64,000 nucleotides of DNA. Source: a virus. The notes under the pieces were generated by a model. The model saw only the letters and a list, made by a program, of their open reading frames with translations. It did no database searches and was not told the origin of the DNA. A program made the position numbers and the translations under genes. Positions 1 through 64,000 of the stretch are shown here, one piece after another. Position 1 is the first letter of the stretch, and every line of letters starts with the position of its first letter. The DNA is taken from the IMG/VR virus record IMGVR_UViG_3300013126_000014, positions 1 to 64,000 of that record, one strand, 5' to 3'.

Positions 1-39
1 CAATACGCTAATATCCTGCGCTACTCGATTATACCACAT
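1..39 (-). CDS. Conserved phage protein, N-terminal fragment (runs off window)
   Basis: An ATG at 39-37 on the minus strand overlaps the TAA of the preceding gene in a TAATG junction and stays open to the window edge. The visible residues are MWYNRVAQDISVL. A protein beginning this way is familiar from memory just downstream of uvsX in T4-like marine phages, where it has no known function; that is recollection, not a search. Only 13 residues are visible. Confidence 0.5.
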   Translation of the reverse strand, partial: MWYNRVAQDISVL

Positions 40-275
40 TAATAGTCGTCGTCTTCGTCAGCATGATCATCAACTTCTTCTTCGCCGATGTACTCAACTA
101 GCGCACGTTTCAAGTAACTGTCAGTTGACCCAAATGCTTTAAGATCACGTTCGGTAATACTATGATCAGCTACTACTGCTAACACATGATCAGCCACGGC
201 TTGACGATCTTTACTAGGTATGTATTCTTTACAGGTCAACCAAACTTCACTTAAAATGTCAGTTTCAATACTCAT
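39..275 (-). CDS. Small acidic protein downstream of uvsX
   Basis: A 78-residue protein of unknown function. The last 16 residues are strongly acidic (EEEVDDHADEDDDY). The body is predicted helical, with no Cys cluster, signal peptide or membrane segment. Its ATG overlaps the end of uvsX by 4 nt (272-275) and its TAA overlaps the next ATG, so it is translationally coupled in the uvsX operon. The position suggests a recombination or replication accessory role, but only context supports that. The acidic tail recalls proteins that compete with DNA for basic surfaces; this is speculative. Confidence 0.75.
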   Translation of the reverse strand: MSIETDILSEVWLTCKEYIPSKDRQAVADHVLAVVADHSITERDLKAFGSTDSYLKRALVEYIGEEEVDDHADEDDDY

Positions 276-1342
276 TCTTCTGCGTCCTCTTCAACTGTAG
301 CAGATTTAACATCTTCTTTGTGTGGATTTTTTGTAAAATCTTCCATAACTCGATCTAAGCTATTATCTTCATTACGTTCCCATGCCTTGCGGAACTGTTT
401 GATAACTGTACCATCTACTAGTGTGTATTTAAGACTGTTTCCATCTTTGGATAATAATCCTTTAGACTCAAACATATCCACTAGACCACTGTAAGGATTC
501 ATACCTGTTTCGTATGGAATTTTAACTTGAACTGATTCAAATGGTTTAGCATAGCGTGTTTTCATAATCTTACATGCAGCACGAATACCTTTAACTTCAC
601 TAATCTTGTTACCATCTTCATCTTCTTTTAGTTTTAATTTACGCATAGCAACTACGATAGAACTTGCGTAGATAAAGCCCTGACCACCCGAAATCTTATC
701 ATCTGGGTCAAACATGTCTTGACTTGCGTATGTGTGGTTGGTAGCAACCAGACCAATATTTAAATCACCAAACATATTTACACAGTTACGTACCAACGCT
801 GTAAGAGCTTTAGGCTTACGACCCATATCGCCCTTTAAATCACCTGCTTCAAATTGATTAACATCTGTAGGAGTTAGCAACATACCAAGTGAGTCTAAAA
901 TAAACAAGACTTTTGGACGTTCATCTTCCGGTAGTGTTTTGTACTCTTTAACAAACTCGCTAATCATCTTGGCTACATCATCGATCATAGCCATGTTTAG
1001 TTTGAGTAATTTATCTTCGCTAGTATCTACACCAAGTGCATGTAGCCATGCTTCATCTAGTGCGTTCTCTGTATCAATTAAGATAACATAAATGCCTTGT
1101 GCTTGAGCATTTTTAACCAGGTTACCCGAACAGATAAAACTTTTACCTGCACCAGATTCACCTGCAAATACTGTAACTTTACCCATTGGAATACCTTTGT
1201 TAAAGTCGCCGCTGATAAGATAGTTCAATGCGTAGTTGTTTGTTGACACCCAATCTGTTGGGTCATTAAAGCCGATAGAAATGCCATCGATGCTTTTTGT
1301 AATACCTTTTCTGAATTTACTCAGATCAAATGGTTTAGCCAT
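272..1342 (-). CDS. uvsX: UvsX, RecA-like recombinase
   Basis: A 356-residue strand-exchange ATPase that forms filaments on ssDNA for recombination-dependent replication and repair. The Walker A motif GESGAGKS is at residues 61-68 and the Walker B strand VLFILD at about 145-150. A RecA-type core follows, with the segment SGGQGF before residue 230. It is slightly shorter than T4 UvsX (about 390). The C-terminus is acidic, typical of RecA-family regulatory tails. It lies 50 nt downstream of gene 32, whose product is its classic partner, and overlaps the small acidic gene by 4 nt. Identification is secure from motifs, length and neighbourhood. Confidence 0.95.
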   Translation of the reverse strand: MAKPFDLSKFRKGITKSIDGISIGFNDPTDWVSTNNYALNYLISGDFNKGIPMGKVTVFAGESGAGKSFICSGNLVKNAQAQGIYVILIDTENALDEAWLHALGVDTSEDKLLKLNMAMIDDVAKMISEFVKEYKTLPEDERPKVLFILDSLGMLLTPTDVNQFEAGDLKGDMGRKPKALTALVRNCVNMFGDLNIGLVATNHTYASQDMFDPDDKISGGQGFIYASSIVVAMRKLKLKEDEDGNKISEVKGIRAACKIMKTRYAKPFESVQVKIPYETGMNPYSGLVDMFESKGLLSKDGNSLKYTLVDGTVIKQFRKAWERNEDNSLDRVMEDFTKNPHKEDVKSATVEEDAEE

Positions 1343-1392
1343 GTATATACTCCAATAGTTGAAATGGGGGCATATCGCCCCCCAATGCCCAG

Positions 1393-2442
1393 TTAAGCCT
1401 TGTTTTGACGGTTGCGAATCATCGCAAGAATGTCTTCGGCACGTTGTCCGCTACCTGCTGGTGTAGCCACAGGCGCTGTAGGAGCCGCTGGTGCTTCTGC
1501 TTCCGCTACTGGATCAGGAGTAAAAGGAAGATTTTCATCTTCTGTTACTGCTGGTGTTGCTGGCACTGTTTGGGGTGCTTGTGCTGGAGCAATATAACCA
1601 GTTGTTGTTTGCGTAGGTGCCGCCTGAGGGGCTGCGCTACCTGCTGGTGCGCTCACACCACGCGGACGATAGTAAGCGCCCCAACGTTCTGTGTCATACG
1701 CTTGACCATCAACTGATGCTTCAAACATTTCTTTGATGACTTTTAGCTCAACATCGCTTGGTTTCTTAGGAAGGAATTCGCTAAGGTTATACAAGCCAAA
1801 TTGCTCAATGGCCGCTGCTTCGTCTTGTGTTAACGCTGACTCTTTGCGTGACCATTTACTTGTACTGTAGTCAGCGTATCCGCCTTTTGATGTTTTGCTA
1901 ATAGTAAAATCTAAGCCACCTTGATAGTCGGTAGGTAGGTTCTCTAGTTCTGGATCCATCAATGCCGCTTTAACTAGGTTAAAGATCTGTGGGCTAATGA
2001 TGAATCTACGGATTGGATTGGTAGGTGGCTGATCGTCTGTTAACGGATTCTCACGTACAAAACCTTGGAACAAGTATGATTTTTTCTTCCAGTACTTACG
2101 ACCCATTTCTTCTAAACTTGGATCTTTAAACCAAGTACGCACTTCAGCAAGGACTGGACATGCTTCGCCATACATTTCCACACATGGAACTTGTACAGTT
2201 ACTGGTTTACTATCTGGTTGTCCTTTGATGCCCGCAAAACTTAGGTTAATCATCAAACGTTCGGCCCAAAAGAAATCATTCTTTGTGTTGCCGTCTGGTA
2301 AAAATCTTACTCTTGCGTTGGTGCCCTCTGCAATATTCCAGTGAGCGTAGATAGCGTTGTCGCCTTGTGATTGACCGCCGCCTTGACCGCGTGTCTCTTG
2401 TGCTTGTAATTTTGCACGGATTTCTGCTAATGATGTTGCCAT
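1393..2442 (-). CDS. 32: gp32-like single-stranded DNA-binding protein
   Basis: A 349-residue ssDNA-binding protein, the T4 gp32 equivalent that coats the lagging strand and recruits recombination and replication proteins. The N-terminal stretch (LAEIRAKLQAQ) resembles the cooperativity helix. The core has a nucleic-acid-binding fold with WAERLMINL and two cysteines in VPCVEMYGEACP, consistent with the zinc region. From about residue 265 to 325 it is rich in Ala, Pro, Thr and Gln, replacing most of T4's acidic tail. The final helix is basic, not acidic. AAAGGA lies 8-13 nt before the ATG. The placement immediately before uvsX supports the call. Confidence 0.88.
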   Translation of the reverse strand: MATSLAEIRAKLQAQETRGQGGGQSQGDNAIYAHWNIAEGTNARVRFLPDGNTKNDFFWAERLMINLSFAGIKGQPDSKPVTVQVPCVEMYGEACPVLAEVRTWFKDPSLEEMGRKYWKKKSYLFQGFVRENPLTDDQPPTNPIRRFIISPQIFNLVKAALMDPELENLPTDYQGGLDFTISKTSKGGYADYSTSKWSRKESALTQDEAAAIEQFGLYNLSEFLPKKPSDVELKVIKEMFEASVDGQAYDTERWGAYYRPRGVSAPAGSAAPQAAPTQTTTGYIAPAQAPQTVPATPAVTEDENLPFTPDPVAEAEAPAAPTAPVATPAGSGQRAEDILAMIRNRQNKA

Positions 2443-2530
2443 AATGTTTTTCCTTTATTTAAGTTGGTCTTTAATATGCCTATAATGTATAGCATATATA
2501 TACTATACATATTATATTTAGCCTTTACAA

Positions 2531-3142
2531 TCATTTTGGTAATTTTTTATTTCGATGTGCCAACGACATACTATTTCTATGTTCGCTACTTTTTGGTTTT
2601 CCTTGCGCAGATTCTGACATCCTTTGTCGTGTTTCAACCGACCGTACTTTCCCTTTATTCGCTTCTGCGATTTTTTTCTTTATTTCATCAGACATTGGTC
2701 CTCGCTTTTTACGTGGTTTAGATAATTTTTCACGTGTTTCATCTGTTATTACTCGGGTTTTCCTTGCTGCTGACATGCGTTGCCGAGTTTGATCTGATAC
2801 TATGCGACCTTGAAGTAGAACATTGCACACTACACGATTCTTTTCAAACACACGACTTGTAATTTTAGTTTCATATCGGTGTGTATGCTTGTTTGTTTTG
2901 CGCATCATTCTCAGCGCATATCTCATACTTTTTTGATGCTCACCTGTTACCATTTTAGTGAGTAGCCAATGACAAATAAAGTGTTCCCTAGCAGATAATT
3001 TAACTATATTATCGTCAGTGTTTCTACCACCGAGTGATTTTGGAATAATATGATGCTGTTCAGTGTACTCTGTGTATATCTTCTTTTTAGAGTCGCTAAT
3101 AATCTTAAAATACCATGTTGTATATTTATTTTCTTTAAACAT
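2531..3142 (-). CDS. HNH homing endonuclease with NUMOD3 repeats
   Basis: A 203-residue free-standing endonuclease. Residues 29-58 contain an HNH core (HHIIPKSLGG, then N and H at about 45-58). The C-terminal half holds at least three NUMOD3-type DNA-binding repeats of the pattern S-E/D-E-T-R-Q-R-M. It is an intergenic insertion between gene 32 and the 635-residue gene, with its own late-type promoter (3171-3178) upstream. Homing enzymes of this kind usually cut an endonuclease-free allele in the flanking gene. No intron or split gene is visible around it. Confidence 0.88.
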   Translation of the reverse strand: MFKENKYTTWYFKIISDSKKKIYTEYTEQHHIIPKSLGGRNTDDNIVKLSAREHFICHWLLTKMVTGEHQKSMRYALRMMRKTNKHTHRYETKITSRVFEKNRVVCNVLLQGRIVSDQTRQRMSAARKTRVITDETREKLSKPRKKRGPMSDEIKKKIAEANKGKVRSVETRQRMSESAQGKPKSSEHRNSMSLAHRNKKLPK

Positions 3143-3170
3143 AGTTTTGTTTGCCTATATACGTTAATAT

Positions 3171-3178
3171 TATTTATC
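3171..3178 (-). promoter_or_regulatory. Late promoter (GATAAATA)
   Basis: The minus-strand 8-mer GATAAATA matches the T4-superfamily late consensus NATAAATA. It lies 28 nt upstream of the HNH gene start at 3142. Confidence 0.7.
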
Positions 3179-3208
3179 TCACAAGAGTAATTATTAATTA
3201 TTTTAACC

Positions 3209-3235
3209 AAAAAGAAAGGCACTTAAAAAGTGCCT
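3209..3235 (-). terminator. Rho-independent terminator
   Basis: A perfect 8-bp stem (AGGCACTT/AAGTGCCT) with a 3-nt loop is followed on the minus strand by a T-rich run (TTCTTTTT). It lies 28 nt after the stop of the 635-residue gene and so insulates it from the HNH gene. Confidence 0.8.
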
Positions 3236-3262
3236 GTTCTTAATTGATTTATTATTGTTACT

Positions 3263-5170
3263 TTACTTTAAGCCTGCTATTCTACGCATTTGTTCAAGAT
3301 CTTCTTTGAATTGTTTGTTATATAATACTAACTCATCTTCACTGTCACCTTTGGTCATTGCTTTCATGCCGCGAGGAATATTTTTAAGTTTGTCCATCAT
3401 ACCCAATTCTTTTGCACCCATACGTTTGAGTTTTTCTGATTTGTTTACGTAGTCCTGTCCCTGCGTCTCTGACAGTGCTTGTTTCATTTCTTCTTTAGTT
3501 TTACCATATTTTGCCTTGAATTCTTCGTCTGTCAGTTCTTCAAGATCTGTGGCTACTTCTTTTACTCTACCTTCATTCATTTCTGGATACTCTACGCCAA
3601 CTTCAAGATATACTTCACGAACCATGTTGCTGATGTCACTTGATCCCAGTTCTTCTATTGGTGCGTGAAAACTTGCCACATCACGTGCGGCATTTAATAT
3701 ACCATCTGGGCCTGCTTTTCTTAATAATGCTGTGTGTTCGCCAATGTTGTTTAGGATTCTACGAACGATTGCTGAGGTAATACTTTCAACTTGTTCGTCA
3801 TTGTAGTCCATTTCATGTACTTCACCATCCATGCTGCCCATTGGGTCAGCATAGGCTCCTTCCATTTGCTCTGGTGGGTAGTTAGAATCGTCGCCCAATT
3901 CGTTTAACAGTTGTTGATAGAGCATTGGTTGATTATTTTCCAACCAAGACATAACTGTAGGGCGGGCATCTTGATTTGGATCTTCTTCTGCCAGAGCTTG
4001 TAGTTCATCAAATAGGTCGTCGGCACCTACGAGATTATATAAGGCAGACGTAGCATTAGCTGCATCAACCCCTAGGGGCACTTCTTCACCCAATAAATCA
4101 AGAAGTTCGTTAATTTCTTCGTCTGTTTGTGCCACAGCCCATGTACCTTCCGATACTGTGTCTGCCCACTGTTCGAACATTTCAGCAAATTTATTTTCTT
4201 TTTTCATTTTATATGCCTTTTGAACGATAGGCAATGCTTCGTCCATGCTGTCTTTGTATACCCGTTTAACAAACCGCTCACGCATTTCGCCTAGATCAAA
4301 CTCGTCTAGTAACACGCTTTCGTTTGCTTGGAAATTTTCTTTACACTTAGTATAGCCTTTACGGCCTCCCATGCGTTTTAATGTGTTGCTTAGTAAACCA
4401 TGATATTCAAATGCGGCTTCTACCATAGCCTGTGTGTCAGCGTCTTCAAATGTTCTACTACGTACACTACTTTTAAAAGGACGAAGTTTACTACATTCTT
4501 CTGCAATACTAGTAATGTACTGTCCAAAATCGTCAGCCAATGAGCCGCCTTCGCTAACATGTCGTGCCATAGCACGACCATAACGCAAACTATTGTAAGG
4601 GAGTTTTAAGCGTTCACCTTCTACAGTTTCTAAATACATAGCTCGAATCTTACGGCTACGGGATCCTCGTTGTTCAGGATCTACACGATCACTATGACGA
4701 ACAATTAACCTAACATCACCATCATTTTCGTAACTACTACGACTCGTTCCATACATACGTCCTTCACCAATGACTTCATCTTTGCTGTAGGTGCTGTCCG
4801 CTTTACTTTGTTGTTCAATGTCCCGATGTTTAAGCGTACCACGTGTAATATCACGAGGTTCAAAACTTAAAAGATTACGTTTAGCAAACTCGCGCAGTTC
4901 ACGTAAAAATGCATACCACTTCTTCTGTTCTTCGTCGCTTAACGAGTGACTGATATTTTTACTAAAATAAACTTTAAGACTAAGTTCATCAATGACACTT
5001 AAGGTAATATTACCGTAGTTTTTGCCATCTACTACATAGTCAAAGTTAAAAAACCGTGCAAGCTCAGGATTTTGTGTGGCTTTAGCGTTTTCGTCGCCTA
5101 AGCTGACATCTTCAAATCTGTCACGAATTTTTTCAAATAAAGCTTCTGATATTTTGTTAATTTCACGCAT
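3263..5170 (-). CDS. Large acidic head-associated protein with C-terminal RRIAGLK
   Basis: A 635-residue protein of unrecognised family, beginning MREINKISEALFEKI. It is acidic, predicted mainly helical, and has no membrane segment or Cys motif. Residues 85-225 are rich in Arg and Ser. The protein ends in RRIAGLK, a tail shared with scaffold gp22 (RRLAGLK) and found internally in two other head-region genes. Together with its place directly downstream of terminase, this suggests a virion or prohead-core protein, possibly packaged with the scaffold. That role is an inference. A late promoter (5178-5185) sits 7 nt before the ATG, leaving almost no leader. Confidence 0.7.
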   Translation of the reverse strand: MREINKISEALFEKIRDRFEDVSLGDENAKATQNPELARFFNFDYVVDGKNYGNITLSVIDELSLKVYFSKNISHSLSDEEQKKWYAFLRELREFAKRNLLSFEPRDITRGTLKHRDIEQQSKADSTYSKDEVIGEGRMYGTSRSSYENDGDVRLIVRHSDRVDPEQRGSRSRKIRAMYLETVEGERLKLPYNSLRYGRAMARHVSEGGSLADDFGQYITSIAEECSKLRPFKSSVRSRTFEDADTQAMVEAAFEYHGLLSNTLKRMGGRKGYTKCKENFQANESVLLDEFDLGEMRERFVKRVYKDSMDEALPIVQKAYKMKKENKFAEMFEQWADTVSEGTWAVAQTDEEINELLDLLGEEVPLGVDAANATSALYNLVGADDLFDELQALAEEDPNQDARPTVMSWLENNQPMLYQQLLNELGDDSNYPPEQMEGAYADPMGSMDGEVHEMDYNDEQVESITSAIVRRILNNIGEHTALLRKAGPDGILNAARDVASFHAPIEELGSSDISNMVREVYLEVGVEYPEMNEGRVKEVATDLEELTDEEFKAKYGKTKEEMKQALSETQGQDYVNKSEKLKRMGAKELGMMDKLKNIPRGMKAMTKGDSEDELVLYNKQFKEDLEQMRRIAGLK

Positions 5171-5177
5171 GATACAT

Positions 5178-5185
5178 TATTTATC
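5178..5185 (-). promoter_or_regulatory. Late promoter (GATAAATA), near-leaderless
   Basis: Minus-strand GATAAATA with only 7 nt between it and the ATG at 5170. It overlaps the stop codon of gene 17 (5184-5186). A transcript started here would have essentially no 5' leader. Confidence 0.6.
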
Positions 5186-6752
5186 AAAAAACTATGAATG
5201 GCATGGGCTCAATGAAATCGTCCACGCTGTCTCGCATTGCCGAATCCAATCCACTATCGTAAGTTTGTAATAGCTGCGCCATGCGAATAATTAACACCAA
5301 ACTCATAACTAAGTCGTCAGTTTCACCCGGTTTAGCTGCATAGCTATTTCCGTTAGCTACGAATGTTTTAAGTTCTGAGATTAAATTTCTACTACTAATC
5401 TTCATACGTTTGCTTTCTATTAAATTTTTAAGTTTAGCACATGCACTTAGTTTACTTGAGTTAGTGGTATTAAACCCTCGACGATATCTTCTGCCAGATC
5501 CTGCTTTAGCCGGCTCACTTAAAAATGTACCTTTGATATTTTCCTCTCCAAGCTCGGCAATAGATACTAACGCTGCCTCGCCCAAAGTATTGTTTTCTAA
5601 ACTGTAATAAAGATTATTAACCGGAACAGTTTCGGCAAGATACTTCATAATCTCACTGAGTATGCCCACTTGCTTCTGCACAGGAGTTTTATTATGTTGC
5701 CACTCGCCCACTTGTGAAAATGTAGGTAGTTCAAATATCTGTATTGCAGCTGGATCACCACCTGTGCCCAAACTTGGATCTAACGCCACAAGGTATGTTT
5801 TTGCCGGATCAGGTCGGCTGTACCATCGAACTTGTCCCTGGCGTTCAATAGGGTCTTCACCTTGTAGTTCTACTAAGTAGCTAGGATTAATTAATGTCTC
5901 GTCCCAGATGATAAATTCGCAGTCCATTTCTCGTCGGAAGCGTTCATCTCCTAACTGTGCTCGCTGTTGTGCGGCCCATGCCTCATCTCGATCAGGATGT
6001 TCGTTCCAATAGCTACGATATGCTTTAAATCCGTTGACACCTATTTCTGTAGGATTACCAAATTCATCAATACATTTGTTCGCACCTTTCCATAGGGTAG
6101 CAAACTGATCTTCATCACTATTTGGTGTACTTGTGATAATACATTTACCACCAGTTGCTAGTGTGGGACTGATTGAAGTCCAAAATTCTCGTCCTATGGT
6201 AGGGCGGACGAACGCAAACTCGTCACAATACAGTAGTGATATTGACATACCACGACCTGTATTTTCTGTCGTTGTGGCACTTACAATTCGACTTCCGTTG
6301 TCAAAGTCAATGCTACCTTTGTTGTAACTTACAGCACCTGCACGTATAAAGTCTGGCACACTTTCATAAGCGTACCGAATACGTTGCATAATTTCCTGTG
6401 AGCCTGTAAATTTGTGAGCGGCAATTAAGATAGTACTATCTGGTACAAACATAGCATACCACAATAAGTATCCTGCCGCACTTGTTGACTTACCTGTTTG
6501 CCGAGGCATTAGCGATATACTATATCGATAATTATGATACGTATCAATTAAACGTACTTGATAATCAAACGGAACGTATAGCATACGCCCTTTAGTGGGG
6601 TGCTGTATGTAAAAGTAGTTGCTCATAAAGTACTCAGGGCCTGTTATAGGGTCTGAACACTTTACAAACTCTTGTAGTTGCTCTTGTGTAAAGGCCGTAG
6701 CTTGGTGCGGCTTTTTAACAAGTACGTTATCTGTACCTTTTGCGGTTGCCAT
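5184..6752 (-). CDS. 17: gp17 terminase large subunit
   Basis: A 522-residue packaging motor ATPase and nuclease. The Walker A-type motif PRQTGKST is at residues 83-90 and Walker B LLYCDE at 173-178. The coupling motif TSTPN lies near 207-211. The RNase H-like nuclease begins at VALDPSLGTGGD (Asp 325), with a second acidic cluster GETDD near the C-terminus. The length is close to T4 gp17 (610) without its N-terminal extension. It acts with the gp16 homologue encoded 3 kb upstream on the same strand and docks on the gp20 portal. Confidence 0.95.
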   Translation of the reverse strand: MATAKGTDNVLVKKPHQATAFTQEQLQEFVKCSDPITGPEYFMSNYFYIQHPTKGRMLYVPFDYQVRLIDTYHNYRYSISLMPRQTGKSTSAAGYLLWYAMFVPDSTILIAAHKFTGSQEIMQRIRYAYESVPDFIRAGAVSYNKGSIDFDNGSRIVSATTTENTGRGMSISLLYCDEFAFVRPTIGREFWTSISPTLATGGKCIITSTPNSDEDQFATLWKGANKCIDEFGNPTEIGVNGFKAYRSYWNEHPDRDEAWAAQQRAQLGDERFRREMDCEFIIWDETLINPSYLVELQGEDPIERQGQVRWYSRPDPAKTYLVALDPSLGTGGDPAAIQIFELPTFSQVGEWQHNKTPVQKQVGILSEIMKYLAETVPVNNLYYSLENNTLGEAALVSIAELGEENIKGTFLSEPAKAGSGRRYRRGFNTTNSSKLSACAKLKNLIESKRMKISSRNLISELKTFVANGNSYAAKPGETDDLVMSLVLIIRMAQLLQTYDSGLDSAMRDSVDDFIEPMPFIVF

Positions 6753-6765
6753 ACAAATACTTATG

Positions 6766-7077
6766 TTAGAATGGTTTCTCGCCGGTCATATATGGCAAGC
6801 TGAACCACAGCCTAAACCATTCCGGACTCCCTGGTTGGATATTGTTATTATTTTGATATTGGATTTTTTCGTTAGCAGTATGACTTACGTTACTAACTTC
6901 TGTTTTAGATACGCTGTTATATCCGGTGTACTCGTTTAACTTTCCCGCATTAGCGTCACTCAACCCAGCAAGGCGTTGGATATCGTGTATTGGGTCAGCA
7001 TCATCTAGTACTGCTTCTGGAATCAGGTCCTCTGCTTTATAGAAGTCTGCTGAGGTTAATTTATTTTGTTTAGACAC
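6766..7077 (-). CDS. Unknown small protein with QRLAGL motif
   Basis: A 103-residue protein of unknown function between gene 17 and the 118-residue gene, overlapping the latter by 8 nt. Residues 33-38 are QRLAGL, the motif shared with gp22 and two other head-region proteins. A polar Asn-rich middle (about 50-80) precedes a conserved-looking aromatic C-terminus (EWFRLWFSLPYMTGEKPF). The lone motif and the position in the packaging cluster suggest a capsid- or scaffold-associated factor. It does not resemble a small terminase, which is found elsewhere. Confidence 0.65.
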   Translation of the reverse strand: MSKQNKLTSADFYKAEDLIPEAVLDDADPIHDIQRLAGLSDANAGKLNEYTGYNSVSKTEVSNVSHTANEKIQYQNNNNIQPGSPEWFRLWFSLPYMTGEKPF

Positions 7078-7426
7078 CGTATTTGTTCTTCTTAGGTTTG
7101 GCAGTAGGACTATTTTTGTTTACATTATCTAGTTCAGCCGATCCACGACTACTGTGTTTTCGTGCTTTAATTCCAAATTCTTTTCGAGCATGATTAATAA
7201 TTTCATTGTCTGCATCACTGTAGCCCACCGTAATAAACTCACTGCCTATAGGGCCTTCTTGATGATCTACTTCGTTTGGACTTTTTGCTAGTGCTACGCC
7301 AAATCTGTAGGCCAAATAGGGATGGTTGTTATTGTCTAAATAAGGATAGCTATCAAGGTTAGAAAGGCTTTGTGTGGTTCCCTTTCTAACCTTGCTGCGC
7401 GATTCAACAATCTCAGTTATTTTCAT
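7070..7426 (-). CDS. Unknown 118-residue phage protein
   Basis: A soluble protein of unknown function. The middle (YPYLDNNNHPYLAYRFGVAL, then SEFITVGYSDADNEII) looks like a folded alpha/beta domain. The last 35 residues are basic and low in complexity (PKKNKYGV at the end). Its ATG touches the TAA of the 615-residue gene, and its 3' end overlaps the 103-residue gene, so the three are co-translated. Context suggests a virion or packaging accessory protein. No family is recognised. Confidence 0.6.
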   Translation of the reverse strand: MKITEIVESRSKVRKGTTQSLSNLDSYPYLDNNNHPYLAYRFGVALAKSPNEVDHQEGPIGSEFITVGYSDADNEIINHARKEFGIKARKHSSRGSAELDNVNKNSPTAKPKKNKYGV

Positions 7427-9273
7427 TATTTTTTAACTTCGCCTAACATATCTTCATATGCTTTCCAAAGTGTTTCTTCCTTAACTGCTAATGGATTAGC
7501 TGCTTTGTTAGCTGTAGCAGGATCTTGTTTTTTGCTACGATTGAGATCTGTACCGCTCGGAACAACTGCATCTACTCCTGCTACTTTTTCTCGCGGCGTG
7601 TTTAAATGTTCAATATCTCGTTCTTCTTCTAATTCTGCTTGTGGCTGTTCTTGCGGAACGGTATTGTCAGTAGGTTGAACTGTCTCTTCTTGTCTATGTT
7701 GAATTCCTGCCAATAGTTGCATCAATGTCACTGCGTCTAAATCATCAGCAGTAAAACTGATGTTAGCATTGATCATTTCGTCTAATTTTTCTTGTGCTTC
7801 TTTAACCGTATATTTCTTACCGTCTACTTCAAATTCTTTAGCACCACTTGCACGTGCCTGTGCTAGTGCTCCTGAGAATTCGTTACCTTCACCCATTTCT
7901 TCTTCTTCAAGATCCATAGTGTCGGGACTTTCTTCTACATTTATTTCGTTGTATACTTCTGTTTCTTCTACTGGTATTCCTGCTAGGCGGGCAATTTCAT
8001 CCAATTCTTGATCTATTCCGCCAACAAATGAATTTTCTGGTGCGTTACACTCTGCGATTTCTTGACAGTAGTGACTGTATGATGTAGCCACATCGCCAAT
8101 AAAGTCCTCGTCAGTCATAATAATATTGCGAGCACGATTTGGTTCAATACCTTGTGCTACCATTTCTTGACGCACTGCTGTCACAAAACTTGAATCAGCT
8201 GTGTTTAGTGTAGGATTCTTTTCAGCTAGAGCTTTACCTACTTTTTCGTAGAAGTAATCTGTTTCTTCCATAACACGGCTTTCTTTAACCATTGCTGGTT
8301 TAGCTTTCTTCATGTTAGGAGCAGAGTTTTTAATTTTACCAGCGTCTTTAAATTCAACGCCTTCTTCTACTTGGCCTTTGTTGTGTGCTTTCCATGCTGT
8401 AGCATAAGCAATACCTTTTTCACGTTTAGTCAGAGCGCCGTCTTTAGCATAGCCTTTCTTAATATGTTTAACCATACGTTCAGCTTTAGCGCCTGGAGGT
8501 GCTACTTCGGCAACTTTCTTATCTAGCATTGGGTGATTAGGATCTGTTTTAGCAAGATGTGCTTGGAAGCTGTCATAGTCTTTACCGGCTTTCTTTGATG
8601 CAGCCACACTTTTTGCTTTTGCTGAATGCTTTTTAAGATCTATTTGTGATTTAGCGATATTGCCCTCATCCAAGTCATCTACTTCTGGACTATCTTTCTG
8701 TGCAGCGCCACCGTAGGCTTTACCAGCAACTTTACGGATTGGCGTGTTACGCTCATCGCGATAACCTTGTTCGTCTTCTTGACGATCTTTAATAGCCTGT
8801 AGACGTTTACGTTTAGCAATAGCATCAGCATCTGGTGCAGCTGGCTCATCGTATTTGCCTTCATCTACTTCGTCATCGCCTTCATCGTTAAAAGCAATCA
8901 TTTCAGCATCATCAGGATCCATGCCTTGTTTAATAAGTTCATGATAGCGATCTAACTTGGCCTCATCACTCATACCCTCGCCTAGTTTCTTGCCTGCGGC
9001 AGCGGCTTTTTGGAATTCGGCTTTACCGTATTTTTTACGGCCAATGGCAGCGGCTACAGCTTCTGGATCTTCAGCACTACCACCTTTCTTAACTGCGGCT
9101 ACTGTTTTCTTAAAGCCCATGTATTTTTCTTCTAAACTTTTTACAGCTTCAGTAATACTACCGCGTGATTCTACGCTTTCGTATACTGGTTCAGTAGTTG
9201 CATTTTCGGTTGGTTTTGTAACTCCTAAAACAGAGCCAATCTTGCCCAAAATATCATAAATGTTGTTGCTCAT
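7426..9273 (-). CDS. Mosaic low-complexity head-region protein
   Basis: A 615-residue protein built of short modules joined by charged linkers. Visible modules include an AIGRKKYGKAEFQKAAA segment near residue 72, a Lys-rich stretch around 205-245, a segment ending GIAYATAWKAHNKG at about 300, ARLAGIP near 425, and SGALAQARASG followed by FEVDGKKYTV near 470-490. Such modules recur, from memory, in large virion-associated proteins of T4-like phages. The lack of one globular core, the ARLAGI motif and the location among packaging genes suggest an internal or prohead-core protein. It lies between the 118- and 209-residue genes with 5 nt or less of spacing. Confidence 0.65.
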   Translation of the reverse strand: MSNNIYDILGKIGSVLGVTKPTENATTEPVYESVESRGSITEAVKSLEEKYMGFKKTVAAVKKGGSAEDPEAVAAAIGRKKYGKAEFQKAAAAGKKLGEGMSDEAKLDRYHELIKQGMDPDDAEMIAFNDEGDDEVDEGKYDEPAAPDADAIAKRKRLQAIKDRQEDEQGYRDERNTPIRKVAGKAYGGAAQKDSPEVDDLDEGNIAKSQIDLKKHSAKAKSVAASKKAGKDYDSFQAHLAKTDPNHPMLDKKVAEVAPPGAKAERMVKHIKKGYAKDGALTKREKGIAYATAWKAHNKGQVEEGVEFKDAGKIKNSAPNMKKAKPAMVKESRVMEETDYFYEKVGKALAEKNPTLNTADSSFVTAVRQEMVAQGIEPNRARNIIMTDEDFIGDVATSYSHYCQEIAECNAPENSFVGGIDQELDEIARLAGIPVEETEVYNEINVEESPDTMDLEEEEMGEGNEFSGALAQARASGAKEFEVDGKKYTVKEAQEKLDEMINANISFTADDLDAVTLMQLLAGIQHRQEETVQPTDNTVPQEQPQAELEEERDIEHLNTPREKVAGVDAVVPSGTDLNRSKKQDPATANKAANPLAVKEETLWKAYEDMLGEVKK

Positions 9274-9278
9274 TTTTA

Positions 9279-9908
9279 TTATCCTTTAACTGGTGATGGT
9301 ATAGTGTTTTGTTTGCTACCCACTGGACTTGCTTCACCAGTTGGCAAATCGTTAGTTGTTTTACCGGTGGCTGGGTTTTTTTCACCGCCAACAGTTCTGT
9401 CAGTTCCTTCAACTTTAACTTCAACTTCGTTCAATTCCTTAAGGAAACTACCTGCTTCGCTGTAGAATTTGCTAGCAGATTTTTGTTCAGCTGTAGCTTC
9501 GGGCAATGGTTTAACCAGTTCAGCGTCGCCTTGCGTGTACTCTTTGATTTCGCTTGATCCGTCTTCGTTCCAGCGCCACGTTTCTTCCGGATGTCCTTTT
9601 GGAACTACTACAATTTTGCCCATAGGAATGCCAGCACGTTCACTGACAATGGCTCGCAACTGTGCATCATTTACTGGATACTTGAGTACCGCATCCATTA
9701 AGAACAATTGGAAATTGCTCATGCTTGGGAAGTCAATATCGTTAGATTTAATCGGCAAACGTTTTGCTTCACTTAGGCTTTCTAACCCGTAAGCGTCAAG
9801 AGCCGATTTTAATTTTTCATTTAAATCCGACGGATCTACATCTGCCAATTTAATACGAAATTCATATGTTTTTTGTACTTCAGTTAAATGTTCTAAAAAG
9901 TTTTTCAT
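9279..9908 (-). CDS. Probable virion-associated protein, 209 residues
   Basis: The N-terminal 130 residues look globular (TYEFRIKLADVDPSDLNEKL, later AIVSERAGIPMGKIVVVPKG). They suggest a small alpha/beta domain with a sulfur-free core. The C-terminal 70 residues are Gly, Pro, Thr and Lys rich and probably disordered. The family is not named here. A late promoter lies 23 nt upstream and the gene leads the block running down to gene 17, so a structural or assembly role is likely by context only. The end is 5 nt from the next start. Confidence 0.65.
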   Translation of the reverse strand: MKNFLEHLTEVQKTYEFRIKLADVDPSDLNEKLKSALDAYGLESLSEAKRLPIKSNDIDFPSMSNFQLFLMDAVLKYPVNDAQLRAIVSERAGIPMGKIVVVPKGHPEETWRWNEDGSSEIKEYTQGDAELVKPLPEATAEQKSASKFYSEAGSFLKELNEVEVKVEGTDRTVGGEKNPATGKTTNDLPTGEASPVGSKQNTIPSPVKG

Positions 9909-9930
9909 ACCTATAGGTCCTGTATAGTGT

Positions 9931-9938
9931 TATTTATG
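9931..9938 (-). promoter_or_regulatory. Late promoter (CATAAATA)
   Basis: Minus-strand CATAAATA is 22 nt upstream of the ATG at 9908, with AGGACC between as a plausible ribosome binding site. Confidence 0.7.
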
Positions 9939-9952
9939 CTGTTTTGACAGAA

Positions 9953-10447
9953 TTACTTCTTGGCCAATATTTGTTTTAGTAATTCATTGCGATCTAAAAC
10001 CACACCTTGCCCATCTTCAGCGTCTAACAATTTTTCACCATCGTTTTTTTGTTCAGATTGTTTAATCTGCAGATCCAATCGTGCTTTTTTAAGTTGTAAA
10101 TCTACCATTTTTAATTTTTTGTCTAATTTTGCCTGTTTAGCGGTTATAGCGTGTCCGAGTAATGTGCCAGCTGTAGCTAAGATATGTCCGCTAAACCGTG
10201 CTTCGACGTTCATACCTAGATCAATTAGGTCTTGAAATTTTTCTTTAGCGAGATCGCTTAGTTCGTCAAGTTCTTTATCGCTAGTGTCTAAGTCAGCAAC
10301 CATCGGTAGTGCAGCATCAATTTTGTCGATGGCATTGTCAACCGCTTCAATCATTTCTCGATTTTCTTCAATCGTAGTTTCTGCTTCTTCCACTGTGGTA
10401 TCTTCCAACGGCGGCAAATTAAATAGTTCTGATAGTTTTTGAGTCAT
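9953..10447 (-). CDS. 16: gp16-like terminase small subunit
   Basis: A 164-residue, almost entirely helical protein matching the T4 gp16 length. The acidic N-terminal half is followed by a central helical hairpin (ARFSGHILATAGTLLGHAITAK) and a long basic, Leu-heptad helix (KKLKMVDLQLKKARLDLQIK). This is the architecture of the oligomerising core of T4-type small terminases. It would recognise DNA and stimulate the gp17 ATPase. It is separated from gene 17 by four head-region genes instead of adjacent, as in many aquatic T4 relatives. The call rests on architecture and context. Confidence 0.75.
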   Translation of the reverse strand: MTQKLSELFNLPPLEDTTVEEAETTIEENREMIEAVDNAIDKIDAALPMVADLDTSDKELDELSDLAKEKFQDLIDLGMNVEARFSGHILATAGTLLGHAITAKQAKLDKKLKMVDLQLKKARLDLQIKQSEQKNDGEKLLDAEDGQGVVLDRNELLKQILAKK

Positions 10448-10457
10448 AGTATAGTAT

Positions 10458-10889
10458 TTAACGTTTTACGTTTTTGAAGATATCAAACTCGGTTACTACA
10501 CGAAAACGAATGTTATTAGCCCTAGCCCACGAATCCGCAGCAGCCCATTTAGCCATATTAATAGCCACCATAAGTTTATCACGATAACTCTTAGCTGTTT
10601 CCAATGTCACTTCTTTACTAGGCTTAATTTCTACCAATTCGGTGTGCTTTCGTTGATGTTTGTCTACATAAACAATAAGAAAATCTGGCACGTAGATAGT
10701 GTTTTTGCCACTAACTGGGTTATAATAGGGAATTTGTATGGCTTCGCTTGCCCAGTTAACTACTGCTGGGTTATTATCGCAAAAACTACAAAAAGTAAAT
10801 TCCCAGCTACTACGGTACGTAGGTGTTTTTTTACCTATATACTTTTCTGGATTTTTAATTTGATATTTGCCCTGGGCATATTTGCTCAT
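10458..10889 (-). CDS. 4: gp4 head-completion protein
   Basis: A 143-residue protein of the T4 gp4 (gp50) family that finishes filled heads before tail joining. Diagnostic segments are SKYAQGKYQIKNPEKYIG at the N-terminus, TYRSSWEFTFCSFCD at about 24-38, and VPDFLIVYVDKH followed by ELVEIKPSKE. The last two form a PD-(D/E)XK-like nuclease-fold core (PD...E-I-K). The length matches T4 gp4 (150). It overlaps the next gene by 1 nt and is 10 nt from gene 16. Confidence 0.88.
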   Translation of the reverse strand: MSKYAQGKYQIKNPEKYIGKKTPTYRSSWEFTFCSFCDNNPAVVNWASEAIQIPYYNPVSGKNTIYVPDFLIVYVDKHQRKHTELVEIKPSKEVTLETAKSYRDKLMVAINMAKWAAADSWARANNIRFRVVTEFDIFKNVKR

Positions 10890-11251
10890 TACGGAAGTAT
10901 CGCTCGTTGGATGTATTTGTTAGTTTCAGGCTGATTGGTAATACCAAGCAAGCTAGTGTTAGCTCTATTTAAATTTAAAAATACTGTAAGATAAACATTA
11001 AGTTCGTTTTTGCCAAGACTACGCATTTCGTCGATGATAGTCATAGGATCAATTCCTTGACTCAATGCAGTATATAGTACTGTATTTGCTAGGGTTTCAC
11101 CAGAACTTTTACTTCCAGTAATAGATTGAAAATATCCTATAACCGCATCATTAATGTTTGAACTAGTATTTAACGGTTGATTAAAATAATTATTAAAAAA
11201 TGCAGTAGTCTTATTTTTCGTAGATGCTGGTAGATTACCTGGAGAACTCAT
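10889..11251 (-). CDS. Unknown late structural or assembly protein, 120 residues
   Basis: A small protein with an N-terminal polar region and a helical C-terminal half (NTVLYTALSQGIDPMTIIDEM, then LNVYLTVFLNLNR). It is packed between gp4 (1-nt overlap) and the tube-like protein (1-nt gap), so it belongs to the head-completion and tail group. It could be a tail or neck completion factor, but no specific T4 counterpart is recognised. There are no membrane segments or Cys motifs. Confidence 0.6.
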   Translation of the reverse strand: MSSPGNLPASTKNKTTAFFNNYFNQPLNTSSNINDAVIGYFQSITGSKSSGETLANTVLYTALSQGIDPMTIIDEMRSLGKNELNVYLTVFLNLNRANTSLLGITNQPETNKYIQRAILP

Positions 11252-11252
11252 A

Positions 11253-12227
11253 TTAATTACCTATTAACTTTTTGATTGCTGCTGAAGTCGGTGCAGATAC
11301 AGTTGACCCAACTCCTTGCCCTCTAATAACATTCATTGCCACTTGTTTTAATTCAGATCCAGCAGCTGCTTTAAGATCTATATTCTTAGCATTACGCGAT
11401 ACTTGAAAAGCACCAAACGCAGCGCCAAGCAGATTACCATTTTGCAAGTTTGTAACTACACCCGATACACCCTCAACTAACCCGCCAGGACCAAGAATAC
11501 TCTGTGTCCCACCACCTAGTGTGCTTAAAGGACTAGGGCTTTTATCGTAATGTAAATCCCCAAACCCTTGAACTGTTTCACTAGACACTGCGCCAGATTC
11601 GTAATTTATGGCTTCGTAGCTTATGGTCATAGTGTGTTCCATCAAATCATAACTTCCTGCTGTATGCACTCCATGCTGAAAATTTGTAATTGTTGGTTTA
11701 AACAACGTATAACTACTAAAAGATTTTTGATGGAGACTGTAAATTTTTATCGAATTGATGTAATTTTCGGTACTAAGAGGACTATATCCCCAGGCCTGTG
11801 CCTGACGTGTTGCATATTTATGATCCATTTTATACATTTCCGGTGTATAATCTGAATCTCTGTAATAGTGGCTGTAGTAATTATACCAAAAATTTCTAAC
11901 TACATCAGCACTGTCGTCATGGAATGTAATAGTTATTGGATCGTAGTTAATACGCTCTTGTACTACATTCTTTCTGTTATACGCATTGTATACTTTATTT
12001 TGTATTGAATATTTTGGCAACTGTACTGCCTTAGCCAACATACCAATTTCGGTAGGATCTTGCGGACTAACAGACGGATTAAGCTCAATAAACACATGAA
12101 ATAATGTACTAGCTTTTGGACCTAATCTATATAGACTGTCAACAAAGAGCTTCGAGGCATGACGATAATCTTTAATTTCGTCGCCATTTGCTAACTGATT
12201 TAAAAACTGATTTCCAAAACTGGCCAT
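11253..12227 (-). CDS. Tail-tube-fold structural protein (gp54/gp19-like)
   Basis: A 324-residue protein with the look of a tail-tube-family beta barrel. A surface-variable loop region is followed by PITITFHDDSADVVRNFW, then YNYYSHYYRD, and later MEHTMTISYEAINYESG, the strand that closes the barrel in tube and tube-initiator proteins. The C-terminal 90 residues are Gly, Ala and Ser rich. It is larger than gp19 (encoded next door, beyond a terminator) and may be a tube initiator (gp54-like) or a second tube-like baseplate protein. The exact T4 equivalence is uncertain. Confidence 0.65.
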   Translation of the reverse strand: MASFGNQFLNQLANGDEIKDYRHASKLFVDSLYRLGPKASTLFHVFIELNPSVSPQDPTEIGMLAKAVQLPKYSIQNKVYNAYNRKNVVQERINYDPITITFHDDSADVVRNFWYNYYSHYYRDSDYTPEMYKMDHKYATRQAQAWGYSPLSTENYINSIKIYSLHQKSFSSYTLFKPTITNFQHGVHTAGSYDLMEHTMTISYEAINYESGAVSSETVQGFGDLHYDKSPSPLSTLGGGTQSILGPGGLVEGVSGVVTNLQNGNLLGAAFGAFQVSRNAKNIDLKAAAGSELKQVAMNVIRGQGVGSTVSAPTSAAIKKLIGN

Positions 12228-12256
12228 ATACTATTCCATTTTATATATTTAGCCCA

Positions 12257-12281
12257 TAAAAAAGCCCGGAATAATCCGGGC
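12257..12281 (-). terminator. Rho-independent terminator after gene 19
   Basis: A 7-bp stem GCCCGGA/TCCGGGC with a 4-nt loop (12264-12281) is followed on the minus strand by six T. It ends the gp18-gp19 transcripts 28 nt past the gene 19 stop. Confidence 0.9.
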
Positions 12282-12308
12282 TCATAGTTTGTAAATTTTT
12301 CGTCTGGT

Positions 12309-12926
12309 TTAACCAGTAATTACTGTACCCAATGTACGTGCTACTGCGGCACCTACACCAGATTCTGATGGTACTTGGATTGCGTTATCAAATCGAATCG
12401 TTAAACTAACTGTCATAGGATCGTTTGAACCGTAATCTGCGTCACCGTAATCAGCATTAGTTAAGAAACAACCATACATTTCCCAAGTTTCAAGTACTGT
12501 TGGTTCGTTTGCACCGTTGCCACCATCCAACACTTCAAACCGTGTCAAGAATTTATAGTCGATACCAGAACTTGCAGAACTTTGTTCCATAAAATCAAAT
12601 TGTTTTTGTAACTGTTCGCCAACACGTTTAAGTACTTCACCGCCTGCATCATCACGTAACATGCAAGTAACAGTTTCCCAAGTCGGTCGACCTGCATAGT
12701 AAACTTTACTGTTATACACAGGAACTTCAATTGGATCAAAACCCAATTTAGGACGAGTAAAACTCATTACTTGTTTAGTCAACTCAGTTGTTGGTTGGCT
12801 AACTCCAAAGTTTTCAAATCCCACCCGGAAGCGGAATTTTAGTTTTGGCATTAATAAACCCTGAGCACTTGCGCTTTGGTTTGTACTTAAAGGTACTGTA
12901 AATTTGTTTAATGACGCTGTAGCCAT
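12309..12926 (-). CDS. 19: gp19 tail tube protein
   Basis: A 205-residue tube subunit, close to T4 gp19 (163) plus a longer N-terminus. The N-terminal segment contains PKLKFRFRVGFENFG, followed by TRPKLGFDPIEVPVYNSKVYYAG and WETVTCMLRDD. The C-terminal strand is SNDPMTVSLTIRFDNA. This order is the classical T4-like tube signature. It follows gp18 and precedes a strong terminator. The ribosome binding site is AAAGGAAT, with a late promoter variant at 12952-12959. The tube polymerises inside the sheath on the baseplate gp48/gp54 platform. Confidence 0.93.
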   Translation of the reverse strand: MATASLNKFTVPLSTNQSASAQGLLMPKLKFRFRVGFENFGVSQPTTELTKQVMSFTRPKLGFDPIEVPVYNSKVYYAGRPTWETVTCMLRDDAGGEVLKRVGEQLQKQFDFMEQSSASSGIDYKFLTRFEVLDGGNGANEPTVLETWEMYGCFLTNADYGDADYGSNDPMTVSLTIRFDNAIQVPSESGVGAAVARTLGTVITG

Positions 12927-12951
12927 TTTGTTATTCCTTTGTTCTTAATAG

Positions 12952-12959
12952 TATTTACC
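12952..12959 (-). promoter_or_regulatory. Late promoter variant (GGTAAATA)
   Basis: Minus-strand GGTAAATA lies 25 nt upstream of the gene 19 ATG. It departs from NATAAATA by G at the second position, a variant repeated at five or more gene starts in this window. Confidence 0.5.
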
Positions 12960-12978
12960 TATTTTTCACTACGCATCA

Positions 12979-12996
12979 GGAGGGATAAATCCCTCC
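12979..12996 (-). terminator. Hairpin after gene 18, weak or partial terminator
   Basis: A 7-bp stem GGAGGGA/TCCCTCC with a 4-nt loop lies 22 nt after the gene 18 stop. No T-run follows on either strand, so it may be an attenuator or mRNA 3'-end stabiliser rather than a full terminator. Confidence 0.5.
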
Positions 12997-13017
12997 ATTA
13001 TCTGCGTATATTATTGA

Positions 13018-16000
13018 TTATAATCCAGCAGCAATATCACCGGTATTTTTCAAACGTACTGGGATGTAAATAAACTCAATGGCTTTAACTGGCTCAATTG
13101 CTATATCAACCCACAATTCGTTTCTATCAATACGATCTGGGGTATTGTTTGTTGTGTCACAAACTACCAAGTAATCGTAAATACCTCGTTTAGCAACTAG
13201 ATCGTTTAAAACAGCTTCAAAACTAGCTTTAACTTGATTACGGGTAATAGTATCGTTTGGTTCAAAAATGAACGGACGAGCTACCTGATCAAGAACTAAA
13301 CGTAAGTAACATACCAACCGTGCCACGTTAATGCGATCCATCGCTGAGTTCATTGCAGCACGTGTTTTTTGACCATATGCTACTAAGCCAACGCCCGGTA
13401 ATACGGTTAACGGATTAACATCGTTTTCGTATAAAACATCACGCAGACCTGCTGTTACACCAATGCTACGGAACAAGTTGTTATCAGTAACATCAACATA
13501 ACCAATGCTTGATACATTGTCGATTAACCCGCGACGTACACCTGCTGGTGCAAACCATGGATAGCTTTGATTGTCGCTACGAATGATTGTACGCAACATC
13601 ATATGCGATGCCGGAACTACAACACTTTCTCCGCCTAAATCTGTACCCAACCCAGCTGGATAATAAACCCCTAAGTATTCACTACGACTTACTAATCCAT
13701 CTTCGCCGTTATTAGCAGCTAAGTTAGAGTTACTTGCCCATGTTGTGATATTAGTAGAACTACTATTCAATGTTAGTGGGCTATCACCAATGATAAACGC
13801 TGTGTTCTTGCGATCATTATTCAACGTAATCATGTTTTGAATTAGTTCCGGATAACCTGGGCAGCAAATTAAGTTAAATTGAACTTGTTCTTCACGCAGT
13901 GCTGTAGAACTTTCAACTGCTGCTTTAAGCGCCTCAACCACAACATTACGTTGTGCTTTGTGACCAAAATAAGGAACACCGGTATCATCAACTCCGCTTT
14001 GGCTTACCCAGGTAGCGATTACTGTTGGTGTTACTGTTCCGGTAAATGTATCCGGATCAGCAAACCATTCAGATTCAAAACGTTTTACACCATAACCACT
14101 ACGTCTTGTGTTAAACAGTAATGTGCCGCGTGCATATAAACGATAATCCGGACAGTCATCATCAATATAGTCGCTCGATGCTAAGTCTGCAATCGCCGGT
14201 AAAGCATCTACAATAGGATCTGTAGTACCATTATAACCCCAGCGAGCATCAGCAAACACAATGCCATCAACTGTTACTTGATCGGTGTTGTCAATTAAAT
14301 CCCATGTTCCGGTGTCGTTATAGCGACGAATCACAGGATAATTTTCTAAATCACCAGTGTCAATCCACAAATCGCCTGCAGCCAATGATGTAGTACCATC
14401 GCTTTGTGTAGTGGGCTGACTTGCTGATAAGATTGGACCTGCTGGGTCTGTTGAACTTAGATCATAACCGCGAGCGTCATTGACTACATTTAGGTAACCT
14501 TTCCATCCGCTACCATCATTGATCATAATGTCAACTTCTAACGGATTATTGTAATACCATAATGTACCGTCAGCTGGGTTACTGTATGGTGCAGTTGTAC
14601 TATATGTGTATGTTAATGCAGTAAATGGGCTGGCCAAGTACACTGAACCTGCTGTGACCACTTGAACGTTACTATCATTGATCAATCCTGCATCTGCAAG
14701 TGGTGTTCCGCTTGTTTGCGTAAATTTGATAGTACCACCAGCTAAATGACTAATACTAATTGCACCGCTCGATTCAACCACTGCTGTAATATTTGGCAAG
14801 TTTGCCGCTAAAATATCAGCTACAAAACTAGCCGCAGTAGTTCCGCTTAGGCTAATTGTTGCTGATTGTGTCGTTGACTGTCCTGGAACACTAACTTCCA
14901 TAACAAATTCGTCCGTGTTGTCAAACACTATTGGACTTGATGGCGTAGTACCTGTGATTTTTACAAGCCCTGCAACGTTTTTAATGTAAGGTCTAAATGT
15001 TGCAGTAGTTGTAGCTAGCGTGTCATATTTTACGTATATAGAACCAGCAGCAATTTGTCCACCGCCGCCAATTGGATCTAATCCATAAATTGCAGCAGTG
15101 TCTGAGCTGTACAATGGTGCAGCTTGTAACACCCATGAATCTAAATTAGCATTGTATTCTTTGATGCCCCAATTCGCACCGTTACCTGTAGCACTAGTTT
15201 TTAACCATATAGACCCATAAGGGCGTGGTGTGACGTCTGATGTTCTCCAAGCCGGAGCATCACGATAACCTGCAAAACTTACTGTAGGACCAAACAATGT
15301 TTTAGTGTTTGCTGTGCCGTCAATTGCGCTATCAAACAAGCCTAGTTTTATTGCTGCATCAGTGCCGCCAATTGTAGTACCTTTGCCAATGGTTAGTTTA
15401 CCGTCTTCAACTGAGACATTACCTGTGCTTGCTGCTTGACTATTAATGCGAATTTCAAGTTGCCCTGCAACGTTAACTGTTGCAGTTACGCCTTGGATGC
15501 CTGCACCAGCAATATCACTAGCCGCACTAGAAACGGTTGCTCCAGTTAATGTAACGTTTGTACCATTAATTACTAATTTATCACCAATTGATAAGTTAGC
15601 TGGATTTGCAATAGCACCTGTAATTGTTGGAACTCCTGTCATCCAATCATCGCTACCTACTAGTACCCAAGTGTTGTCATATCGTTTGAAATAAATTGGG
15701 TTGCTTGAACTTGTAGCTACCACAGCGTAACTTCCAATGCTACCGATCGAGCTTAGTGGAACACCTGATGATAATTGATCTGTGTCTGTAATAACTAACG
15801 GATCATTTAATACAAATGATGTATTGTCTTCAGTCCATTCGTATACACCCCAGTTAGTATTTTCTAAATCTAACCAATATGTTCCATCTGCTGGTGTCCC
15901 TGTAGGACGAATGCTTGTGCCCTCAAGTTGAGCTAGATCAACATTAGCACGTTGTACGTAAAGTCTATTAGATACACCAAGTGCTGAATACGCCGCTAAC

Positions 16001-16278
16001 AATCCGTATTCATTGCGCTCGTCTGCATGTAAGGGATTGTCACTAGCATCAACTTGGAATGTTGGTGTGCCAAATAAACTAACTAGTTCACGTTGACTTG
16101 TAATTGTAACTAGTTTTTCTGCATTAGCTGCTGTTGTAGCTGAAGCTACTGTGCCGCTAGGATTTAATTTGTCTTGAGCTGTAGCAAGTAACACATAAGC
16201 AACGGTACCGGCAGCAGTTGGCTGATATTGGCTTTCGTCGATTACGGTAACTTGGACTCCTGGGGAAATTAGTGCCAT
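13018..16278 (-). CDS. 18: gp18 tail sheath protein with large insertion
   Basis: A 1086-residue contractile sheath subunit, far longer than T4 gp18 (659). The N-terminus (MALISPGVQVTVIDESQY) and the region from about residue 700 to the end (YGVKRFESEW, SHMMLRTIIRSDN, NPLTVLPGVGLVAYGQKTRA) are the conserved sheath core that connects subunits. Between about 120 and 695 lies inserted surface material with four copies of a short aromatic repeat (ADGTYWLDL at 130, YGSIWLKT at 353, ADGTLWYYNN at 569, AAGDLWIDT at 633). Each copy ends in a Trp-containing strand. The insertions probably decorate the tail surface. A late promoter and AAAGGAAT precede it. Confidence 0.93.
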   Translation of the reverse strand: MALISPGVQVTVIDESQYQPTAAGTVAYVLLATAQDKLNPSGTVASATTAANAEKLVTITSQRELVSLFGTPTFQVDASDNPLHADERNEYGLLAAYSALGVSNRLYVQRANVDLAQLEGTSIRPTGTPADGTYWLDLENTNWGVYEWTEDNTSFVLNDPLVITDTDQLSSGVPLSSIGSIGSYAVVATSSSNPIYFKRYDNTWVLVGSDDWMTGVPTITGAIANPANLSIGDKLVINGTNVTLTGATVSSAASDIAGAGIQGVTATVNVAGQLEIRINSQAASTGNVSVEDGKLTIGKGTTIGGTDAAIKLGLFDSAIDGTANTKTLFGPTVSFAGYRDAPAWRTSDVTPRPYGSIWLKTSATGNGANWGIKEYNANLDSWVLQAAPLYSSDTAAIYGLDPIGGGGQIAAGSIYVKYDTLATTTATFRPYIKNVAGLVKITGTTPSSPIVFDNTDEFVMEVSVPGQSTTQSATISLSGTTAASFVADILAANLPNITAVVESSGAISISHLAGGTIKFTQTSGTPLADAGLINDSNVQVVTAGSVYLASPFTALTYTYSTTAPYSNPADGTLWYYNNPLEVDIMINDGSGWKGYLNVVNDARGYDLSSTDPAGPILSASQPTTQSDGTTSLAAGDLWIDTGDLENYPVIRRYNDTGTWDLIDNTDQVTVDGIVFADARWGYNGTTDPIVDALPAIADLASSDYIDDDCPDYRLYARGTLLFNTRRSGYGVKRFESEWFADPDTFTGTVTPTVIATWVSQSGVDDTGVPYFGHKAQRNVVVEALKAAVESSTALREEQVQFNLICCPGYPELIQNMITLNNDRKNTAFIIGDSPLTLNSSSTNITTWASNSNLAANNGEDGLVSRSEYLGVYYPAGLGTDLGGESVVVPASHMMLRTIIRSDNQSYPWFAPAGVRRGLIDNVSSIGYVDVTDNNLFRSIGVTAGLRDVLYENDVNPLTVLPGVGLVAYGQKTRAAMNSAMDRINVARLVCYLRLVLDQVARPFIFEPNDTITRNQVKASFEAVLNDLVAKRGIYDYLVVCDTTNNTPDRIDRNELWVDIAIEPVKAIEFIYIPVRLKNTGDIAAGL

Positions 16279-16312
16279 AGTATAGTATTCCTTTGTTAAT
16301 AATACTTTATGT

Positions 16313-16320
16313 TATTTATC
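16313..16320 (-). promoter_or_regulatory. Late promoter of gene 18 (GATAAATA)
   Basis: Minus-strand GATAAATA is 34 nt upstream of the gene 18 ATG, followed by the ribosome binding site AAAGGAAT. Confidence 0.75.
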
Positions 16321-16379
16321 GGTATATTAAAATTTTGGTTGTTTTAGGTGCCTTTGCCAAGGTTTGCAGTGCTAGGCGT

Positions 16380-16387
16380 CATAAATA
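16380..16387 (+). promoter_or_regulatory. Late promoter-like site (CATAAATA)
   Basis: Plus-strand CATAAATA ends 4 nt before the ATG at 16392. If used, the mRNA would be leaderless. No ribosome binding site is visible. Confidence 0.45.
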
Positions 16388-16391
16388 CAGA

Positions 16392-16742
16392 ATGTTATAC
16401 CGTCCTTTATGTAAATCTTGTGGTAGAATGCCAGCGGCAATCAATTATCGAAATGGTGATACTACACATTTTAGAAGCCTATGCTCGGCCTGCATTCGTA
16501 AGGGTAAAAAAGCCAAACCCCAGACCCCCAATTGGGCACTACATGGATATAAAAGAAAACCGCACTGCGAAAAGTGCGGCTTTAAGGCAAAGTATAAAGA
16601 ACAGCTATTTGTTTACCATATTGACGGAAACCTAAATAATAGCAATCACTCTAATTTAAGAACTATCTGCGCTAACTGCCAGTATGAAGTAGCTCGGGAA
16701 GGGCTAGGGTGGAGTCAAGGGGATCTAGTCCCAGATTTTTAG
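16392..16742 (+). CDS. Small zinc-ribbon / HNH-like protein
   Basis: A 116-residue basic protein with two zinc knuckle pairs. The first is CKSC (7-10) with CSAC (31-34). The second is CEKC (59-62) with CANC (93-96). Between the latter lies YHIDGNLNNSNHSNL, an HNH-type core (H76, D78, N80, H86). Similar proteins occur in cyanophage-like T4 relatives, from memory. It may be a small HNH nuclease or only a zinc-bound DNA-binding protein. An upstream TTG at 16293 would add 33 hydrophobic residues. The ATG at 16392 is preferred because the homology-like part begins there. Its 3' 71 nt overlap the dNMP kinase gene on the other strand. Confidence 0.7.
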   Translation: MLYRPLCKSCGRMPAAINYRNGDTTHFRSLCSACIRKGKKAKPQTPNWALHGYKRKPHCEKCGFKAKYKEQLFVYHIDGNLNNSNHSNLRTICANCQYEVAREGLGWSQGDLVPDF

Positions 16743-17373
16743 GTGTTAAAAATTCTTCTACTTGTTTAAACAAGTCATCAATAGTGCCGTCGTTAATTAG
16801 TACAGTGTCAAACTTACTGCCTACCCAACTATATTCACTAGCGTGAACACCTGCTTTTTCTAAGATATCCTTCCCAAGCGCCCACCCGATGCGTTTCATG
16901 CCTTTATTATAATCTTTAGCAGAGTTATACCAATCAGGTTCGGGACCACGTTTAATACGTATAACTTTGCCGCCAACTGCTTTAATTGCTTTAATTTCAT
17001 TGGGAAAACGACAATCTGTGATAACAATGTCATCTTTTGTAGTACGTAGACGATTTTCTAAGCTAGCGACCCATATATCGTCATGGAACCCCTTACGACA
17101 AACTTCTGTACCCCAGTACTGCAGGACCCATCGTGGTGTAATATCTTGCTTTAGGCGCTTACTCCACCATTCATCTTTAGTTTCGCGCCACTCTCGACTT
17201 TCTTTGGTACGCCCTTCAAGTAGTTCCCTGTCCCATCCAAATACCCGACTTACTGCGTCTTTTAAACTATTAGCAAAACTCTCTCTACGAAAGCCATGAA
17301 AATTAACCAAGTAGTCTGCAACTGTATCTTTGCCAGACCCAATAAAACCACAGATGCCGATAATGCGACTCAT
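16672..17373 (-). CDS. 1: gp1-like deoxynucleoside monophosphate kinase
   Basis: A 233-residue P-loop kinase that phosphorylates dNMPs for phage DNA synthesis. The Walker A motif GFIGSGKDT is at residues 9-17. A LID/NMP-binding helical region with SLKDAVSRVFGWDRELLEG and a TDCRFPNE strand follow, typical of the T4 gp1 family. It ends in TAG, with two more in-frame TAG codons soon after. The last 71 nt are antisense to the zinc/HNH gene. AAAGGAG sits before the ATG. This is the only clear nucleotide-metabolism gene in the window apart from the Nudix hydrolase. Confidence 0.9.
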   Translation of the reverse strand: MSRIIGICGFIGSGKDTVADYLVNFHGFRRESFANSLKDAVSRVFGWDRELLEGRTKESREWRETKDEWWSKRLKQDITPRWVLQYWGTEVCRKGFHDDIWVASLENRLRTTKDDIVITDCRFPNEIKAIKAVGGKVIRIKRGPEPDWYNSAKDYNKGMKRIGWALGKDILEKAGVHASEYSWVGSKFDTVLINDGTIDDLFKQVEEFLTPKNLGLDPLDSTLALPELLHTGS

Positions 17374-17434
17374 TGAAGCTCTCCTTTGATACTACTAGTT
17401 TACTAGATTAATAAAAGATTGTCTAACGTTTTGG

Positions 17435-18325
17435 CTAGCCAATTACAAATGTATAAGGAGTGCCGCCATCAACAAAGTTTTTGATATCTTCGTCCAATCT
17501 TTCTAACAATTCTTGACCTTCTTGTTTAAGAGAAGCACCATTCAAACTTGTACCACCTTGTGGGCCAGCAATAGTAGCAAACTTTTCACGTGCATTGCCG
17601 ATAGCAATCATCACAAATGCTAGCGCATAATCTTGTAACCAAGGTAGTGCGGTGTTGTCATTTAATAGCATTTGATCTGGTTTGTAGTTATCAATATGCA
17701 ATAATACACTTTCGCTAATTTGATTGTTATAGTCTTGTCCAAAGAACGGAATTTTTCGAGTTAAGGTGAGTTTTTTAGTTACTTTATTAAAAGTAAACTG
17801 TATCCAACCACCAAACATGCGCATAGCCAATTCTTGGTATCCTGTAAATAGTTCATAGTTTACAAGTCCCCCAACCCGCCCGGCCACTAACATGTAAGTG
17901 TTTAGATATCCGCTAGCAAATGGTTCAAACTGACTAGCAGTTGTACCAGTAACACTGCCAATGCCTCTGCGATACATAGCACGCACATTCATAATTTCCT
18001 GTGGAAGAATATACTCTTGCGTTTCGGGATAAATGTCTAAGAATGCATAGCTTTCTTCTACACTATTGGCTGATTTTTGTCGATAGCGCAACAATGCCTG
18101 TCTAATACCCATTTCATAGTGTTCACGATCGGCTTCAACATCAACCATACCGTCGCCGAGTCTGAATCGAATGTAATCAATTATATCGTTTTTTTGTGCC
18201 GGAGTTGCCGTTAGTGGTGTAGGATCAAAGGCGATGTGCCCCGCACCGGTACCAGTGTTTGCATTAAATAGACTGTCTGTTGTTAGACTTAAGTTAGGTG
18301 TTAAATTACCTGTAGCTGTGGCCAT
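17435..18325 (-). CDS. 13: gp13 neck protein
   Basis: A 296-residue head-closure protein close to T4 gp13 (309). Characteristic segments are DYIRFRLGDGMVDVEADREHY (about 49-69), then RQKSANSVEESYAFLDIYPETQEYILPQEIM, and a C-terminal helical part (YALAFVMIAIGNAREKFATI). It forms the neck ring on the portal, with gp14 encoded on the opposite strand 2 kb away. A late promoter AATAAATA precedes it. The stop is TAG, followed in frame by a second TAG and then TAA nine codons downstream. Confidence 0.88.
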   Translation of the reverse strand: MATATGNLTPNLSLTTDSLFNANTGTGAGHIAFDPTPLTATPAQKNDIIDYIRFRLGDGMVDVEADREHYEMGIRQALLRYRQKSANSVEESYAFLDIYPETQEYILPQEIMNVRAMYRRGIGSVTGTTASQFEPFASGYLNTYMLVAGRVGGLVNYELFTGYQELAMRMFGGWIQFTFNKVTKKLTLTRKIPFFGQDYNNQISESVLLHIDNYKPDQMLLNDNTALPWLQDYALAFVMIAIGNAREKFATIAGPQGGTSLNGASLKQEGQELLERLDEDIKNFVDGGTPYTFVIG

Positions 18326-18337
18326 ATAAAATATCCC

Positions 18338-18371
18338 GTTATACTATATTTATTATGTATGTAGTATAACG
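18338..18371. promoter_or_regulatory. Late promoter AATAAATA inside an inverted repeat
   Basis: Minus-strand AATAAATA (18347-18354) for gene 13 overlaps one arm of a 10-bp inverted repeat, CGTTATACTA (18338-18347) and TAGTATAACG (18362-18371). The repeat could be a weak terminator for the upstream 403-residue gene, or an operator overlapping the promoter. There is no T-run. Confidence 0.55.
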
Positions 18372-18382
18372 AGATATAACAA

Positions 18383-19594
18383 TTACTGAACTTTGAGTAA
18401 GATGGTATCTTGATTGATACGTCCGTTGAGTTTAACCTCAGTAGCTTTGATATTTTCCAAAAATTTGCGCAGTTCAATCTTACCTGCGGCTAAAAATTCT
18501 TTAATTTGTACCTCAGGTTTACGTAAAGTTTTACTTACGCTCTTACTTTCATTGTAGCCCGTAATAGTTGTGCCCTTAACATTAAGTGCTCCGCCCATGT
18601 CCTCAGCAACATATTTGCCTAGTTTACGAGTTCTAACATTATAGACAAATAACACCTGTGCGCCAATAATGTCTACAGGATTAATACTCACTGCTTTAGT
18701 TGTAGCATCATTCTTCAAGTATTTGAGTTTAGCAACAAGTTTTTCTTTAGCTGGCGGCTTACGTACACTTGCTTTCTTAGTTGCCTTTTTAACCTGTCCA
18801 TATTGAGTAAAGCCGTCAAATAATGCTGTATAGAACGCTTCATACCGCTTGTAGTCTGCGGCTTTTAAATGTGCATAGGCATCTTTAAGATCTTCATCTT
18901 TAGTAGTTTTGGCTTCGTTGAATTCAGCACGACTACGTTCAAAAGGCGCAAGTATGCGAGCGATAGTAGCAGGTGCTATGTTTTTAGCTATCAGATAATC
19001 ATAGGCTTTAGGGTCAACTGTTTTGCCGTCAAACAGTTGATCTTCTAACTCTAAAAAGTGCAGTTGATGCTTGTCTGCTATTGCATTCATACGATCTTGT
19101 ATTGTAGGTACCTTTACGTTTGTTTTAGACGCCGTTTGTTTAGTATCCGTCGGAGTATCATCTTCTTCTGCAAGTTGCTCGGCCATATAAATTACTTCTT
19201 TAACCGTTTTAAGTAAGTATTCTACATGGCGATCACGCAACGGCATGCCTTTAGTGTGCGCTTTCACAATAGCACAAGCAGTTAAGGGAGTTAGGCCATC
19301 TTTAGTTTTAGCATAGTAATCAACTGTGGCTTTATCCAACTTATGATATTGGCTATCTTTACCAGTATGTTCACGCAACCAGGCTACAAAATATTTTTTT
19401 AGATCTTTTGCACTATAGTAATAGTTGTAATAGCGCATACTCTTACGGAAATTATGGTCAAACTCTTCATCTGTAAACTGTAAAGCTCGCTCAGTGTCCC
19501 ATACAGGCTCTGTACCGGTGTACTTTTCATCCACAAATAACGGGTCGCGCTGTGCTTTTTTGGGTGCTTTACCCTCAACTTTAATTTTAGCCAT
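18383..19594 (-). CDS. Unknown 403-residue basic protein
   Basis: A Lys-rich, mostly helical protein of unknown function. The N-terminal half includes EEFDHNFRKSMRYYNYYYSA and DLKKYFVAWLREHTGKDSQY. A polar linker lies near 160-180. The C-terminal domain (about 290-403) has beta-rich segments (INPVDIIGAQVLFVYNVRTRK, KATEVKLNGRINQDTILLKV). It overlaps the preceding 53-residue gene by 8 nt and lies in a unit with a host-type promoter at 20038-20066, suggesting early expression. Its basic charge fits nucleic-acid binding, but no motif identifies it. Confidence 0.75.
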   Translation of the reverse strand: MAKIKVEGKAPKKAQRDPLFVDEKYTGTEPVWDTERALQFTDEEFDHNFRKSMRYYNYYYSAKDLKKYFVAWLREHTGKDSQYHKLDKATVDYYAKTKDGLTPLTACAIVKAHTKGMPLRDRHVEYLLKTVKEVIYMAEQLAEEDDTPTDTKQTASKTNVKVPTIQDRMNAIADKHQLHFLELEDQLFDGKTVDPKAYDYLIAKNIAPATIARILAPFERSRAEFNEAKTTKDEDLKDAYAHLKAADYKRYEAFYTALFDGFTQYGQVKKATKKASVRKPPAKEKLVAKLKYLKNDATTKAVSINPVDIIGAQVLFVYNVRTRKLGKYVAEDMGGALNVKGTTITGYNESKSVSKTLRKPEVQIKEFLAAGKIELRKFLENIKATEVKLNGRINQDTILLKVQ

Positions 19595-19748
19595 TTGTCA
19601 TTTCCTTTTCTAGTTCTCGTTTAACCATTTTATATGCTGTACGATCATATATATCCAAATAGTCCCATTCACTATTCATTTGTGCCAATGCACGCCAAAG
19701 ATTTTTATTGTAGAAACTAACTGCTACATAGGCTTCTTCTATAGTCAT
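19587..19748 (-). CDS. Small unknown protein, 53 residues
   Basis: An ORF starting MTIEEAYVAVSFYNKNLWRA and ending KRELEKEMTNG. Its TAA overlaps the start codon region of the 403-residue gene (8-nt overlap), and its ATG lies 10 nt after the stop of the 89-residue gene. Tight coupling on both sides and sensible amphipathic composition support a real gene. It is acidic to neutral, helical and of unknown function. Confidence 0.7.
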   Translation of the reverse strand: MTIEEAYVAVSFYNKNLWRALAQMNSEWDYLDIYDRTAYKMVKRELEKEMTNG

Positions 19749-19758
19749 TATTAACATA

Positions 19759-20028
19759 TCACCCCGCTAATAGTACAGCAAACGTTATCATACGTTCATA
19801 GTTTGCTATCTCTTCGTTAATCTTGTCAACCTGTTCTTTATGTAGTCTAGTTTGGCGACCTTGTCTACGACAATTGATTTCTTCTTTACTTAGATCTTTA
19901 ACCATTAATCCAATATTATGGCTAATGTTCCACATTTCATGACTATACTTCTTCATTTTATGCACAGGTGCTTCTAAACGGGTTTGCACACTTGCCCAAT
20001 CCATGCTAGTTTGTATTTGGTTTGTCAT
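19759..20028 (-). CDS. Small helical protein, 89 residues, first gene of early-type unit
   Basis: A coiled-coil-like protein with many charged residues (RRQGRQTRLHKEQVDKINEEIANYERM) ending in a short hydrophobic stretch (ITFAVLLAG). It is first in a unit with the 53- and 403-residue genes and has a TTGACA-17-TACACT promoter upstream. Its function is unknown. The pattern of small gene plus host-like promoter is typical of early phage genes that act on the host, but nothing in the protein proves this. Confidence 0.65.
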   Translation of the reverse strand: MTNQIQTSMDWASVQTRLEAPVHKMKKYSHEMWNISHNIGLMVKDLSKEEINCRRQGRQTRLHKEQVDKINEEIANYERMITFAVLLAG

Positions 20029-20037
20029 AGTTTCAGT

Positions 20038-20066
20038 AGTGTAACATCATTTTCCGCTGTTGTCAA
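20038..20066 (-). promoter_or_regulatory. Host sigma70-type promoter
   Basis: On the minus strand, TTGACA (20061-20066) is followed after 17 nt by TACACT (20038-20043), 10 nt before the ATG at 20028. The position implies a very short leader. Confidence 0.7.
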
Positions 20067-20100
20067 TCAGCTAAATACTATGATAAAATAGGATATCGTA

Positions 20101-21543
20101 ATGCCACGTTTAAGCCTTTGGCGTCCTAATAAGGGCAATGATTACAAGTTTTTTGACCGCCGAATCAGTGAGATGTTTACCGTGGGCGGTGTTGACATTC
20201 ACATTCATAAGTATCTTGGACCTCAAGAACAAGAAGGAAATGGTACTTCAGAACCAACAATTTCTCAAACTAGTATCACTGCTATACAAGATTTATTATT
20301 TTTAGAGAATCGCGATAGAAAATACGATACTAGCGTTTACACACTTCGTGGAGTATATAACGTTAGCGACAATGACTTTGATCTAACCCAATTTGGTCTT
20401 TTCTTAACTGGCGACACTATGTTTATGACGTTCCATTTAAATGACATGGTTGAAACTTTGGGTCGCAAACTTATGATTGGCGATGTTTTTGAGTTGCCCA
20501 ATTTAAAAGATTACTATCCGTTAGACGATGGTGTTCCTGTAGCCCTTAAGAGATTTTATGTAGTTCAAGATGCCACTCGTTCAGCTGAAGGATTTAGTGC
20601 CACATGGTATCCCCATTTGTGGCGGGTAAAAGTAGCTCCGCTAGTTGATAGCCAAGAGTACAAAGATATCCTTAATAATATACCTGCAGGTGATACCAAC
20701 GGTGACGGTATAGAGGACAGCAATGATAGTTCGCTAGGAGATTTGCTAAGTACCTACAACAAATACCTTGAAGTTAATGATGCTGTGGTTGCTCGTGCTG
20801 AATCTGATGTTCCTGCTAGTGGATATGATACTAGTTTTATCTATCATGCACCTGTTGCAGACAACGGATACCCAGGCGACATAAACAATATTGATGCCAG
20901 TGATTCTACAGAAACTGATGCAAGTGACGGCGATGGCAATCCAGATGCTAGCACTATTGCAACTACTAGTTCTAGTAAAGTTCAAGGATACTTAACAGGT
21001 GATGGTGCATTACCTAATGGTGGCAATGTTGCTGCTGGTATTGCATTTCCTTCTAATCCACAATCTGGTGATTATTACTTGCGATTAGATTATGTGCCCA
21101 ATCGCCTATTTCGGTGGGACAGCAAACGTTGGGTCAAAATTGAGGATGCTGTGAGAACTAATTTAACCCCCGGAGCATCAAATCGCACACAATTAAGTAG
21201 TTTTATGAACGATTCTGATGCAAACTATAAAAATGCATTAGCCTGGGATGCCATAAGAGTTGCGGCAAATTATGTTCCGGCAGCAAATGCTCATACACAA
21301 TCGTTTACATTAAGTTCACGAACTGTTGTTACTAAAACACCGTATGTAAGTTCTTATGGTGTTAAAACAACTATCAATAGTTTAATAGTAACTAACACTT
21401 TGAGCAATTCATCTGGTAACCTAGCCATTACTGTGTCAAACACCTTGTATACCAACGACGTGTTAGAATATACCATTTATGCTAACGTTACTGTACAGCG
21501 TCAAGGACTCAGCGATATCCTTAGACCATTAGCGGATAATTAA
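20101..21543 (+). CDS. 14: gp14 neck protein with extended C-terminus
   Basis: A 480-residue head-closure protein, nearly twice T4 gp14 (256). The gp14 core occupies about the first 200 residues, with YKFFDRRISEMFTVGGVDIHIHKYLG, IQDLLFLENRDRKYD, YTLRGVYNVSDNDFDLTQFG and GRKLMIGDVFELPNL. The rest is a low-complexity, Ser/Asp-rich extension with one aromatic repeat (QSGDYYLRLDYVPNRLFRW, then RWVK) like those in the sheath insertion. It is followed after 3 nt by gene 15. AGGATAT precedes the ATG. A GCTAAATA variant at 20070-20077 may be its late promoter. Confidence 0.9.
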   Translation: MPRLSLWRPNKGNDYKFFDRRISEMFTVGGVDIHIHKYLGPQEQEGNGTSEPTISQTSITAIQDLLFLENRDRKYDTSVYTLRGVYNVSDNDFDLTQFGLFLTGDTMFMTFHLNDMVETLGRKLMIGDVFELPNLKDYYPLDDGVPVALKRFYVVQDATRSAEGFSATWYPHLWRVKVAPLVDSQEYKDILNNIPAGDTNGDGIEDSNDSSLGDLLSTYNKYLEVNDAVVARAESDVPASGYDTSFIYHAPVADNGYPGDINNIDASDSTETDASDGDGNPDASTIATTSSSKVQGYLTGDGALPNGGNVAAGIAFPSNPQSGDYYLRLDYVPNRLFRWDSKRWVKIEDAVRTNLTPGASNRTQLSSFMNDSDANYKNALAWDAIRVAANYVPAANAHTQSFTLSSRTVVTKTPYVSSYGVKTTINSLIVTNTLSNSSGNLAITVSNTLYTNDVLEYTIYANVTVQRQGLSDILRPLADN

Positions 21544-21546
21544 TAT

Positions 21547-22956
21547 ATGCCAGCATTACAACAATTCAATTATGATGCGCAAATTGAGAGATTTTTAGCT
21601 CAGTTTATTCGCATGATTAGTGGGTTCCAAGTTGAGTTTGGAGCAGATCGAAATGGTAGTACAACTTTACAGAGAGTGCCAGTGTACTACGGTGACGGAA
21701 GTCGTCAAGTAGCAAACATTCTTTCCAACAATAGCGCAGGTAGTGCAATGCCTACTATTCCGGCAATGGCCGTATATATTAGTGCGTTAACATACGATCG
21801 AGAAAGAATTCAAGATCCTACGTTTGTGGGCAAATTACACGTTAGACAACGAGCCTACAACGACATAACACAAGAATACGAAGCAAGACAGGGCAACGCA
21901 TTTACTGTTGAGCGCCCCATGCCTGTTCCGTACATGCTAGAACTTAAAGTTGATATATTAACTAGCAATACTAAACAAAAATTGCAATTATTTGAACAGC
22001 TAGGGGTATTATTTAATCCTAGTTTAGAAATACAGTCTACTGATAATTATATCGACTGGACTAGTTTAAGCACAGTTTATCTAGATAGTCAAGCATGGAC
22101 TAGTCGCAGTATCCCTATAGGTACCGACAATCCGATTGATGTGTTAACCTTAACTTTCAAATTACCAATTTGGATTAGTCCCCCGGCCAAAGTTAAAAAA
22201 CTTGGTGTTATTCAAAAAATTATTGCAAGCATACACGAGAGTTCTGGTGATCTAACCAGTGCTGTGTTCAATGAGACCAATTTACTAGGTGCTAGACAAT
22301 ACTTTACTCCCTTAGACTATGGCGTATTACTCATCGGCAATACACTAACTCTTCTCAAAGTTCAGGAAATTGAGGATCCGCGAGAACCAACGTTAGATAC
22401 TCCAGTGAAAGTGGGCACTAAAGATGTTTGGGCAAACTTAATTAATATTTACGGTGTATTAGAAAATGGCATTAGTCAAATAAGATTATTAAGCGGAGAT
22501 GGCGAAACTGAGATTGTGGGCACTGTGAGTTATCATCCCACAGACGATAGTCTGTTAATTTTTAATGCAGACGTTGACACCTATCCCGCAAATACGTTAG
22601 ACCCCATTGATGCAATAGTTGATCCAAGAAAATCAAATGCAGTTAATCTAGCATCAACGGCCACCGCCGGTACGAGATATTTAATACTTAATGATATCGG
22701 AAGTTGGGAAAATTTACCAGGAACTGGCCCAAGTGCCTGGCAGGGCACAAACGGGCAAGATTTAATTGCCAGTGCCAACGATATTATTGAATACAATGGT
22801 GTAAATTGGGAAGTTAAGTTTGACAGCCAATCTATTACTAGTGTACAATATGTAAGTAATTTAAATACCGGAACTCAATATAAATGGGATAACAATCAAT
22901 GGGTAAAAAGTTGGGAAGGGGAGTACAAAAATGGAGAATGGACTCTAGTACTGTAG
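21547..22956 (+). CDS. 15: gp15 tail sheath stabiliser / tail terminator
   Basis: A 469-residue homologue of T4 gp15 (272), which caps the sheath and tube and joins them to the neck. The conserved part is residues 1 to about 230: VPVYYGDGSRQVANILSNN, AVYISALTYDRERIQDPTFV, NPSLEIQSTDNYIDWTSLS, RSIPIGTDNPID and PIWISPPAKVKKLGVI. The C-terminal half is variable, with tandem short beta motifs ending in Trp (YNGVNWEVKF, WDNNQWVKSW). It ends in TAG, with no nearby non-amber stop in frame. Its end overlaps the Nudix gene by 19 nt. Confidence 0.9.
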   Translation: MPALQQFNYDAQIERFLAQFIRMISGFQVEFGADRNGSTTLQRVPVYYGDGSRQVANILSNNSAGSAMPTIPAMAVYISALTYDRERIQDPTFVGKLHVRQRAYNDITQEYEARQGNAFTVERPMPVPYMLELKVDILTSNTKQKLQLFEQLGVLFNPSLEIQSTDNYIDWTSLSTVYLDSQAWTSRSIPIGTDNPIDVLTLTFKLPIWISPPAKVKKLGVIQKIIASIHESSGDLTSAVFNETNLLGARQYFTPLDYGVLLIGNTLTLLKVQEIEDPREPTLDTPVKVGTKDVWANLINIYGVLENGISQIRLLSGDGETEIVGTVSYHPTDDSLLIFNADVDTYPANTLDPIDAIVDPRKSNAVNLASTATAGTRYLILNDIGSWENLPGTGPSAWQGTNGQDLIASANDIIEYNGVNWEVKFDSQSITSVQYVSNLNTGTQYKWDNNQWVKSWEGEYKNGEWTLVL

Positions 22957-23366
22957 AAGGTGCTGGTGCTTTTATCTATTGCACTTCAACTAATCGTTAT
23001 CTTTTTTTACTTAGAAATAATTCCAAATATTCAGGATCTTGGGGGTTAGCTGGCGGAAAAATTGAAGTTGGTGAAAACCTACTAGATAGTTTACATCGAG
23101 AGCTAGAAGAAGAACTTAAATTCAATGTTGGATTTTCAAAAGTTATCCCCATTGAGAAATTTACCAGCGAAAATAACAAGTTTAGTTACCATACTTTTTT
23201 AATACCTATTCAAGAAGAATTCGTTCCTATTTTAAATAACGAACATAGGGGTTTTTGTTGGGTCAATTTAGACGATTATCCAAAACCGTTGCATCCTGGT
23301 GTTTGGAGAACTATTAATTTTAAAGAAGTAGTAGATAAGATTAAAACGTTAGAATCAATTTTATAA
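22938..23366 (+). CDS. Nudix hydrolase
   Basis: A 142-residue Nudix-fold pyrophosphohydrolase. The Nudix box spans residues 40-61: G, five residues, E, seven residues, then RELEEEL. All catalytic Glu and Arg residues are present, while the usual Gly near the end of the box is Leu. The preceding strand (SGSWGLAGGKIEVGE) is typical. The likely start is the ATG at 22938, with GGAG just upstream; an ORF reading from 22899 is possible. Substrates in this family include oxidised nucleotides, ADP-ribose, NAD and capped RNA ends, and the sequence does not decide among them. It converges with and overlaps the 245-residue gene by 6 nt. Confidence 0.85.
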   Translation: MDSSTVEGAGAFIYCTSTNRYLFLLRNNSKYSGSWGLAGGKIEVGENLLDSLHRELEEELKFNVGFSKVIPIEKFTSENNKFSYHTFLIPIQEEFVPILNNEHRGFCWVNLDDYPKPLHPGVWRTINFKEVVDKIKTLESIL

Positions 23367-24098
23367 ATCGGCTTCTCTTGCAAATTGATTCCAATTTATA
23401 ACTCTAAAGTTTAAACACCCTCTCCATTCTTCAGGAATAGGTTCAGTTCCTTTCTTAGTTACACGTATAAATTCGGTTTCTGTATAGGTATTAAACAATG
23501 TTCGTTGATCTCGGATCCATTTAAAATCTTCTACAGTGTCTCTTAGTGATTGATAACCGCGTGTCCCTGCATAAACATTATAGTTATAGTTTAGAGAATC
23601 TTGGCCATCAAATCCTAGCATAAAAATCTTTTTATGTCCGTCAAATGCTGCAATATAAAGTGCCGTGGTTCCTGCATCTGTATATGGATCGTGCGGGATT
23701 AAGTAAAATTTGTTTGGGTACTCCAACAGGTGCATATTGTGGGTGTATACTATGTGTTCATTGGTATATCCACTACGTACTATTTCTTTAACTATTTCAT
23801 CACCTGTAGCTATTAAGAAGTCAGGAGAGAAATCTCTATGCAGTGCATTACATCCATAACTTTGGAGGCGCCCTGATCCAAGTAGACCCCCTTTGTGATT
23901 TTTAATCAAATTTAAATTAAATTCTGATCTACTTGGCCCATTACCTAGCACTATTGCTTGATTTGATATTTGGCTGTTAATAACTGCATTGGGCACATTT
24001 TCTGTAGTATCGTGCCACACTCCGTTAGAGTAGTTACGTTCAACTACAATATCTTCGCCGCGATAATATCTTCTATACAGTTTATTAAGTTTTAGCAT
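23361..24098 (-). CDS. DUF115/MptE-like or glycosyltransferase-like protein
   Basis: A 245-residue protein with a Rossmann-like start (QAIVLGNGPSRSEFNL, residues 47-62). SYGCNALHRDFSPDFLIATGDE, IPHDPYTDAGTTALYIAAFDG and KKIFMLGFDGQDS follow. This pattern resembles the DUF115/6-hydroxymethylpterin-kinase-like family and sialyltransferase-like enzymes found near surface-structure genes. It lies directly downstream of the giant fibre gene (8 nt gap), so it may act on a sugar or nucleotide-sugar linked to host recognition. No enzyme activity can be assigned from sequence alone. Confidence 0.65.
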   Translation of the reverse strand: MLKLNKLYRRYYRGEDIVVERNYSNGVWHDTTENVPNAVINSQISNQAIVLGNGPSRSEFNLNLIKNHKGGLLGSGRLQSYGCNALHRDFSPDFLIATGDEIVKEIVRSGYTNEHIVYTHNMHLLEYPNKFYLIPHDPYTDAGTTALYIAAFDGHKKIFMLGFDGQDSLNYNYNVYAGTRGYQSLRDTVEDFKWIRDQRTLFNTYTETEFIRVTKKGTEPIPEEWRGCLNFRVINWNQFAREADL

Positions 24099-24106
24099 TT
24101 TTAACC

Positions 24107-27100
24107 TTAGACAATATAGGTAGTGTACACTTTAACATTACTGTTAGTTAATGTTGAACTAGTGTAATATAATCTTACGTTACTACTTACAATATTTGCA
24201 CTCAATGTACCCATTTCGCCGTTTGTATCAACTATGCCGTATGTTGTTATATACGCATTTGCACCGTCATGGGCCAACAGTGCTTCCATAACTTGTACAT
24301 TGCCGCTACTTTGTTTAATTTGAACTACGTATTTGGCTGTAGTATAATCACTTGCCACAAAAGAATCTACCACAACCGGGCTGCTTGCACTAGCCACAGA
24401 GGTTGCTGTTTGGTCATACGTAGTTTTAGTACCATTCACATATGCCCAAGTACCGTCTGGTTTTGCAGTTGCCCGTATAGCTTGGTCACTTGTAGTTGTA
24501 CCGCTGTAGATCGCTGCGCCATTTGAGTTATCTGGTGTAAAGGTATTTAGACCATTTGGACTAGTTACATCACCAACAGTTTGTGTAGTTGCAAGCGTTC
24601 TAACATCAATGATGTCCCCATCGGCTGGATTTTCAGTAAACTGTAGTGTAGTTCCGGAAATACTATATGCTAACGTAGGAATTTGTAGGATACCGTTAAT
24701 GCTTACTACTGTGCCGTTTGTTGTAGTGTTACTACTCAACACATAGGTATTAGCCAATCCGTTACCTGTAAATGTTTCGCTGGTAATGATCGTAAATGTT
24801 GTGTCACTGCCTGCAGCAGTCCATGATGTTCCAGTGTAGAATTCTAAAGTTGATGTTGATGTGTTAAAACGCAACATACCTTGTACATCAACATTACCAC
24901 TGTTACCCGGACGTTCTGATGTTGATCCCACCGGAACCATAAACGAATCAGTGCTATTGACTTTTAAAGTTGCACCTAGTTGCGGGCTTGCATTACTTCC
25001 GCCAATTATCACCGCACCATTATTACTGTCTGCAACAATCAGGCTTGATGCTAACTTACCTTTAACTATAAAGTTATCCGAAGTTTGGCTGTCATTGATA
25101 ACAGCACCGTTAGCTACCCAAATATTACCAGCGATACCTGTACCGCCTGCTACTGTTAATGCACCTGTTGTTGGACTAGTAGCCTGTGTAGTTCTTACAA
25201 CATTAAAGCCATTGGTAATAGAGCTAGCTCTTGCTACCACTGCATTAGCAAATGGGCTACCTGCGTTAAGTACAACTTCTTTGCCCATTGTTTGAGCACT
25301 AATGATAGTATTACCGCCTTCACAGAATGCATACGCATCGTAGGCTTTAGGTAATGTGCCTTCATCGAATTGGCTGTTAGCTATACCAACTGCAAAATAG
25401 TGTTCAAATCCTGGACCGTTAAGGTCAGCAACGCTAACAAAATTACTAGATGCACTTGGCCCACTGCTTAAATTTCGAACAGCGAATACCGAAGCTACGT
25501 TTGCGTTACTAATAAATTCACCAACAGAGTTATTAGATTTTGTACCTACTAATTCTGCACCTACAGAAATGTACTTGCCATCAGGCACATGAATGTTTCC
25601 GTCAACTCCCACTCCACCTGCTACTACTAATGCGCCGTTGTTATATGATGTTGAAGTTGCTGTACTATTTGCATATACTATACCAGATGCAGCTAATCGA
25701 GTAAAATCACCGCTTGCTGGTGTAGTATTACCAATAACTGTACTATTAATACTTGCGGCACTAACTGCACCAAGCGTAGTGGTGCCTTGTGATGTTAGTG
25801 TTGTAAATGTTGCACTCACAGGATCTACGTTACCAATTACAGTACCATTAATGCTTGCGGCTGTTAACGCACCCACATTTGCTGTACTAGTTGTTGTGAG
25901 CGTTGTAAATGCACCAGTACTTGGTGTTGCATTACCAATTGGTGTATTATTAATTGCTGTAGCTGTAGTCAAGCTCAGTGTAGTTGTACTTGATGTTTCT
26001 AACGTTGTAAATTCTGCCGTGCTTGGCGTATTTGCGCCAATCGCTACATTGTCGATTGCACCTAACGTCCCTGGATTAACTGTTACAGTTCCAGTAGGCG
26101 ATAAGTTAGCCGATGTTGTAACATAGACATCATCACCAGTTAAAGTAGTAAACACGCCGGTACTTGGTGTTGCATTACCAATTGGTGTAGTATTAATTGC
26201 AGTTGCACTAGTTAAACTTAACTGAGTTGTACCTTGTGATGTTAATGTTGTAAATGTAGCTTCTGCCGGTGTTACATTACCAATCACAGTAGATTGTAAA
26301 TCACGAGCATTTAAACTTAAATCTACATCTAAATTATTTTTAACTGTAGTGGTTCCAGACGTTGCCCCCAAATTAAGTGCAGTAGCTGCACCAGCAAAAT
26401 TTAAGGTTGTAGCGTTGGTGTTAAGTAAATTAAACGTACTAGCTGATGTAGTTATGTCACCACCGTTAACAGCCAAATCATCAGTTAAGGTAGTTGCTCC
26501 AGTGACCGCAAGAGTTCCGCTAAACGTTGCATCAATACCACTAATGGTTTTATTAAAGTCCCAACTTGTAGTAGCATGTGTGTATAATATTGTTGCAGAT
26601 GCACCGTCAACAGTGATCCCTGCGCCGTCTGCAGCTGCGCTACTTGCAGCACCTTTTGCAATAGTAATGTTTAAATCTTCAACATCTAATGTAGAAGTGT
26701 TTAATGAAACTACATTACCTTGCACAGTGAGGTCACCACCAACTACTAAATTAGCGCCTACCCATAAATTTCCACCTATACCAGCACCGCCGGCTACGGT
26801 TAACGCCCCAGTTGCTGTACTTGTACTTGGATTGTCTGATGATATTACTACATTGCCAGTGTTTAAATTATTGGCATTTACATTGCCTGTAATACCGACA
26901 CCACCAGCAACTGTCAGGGCTCCTGTAGTTTTACTCGAGCTAACTGTTTCTGGGTTCGAAAATACCGCTGTAATATTTGATGCTGTGTTGCCACCAACAA
27001 TAACACTAACTTTCTTAGTTCCAGGGGTACTTGCACCTACTACTAAGTTACCACCTTGTCCTGTAGAAACATTACCTTGAACGTATATGTAGCCGTCATT

Positions 27101-28891
27101 GTCGCCTAATGAATTAGTTAAACTGTTATCTTGGGTACCATCCCAGCCACTAGTGGTGATACCCATGTTGATGTAGTGATCGTAATCGGCACCGTTACCT
27201 GCTGTAGCTACCCAATCTGTTGAAGCTTTAGCTCCAGTACTCAGATTTTGGAAGTTATTCTGTACGTAGCCGTTAAAGCTACCAGTAGTCTGTACTACTG
27301 TGGCAGGCAATTGGGTGTACCCTGTTACCCCTGCGTATAGTGCACCAAATCCGTTAGCATCGCCATAGAAAACACCAGCATTAGATGTCAATACATAACT
27401 ACTACCAGTAATATTAATATTTCCACCAACATATAAATTGCCCGAAACACTTGTGCCGCCAGCAACTCTGAATGCGCCAGTTCCGACACTAGTTGCATCA
27501 GTAGTGTCTGTTACCTCAGTTACACCGCTAGCAGTTAGGGTAGTAAATGCCCCCGACGAAGCAGTTGCATTACCAATTGGTGTGTTATTAATTGCAGTTG
27601 CACTAGTTAAACTTAGCTGAGTCGTACCTTGTGATGTTAATGTTGTAAATGTAGCAGAACTTGGTGTTGCATTACCAATTGGTGTAGTATTAATTGCAGT
27701 TGCACTAGTTAAACTTAGCTGAGTCGTACCTTGTGATGTTAATGTTGTAAATGTGGCTGCTGACGGTGTTACATTACCAATCACAGTAGATTGTATGTCG
27801 CGAGCATTTAAACTTAGATCTACATCTAAATTATTTCGCACATTTGTAGTGCCAGATGTTGCAGCCAATGTTAATGTCGTTGCAGAATTAAATGCATTTG
27901 CAGTAGTTGGTATAGCAAGTAAATCAATTGACGCTTGTGCGCTATCTAGTGTTGTGGCATTAGGTAACCATATGTTAGCATTTCTTAGATTTAAAGTTCC
28001 AGATGTTGCACCCACTGTTAGTGTCGTTGCAGCACCAAATGCGTTAACTGTAGTAGCTGTAGTATTAAATACATCCTGTGTAGTACTACTACCAACAACT
28101 ACATCGTTGTTTAATGTTAAGGTACCGGCGGTTCCTGCAGCACCAAATTCAATATCTGTCGCATTTTTAAATGCATCTATTGTGGCAGCATTATTAAACA
28201 AACTCACTGTGGTTTGTGCGCCATCTAATGTCGTAGCATTGGGTAGCCACACATTTGCATTACGTAAACTCAATGTGCCTGACGTAGCACCTACTGTTAG
28301 CGTTGTTGCAGCGCCGGCAAAATTTAAGGTTGTAGCTGTAGCATTTAATAAATTAAATGTACTAGCTGAGGTAGTTAAGTCGCCGCCGTTGATGGCAAAA
28401 TCGCCAGATACTGTACCTGCAGCCATGTCAACATTACCGGATGATGTAAGATTGCGCAGTGAAGCATCATATGCAACTGCTAAATTACCTAAGCGTACAT
28501 TACCATAACCACTGTTGTCAATTGCACCATAACTATTACCGTCGTCTGTAGTATAATGAAATCTAAATTCATCGTTGGCTTCGTTCCATACTAATGCTAT
28601 TGATGTTTGATTACCACGATTGAATAATAGTCCAATGTCGTAAGTATTAGTTCCGCTAAAAGCGTTATTTAGAATAATTAAGGGATCGTTAACGTAGGTA
28701 TTAGTTGACGCTACTGTTAGGTATGTACTAGAACCCTGTACTGTTAAGTTACCTGTGATAGTAACATCTGAAGTCATTGTAAGGTTACTATTAAATAGAC
28801 TACCTACAATGGAACCCGGATAGATCTTGGTATTCGCAAATATAGTCGAATCCGTAATCTGATTATTCTTAATTCTGGTTAAGTTTGACAT
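24107..28891 (-). CDS. Giant repetitive tail fibre protein
   Basis: A 1594-residue fibre. The N-terminal 150 residues (VTITGNLTVQGSSTYLTV, NDPLIILNNAFSGTNTYDIGLLFNRG) form a virion-attachment module also seen in the 202-residue protein at 36751. The shaft is Thr, Ser, Ala, Asn and Gly rich, with 34-residue units such as GTTQLSLTSATAIN, and longer duplicated blocks. The C-terminal 250 residues are more varied and include an EFYTGTSW repeat. It probably trimerises as a beta-helical fibre. A consensus late promoter lies 98 nt upstream. Repeat copies differ by only a few bases, a sign of recent internal recombination. Confidence 0.88.
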   Translation of the reverse strand: MSNLTRIKNNQITDSTIFANTKIYPGSIVGSLFNSNLTMTSDVTITGNLTVQGSSTYLTVASTNTYVNDPLIILNNAFSGTNTYDIGLLFNRGNQTSIALVWNEANDEFRFHYTTDDGNSYGAIDNSGYGNVRLGNLAVAYDASLRNLTSSGNVDMAAGTVSGDFAINGGDLTTSASTFNLLNATATTLNFAGAATTLTVGATSGTLSLRNANVWLPNATTLDGAQTTVSLFNNAATIDAFKNATDIEFGAAGTAGTLTLNNDVVVGSSTTQDVFNTTATTVNAFGAATTLTVGATSGTLNLRNANIWLPNATTLDSAQASIDLLAIPTTANAFNSATTLTLAATSGTTNVRNNLDVDLSLNARDIQSTVIGNVTPSAATFTTLTSQGTTQLSLTSATAINTTPIGNATPSSATFTTLTSQGTTQLSLTSATAINNTPIGNATASSGAFTTLTASGVTEVTDTTDATSVGTGAFRVAGGTSVSGNLYVGGNINITGSSYVLTSNAGVFYGDANGFGALYAGVTGYTQLPATVVQTTGSFNGYVQNNFQNLSTGAKASTDWVATAGNGADYDHYINMGITTSGWDGTQDNSLTNSLGDNDGYIYVQGNVSTGQGGNLVVGASTPGTKKVSVIVGGNTASNITAVFSNPETVSSSKTTGALTVAGGVGITGNVNANNLNTGNVVISSDNPSTSTATGALTVAGGAGIGGNLWVGANLVVGGDLTVQGNVVSLNTSTLDVEDLNITIAKGAASSAAADGAGITVDGASATILYTHATTSWDFNKTISGIDATFSGTLAVTGATTLTDDLAVNGGDITTSASTFNLLNTNATTLNFAGAATALNLGATSGTTTVKNNLDVDLSLNARDLQSTVIGNVTPAEATFTTLTSQGTTQLSLTSATAINTTPIGNATPSTGVFTTLTGDDVYVTTSANLSPTGTVTVNPGTLGAIDNVAIGANTPSTAEFTTLETSSTTTLSLTTATAINNTPIGNATPSTGAFTTLTTTSTANVGALTAASINGTVIGNVDPVSATFTTLTSQGTTTLGAVSAASINSTVIGNTTPASGDFTRLAASGIVYANSTATSTSYNNGALVVAGGVGVDGNIHVPDGKYISVGAELVGTKSNNSVGEFISNANVASVFAVRNLSSGPSASSNFVSVADLNGPGFEHYFAVGIANSQFDEGTLPKAYDAYAFCEGGNTIISAQTMGKEVVLNAGSPFANAVVARASSITNGFNVVRTTQATSPTTGALTVAGGTGIAGNIWVANGAVINDSQTSDNFIVKGKLASSLIVADSNNGAVIIGGSNASPQLGATLKVNSTDSFMVPVGSTSERPGNSGNVDVQGMLRFNTSTSTLEFYTGTSWTAAGSDTTFTIITSETFTGNGLANTYVLSSNTTTNGTVVSINGILQIPTLAYSISGTTLQFTENPADGDIIDVRTLATTQTVGDVTSPNGLNTFTPDNSNGAAIYSGTTTSDQAIRATAKPDGTWAYVNGTKTTYDQTATSVASASSPVVVDSFVASDYTTAKYVVQIKQSSGNVQVMEALLAHDGANAYITTYGIVDTNGEMGTLSANIVSSNVRLYYTSSTLTNSNVKVYTTYIV
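26162..26339. repeat. 178-bp direct repeat, copy A (fibre shaft)
   Basis: Near-identical to 27659-27836, with about ten mismatches and no indels. The two copies are in the same frame, 1497 nt (499 codons) apart, so recombination between them would delete or duplicate a shaft segment without a frameshift. Confidence 0.9.
27571..27775. repeat. Tandem 102-bp (34-codon) fibre repeat
   Basis: A unit beginning TACCAATTGG recurs at 27571 and 27673 with only a few differences, matching the 34-residue shaft period of the encoded fibre. Confidence 0.85.
27659..27836. repeat. 178-bp direct repeat, copy B (fibre shaft)
   Basis: Partner of 26162-26339, as described there. Confidence 0.9.
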
Positions 28892-28989
28892 CTCAGTGAA
28901 ATACTCCGCAAATATTTTTCTAGCACACTGTCGCTTGCGGTTCCATATATCCCCTGAGCTGGAACAGTTGAATGCCTATAGTTTAGTAG

Positions 28990-28997
28990 TATTTATA
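28990..28997 (-). promoter_or_regulatory. Consensus late promoter (TATAAATA) with 98-nt leader
   Basis: Minus-strand TATAAATA, identical to the T4 late consensus, drives the giant fibre gene. The leader contains a GTTCCA/TGGAAC stem (28940-28945 with 28960-28965) flanked by ACTG/CAGT. Confidence 0.8.
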
Positions 28998-29017
28998 CGA
29001 GATTTGAGATTTTGGTT

Positions 29018-29518
29018 TTAGCTGATATCAAATGCAACAACAACTTTGGGCGATTCGCACGGCGTTGTCCAGTGCTCTAGCGATGAGTCCCAAAGAAACA
29101 TATCACCCTGCGTCATTGCAAATTCTTGGTCTTCAAATACTAAATGCCCACCTTGACCTGCTAATAAACACACTAATCCTGTGTAACTAGCAGGTTGGTG
29201 ATTATTTTCTGGCGACTTAACACTGTGGTTGTGAGGTTTTTGATACCCACCGCAATCGTAACTAACAAAATGACTTCTGAAGATTTTACCCAAAATACCT
29301 AGTTCTAAAAGTTTAGTATCTATTGCTTCTCTGAGCGGATTTGTGTATATAGAATCTATACCCAGTGGACGAATGTTTAAAGGTTGATATCCATTGACTG
29401 TTGCTACTCTACCCATGTTGACTTTATTAACAGCAGCGCCAGTAATTTTAAGAGTTTCTATATAAATTAGAGCAGGTATACAAGCCCAGGGATCTATAGA
29501 AGTTTTAATAAAGTTCAT
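29018..29518 (-). CDS. Possible Fe(II)/2-oxoglutarate-type oxygenase, fibre-linked
   Basis: A 166-residue protein resembling the small double-stranded beta-helix oxygenases found in T4-like marine phages. It has a central FVSYDCGGYQKPHNHS (metal-binding-like His 96 and 98), then TGLVCLLAGQGGHLVFED, QGDMFLWDSSLEHWT with a distal His 149, and Lys 158 near the last strand. A classical HxD dyad is not evident (the residues after His 98 are Ser-Val), so metal ligation may differ or the activity may be lost. It lies between the giant fibre and the collar-tip gene. A late promoter variant sits 5 nt before its ATG. Confidence 0.55.
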   Translation of the reverse strand: MNFIKTSIDPWACIPALIYIETLKITGAAVNKVNMGRVATVNGYQPLNIRPLGIDSIYTNPLREAIDTKLLELGILGKIFRSHFVSYDCGGYQKPHNHSVKSPENNHQPASYTGLVCLLAGQGGHLVFEDQEFAMTQGDMFLWDSSLEHWTTPCESPKVVVAFDIS

Positions 29519-29523
29519 AGCAG

Positions 29524-29531
29524 TATTTACT
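29524..29531 (-). promoter_or_regulatory. Late promoter variant (AGTAAATA), near-leaderless
   Basis: Minus-strand AGTAAATA ends 5 nt before the ATG at 29518. Confidence 0.45.
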
Positions 29532-29541
29532 GCGGTATACT

Positions 29542-30138
29542 TTAAGAGGTTCTCATTATGAAAGCAAGTGCATAGTACGGTGGCAAGTTGGCGTTTGTTC
29601 CGTTGGATCCTGTTGTGCTAATTGCTACCGTAATTCCTGTTGTTTCTGTAGTTGAATAAACTTCACCTTGTGCTGTTGATTGAACAATACCACCACCGCC
29701 TGGAGTTCCGCCATAAGCTCCACCTACTGTATGTCTATGCCCTGGGTCTGTTACTGTAGCTGTATGACTATGGCTTACAACTATAGCGTTTGCCGATCCA
29801 CCAGTTTTAGTTGTAGATCCTGTTACTGTAGTATTTGCCTGGCCGCCACTGTCGGCTGATGCGCCAATGATAAATGTATTACGCAGATCTGGAGTACCGT
29901 TTGTGCCGTCACAAAATGCCCAGCCTGTCGGTAAGTCGGCAATAGCACCACTCCACATAACGATCGCACCAACAGGCACTATTCCACCAGTTATTCCGTT
30001 TTGTACCATTGTTCCAGTGGCACTTAGATTTCCTGTAGCAGTGTTGCCACTAACTGTAAGGCTTTCTAGTGTGCCCACTACCGTGATGTTACTTTGATTA
30101 CTATGTAGTACTTCTTTAGTTACTTGTGTTAGTGCCAT
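29542..30138 (-). CDS. Tail-collar-domain receptor-binding tip (short fibre/gp12-like)
   Basis: A 198-residue protein. The N-terminus (LTQVTKEVLHSNQSNITVVGT) resembles the fibre-attachment start used by neighbouring genes. Residues 50-90 are a phage tail collar domain (VPVGAIVMWSGAIADLPTGW, then GTPDLRNTFIIGA). The C-terminal part has HSHTATVTDPGHRH, paired HxH motifs that in gp12 and gp37 tips bind iron along the trimer axis, and ends NLPPYYALAFIMR. It is probably a trimeric receptor-binding tip. The Gly-rich stretch between the His motifs is a likely variable loop region. Confidence 0.85.
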   Translation of the reverse strand: MALTQVTKEVLHSNQSNITVVGTLESLTVSGNTATGNLSATGTMVQNGITGGIVPVGAIVMWSGAIADLPTGWAFCDGTNGTPDLRNTFIIGASADSGGQANTTVTGSTTKTGGSANAIVVSHSHTATVTDPGHRHTVGGAYGGTPGGGGIVQSTAQGEVYSTTETTGITVAISTTGSNGTNANLPPYYALAFIMRTS

Positions 30139-30150
30139 AGATTTTCTCTA

Positions 30151-30381
30151 TTATTGTATTGCATTAATTTTATCTGCAAGTGTTTGTAACTGTTGCAATA
30201 ATTCAGCTTTAGTTGGTTCTGCTACTGGTTGCGGTTCTGGCTCAGATTCGGGTAATGGCCAGGAACCTGTAATTTCTTCTAAACCAGCATCAATTTTTGC
30301 TTGCATATAAGGAAGTTGGGTGTTATCTGTCTCTTCAAAACCAAACACTTCCCCTGTGTTATTATCTTTAAAATATTTCAT
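30151..30381 (-). CDS. Small tail-fibre assembly-like protein
   Basis: A 76-residue protein: KYFKDNNTGEVFGFEETD at the start, a Pro/Glu-rich centre, and a C-terminal Leu-heptad helix (KAELLQQLQTLADKINAIQ). The N-terminal pattern (a short beta hairpin describing a field of the fibre) and the C-terminal coil resemble small fibre-assembly chaperones of Caudoviricetes. It sits between the collar tip and the 135-residue adhesin, each about 10 nt away. The assignment is by architecture and location. Confidence 0.6.
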   Translation of the reverse strand: MKYFKDNNTGEVFGFEETDNTQLPYMQAKIDAGLEEITGSWPLPESEPEPQPVAEPTKAELLQQLQTLADKINAIQ

Positions 30382-30390
30382 GTTTAGTCC

Positions 30391-30798
30391 TTATCTAAGT
30401 TCAAACCAGTACAAGATAGAACCGGATCCATTACTTAATGCAGCTGAAGGTACATAATATGTACTGCCGTTTGGAACTATGACTTGAGTTGAACCAGTAG
30501 AATATGTAGATGCAGTTTGAGAGTTTCCGCTTGCAGCCATCACAATCCCATCAACATAAAATCTCATATTAAATCCAGCCGCAGACGATGAACCAACCGT
30601 CACGCTTACCATTATGGGTTTACCAGTTGAATTAGTATATGTTGTATTAAATGCCCTGCTTAATTTAACATCTTGCCAAGTTTGCCCAACTCCCAATTGA
30701 GAAAAATCAGATGCAGGTATGCCACCTAAATAGCTTGTATTATTTGCTGTTAGGTTAGTGGAATCTGAAACTGTGTTGTTAATCTGTGTTAATGCCAT
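30391..30798 (-). CDS. Short tail-fibre / adhesin protein, 135 residues
   Basis: The N-terminus ALTQINNTVSDSTNL matches the attachment style of the neighbouring tip gene. The C-terminal domain (GVGQTWQDVKLSRAFNTTYT, then NSTGKPIMVSVTVGSS and YWFELR) is the beta-sandwich seen at the ends of many prophage tail fibres. It is therefore probably a separate small fibre or alternative tip. A late promoter variant is 21 nt upstream. Confidence 0.75.
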   Translation of the reverse strand: MALTQINNTVSDSTNLTANNTSYLGGIPASDFSQLGVGQTWQDVKLSRAFNTTYTNSTGKPIMVSVTVGSSSAAGFNMRFYVDGIVMAASGNSQTASTYSTGSTQVIVPNGSTYYVPSAALSNGSGSILYWFELR

Positions 30799-30819
30799 AG
30801 TTTATTCTCTGTTATAGTG

Positions 30820-30827
30820 TATTTACT
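30820..30827 (-). promoter_or_regulatory. Late promoter variant (AGTAAATA)
   Basis: Minus-strand AGTAAATA lies 21 nt upstream of the 135-residue adhesin gene. It overlaps the stop codon of the cupin gene. Confidence 0.5.
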
Positions 30828-31227
30828 CTTTAGACAGTACTGTTTCTTGTTCTAAATGTTGTACTTTAGTCCAGTAATCAGCTGGTACCCCAGTGGCTAT
30901 AGTAGGATCGTGTTTTTCTGGGTCAAAAATTTCTTCTACAGGGTTCCCATCTAAATCTCTAATAGCAAAAACACAGTACCACATTGTGTTATCTTCTAAT
31001 GCTTTAAACTTATGTATATGTTCTTTCCTAATAACAATAAAGGTAGGTGCTGTAAATTGTTTAGGAGCATATCCTTCTATAGTGACTTCAACCTTTCCAG
31101 ATGCCAGTAAACTTACATGATCAAACTTATGATAATGCTCATCTATTTCGTCACCTATTTTTTCTAATAGATTTTGACGTACCCAGATGTTACCAAAATA
31201 TCCTAATTCGTGCGTAGCTAAACTCAT
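30823..31227 (-). CDS. Cupin-fold protein
   Basis: A 134-residue single-domain cupin. Motif 1 is EHYHKFDHVSLLASGKVEV (His 31, 33 and 37), and motif 2 is TFIVIRKEHIHKFKALED (His 70 and 72). The pattern of clustered His residues fits a metal-binding cupin of the mannose-isomerase or dioxygenase type. It overlaps the 98-residue gene by 4 nt, inside the fibre cluster. It could modify a sugar or a fibre residue, but the substrate is unknown. Confidence 0.75.
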   Translation of the reverse strand: MSLATHELGYFGNIWVRQNLLEKIGDEIDEHYHKFDHVSLLASGKVEVTIEGYAPKQFTAPTFIVIRKEHIHKFKALEDNTMWYCVFAIRDLDGNPVEEIFDPEKHDPTIATGVPADYWTKVQHLEQETVLSKE

Positions 31228-31520
31228 GGCAGGGTCTCCACTGGTGTAGGATTAGTCAATGGTTTAATTTTCCTATTAGCTTCAATAAGCAACGCCATCT
31301 CAGAAAAAGTTTTTGGTTTTTCTATTACCTCAGCGTCAATATTTTTCCACACTTCACTGCCGTCTTCATTTTGTTCTACCAACATATATGGTGTATTATG
31401 AAAAAATGGTAAAGCCATTTGAATCATATAACCCCAAAATAATTCAGTAGCATGTTCTTCTGTATCAACTAAAATACTTTCTCCATTTGTTGGATTATAA
31501 ACTGCATATTTTATTGTCAT
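31224..31520 (-). CDS. Unknown 98-residue protein in fibre cluster
   Basis: A small soluble protein (KYAVYNPTNGESILVDTEEH at the start; later FFHNTPYMLVEQNEDGSEVW). The N-terminal segment resembles fibre-assembly chaperones that begin with a short beta hairpin. Its ATG overlaps the gp38-like adhesin stop by 4 nt, and its end overlaps the cupin gene. This fully overlapping arrangement suggests the three are translated as a unit. The function is unknown; an adhesin assembly role is plausible. Confidence 0.6.
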   Translation of the reverse strand: MTIKYAVYNPTNGESILVDTEEHATELFWGYMIQMALPFFHNTPYMLVEQNEDGSEVWKNIDAEVIEKPKTFSEMALLIEANRKIKPLTNPTPVETLP

Positions 31521-32449
31521 GATATTGCTCCGTATCTAGTTCCTGTAGCTAACCAGGTAACTGTATTGCCATTTAAGTTCACTGCTTTACCACCAGCTCC
31601 GTTGTTAGCATACGCATAACTACCAGAACCACCAGCAGCGCCCCAACCACCGCCACCACCAGGGAAGTTTATCCAATATGTTCCACCAGCCAAAATGTAT
31701 CCTCCATTCTGTCCTGGATTATTTGCACTACCACCGGCTTTACCATTTGTATTATACCAACCCGGTGCTCCACCACCAGAACCTCCACCACGACCAAATT
31801 GAGTAGTATAGGAATTTCCTGTTCCGCCAGCACCGCCAACTCCAGGTAAAATACGTCCGCCACCGCCGCCACTATACCAATAATAACCAGCAAAGTGTTC
31901 CCAACTCACACCATCGCCGCCCGTTGAACCTGGTTCTCCACCAGTGCCGCTAGGTTCGTAACCAGTAACGTCGCCGCCCCGGCCGCCGCCGGCTCCGCCA
32001 CCGCCACTCATCCAAGCATTTGAAAGATGTTCCCCTAGAGCACCACCACCGCCACCGCCGGCGATGTAGCTATTATTGGTTATACTAACTGGGTAACTAA
32101 GACTTACAGCTGGACCCCCAGCTTCACCGCCTATACCTGTGCCGTCACCGCGATTGCCGCCACCTTTGCCACCCATACCTATAATATATCCATTATTGAT
32201 AATACTAACTGTATCTCCGCTAGCAAAACTAGTTACTGTAAGAGCTGGTGTAGCAGTTGATGTTGAGTAGACATATACTCCGCTGTTAATTACCAAGGTA
32301 ACGTCAGTGCTACCGGTGATGTATCCAGGTATTTGATTTGGGGTAAAAGAATAATTTGTGGTATTTGCGCTTAAGGTAACTGTGATACCACCAATTTTAC
32401 GTCTACTGCTATGAGCACCAGCAGCCATCATTGCGGTAACGCCGGTCAT
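31517..32449 (-). CDS. Glycine-rich gp38-like adhesin
   Basis: A 310-residue protein. The N-terminal 100 residues are beta-rich (GGITVTLSANTTNYSFT, GDTVSIINNGYIIGMGG). From about 95 to 290 there are at least eight poly-glycine runs (GGGGGG, GGGGAGGG, GGGGGW) separated by variable loops rich in Asn, Tyr and Trp. This is the arrangement of T2/T6/S16-type gp38 adhesins, whose Gly-rich strands pack as polyglycine-II helices with receptor-contacting loops between. It follows directly on the 1176-residue fibre (1-nt overlap), as gp38 follows gp37. It is probably the main host-range determinant. Confidence 0.85.
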   Translation of the reverse strand: MTGVTAMMAAGAHSSRRKIGGITVTLSANTTNYSFTPNQIPGYITGSTDVTLVINSGVYVYSTSTATPALTVTSFASGDTVSIINNGYIIGMGGKGGGNRGDGTGIGGEAGGPAVSLSYPVSITNNSYIAGGGGGGALGEHLSNAWMSGGGGAGGGRGGDVTGYEPSGTGGEPGSTGGDGVSWEHFAGYYWYSGGGGGRILPGVGGAGGTGNSYTTQFGRGGGSGGGAPGWYNTNGKAGGSANNPGQNGGYILAGGTYWINFPGGGGGWGAAGGSGSYAYANNGAGGKAVNLNGNTVTWLATGTRYGAIS

Positions 32450-40518: not shown

Positions 40519-40833
40519 ATGACTTGGTATGTTGCAAAATACAAAAGTGTTAAACCTGCTTTTAGAGGTGGAGAAACTAACTACAATAAAATTAACGCTA
40601 CAAAGAAATATGTAGAATACTTTTTAGACATACAAGAAATGAATGCACTGCTTGTTGTTACTAAAAGTTTTGACGTTAAAATGGATTTACTTTATTGTTT
40701 AGATCGGGCAGAAAGTAAGAAACAATGGCACTTTAGACATCCTAACTTTGACAGAGATGATGCTAATACAATTTTGCAGTTAGTTAGAAACATTCCGTTT
40801 AAAAGTACTGTGGATTATACTGAAAAATACTAG
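40519..40833 (+). CDS. Small early protein, 104 residues, under consensus promoter
   Basis: Begins MTWYVAKYKSVKPAFRGGET and is basic, with Tyr-rich N-terminal and helical C-terminal parts. AAGGAG is 6 nt before the ATG. It is bracketed by a perfect host promoter and a perfect terminator, so it is a single-gene transcription unit expressed strongly and early. Such genes often encode host-takeover factors, but the protein has no motif that says so. The stop is TAG, and readthrough would add 16 codons across the terminator to a TAA. Confidence 0.8.
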   Translation: MTWYVAKYKSVKPAFRGGETNYNKINATKKYVEYFLDIQEMNALLVVTKSFDVKMDLLYCLDRAESKKQWHFRHPNFDRDDANTILQLVRNIPFKSTVDYTEKY

Positions 40834-40838
40834 CCTAC

Positions 40839-40864
40839 AAAAAAGCCCCGCAAGGGGCTTTTTT
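40839..40864. terminator. Bidirectional rho-independent terminator
   Basis: A-run plus GCCCC, loop, GGGGC plus T-run (perfect 11-bp extended stem). It ends both the plus-strand island and the minus-strand gene 23 transcript. Confidence 0.95.
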
Positions 40865-40889
40865 GTTTTCATATCCTTTAAGATAAATC

Positions 40890-42062
40890 TTATTGGAATG
40901 ATAGGTTAGATACAGCGATTTCTTCTAAGTAGTCAGCTGCGTTACCTAGAGATGAAGCAGTGTTGCTTAACTCTACATAACCGTAACGTGTCATAAAGCC
41001 TACTACTGGTTCGAAAGTAGCTGGATCAAGAACAACACCACTGCTCATTAATGGTACGTATGGGCAGTAGAATGCTGCAGCGTCAGCTTCGCTAGAACCT
41101 TTGTAACCTACTAATACTGGTTTGTCGTCGGCAGCATAGCCGTCAACATAAACACGCATAGCACCGTTTAAAGTACCAACGAATTTAGTATTTGTAGGAG
41201 CTTCGAAAGTACCTTCTGTGCTACGAGCAAAAGCTGAAGTAGTTGCAGATTGAAGTACTGTTAAAGCAGCTGGACTTACAACTGCCCAGTTACCTGCGCC
41301 ACGACGTGTACGTTGAGCGATTAAGTTAGCTGCGCGGTTAATTAAAACAGCAAGAGCAGCGTGCTCGTCACCAACGAATGTAGCAGTACCAGATACTGTA
41401 GCTTGGTTGTATGTGTATGTTTGACCTGCTAAAGCACGTAATGATGAAAGGATCTCTTGATCGATTTCAACAGTAATTTCTTGTGCTAAAGCTGCCATGA
41501 TTTCAGCTTCAACATCTAAACCGTGCATAGATTGAGCATCTTGAGCTGCCTCAAATGTCCAACGTGCGCTTAGTTTACGTGTTTTAGCTTCAACAACTTG
41601 TTTCAAGATTTGAACGTTGATACGGTTGCCTGGAACACCTTCTAGTGTGCTAGTTGAACTAGCTTTACCAGCTGAAGTACCAGAGTAAGCAGTAGCAATC
41701 TTGAATGGGCTTAGTGCTTCATCACCAGCATATACTTGGTCGCCATCAGTAACAGCACCGCTGTTGTCTGCGTAACGTACACGTAATGTGTGGATTTGAG
41801 CCACTGGGCCAGTCATTGGTTGTACGCCAACGATTTCGTTAGCGATAACTGTTGGCATTACACGACGAATCACTGGAAGGATTACGCGGTTTAATGTTGC
41901 TACGTTACCTACTGCTGTAGCACCACTAGTTGCAGTTTCCATCAAATGCTTCTTAGTGTTTTCTAAAATTACAGCCATTGTTGTGCGTTTAGCACCTTGT
42001 AGACCTTCTAACAGGGCGTCTTTGGTCTCATTCCAACGGCCTTCTAATAGTTGGGTTGTCAT
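40890..42062 (-). CDS. 23: gp23 major capsid protein
   Basis: A 390-residue HK97-fold capsid subunit of the T4 type. The helical N-terminal arm has several L/I-x-E sites recognised by gp21-type proteases. The most plausible cleavage is after LME (residues 40-42), before a small-residue stretch, giving a mature protein of about 348. Downstream are VMPTVIANEIVGVQPMTGPV, ARWTFEAAQDAQSMHGLDVE and FVGTLNGAMRVYVDGYA, typical gp23 segments. It is shorter than T4 gp23 (521), as is common in aquatic relatives. It is preceded by genes 22, 21, the core proteins and 20 in the T4 order. Confidence 0.95.
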   Translation of the reverse strand: MTTQLLEGRWNETKDALLEGLQGAKRTTMAVILENTKKHLMETATSGATAVGNVATLNRVILPVIRRVMPTVIANEIVGVQPMTGPVAQIHTLRVRYADNSGAVTDGDQVYAGDEALSPFKIATAYSGTSAGKASSTSTLEGVPGNRINVQILKQVVEAKTRKLSARWTFEAAQDAQSMHGLDVEAEIMAALAQEITVEIDQEILSSLRALAGQTYTYNQATVSGTATFVGDEHAALAVLINRAANLIAQRTRRGAGNWAVVSPAALTVLQSATTSAFARSTEGTFEAPTNTKFVGTLNGAMRVYVDGYAADDKPVLVGYKGSSEADAAAFYCPYVPLMSSGVVLDPATFEPVVGFMTRYGYVELSNTASSLGNAADYLEEIAVSNLSFQ

Positions 42063-42096
42063 TTTATATTTCTTCCTTTTATAAAAGTTTTTACTA

Positions 42097-43191
42097 CTAT
42101 TTTAGCCCTGCTAAACGTCTTAGTTCGATAACGTTGCTATCGGATTCGACGTCAGTTTTAGCAGATTTATCACCAGTTACTTCTTTACGGCTTTCAGCAA
42201 TCATCACTTTTTCAGCTTTGGCTGCCGGAGCATTGTTTAGAACAGCTGGTAGATACTTGTCGTATGCAGTTTGTAGTCTTTCTGTCTGCACACCCTCGAG
42301 TAAGCTAGCCATTACAGTTGCTTTCTCTTTATTTAATGTACTTAGCAATCCATTAAGTGTCTCTTTACGAGTAGCACTTTCTGTAATTACTCGAACTTCA
42401 CGTTCTTTAGACTCAACAAGAGCCTCTTTTTCAGCAATTACTTTTTTACTTTCAGCCAATGCTTGGTCTTTATCAGCAATAGTAGCTTGAAGTTTAGCAA
42501 TTTCTTTGTTCTCATTTAAGTGAGTAACAGCAAATTCGCTAGCAAATGCTTCAAATAGGCGACGACCAAACATGTTCTCGCGAGCAGTTTGGATATCTTC
42601 TTTAAGTTGAGCTAGTTCTGTGCCTAGATTCGTTGCTACTGATTCTTTAACAAGTTTAGCACTGCGAGTAATAAAGTCTTGTTGTAATTGAGCTAATTTA
42701 TCTTTAGCTTCAGCTACAAGTTTAACTTTAGTTTCGACTACAGCACGTTTATCTTGTTCAAACTCTTTGATTTCCTCAGCTAGCGCATGGATAACAAATT
42801 TCTCAAGTTTAGCAGTTGCTTCTTGTTGAACTTTGCGATCTACACGTAGTTCTTGGATTTCTTCGGCAAGTTTTTTAACCATAAAGTTATTAAACTTACC
42901 AGCAGATTCGACCATGTGTTGTTTAAACTTCACACGATCTTCTGCTAGAGCTTGTTTCTCTTCGGCGAACTCTTTAAGTTCGGCGGTAAGACTTTCAGTA
43001 ACCATCTTGTCTAGAGCTTCAACCATATTTTGTTTGTCATATTCGTAGCGACGAGCAAACTCTTCACGCAATTCAGCGCGAACAGATTCACGTGCTTCAT
43101 TAACTTGAGTTTCCCATGCTTCTGTAATAGCAGCTTGAGTCTCTTCGTTAATAATGCCACTTTCTAACAATGGTTTGATAGCATCTAACAT
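42097..43191 (-). CDS. 22: gp22 prohead core scaffold
   Basis: A 364-residue, almost wholly coiled-coil, highly charged scaffold (LKEFAEEKQALAEDRVKFKQ, LAESKKVIAEKEALVESKER). The start MLDAIKPLLESGIINEETQ is typical of T4-like gp22 in aquatic phages. The C-terminus is ELRRLAGLK, a motif shared with three other head-region proteins. Stops are TAG TAG TAA in tandem. Its ATG lies in the same frame as gene 21, three sense codons beyond the gene 21 amber stop. AGGAG precedes the ATG, so independent initiation is also expected. The scaffold is degraded by gp21 on maturation. Confidence 0.92.
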   Translation of the reverse strand: MLDAIKPLLESGIINEETQAAITEAWETQVNEARESVRAELREEFARRYEYDKQNMVEALDKMVTESLTAELKEFAEEKQALAEDRVKFKQHMVESAGKFNNFMVKKLAEEIQELRVDRKVQQEATAKLEKFVIHALAEEIKEFEQDKRAVVETKVKLVAEAKDKLAQLQQDFITRSAKLVKESVATNLGTELAQLKEDIQTARENMFGRRLFEAFASEFAVTHLNENKEIAKLQATIADKDQALAESKKVIAEKEALVESKEREVRVITESATRKETLNGLLSTLNKEKATVMASLLEGVQTERLQTAYDKYLPAVLNNAPAAKAEKVMIAESRKEVTGDKSAKTDVESDSNVIELRRLAGLK

Positions 43192-43200
43192 TGTGATCTC

Positions 43201-43839
43201 CTATTTAATTTTTAGATCTTTGATCAAGCGTGTTACTTGCTCTTTCAAATACTTCTGTACTCTTTGATCTGCGCCGGCCTCTTTGGCCATTTCGAATACC
43301 TTGGCACCGCCCTTCATATTCATCAGTCCTTCGTAAATCGCTGTTGGATACGCATTTGGTGCGCTAGGTTGCGCAACTACATCAACTGTGACAATTTCAA
43401 AATCGCTCACGCGACCATCACCTTCAACGTTACCACTGCCACGACTGCTAACGCCTAGTTTTACACCTGACTCTAACATAGTCTGTACTAATTGACCCAT
43501 CGGAGTAGGTAAAATCTTTAATTTACCAAAGCCATTAGGACCATCCATCCACATATCAGTAATCATGTGACTTACACGGTCTAGGTTAATTTTCAAATCA
43601 TCAGGGTGATCCACTTCGCCTAAAACGCTGTAGCCACCTTTAATTTGTTCATTAATTTGACTAACAGCTTTAGTGATCTCGTTTACCGGATACACACGTT
43701 CATTGTGATTTTTAACACCACCTTGAATGAATATACCTTTCATGTAACATGACTTGCTTTTGCCATCAGTTGAATCTTCTGTAAGAATCTCCATTCTGGC
43801 AGCATCGTATGTCAAGTTTTCTTTAAGATATAAAGCCAT
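43201..43839 (-). CDS. 21: gp21 prohead protease
   Basis: A 212-residue maturation protease of the T4 gp21 type (herpesvirus-assemblin-like serine protease fold). The catalytic region shows NHNERVYP, LGEVDHPDDLKINL with His 78, and KLGVSSRGSGNV with Ser 131/132. The length is equal to T4 gp21. It would cleave the gp23 arm, gp22 and core proteins at (L/I)xE sites. Its stop is TAG, followed by GAG ATC ACA and then the ATG of gene 22 in the same frame, so amber readthrough would yield a 580-residue protease-scaffold fusion. Confidence 0.93.
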   Translation of the reverse strand: MALYLKENLTYDAARMEILTEDSTDGKSKSCYMKGIFIQGGVKNHNERVYPVNEITKAVSQINEQIKGGYSVLGEVDHPDDLKINLDRVSHMITDMWMDGPNGFGKLKILPTPMGQLVQTMLESGVKLGVSSRGSGNVEGDGRVSDFEIVTVDVVAQPSAPNAYPTAIYEGLMNMKGGAKVFEMAKEAGADQRVQKYLKEQVTRLIKDLKIK

Positions 43840-43851
43840 TGCCTTTTCCTA

Positions 43852-44607
43852 TTATTCAGCTGTTTTAGCTTTTGGTGCAGCACTTAGTGATTTAGAACCA
43901 CCTGCTGTGTTTTGTACTTTACCAATTAGGTCGCCTTTTTTGCTAGCTGGAGCAACATCAGCACCTGCTTGACCTTGATTTAAGTTTTTCGCTGAGCCGC
44001 CCATGTCATTTTTACCAGCTACAGTTGATTTAGCATTAACGCTAGCATTTTTACCAGCACCTACTTCACCACCTTCACTTTTTTGGCCTTGGTCAGCAAC
44101 TTTTTCTACATATTCACGAACAATAGTTTCATCTAACTCTTCTTCGTCTTCTTCAGCTTCAAAAACTTCTTCTTCGGCGCCAACTTCTTCAGCACCTTCA
44201 TCGCCGTGGATACCTGGATAAACTTCTTCTTCGTGTTCTTCACCTGCCATTAAAGCATCAAATTCAGCTTTAAGTTCGTCAAGTGCATCTTCTAAAGAAT
44301 CTACACGTTCTTCAACATCACCGTGATGTTCTTCGTGCTCGTCTTCGTCACCACTATTATCAAAGTCCATATCAGAATCAGCTTCAACTTCCTCTGCTTC
44401 TTCCTCACTTAGACCTTCTTCGTCGCAGGTAACTTCGTCTACTAGTTCTTCAACTTCGTTGCCGCCAACTTCGTTTAAATCTTCTTCGTCGATAAGGCTT
44501 TCATAAATGTCGCGTGATTTTTCAACAACAATGTTGTGGAACAAGTCACGAGCCTTGTCTGTTTCATCATTAATGATGTGTTCAATTAACTGTTCGTATT
44601 TGTTCAT
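43852..44607 (-). CDS. Acidic prohead-core protein (gp68 position)
   Basis: A 251-residue, extremely acidic protein. The N-terminus is KYEQLIEHIINDETDKARDL. A Glu/Asp-rich core (about 45-160) includes SLEDALDELKAEFDALM, a helix familiar from core proteins of T4-like phages. A Gly, Ala, Ser and Lys-rich tail follows. It holds the place of T4 gene 68 between genes 67/20 and 21, and is probably an internal scaffold component degraded by gp21. AAGGAG lies 6 nt before the ATG. Low complexity prevents firm homology. Confidence 0.75.
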   Translation of the reverse strand: MNKYEQLIEHIINDETDKARDLFHNIVVEKSRDIYESLIDEEDLNEVGGNEVEELVDEVTCDEEGLSEEEAEEVEADSDMDFDNSGDEDEHEEHHGDVEERVDSLEDALDELKAEFDALMAGEEHEEEVYPGIHGDEGAEEVGAEEEVFEAEEDEEELDETIVREYVEKVADQGQKSEGGEVGAGKNASVNAKSTVAGKNDMGGSAKNLNQGQAGADVAPASKKGDLIGKVQNTAGGSKSLSAAPKAKTAE

Positions 44608-44734
44608 GTGAACTCCTTAATATTAAGTTGTATAATTGATATACAAGTTATAGATATATCTTTGTAATGTTATTTACAATTTAGTTATAAAAATTAGGTT
44701 AAATGCGCTGTTTTTGATTCAAAATGGGAGATAA

Positions 44735-44956
44735 TTACGGGCCTTCGGTAGGTTCTGTAGGGGGTGCATATTGTTTTTGTACTTGTTCAAGTTCTTGTTC
44801 GTATTCAAGTTTACGTACATCATTCATAATACGCAAACGATTTAATTGTGCTAATGTTAATTTTGTTTTGCGGACATCGCCAAGTTTCACAGTAGTATTA
44901 TCATCTGTTTCTGTACGGTACCCAGGCAAATCTTCAAAGAATTCTAATAGTTTCAT
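44735..44956 (-). CDS. Small prohead-core protein (gp67 position)
   Basis: A 73-residue protein starting MKLLEFFEDLPGYRTETDDN, with a helical centre (LTLAQLNRLRIMNDVRKLEY) and a Pro-rich end. It follows gene 20 directly, the position of T4 gene 67, whose product is a small core protein. The ATG at 44956 is chosen over an upstream GTG because the protein-like part starts there. A GGTAAATA element ends 5 nt before it. The role is inferred from position. Confidence 0.65.
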   Translation of the reverse strand: MKLLEFFEDLPGYRTETDDNTTVKLGDVRKTKLTLAQLNRLRIMNDVRKLEYEQELEQVQKQYAPPTEPTEGP

Positions 44957-44961
44957 ACGAG

Positions 44962-44969
44962 TATTTACC
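44962..44969 (-). promoter_or_regulatory. Late promoter variant (GGTAAATA), near-leaderless
   Basis: Minus-strand GGTAAATA ends 5 nt before the ATG at 44956, just downstream of the gene 20 stop. Confidence 0.45.
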
Positions 44970-44976
44970 AAAATGT

Positions 44977-46728
44977 TTAAATTTCGCCTGCGGGTGCAGT
45001 ACTACCAACCGGACTAGGTGTTGCTTTAGGGGCCGTACCTGCTGAGCCTGCAGCGCCTGCGGCAATTGACCCTAATTGTCCTTCACCTTCTCCGGCGCCA
45101 CCTTTTGGTGTCGTTGGTTCAGGTGTTGCTACATTTTCTAAATCTGATTCAATTGCACCCGGTGTTACTCCAACTGCACGTAACCCAGTGTCTGGCGATT
45201 TAGCACTAGACTGCTCTGCATGTTCTTGATTCCACAATTCTGTATTGCGTGCCATTTCCTCTTCGCTCAGATCTAAATATCGTTCCATCAAGAAACGTTT
45301 ACTAAAATAAGGTAACTGCTCAAGTGCGCCGAACGAATTGATTCTCGATGTGTCAATTTCTGCCTGACGATACTTGGCAAAGTTCTGCGGTTCGTTAAAT
45401 CGCAATTCAAACAAGTTACCATCAATATTAATACCTCTCCAACGCATAAACATTTTAAATTCAGAATCTAATTTTTCAACAATTAAGTTCTGTAACCGTT
45501 TACAATATTGGTTAAATCGCCATTCTTGAATTAACGCAGTTGTGGTACGCCCGTCATTGTAAGCATGACTCCCGTCTTCTTCTCCTGTGGGCAAATAACT
45601 AGTTGGTATTTGCAATCCGCGGAATAATTTGTTTGTGAAATAGCGAAGGTCGGTTATCTCGCCTAAATTAGTACCGCCGGGCAATGTATCAACTTTCGAA
45701 CCGCGCCCGTCTGCTGTAACTGGAAAGAAATAATCTTCGTTAGTCGAAAGTGGATTGTAAGTAGCGTCCATCATATTTTGGCCGCCGCCTGTTTGCGTAG
45801 GTATGCGTCGTTGGTGGATTTCGTTCTTAATACGTTCAACAAATGCCATAGCCATGTGTGTTGGCATATTACCCACATCGATAGTAAATACTCGGCGCTC
45901 CGGTGCACGCTGTATACGATAAATGATAATAGCATCTTCAAGTAATTCTTTCTGTTTAAAAACTTTAAATACACTTTCTAAGATACTGTTACCAAAAGGC
46001 CAATTGATATCCAACCCTTCTGTCAGGCTAATATGTACAATATGTTCCGCATTAATCACGGCTTCGTTTTGCGCATGGCTAAATCTTGATCCACCGTTAA
46101 ATGGTGCGTTAGGTTGTATATAGGCGCCGCTTGGACCCCCTACCTGAGGATGATTTGCATATGTATCTGTGGCGCTGACCGCTGTAGCGGTTAAATTTTG
46201 AAAGTTAATGTTAAGATCTTTAATTAAATATTGCTCGGGTTCTTTGCCTTTTGCTTCATTAACGATAACTTTAGTAACTTTGTGCATCTCAGTCCAGTAC
46301 ATTTCAAACGTTTCGGGGTCTCGTAAAAACACTTGATCGCCGTACTTCAATACGTTGCGCACCAACTTAAACAATCGTTTGTTAAATTTGTTCAATGTTA
46401 CCCATTGTAACAATTGATCTTTAAGTATTTTAATTTCGTTGTCTGTGGGGTCATCTCTAAAATAAAGATCAAATCCTGTACCGTTTTCTACATTTGATTG
46501 AGTCATAAACTCAGCAATAATGTCTAGTGCAGCGTTAATTTCACTATCCATATCCATTTGTTCGTATTGGTTGTATCGCTCAACACGATTTGGATGGCCA
46601 ATATACACTTCAGGTAACTGGCTAGCAAAATTGCGATAGCCCATGTCAGTAGAGCTGTTATTTGCGCCGCTAATAGGACTCATTTGTCCGCTAGTATTTG
46701 CTGTCTTAAAGTACTTTTTCCATGCCAT
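44977..46728 (-). CDS. 20: gp20 portal protein
   Basis: A 583-residue portal subunit matching T4 gp20 (524). Core segments include RYNQYEQMDMDSEINAALDI, ILKDQLLQWVTLNKFNKRLF, LKYGDQVFLRDPETFEMYW, IYRIQRAPERRVFTIDVGNM, and TTALIQEWRFNQYCKRLQN. These are the sequences on which aquatic-phage gp20 surveys rely. The C-terminal 80 residues are Ala, Gly, Pro and Thr rich and probably disordered. The dodecamer forms the packaging vertex on which gp22 and gp17 act. It heads the head-gene block 20-67-68-21-22-23. Confidence 0.95.
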   Translation of the reverse strand: MAWKKYFKTANTSGQMSPISGANNSSTDMGYRNFASQLPEVYIGHPNRVERYNQYEQMDMDSEINAALDIIAEFMTQSNVENGTGFDLYFRDDPTDNEIKILKDQLLQWVTLNKFNKRLFKLVRNVLKYGDQVFLRDPETFEMYWTEMHKVTKVIVNEAKGKEPEQYLIKDLNINFQNLTATAVSATDTYANHPQVGGPSGAYIQPNAPFNGGSRFSHAQNEAVINAEHIVHISLTEGLDINWPFGNSILESVFKVFKQKELLEDAIIIYRIQRAPERRVFTIDVGNMPTHMAMAFVERIKNEIHQRRIPTQTGGGQNMMDATYNPLSTNEDYFFPVTADGRGSKVDTLPGGTNLGEITDLRYFTNKLFRGLQIPTSYLPTGEEDGSHAYNDGRTTTALIQEWRFNQYCKRLQNLIVEKLDSEFKMFMRWRGINIDGNLFELRFNEPQNFAKYRQAEIDTSRINSFGALEQLPYFSKRFLMERYLDLSEEEMARNTELWNQEHAEQSSAKSPDTGLRAVGVTPGAIESDLENVATPEPTTPKGGAGEGEGQLGSIAAGAAGSAGTAPKATPSPVGSTAPAGEI

Positions 46729-46762
46729 ATTATGAGATCTCTTAGATAGTGTATTTAACCTT

Positions 46763-48868
46763 TTACATCGTGTGTTTTAATATTCCTGAGCTAATAGTAT
46801 TAGACTCTTTCATAGCCGATAGTATATTCTGTAACAGAGAATTATTTCTTTCTATTGAGTTTGTTAAAGCACTACTATCTAGCGAAACTGGTATTGTTCG
46901 ATTATCCGGTAGTGGCACTACTGCTTCGGTTCCGTGCAGTACTTCACCATACCCGCTGATAGGTCCGCTACTAATTCCGCCTTTTGCTTTACCTGTTGGT
47001 ATACCTACTGTAGGTGATGCAGCAGCTCCGAGCGTATTAAAATATTGTTCCCAAAATCCAACTTTGTTGCCTTCAACTGTCTTTCCGGTTAATGCTTTAG
47101 CATACATCTCCTTTGAAGGTCCTGTAAGCGATGAAACAATTTTTTGATCTTCGGATGTTTGCCCATTTATTAATCCCAATTCAATCAATTTGTCTCGAAA
47201 TCCAGCGAGTATTTCCGGTACATCGCTTGCAAATTTCTTCATTGGTCCAGTTAACATGTCTTGGATTCCAATTTTCATTTGTTGTAGAGCAACTACGCTT
47301 TCATTAATTGCACCAGTAAAATCATCATTGGTGTTAGTAGCATCTTCAGTATTTTTAATGCCTTTGCGCAGAGTATCAGAATTTAATTTCATTGTTTGCA
47401 TTAGCGTTTCGCTTGAAATACGTTGTATATCTGCAAATTCATCAGTTGCAGCGTTAGCTTGGCCAATAGCCATTAGTGATCTGTTCCCACCTCGTTGGAA
47501 CTCGTCTCCAAATCTAGCAAACGGTGTTACTATACCTTCTATGGTTTTTCCGCCCTGTTTGATTGCAGCAGCCGTAGCAATAGCAGGCTCTGCTAGCCCA
47601 GTGATATTAGCCGCAACATCCGGAACAACTCCATTAAGTACGTATGCTTGTTTGACAAATCTCTGCTGGTCGGCAGTCATTAATGACAGTGCAGCCTGTA
47701 CACGTTTAACAAGACCTGGATCATTTTGATCTTTAGCCTGTTGCATCAGCATACTCATAAAGTTATAGTCTTCAGTGGCGGCTTTAGCCTGTGCTATACG
47801 TTTACGTGCATCTTCACCGGTTATATTGCTAATCAATTTTAAGTTTTTTGCATATTCTGCTGTTGCTGATGCAATTTCTGCATTAGTTGCCCTAGCCCCA
47901 GTTCGTTTTAGATCAGAGATAATATCAATAGTCAATGCTGTTTGTTCTTCTATGCTATAACCCAACGAAAGCATTTCGTCTCTGAGAGTTTTTCCGCTAG
48001 TGCCCACTTGTTTAGTAAACAGCCCAGTGACACTACCCAACTTAGACGCTGCAGAAGTCATGGTTAACCCAGACTGGGCTAATATATCTGCATTGTCTGC
48101 AATAACCTTAGTGAATTGCTCTTGCGTTAATCCTGCCATACTCGATGTAGCTCGTAACTCTGTCAACCCATTGGCAAATAAAACTCCTGCACTAGTTGCC
48201 TGTTTAAAGCTATCGTAGGACTTTTCTACTTCTTTGCTTAATATTTCAGTTTTAAATTTTAAAAGCTCAGTACTTTTACTTGATACAAAATCAAGTATAC
48301 CCCCAGATAACATCAACAACGCACCCGCAACTTTGCTCGCAGGTGTAGGAATGGCCATTAGTGCTGCGCCAGTTGATTCCATACCACTGGCGGCTTTTTT
48401 ACTAGTCTGCGCTATACTATCATACATAGCGATTTGTAAATCTGCTGCAACTTTAAATGGACTATCACTGCCCAATGCGCTTTGTACACCTATTTTTAAT
48501 TGATTTATATAATAATTGGCAAATCCCTGCAATAAAGTAGTACCAAGTTTGCGTGCGCCGTCACTAATATTTGCCACGTATGCTTCTCTTGCCTGTGCTT
48601 CAATTCGATCAAGTGCGGCTTTCTTTTTAACTGAATCCTGTTGAAATTCTACAGAATCTTCTATCGCATCTTTGAGATTTTCTAACTCAGGTCCTATATC
48701 TTTGAGCTTTCGACTACCTCTATTGAGAGATTTATCAAGATTGGCAAATTGCTCAACTATACTTTTGATACTCCGACTAGCGAATTTGTCAAGTTGCAGG
48801 CCAGATTGCTTAAGCAGTTCGTTAAATTTGGCGAGTTCGTCGTTTGAATCATTAATAATATCAGACAT
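46763..48868 (-). CDS. 29: Probable tape-measure / tail-length protein (gp29-like)
   Basis: A 701-residue, mostly helical protein. Residues 1-110 are coiled coil. A hydrophobic Ala/Leu/Gly segment near 165-195 (AALMAIPTPASKVAGALLML) could be the membrane-penetrating stretch of tape measures. The C-terminus holds GYGEVLHGTEAVVPLPDNRT, closely like the end of many tail tape measures. The neighbouring genes 26 and 51 are hub genes that in T4 lie close to gene 29. It is longer than T4 gp29 (590). A late promoter is 36 nt upstream. The family assignment is probable, not certain. Confidence 0.7.
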   Translation of the reverse strand: MSDIINDSNDELAKFNELLKQSGLQLDKFASRSIKSIVEQFANLDKSLNRGSRKLKDIGPELENLKDAIEDSVEFQQDSVKKKAALDRIEAQAREAYVANISDGARKLGTTLLQGFANYYINQLKIGVQSALGSDSPFKVAADLQIAMYDSIAQTSKKAASGMESTGAALMAIPTPASKVAGALLMLSGGILDFVSSKSTELLKFKTEILSKEVEKSYDSFKQATSAGVLFANGLTELRATSSMAGLTQEQFTKVIADNADILAQSGLTMTSAASKLGSVTGLFTKQVGTSGKTLRDEMLSLGYSIEEQTALTIDIISDLKRTGARATNAEIASATAEYAKNLKLISNITGEDARKRIAQAKAATEDYNFMSMLMQQAKDQNDPGLVKRVQAALSLMTADQQRFVKQAYVLNGVVPDVAANITGLAEPAIATAAAIKQGGKTIEGIVTPFARFGDEFQRGGNRSLMAIGQANAATDEFADIQRISSETLMQTMKLNSDTLRKGIKNTEDATNTNDDFTGAINESVVALQQMKIGIQDMLTGPMKKFASDVPEILAGFRDKLIELGLINGQTSEDQKIVSSLTGPSKEMYAKALTGKTVEGNKVGFWEQYFNTLGAAASPTVGIPTGKAKGGISSGPISGYGEVLHGTEAVVPLPDNRTIPVSLDSSALTNSIERNNSLLQNILSAMKESNTISSGILKHTM

Positions 48869-48879
48869 GGTTTTAGCTC

Positions 48880-48887
48880 AATAAATA
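48880..48887 (+). promoter_or_regulatory. Late promoter (AATAAATA) of gene 26
   Basis: Plus-strand AATAAATA, 37 nt upstream of the gene 26 ATG. Its transcript crosses the facing minus-strand promoter at 48905-48912. Confidence 0.7.
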
Positions 48888-48904
48888 ATAAGGTATATCA
48901 ATTA

Positions 48905-48912
48905 TATTTATA
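48905..48912 (-). promoter_or_regulatory. Consensus late promoter (TATAAATA) of tape-measure gene
   Basis: Minus-strand TATAAATA, 36 nt upstream of the ATG at 48868, facing the plus-strand promoter so that the two transcripts begin antisense to each other. Confidence 0.75.
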
Positions 48913-48924
48913 GGATTCAAATCC

Positions 48925-49773
48925 ATGTCTGTAAACAATATTAACCCATTGGTTAAACATTTCCGCCAACCAGCAATTTATTTTAGCTTACCTAGCCAGG
49001 GAAATTTTTGGCCCGAAGGATCGCTGGAACTTCCAGTCACCGGTGAAATTCCAATTTATCCAATGACTGCCAAAGATGAAATTATATTACGCACCCCAGA
49101 TGCACTATTAAATGGGCAAGGGGTAGTTGATGTTATACATAGCTGTTGTCCAAACATTAAAGATGCATGGTCTATGCCTAGCATCGATGTTGACCCTGTG
49201 TTAATAGCGATTCGTATTGCCAGTTATGGTCCCGATATGGATTTTGATATAGAATGTCCTCATTGTAATCATACCCATAGTGTTTCAGTTACATTAAGTT
49301 CAGTGTTGGAGAAATTTGTACCTGGTGATTATACTAAAAAGATTAACACACACGAAATTACTATTAAATTAAAACCACATGCATATTTTAGCGTTAACAA
49401 AAGAAATCAAATATCGTTTGAAGAGCAGCGTATCCTTGATGCTATTGCAAACAGCGACTTAACTGACGAGCAAAAAACCGATGAATACAATAAACACTTG
49501 GCTAGAATCGTAGACCTTAATGTTGACATGTTAGTAAACAGTACTGACTACATCGAAACTACAGATGGTGCTGTGGTTAATCGGGCAGATTTTATTAAGG
49601 AATTTTATATCAATTGCACTAGCGAAATTGTTCATACTGTGCAAAAATCTATTGACAATATTTTAGAATCTTCGGGCCTAGCATCACAAGTAGGGGTTTG
49701 TCCTGGTTGCAAAAAAGAATACACTGTCCCAATTACTTTTGACTACGCAAATTTTTTCGGCAAAGGCTCTTGA
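48925..49773 (+). CDS. 26: gp26 baseplate hub protein
   Basis: A 282-residue hub protein longer than T4 gp26 (208). Signature segments are RQPAIYFSLPSQGNFWPEGS, PVTGEIPIYPMTAKDEIILR, TPDALLNGQGVVDVIHSCCP and IKDAWSMPSIDVDPVLIAIR. Two Cys pairs, CPHCNH (residues 112-115) and CPGCKK (260-263), form a zinc-binding site in the C-terminal half. It is involved in baseplate hub assembly with gp51, encoded next. The TGA overlaps the gene 51 TTG start. Confidence 0.88.
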   Translation: MSVNNINPLVKHFRQPAIYFSLPSQGNFWPEGSLELPVTGEIPIYPMTAKDEIILRTPDALLNGQGVVDVIHSCCPNIKDAWSMPSIDVDPVLIAIRIASYGPDMDFDIECPHCNHTHSVSVTLSSVLEKFVPGDYTKKINTHEITIKLKPHAYFSVNKRNQISFEEQRILDAIANSDLTDEQKTDEYNKHLARIVDLNVDMLVNSTDYIETTDGAVVNRADFIKEFYINCTSEIVHTVQKSIDNILESSGLASQVGVCPGCKKEYTVPITFDYANFFGKGS

Positions 49774-49988
49774 AGCTTAGTGCAGCAGAGATCGAAAAAG
49801 TTTTAAACGATCTCGAAAAAGACACAAGGGCCTTAAAAGAAGAAGCACTGCATATTTCATGGTATATGAGGGGTGGTATCAGCTACGACGATGCTATGTT
49901 ACTGTGTGTTGCAGAAAGAGAAATTATTAATAAAATTATCAAAGAGAATCTAGAAACAACTAAAAAATCTGGATTACCATTCTTCTAA
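49770..49988 (+). CDS. 51: gp51-like baseplate hub assembly protein
   Basis: A 72-residue helical protein. The start is TTG at 49770, overlapping the gene 26 TGA as TTGA, a pattern of translational coupling; no ATG lies nearby. The sequence SAAEIEKVLNDLEKDTRAL, then SWYMRGGISYDDAMLLCVAE and the ending LPFF, resembles small proteins that follow gp26 in cyanophage-like genomes and are called gp51, the hub assembly catalyst. The call relies on that recollection and on position. Confidence 0.75.
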   Translation: MKLSAAEIEKVLNDLEKDTRALKEEALHISWYMRGGISYDDAMLLCVAEREIINKIIKENLETTKKSGLPFF

Positions 49989-50076
49989 TTATCGTGTGTT
50001 ATTAATCAGATCCCTTAGACTCTAAATAACTAACCCACTGTAGCAATACAGCGTTGGTAATATAGGAGTCCTATTA

Positions 50077-50310
50077 ATGGAAATCTTAACAAAAGTGAAA
50101 AGTTGGGCAAATGCCCTTGCAGATGCGTTAGTTAGCGTTTTGGCCCTAGCTATCGTTCTAGAAGTATTGTTCAAGGGAGCAGCTGTCCCATTTCTACCAG
50201 CAACAGATGTAATTGGTTCAGTTACAGCAATCATTAAAACACTAGGTGGTGAAGGTGTTGTTGGGTTAGTAGCTTTATGGGTACTATATTCAATTTGGAA
50301 GAACAAATAA
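50077..50310 (+). CDS. Small two-helix membrane protein, holin candidate
   Basis: A 77-residue protein with two hydrophobic segments, about 16-37 (ADALVSVLALAIVLEVLF) and 58-74 (GVVGLVALWVLYSIW), separated by a polar loop with Pro. The C-terminus is short and basic (KNK). AGGAG sits 11 nt before the ATG and a terminator follows. The size, two spans and charged tail are those of class II holins. No other lysis gene is in view, so an inner-membrane role unrelated to lysis is also possible. Confidence 0.7.
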   Translation: MEILTKVKSWANALADALVSVLALAIVLEVLFKGAAVPFLPATDVIGSVTAIIKTLGGEGVVGLVALWVLYSIWKNK

Positions 50311-50336
50311 TTTAATTGTTTTTTGATTTCAAGAAA

Positions 50337-50364
50337 GGGCATAGTTAACTCTATGCTCTTTTTT
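50337..50364 (+). terminator. Rho-independent terminator
   Basis: An 8-bp stem (GGGCATAG/CTATGCTC, one G-U) with a 6-nt loop is followed by six T. Confidence 0.88.
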
Positions 50365-50397
50365 ATTCTCTACTGCTTTAAGATGTCTACGACATCT

Positions 50398-50427
50398 GCG
50401 TTATCGCTATCGCTCAACGCTTTTTTT
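50398..50427 (+). terminator. Second terminator-like hairpin
   Basis: GCGTT/AACGC with a 13-nt loop is followed by seven T. A perfect AGATGTC/GACATCT hairpin lies just upstream (50381-50397). The two may back up the terminator at 50337. Confidence 0.55.
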
Positions 50428-50489
50428 CTAATTTAAGATTACTCTAAATTATTTTGATTTATTGTAAGTCTTTAAGTGCTTCATCTAGA

Positions 50490-50826
50490 TTTGGTCATAC
50501 TTCACCTATCCGCAGGCAAAGTATGAGACAGGACTTCATCTGAGTCGACAGTCATACTAACTAAAGGAGATTGTTTCACAACACGGAGGCGGTCATCCGG
50601 TACCCCCTACTCCAGCTTCAAAATGACGGGTGCTGTATAGCCGTAGTTAGCCAACTATACGAGTCACGTAGGTTGTATCTTTTTCACAGAGCCTACATCT
50701 TTCGGCTTTTATGCCTAATTGATTTTACGTCAATGCCATTCAGTGTGTAGTCTACTCTACACGTTCCATGTGCGGCCATTACGCGAGCACAATCACCTCT
50801 GAATACAGTTTAAACTGCGATTGCGG
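50490..50826. ncRNA. Candidate structured RNA, about 340 nt
   Basis: No credible ORF covers this stretch on either strand. It contains a near-continuous series of hairpins: 50495-50502/50519-50526 (8 bp), 50532-50535/50543-50546, 50585-50588/50610-50613, 50613-50616/50632-50635, 50635-50640/50655-50660 (6 bp), 50668-50674/50690-50696 (7 bp, one G-U), 50718-50722/50730-50734, 50745-50750/50757-50762 (6 bp), 50769-50773/50787-50791, and 50790-50794/50819-50823 enclosing CAGTTTAAACTG. Base composition is more GC than the flanks. The strand is unknown. It does not look like tmRNA, RNase P RNA or a group I intron by eye. Confidence 0.6.
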
Positions 50827-50831
50827 CTGTT

Positions 50832-51269
50832 TTACTTCTTTATTACTAAATCTTTTACGGAATTTTTGCCTAGTTTGATTTGAATGATGCCATTATAGTT
50901 GTTTTCACGTAGTAGCACATCTTCTTTAAATTGATAATATGCTTCTAAATAATTTGTTTCACCACGTGAGCTACACAAATGTATGATTTCGCGAGTAAAC
51001 TTGTCTTTGCCATGAGTGTCGATATCAGCCTGTAGTCTTGGACTAGATCCCCAGTAGGTCTTCCAATCTGTTTCTACCGTTTCACGACGTTTGTTTTTCT
51101 TGCCTTTTAGAGGTGGTCTCTTTTTGATCGTGGTAAAATATTTGCGGCCAATATAGTCATGACCATTTAGTGTGTTTGTAATTCTATAGATGAAACCATA
51201 ATAAGTGCCGATATCCTCAGACTCAAATGCTACACCGTTATAAGTCCAAGGATGATCGTATGATGCCAT
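50832..51269 (-). CDS. GIY-YIG nuclease (Seg-like homing endonuclease)
   Basis: A 145-residue GIY-YIG-domain protein with YGFIYRI (24-30), DYIGRKYF (38-45), a basic loop (KGKKNKRRETVETDWKTYWG), and the catalytic-style ETNYLEAYYQFKEDVL near the C-terminus. There is no NUMOD DNA-binding repeat, unlike the other two homing enzymes. It lies next to the structured RNA region; free-standing Seg-type enzymes often sit beside their insertion target. A late promoter ends 5 nt before the ATG. Confidence 0.8.
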   Translation of the reverse strand: MASYDHPWTYNGVAFESEDIGTYYGFIYRITNTLNGHDYIGRKYFTTIKKRPPLKGKKNKRRETVETDWKTYWGSSPRLQADIDTHGKDKFTREIIHLCSSRGETNYLEAYYQFKEDVLLRENNYNGIIQIKLGKNSVKDLVIKK

Positions 51270-51274
51270 AATGC

Positions 51275-51282
51275 TATTTATT
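51275..51282 (-). promoter_or_regulatory. Late promoter (AATAAATA), near-leaderless
   Basis: Minus-strand AATAAATA ends 5 nt before the ATG at 51269 and overlaps the stop of the 63-residue gene. Confidence 0.5.
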
Positions 51283-51469
51283 TTGCTGCCTTAGCTGCAT
51301 TCTTCTTTTCTTGAATTTCTGCACGTCTTGCTTTAGTTAGTTTACCTAAGTCACCTAGCGCACCGCGAGCACGTGTACCTGCTGCGCCTACACCTTTGCC
51401 TTCAAATTTTTCATTTTCTGCTAGGTATGCTTCATATGCTGCTACAATTTGTTCATGTGTTGTTGCCAT
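51278..51469 (-). CDS. Small basic histone-like protein, 63 residues
   Basis: A Lys, Ala and Glu-rich helical protein (HEQIVAAYEAYLAENEKFEG, then GDLGKLTKARRAEIQEKKNA). The basic C-terminal half resembles histone H1-like or DNA-coating peptides. AGGAG lies 9 nt before the ATG. It is followed by the GIY-YIG gene and preceded by a similar small basic gene, so the two may form a pair of DNA- or RNA-binding peptides. The role is inferred from charge only. Confidence 0.7.
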   Translation of the reverse strand: MATTHEQIVAAYEAYLAENEKFEGKGVGAAGTRARGALGDLGKLTKARRAEIQEKKNAAKAAK

Positions 51470-51480
51470 TTTACTTCTCC

Positions 51481-51648
51481 TTAGTGTTTAATCATTGCTT
51501 GTTTACGAGCAATCTCGTTACGAATCTTTGCTTTGTTCTTTTTTTGTGCTGTCTTTTCAAACAAAGTTTCTAATTGGTTAATGTTTAGCGGACCTAGTCT
51601 AGGTTTACCGGTACGAGTCTGCATGGGGTTTGCTTTTTTAATTGCCAT
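51481..51648 (-). CDS. Small basic protein, 55 residues
   Basis: Begins MAIKKANPMQTRTGKPRLG, then PLNINQLETLFEKTAQKK, and ends ARKQAMIKH before TAA. It is very basic, with a predicted helix. AAAGGAG precedes the ATG with good spacing and a late promoter variant (51665-51672) lies 16 nt upstream. Its stop is 11 nt before the next gene's start. Its size and charge match the neighbouring 63-residue protein, so a nucleic-acid-binding role is likely but unproven. Confidence 0.75.
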   Translation of the reverse strand: MAIKKANPMQTRTGKPRLGPLNINQLETLFEKTAQKKNKAKIRNEIARKQAMIKH

Positions 51649-51663
51649 AACTACTCCTTTGTG

Positions 51664-52245
51664 TTATTTACTGCTAAAGTTCACGTATAAAATAATTTCT
51701 TCTACACAGGTATTTGTTTGTATTGTGGTAGAATATCTGATAAAATTTGCTAGGTCTCCACAATCTACGCCGTTTCCAGTCCAGGTTGTTCGAGATCTAG
51801 ATAGTTCAGTATCTAATCTATCTGGCGTAATTAAGGTAGTTTTAAATTTTACCAAATCATTTTTAAATGCCATTGTACATTGTCGACTAGCATGTGCCAG
51901 CGCAGATTTTGCCACGCGATATGTTTCAAATCTTGGTTCAGGAGCCACAATGTGGTCAGCCCCAACGCTGCCTATGTTAAAAATCCAACCTTGTTTATTA
52001 TGTTCCTTCCAAAGATTATAAACTTCTAATAATACCTGTACTTGTCCAAAATTTGCCCATTCTTCTTGTGGCGGCCCATCAAAGGCATTATTTACAAATA
52101 CGTCATAATCTAAACTTTTCTCAGCAACGGCTTTGGGATTTATAGCAATATCATATCCGTCGTTACGGCTAATACTGTCTCCGTGAAACCTTGCGACTAG
52201 CTCTTGACCTAATCCTCTGTTACCGCCTGTTATTAAAAATCTCAT
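51664..52245 (-). CDS. Short-chain dehydrogenase/reductase
   Basis: A 193-residue SDR enzyme. The NAD(P)-binding motif TGGNRGLG is at residues 6-13. An NNA motif lies at 52-54, with catalytic Ser 93 and Tyr 109-x-x-x-Lys 113 (YRVAK). It is compact compared with typical SDRs (about 250), but all catalytic residues are kept. The start is the ATG at 52245, which shares an ATGA overlap with the upstream radical-SAM gene, so the two are translated together. The substrate is unknown; SDRs in surface-sugar pathways share this size. It does not fit a normal T4 gene set. Confidence 0.85.
   Translation of the reverse strand: MRFLITGGNRGLGQELVARFHGDSISRNDGYDIAINPKAVAEKSLDYDVFVNNAFDGPPQEEWANFGQVQVLLEVYNLWKEHNKQGWIFNIGSVGADHIVAPEPRFETYRVAKSALAHASRQCTMAFKNDLVKFKTTLITPDRLDTELSRSRTTWTGNGVDCGDLANFIRYSTTIQTNTCVEEIILYVNFSSK
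51665..51672 (-). promoter_or_regulatory. Late promoter variant (AGTAAATA)
   Basis: Minus-strand AGTAAATA, 16 nt upstream of the 55-residue gene and followed by AAAGGAG. Confidence 0.55.
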
Positions 52246-53342
52246 AAATTCTGATCCCACACTTTAGTTAATTTTGTGCCGCATGTCATAGCACACTCAA
52301 ATATACGTCCTTCTGCTAAACTCTTAGACCAACTATCTGTTACGTGTTGCCAAAATGGATTATTAAAAATTTCTTCTAAAGTTCTGTTATTGATGTTTAA
52401 ATTTTCTTTTCCGTAAAAGTCTACAATACTTTGTATTTGATTGCGACCATTAGATAAACTCAATCGATTGGCTCCAGGTAAACTACCGTCGTGGAATCTA
52501 GCATCATAAAGATTGTGTGTAAAGAAATTACAAGGCAATACTAACCCTTCTGCGCTGATAATTACTTTACGACCTAATAGAGCATCGCAACGTATTTTGG
52601 TAGCGTTAAAATACTCCTCTACGTCTGTGTATTCTTTCTTAAGCTCTACTAACTTTAACATACTACGGTTTCGAAATGCTAGATTTTTTGGAGGTCTTAG
52701 TTCGTATCCCGGCGCAGGCCAGCTGGGCATCTCTTCAACGGCAGTGTGATTAAAAAATCTACCTGTACTTCTTGGTAAGAAACTTTCAAAGCCCATGTCA
52801 ACACTTAGTTGTCGTGCTTCTTCAACTTGATGTTCATTATGCTCGAATACAATAAAATTCCACTGTGCTTTACCTCCGGCACGTATAAATGCCTGTGCAT
52901 TTTCTATCACACGATCAAAATTTACATTTCTGCGATACAGATGATTGGTGTCAGATAGACCATCGATGCCAAAATCTATCTTACCGTAACCATTTAAAAC
53001 TTGTGCTAATTCTGTCCACCATTCTGTGTTTCTGATTCCGCCATTGGTATGTATGTACAGCCAAACAGTGGGGGATTTTTTTCGAAAATCTTTGAGGATA
53101 TCTAAGAATTTGTGATGTGCAATTGGATCACCATAACTACCACAAAAGAATATCTGTCTTAGTCGACATACTAGCTCCTTAGGAAATGCGCGATCTATAA
53201 TACTTTGATCAATGCTAGTTAAGGGCATGTAAGGATTTACCCCCTTGCCAAGATTGTTACGGGGGCATTGAGGACAAGCAGCGTTACATAAACTTGTAAT
53301 CTCAATTTGATACTCGTCTATGATATTATAATCAAACAACAT
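52242..53342 (-). CDS. Radical-SAM enzyme with C-terminal Cys cluster
   Basis: A 366-residue radical-SAM protein. The CxxxCxxC motif is C19-x3-C23-x2-C26 (CNAACPQC). It is followed by FFCGSYGDPIAHHKFLDIL, a GGE-like region, and IDFGIDGLSD. A C-terminal Cys set (VLPCNFF near 270, ECAMTCG at the end) resembles SPASM-type auxiliary cluster domains. Enzymes of this kind modify peptides or small molecules. It overlaps SDR (ATGA) and gene 46 (11 nt), tying it to their expression. No precursor peptide is obvious, though the two tiny basic proteins downstream are candidates by position only. Confidence 0.85.
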   Translation of the reverse strand: MLFDYNIIDEYQIEITSLCNAACPQCPRNNLGKGVNPYMPLTSIDQSIIDRAFPKELVCRLRQIFFCGSYGDPIAHHKFLDILKDFRKKSPTVWLYIHTNGGIRNTEWWTELAQVLNGYGKIDFGIDGLSDTNHLYRRNVNFDRVIENAQAFIRAGGKAQWNFIVFEHNEHQVEEARQLSVDMGFESFLPRSTGRFFNHTAVEEMPSWPAPGYELRPPKNLAFRNRSMLKLVELKKEYTDVEEYFNATKIRCDALLGRKVIISAEGLVLPCNFFTHNLYDARFHDGSLPGANRLSLSNGRNQIQSIVDFYGKENLNINNRTLEEIFNNPFWQHVTDSWSKSLAEGRIFECAMTCGTKLTKVWDQNL

Positions 53343-55107
53343 CTACGTCCGTGTTATAGGTAGTGAACCCGTTTTCTTTAACTACCGTAAGGATATTATT
53401 TACACGCCCTGCTAGTTCATCTTTGTGGCTAACTAACCATACACTCTTGTTGTTGTCACGGGTCATTTTCTTAAGAATAGCCAGTGCGTTTTCTACCCCG
53501 CTGCTATCCATGCCACTATCAACTAATTCGTCAATGAATAACAAATTAATAGGTTGATATAAACTTTCCCACACATCACGGAATGCCCACGACAGTGAAA
53601 GAATAAGTCGATTGCGCTCACCACGCGATAGATTATCAAAATCTAGTTCGCGTCCTAGTTCTTGTATTTCTACATTTAGGTCATTTAAGAATTTAACTTC
53701 ATGCGGTAATCCAATTTTTTCTAAGTAATAGCTTAGTCGAGCATTTAAGTAACTTAAATTTTGGTCAATGATACGTTTACGTATATAACTGTCTTTATTC
53801 GTAAGCAACTTGTATAAGAATTCTTGGTGTTCGCGTACACGCACTAACTCGTTCATAGTAGTGTAGTCAATTTCAGCAAGGGCTGTGTCTTTCATTTCTT
53901 CAATCTGTTCAGTATAAGGATCTGTTTCGATACGCTTTGCTTCTAGTTGTGTTTGCAAACTAGCTACAGTTGAGCGATGATGAATGGCGTCTTCTTCTTG
54001 GTCGTAAAACACCTTAGGTTGTTGGCCTAGCTCACCTAATTCTTTAAGAGCGTCGTTGTTCTGTATTAATTGAGTTTGTGTGCTCATGTACTGTAACGCG
54101 GCTTCTTTTAATGCTTCTTCTTTGGACTGTAAAACTTCTTCGTGTTTAGTGTCGTGCATAGTTTGACCACAGGCGTAACACTTGTGTTCTTTAAGATCGG
54201 CAAGTTCTGTCTCTAATTTAGTAATTGCTTTTTCTTCTTTAATCATATCCTGTTCGCAGCGCAAGATATATTTCTTTAACTCGTCAATGTCTTTGCGCTT
54301 TTGGTTATATGTAGTTAATGCTTTGTGCGCAGAAATTTCACTATCAATATCAATATGCGATAATTCGTTTATAGCTGTTTCTAGTCTAGCAACATCTTCG
54401 GTATGTTTATTGCGCCACATGGTCTGTCTACGTTCTAAACTAACAATTTGCTCTTTGATACGCTCGTTAGCTTCCTGAATTGCTTTAATTTTGTATTCTT
54501 CAGCGGTAATAGCATCACGACTTGCTTTTTGTTGTTCTTTTAATGCTTCTGCTTTTTCACTTAGTAATGTAATACCAAGTAACTGCTCAATGATAGCACG
54601 CTGGTCACCTGATTTTAAACTTAAGAACGGTTCAGTATAGGTGTTAAGTGCCACAATGTGTTTAAACATATCATGCGTCATGCCCAACAAACGTTCAATT
54701 TCGGCTTGTGTTTCGCGACTGTCGCCCTGACTATTGTCGTCTTTTGATTCTTGTTCGATATCGCCAATATAAAACTTCATTACATTTGACTTGCGACCGC
54801 GCTCAATTTTATAGTCAATACCATTAACTTCAAATTCAATAGTAACTAACATATTTTTGCCGTTAGTTTTATTAATCAAATTATCTTTGCGTATGTTGGT
54901 TAATGCATTACCGTACAAGGCATATGATAGTGCATTAATGATAGTAGTTTTGCCAGTACCATTGCGTGCACCGCTATCATCTCCACCTAGATCGATGTTC
55001 TCACCCAAAACTAATGTTAGATCTTTACGATCAAAGTTAACGGCCTGTGTAGCATTACCTACACTCATAAAATTGCGAACTGTAAGATGTTTTATTTTAA
55101 AACTCAT
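53332..55107 (-). CDS. 46: gp46 recombination endonuclease subunit (Rad50-like)
   Basis: A 591-residue SMC-like ATPase. Walker A GARNGTGKTT is at residues 46-55. Long coiled coils flank a zinc-hook CYACG near residue 315. The signature LSRGERNRL is followed by Walker B LLFIDELVD in the C-terminal lobe. With gp47 it resects DNA ends for UvsX-driven recombination and degrades host DNA. It overlaps gene 47 (ATGA) and the radical-SAM gene (11 nt). Confidence 0.95.
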   Translation of the reverse strand: MSFKIKHLTVRNFMSVGNATQAVNFDRKDLTLVLGENIDLGGDDSGARNGTGKTTIINALSYALYGNALTNIRKDNLINKTNGKNMLVTIEFEVNGIDYKIERGRKSNVMKFYIGDIEQESKDDNSQGDSRETQAEIERLLGMTHDMFKHIVALNTYTEPFLSLKSGDQRAIIEQLLGITLLSEKAEALKEQQKASRDAITAEEYKIKAIQEANERIKEQIVSLERRQTMWRNKHTEDVARLETAINELSHIDIDSEISAHKALTTYNQKRKDIDELKKYILRCEQDMIKEEKAITKLETELADLKEHKCYACGQTMHDTKHEEVLQSKEEALKEAALQYMSTQTQLIQNNDALKELGELGQQPKVFYDQEEDAIHHRSTVASLQTQLEAKRIETDPYTEQIEEMKDTALAEIDYTTMNELVRVREHQEFLYKLLTNKDSYIRKRIIDQNLSYLNARLSYYLEKIGLPHEVKFLNDLNVEIQELGRELDFDNLSRGERNRLILSLSWAFRDVWESLYQPINLLFIDELVDSGMDSSGVENALAILKKMTRDNNKSVWLVSHKDELAGRVNNILTVVKENGFTTYNTDVDVV

Positions 55108-56120
55108 AGGTGTCTATAGATATCCAATAATAATTTAGGTTCGTAGTGATCTGAGTTAATATTTGTAAGATTATTAGTAACGATAGTGTCAATACTTTCA
55201 AATTGCACGTTACCTAAAACAATATCTTGACCAATATCTGTGTGTTTAACAGGAATCAATGTTAACTCCCGTAAGTTGTATGTACCAACAAAAGTTTCTT
55301 TAATAAATGTTGCTTCTTCGTAAGTAATATCAATGTCTATATTAACACGGGTGTGCATGTCTTTTAATAATAACGCTTCTGGAGTGCGCAGAACATCACT
55401 TAGATTGTATACACGATATTTGGGCTGATCGGGCCAACTATAGAATTCTGCTTCTTTGCCCCACTCTAAGACCATCATACCTCGCTCGTCGTCGCCTGCG
55501 TCGGCATAATTGTGCGGGAAACAATTACCAATGTAAGTAATATTTTTAGCTGTCTGACGTTTATGAAAGTGTCCGCTGAACACATGATCGATATGGCCAA
55601 AGTTTTCACTACGCAATTCACCATGCTCTGGCATCTGTACCATAGCATTCATGTAGAAATGCGGCAGTTCGAAGTGCCCAAACATATACTTGGCATTTAG
55701 TTTGCCAATGCGCTTATGATCATCACCCACAAGCCAAGGAGCGATGACAACATCGCTATCAACAAACCAATCATTAACAATTCTGACATTAGGTAAGTGC
55801 CTTGCCCATTCCACGCTTTGAATATCTCTTTTGTCGCGATAATAAAGATCGTGATTACCAGGAATGAAATAAACAACATCAAAAGCATCATTTAATAACT
55901 CCAGTGCTCGTAAGCTGTAGTTGAGTGTGACTATGTTAATTGCCGCACGGTTGTTGTGCCAGTCACCTAAGAAGAAACAGGTCTCGCAACCTTCTTCTTT
56001 TGCTTTCAAAATAAACCAACGAACAAAATTTAAACAGTCGTCGTTGTGTGTTTGACTGTTGGACTTTAACCCAAAATGGATATCGGTAAGAACCGCTGCT
56101 TTTTTAAATAAATTTGCCAT
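55104..56120 (-). CDS. 47: gp47 recombination endonuclease subunit (Mre11-like)
   Basis: A 338-residue metallophosphoesterase nuclease. Motifs are DIH (13-15), GDWHNNR, GNHDLYY and GHFHKRQ, the usual Mre11/SbcD order. The length equals T4 gp47 (339). The start is taken at the ATG at 56120 because the protein-like part begins MANLFKKAAVLTDIHFG; an ORF reading from 56156 would add 12 unlike residues. It overlaps gene 46 by 4 nt and lies 22 nt after the second radical-SAM gene. Confidence 0.95.
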   Translation of the reverse strand: MANLFKKAAVLTDIHFGLKSNSQTHNDDCLNFVRWFILKAKEEGCETCFFLGDWHNNRAAINIVTLNYSLRALELLNDAFDVVYFIPGNHDLYYRDKRDIQSVEWARHLPNVRIVNDWFVDSDVVIAPWLVGDDHKRIGKLNAKYMFGHFELPHFYMNAMVQMPEHGELRSENFGHIDHVFSGHFHKRQTAKNITYIGNCFPHNYADAGDDERGMMVLEWGKEAEFYSWPDQPKYRVYNLSDVLRTPEALLLKDMHTRVNIDIDITYEEATFIKETFVGTYNLRELTLIPVKHTDIGQDIVLGNVQFESIDTIVTNNLTNINSDHYEPKLLLDIYRHL

Positions 56121-56142
56121 AACAATAGTATAACAGTTCCTA

Positions 56143-64000: not shown

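What the first reader, a model, noticed from the sequence alone, without database searches (positions are those of the whole stretch)
3263..5170. Shared RRLAGL-type tail or motif in four head-region proteins
RRIAGLK ends the 635-residue protein, RRLAGLK ends scaffold gp22, QRLAGL lies in the 103-residue protein (6766-7077), and ARLAGI lies in the 615-residue mosaic protein (7426-9273). All four are encoded in head or packaging clusters. A six-residue motif shared by otherwise unrelated proteins, twice at the extreme C-terminus, suggests a docking or core-targeting signal, for example to bring proteins into the prohead with the scaffold.
Basis: partly seen in the sequence, partly recalled or inferred. 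Interest (0 to 1): 0.7.

Follow-up and report, generated by a model that had tools for sequence, protein, structure and literature searches.

The report
Shared scaffold-tail tag on phage head proteins
Several otherwise unrelated head proteins of this large T4-like phage carry the same short peptide (about LKRLAGLK) that ends its scaffold protein, and across many wild phages that peptide marks scaffolds next to the capsid gene plus other head proteins, so it is probably an address label for getting into the growing head.

Summary
A six-frame scan of the window finds the motif four times, only in the four named genes. It is conserved, not chance. All 56 relatives examined of the two proteins that end in it keep it, beside a variable linker. 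In nine genomes, 19 proteins carry it within 4 residues of the stop, against a mean of 0.6 for permuted orders.

A motif-only DNA survey of IMG/VR returned 262 in-frame tagged ORFs, against 2 for a permuted control. Of 256 with readable downstream DNA, 218 lie directly before the gp23-type capsid gene. They fall into three scaffold types: the gp22 family, a second family that aligns with gp22 only over the tail, and a gp21-protease/coiled-coil fusion. Most of the rest are virion proteins, terL-cluster proteins or genes in islands with T4-like N-terminal capsid-targeting sequences.

Best explanation: the motif is the scaffold's docking tail, a flexible tether ending in a short helix. Other head proteins copy it to be recruited into the prohead. 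Binding partner and targeting are inferred, not shown. T4, S-CREM1, GAP32 and 121Q lack the shared tag. It is a new variant of a known kind: a second, mainly C-terminal capsid address.

The parts
3263..5170 (-). 635-aa protein, phrog_13484 (virion structural protein, head and packaging), directly downstream of terL; N-terminus MREINKISE resembles a T4 capsid-targeting sequence; ends QMRRIAGLK
3263..3289 (-). C-terminal copy of the tag, MRRIAGLK and stop
   Evidence: kept in all 10 relatives
5184..6752 (-). terminase large subunit (522 aa), untagged neighbour
6766..7077 (-). 103-aa protein with an internal tag; relatives keep DPIxDMRRLAGI
6961..6981 (-). internal copy IQRLAGL
7426..9273 (-). 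615-aa low-complexity mosaic protein; its positional equivalents in other phages (L449 841 aa, L506 389 aa) carry the tag at the C-terminus
7972..7995 (-). internal copy 1, IARLAGI, in the conserved block QELDEI[AS][RK]LAG[LIV]
7699..7722 (-). degenerate internal copy 2, LMQLLAGI; intact in relatives as [MF]RKLAGM
42097..43191 (-). 364-aa scaffold (gp22 position, phrog_10922): coiled coil 16-198 and 221-318, low-confidence linker 319-355, tail
42097..42123 (-). C-terminal copy of the tag, LRRLAGLK and stop
40890..42062 (-). major capsid protein gp23 (PF07068), proposed docking partner, inferred
43201..43839 (-). prohead protease gp21 (PF03420), carries no tag

Best explanation
The motif is a short helical docking peptide that belongs first of all to the scaffold. 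The gp22-type scaffold is a long coiled coil, then a flexible tether of about 40 residues, then the tail [LV]xx[LMI][RK][RK]LAGLK. The tail probably grips the inside of the gp23 shell (less likely the core or the portal), as the ends of other phage scaffolds grip their coat proteins. Other head proteins (the 635-, 615- and 103-aa proteins here; elsewhere an amidoligase and several structural proteins) carry the same peptide, at the C-terminus or in disordered parts, so that they dock at the same site and are built into the prohead with the scaffold. Shown: the motif, its conservation, its enrichment, its place on scaffolds beside gp23, and its co-occurrence with head genes. Inferred: the binding partner, and that it is enough to target a protein.
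For: Core residues RLAGL are invariant in 64 distinct gp22 sequences while the preceding linker varies in sequence and length. The tail is kept in gp22 of PA5oct, Atu_ph07 and Phosso, and in altered form in Vibrio phage 2.275. A motif-only survey gave 262 tagged ORFs against 2 for the permuted control. gp23 lies directly downstream of 164/164 tagged gp22 genes, 51/51 of a second scaffold family and 3/3 of a gp21-protease/coiled-coil fusion. hhalign of the first two families aligns only the last 50 residues. The second family sits between prohead protease and Gp23 in Flavobacterium phage immuto and directly before the capsid gene in Microcystis phage Mel-JY01. Other tagged families: phrog_13484 and phrog_13138 virion structural proteins, terL-cluster proteins, and an amidoligase in an island of T4-CTS-like N-termini. 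CTS-like N-terminus and C-terminal tag co-occur, odds ratio 88, p = 4e-10; by independent families, 3 of 5 against 2%. AlphaFold gives coiled coil, low-confidence linker and a short tail helix for gp22, and a low-confidence stretch plus a terminal helix for the 635-aa protein. Phages without an intact gp22 tail (T4, GAP32, 121Q), and S-CREM1, show no second tagged protein. One end of scaffolds contacts the coat protein in P22, 80alpha, phi29, HK97 and D3 (PMC12749128).
Against: No binding or packaging experiment exists. Mass-spectrometry notes in the PA5oct record mark 4 of 5 motif occurrences (3 proteins) as detected, but detected proteins make up 43% of coding residues, so this is not significant (p = 0.12). 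The tag is not always terminal. A gp21-type cleavage site lies near it in the gp22 family, the second scaffold family and the protease fusion, but not in several cargo-like families. A few pattern hits are probably chance, for example an integrase-like ORF. Some tagged proteins, such as the amidoligase, have no proven place in the head.
Confidence: 0.72

Rival explanations
1. The motif is a docking site for the prohead protease gp21: scaffold and head proteins carry it so that the protease finds and cuts them during maturation.
For: Scaffolds are gp21 substrates in T4 (PMC9026906). L/IxE sites lie near the tail in all members of the gp22 family and of the second scaffold family.
Against: In the protease/coiled-coil fusion the protease is already in the same chain, yet the tag sits at the far C-terminus. 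Several tagged proteins have no L/IxE near the tag. gp23, presumably the main protease substrate as in T4, carries no tag.
Confidence: 0.1
2. The motif binds the scaffold/core (coiled coil) or the portal, not the shell, so tagged proteins attach to the core as T4 internal proteins do through their N-terminal CTS.
For: T4 CTS propeptides act through the core proteins (PMC9026906). Three tagged genes here flank terL and the scaffold gene lies near the portal gene.
Against: The scaffold itself carries the peptide in three scaffold types always next to gp23, which fits a scaffold-to-shell contact better; self-binding of the scaffold tail is not excluded.
Confidence: 0.25
3. The shared tail is a DNA-level module spread by recombination between genes, without a common function.
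For: These phages are mosaic, and the gp22 copies share codons, including an invariant rare GGG.
Against: Copies in different genes use different codons (CTT GCT GGG TTG, CTA GCA GGA ATA, AAA CTA TCT GGT), so the peptide is conserved, not the DNA. It is conserved beside variable linkers and sits on scaffolds in three different contexts.
Confidence: 0.04
4. Chance recurrence of a common helical hexapeptide.
For: Internal copies in unrelated enzymes do occur at low rate.
Against: 19 C-terminal copies against 0.58 expected from permutations, and 262 against 2 tagged ORFs in the survey.
Confidence: 0.01

Closest known systems
T4 capsid-targeting sequence (CTS) of IPI-III and Alt
   Same: A short transferable-looking peptide shared by otherwise unrelated internal head proteins; some tagged proteins here also have a CTS-like N-terminus.
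   Different: The CTS is N-terminal and cleaved after L/IxE; this tag is mostly C-terminal, has a different consensus (LKRLAGLK), is absent from T4, and is also the tail of the scaffold.
Coat-binding ends of phage scaffolds (P22, 80alpha, phi29, HK97/D3 delta domain)
   Same: A terminal helical segment of the scaffold behind a long or flexible region, encoded next to the capsid gene.
   Different: Here the same short tail also occurs on non-scaffold proteins and on three different scaffold types; coat binding not yet shown.
Herpesvirus protease/scaffold pair (from own knowledge)
   Same: A protease-scaffold fusion that ends with a coat-binding C-terminus, like the 774-aa tagged fusion in L550.
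   Different: No sequence relation tested; the phage tag is shared well beyond protease and scaffold.
SPN3US protease gp245 and T4 Alt C-terminal propeptides (PMC7411985, PMC5694885)
   Same: C-terminal segments of head proteins suspected to target them into the prohead.
   Different: No shared consensus motif is described there.

Membership tests
T4-type capsid-targeting sequence (CTS) | located at the extreme N-terminus, about 10-20 residues | tested here: not met
   Tag is C-terminal in most families, internal or N-terminal in some; T4 lacks it
T4-type capsid-targeting sequence (CTS) | removed by gp21 at L/IxE | tested here: inconclusive
   Site near the tail in the two main scaffold families and the protease fusion, missing in amidoligase, 373-aa and others; background 55%
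T4-type capsid-targeting sequence (CTS) | sufficient to bring a foreign protein into the head | not testable with these tools
   needs a fusion experiment
Scaffold coat-binding tail | at the end of a coiled-coil scaffold encoded beside the capsid gene | tested here: met
Scaffold coat-binding tail | conserved far above the neighbouring linker | tested here: met
   RLAGL invariant in 64 distinct sequences
Scaffold coat-binding tail | binds the inner face of the coat protein | not testable with these tools
   no complex prediction or binding assay available
gp22-type prohead scaffold (42097-43191) | gene between gp21 protease and gp23 capsid gene, coiled coil, homologous to annotated scaffolds | tested here: met
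phrog_13484 virion structural protein (3263-5170) | profile match | tested here: met
   E = 4.8e-18

The most novel reading that the evidence does not exclude
Many large T4-like phages use one portable scaffold-tail peptide as a general address for the prohead interior, placed at the C-terminus, N-terminus or inside a dozen or more unrelated proteins, alongside the known N-terminal CTS. The head's cargo could then be read from sequence alone, and includes enzymes such as an amidoligase.
Probability: 0.55. Interest if true: 0.82.

Novelty: new variant of a known kind. Interest (0 to 1): 0.7.

Why it matters
In jumbo and T4-like phages most head proteins are unknown, and the signals that load them are known only for T4's N-terminal CTS. 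A tag shared by scaffolds and cargo would let head-packaged proteins be predicted from sequence, give a handle on how scaffolds grip gp23-type shells, and offer a second loading signal for packaging proteins into phage capsids. No paper in the held full-text library describes the motif.

Tried and rejected
A DNA-level element: gp22 tail codons are unusually constant (GGG 51/51), but eight other four- to six-fold sites in gp22 are equally constant and other genes use other codons, so this was not pursued.

A removable tag next to a gp21 site: not general.

PA5oct mass-spectrometry annotation as proof: not significant once protein length is weighed.

Fold of the 635-aa protein: no solved relative at E <= 0.001. 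Weak GNAT-like hits (E 0.2 or worse) were ignored. Viral hits are uncharacterised phage proteins.

The structure tool accepted only window and locus sequences, so phage-record rows were dropped. One annotated region was over the size limit.

Full report
What was checked. A six-frame scan with xR[LIV]AG[LIVM] gives these four hits and no other in 64 kb, and the whole 117,787-bp virus record adds none. A degenerate fifth copy (LMQLLAGI) lies in the 615-aa protein; in relatives it is intact as RKLAGM.

Identity of the genes. The 364-aa protein (42097-43191) sits between the gp21-type protease (PF03420) and gp23 (PF07068), matches phrog_10922, and is related to proteins annotated as scaffolds in 121Q, Munch and MIJ3. 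The 635-aa protein follows terL and matches phrog_13484, virion structural protein. The 615-, 118- and 103-aa genes precede terL. They have no useful family, except that the 615-aa protein contains a block common in cyanophages.

Conservation. All 46 gp22 relatives printed and all 10 relatives of the 635-aa protein keep the tail; they were found through other parts of the proteins. In 64 distinct gp22 sequences R-L-A-G-L is invariant, while the linker before it varies in sequence and length. Relatives of the 615- and 103-aa proteins keep the internal copies within variable surroundings. The gp22 tail survives at 30-40% identity: PA5oct ELRRLAGIK, Atu_ph07 DLKRLAGIKK, Phosso ELRRLAGIEK, Vibrio phage 2.275 RLTKIAGIRK. 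It is degenerate in GAP32, 121Q and XaC1 and absent from T4.

Statistics. In nine genomes (2.3 Mb) 19 proteins have [RK][LIVM]AG[LIVM] within four residues of the stop. The mean for 59 permuted orders is 0.58, and the only competitor (13) is the same motif shifted by one residue. The extended motif occurs 39 times, against 4.6 in shuffled proteomes, maximum 11. Related genomes share genes, so these counts are not all independent; the family counts below are the safer measure.

Motif-only survey. DNA patterns for RLAGLK or KLAGLK plus stop were run over IMG/VR, with permuted controls of equal composition. RLAGLK gave at least 120 stretches and RLGALK gave 0; KLAGLK gave at least 120 and KLGALK gave 34; a second RLAGLK codon set gave 61. 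In ORFs of 60 aa or more: 262 tagged ORFs against 2 in the control. The patterns fix some codons and stop at 120 rows, so family proportions are biased; the first pattern in particular favours gp22.

What carries the tag. Three scaffold types, nearly always directly upstream of a gp23-type capsid gene: gp22 (164/164), a second family of about 340-500 aa (51/51) and a gp21-protease/coiled-coil fusion (3/3). Profile comparison of the first two aligns only the last 50 residues. The second family sits between prohead protease and Gp23 in Flavobacterium phage immuto and directly before the capsid gene in Microcystis phage Mel-JY01. Other tagged families are phrog_13484 (also Phosso 976 aa), phrog_13138 (212 aa), amidoligase PF12224 (1065 and 1182 aa), a 373-aa protein, equivalents of the 615-aa gene beside terL (841 and 389 aa), and several small families. 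Two neighbouring proteins in L591 and gp281 of PA5oct have N-terminal copies.

Link with known targeting. Tagged proteins often start with a T4-CTS-like sequence. Over 13 genomes the odds ratio is 88 (p = 4e-10); counted by independent family, 3 of 5 against a background of 2%. In G001 and G003 the amidoligase lies in an island of genes that start MRAREFILE, MRFKEILNE and the like. T4 CTSs are N-terminal, core-binding and cleaved by gp21 (PMC9026906). C-terminal propeptides of unknown role exist on T4 Alt and on SPN3US protease gp245, where targeting was proposed (PMC5694885; PMC7411985).

Mechanism. AlphaFold models the scaffold as long helices (16-198, 221-318), a low-confidence linker 319-355 and a four-residue helix in the tail. 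The 635-aa protein has a mixed N-terminal domain, a low-confidence stretch 568-614 and a helix 611-631 that leads into the tag. Confidence at the tails is low, so these support a tether-plus-peptide arrangement without proving it. One end of the scaffold contacts the coat in P22, 80alpha, phi29, HK97 and D3 (PMC12749128). The simplest reading is that the tail is the scaffold's grip on the gp23 shell and that other head proteins copy it. Binding to core, portal or protease remains possible. The fusion protein, with protease and tag in one chain, speaks against a protease-docking role.

Limits. No experiment shows binding or packaging. The PA5oct mass-spectrometry notes agree in direction (4 of 5) but are not significant. 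Cleavage next to the tag is not general. The host and the completeness of this virus are unknown.

Noticed in passing
window 42097-42123: In gp22 relatives the tag is written with nearly constant codons CGT TTA GCA GGG CTA; the rare GGG is invariant in 51 of 51 distinct sequences, though eight other gp22 sites are equally constant.
   Followed up: partly
window 7426-9273, residues about 255-320: A block (PPGAKAERMVKHIKKGYAKDG...GIAYATAWK) matches phrog_30733 and recurs in T4-like cyanophages such as S-CREM1 and MED4-213.
   Followed up: no
G001 206495-218043 (loci L115 and neighbours) and G003 159708-174713: An island of neighbouring genes whose products begin with T4-CTS-like sequences (MRAREFILE, MRFKEILNE, MRAIEFIIE), a candidate bank of head-packaged proteins.
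   Followed up: partly
L550 2803-5127: A single protein joins a gp21-type protease to a long coiled coil and ends RLAGLK, directly upstream of gp23: a protease-scaffold fusion reminiscent of herpesviruses.
   Followed up: partly
L591 810-4611: Two adjacent proteins carry the motif at both their N-termini and C-termini.
   Followed up: no
window 2531-3142: 203-aa ORF with repeated ETRQRMSES-type segments, looks like a homing-endonuclease type insertion beside the 635-aa gene; not tested.
   Followed up: no
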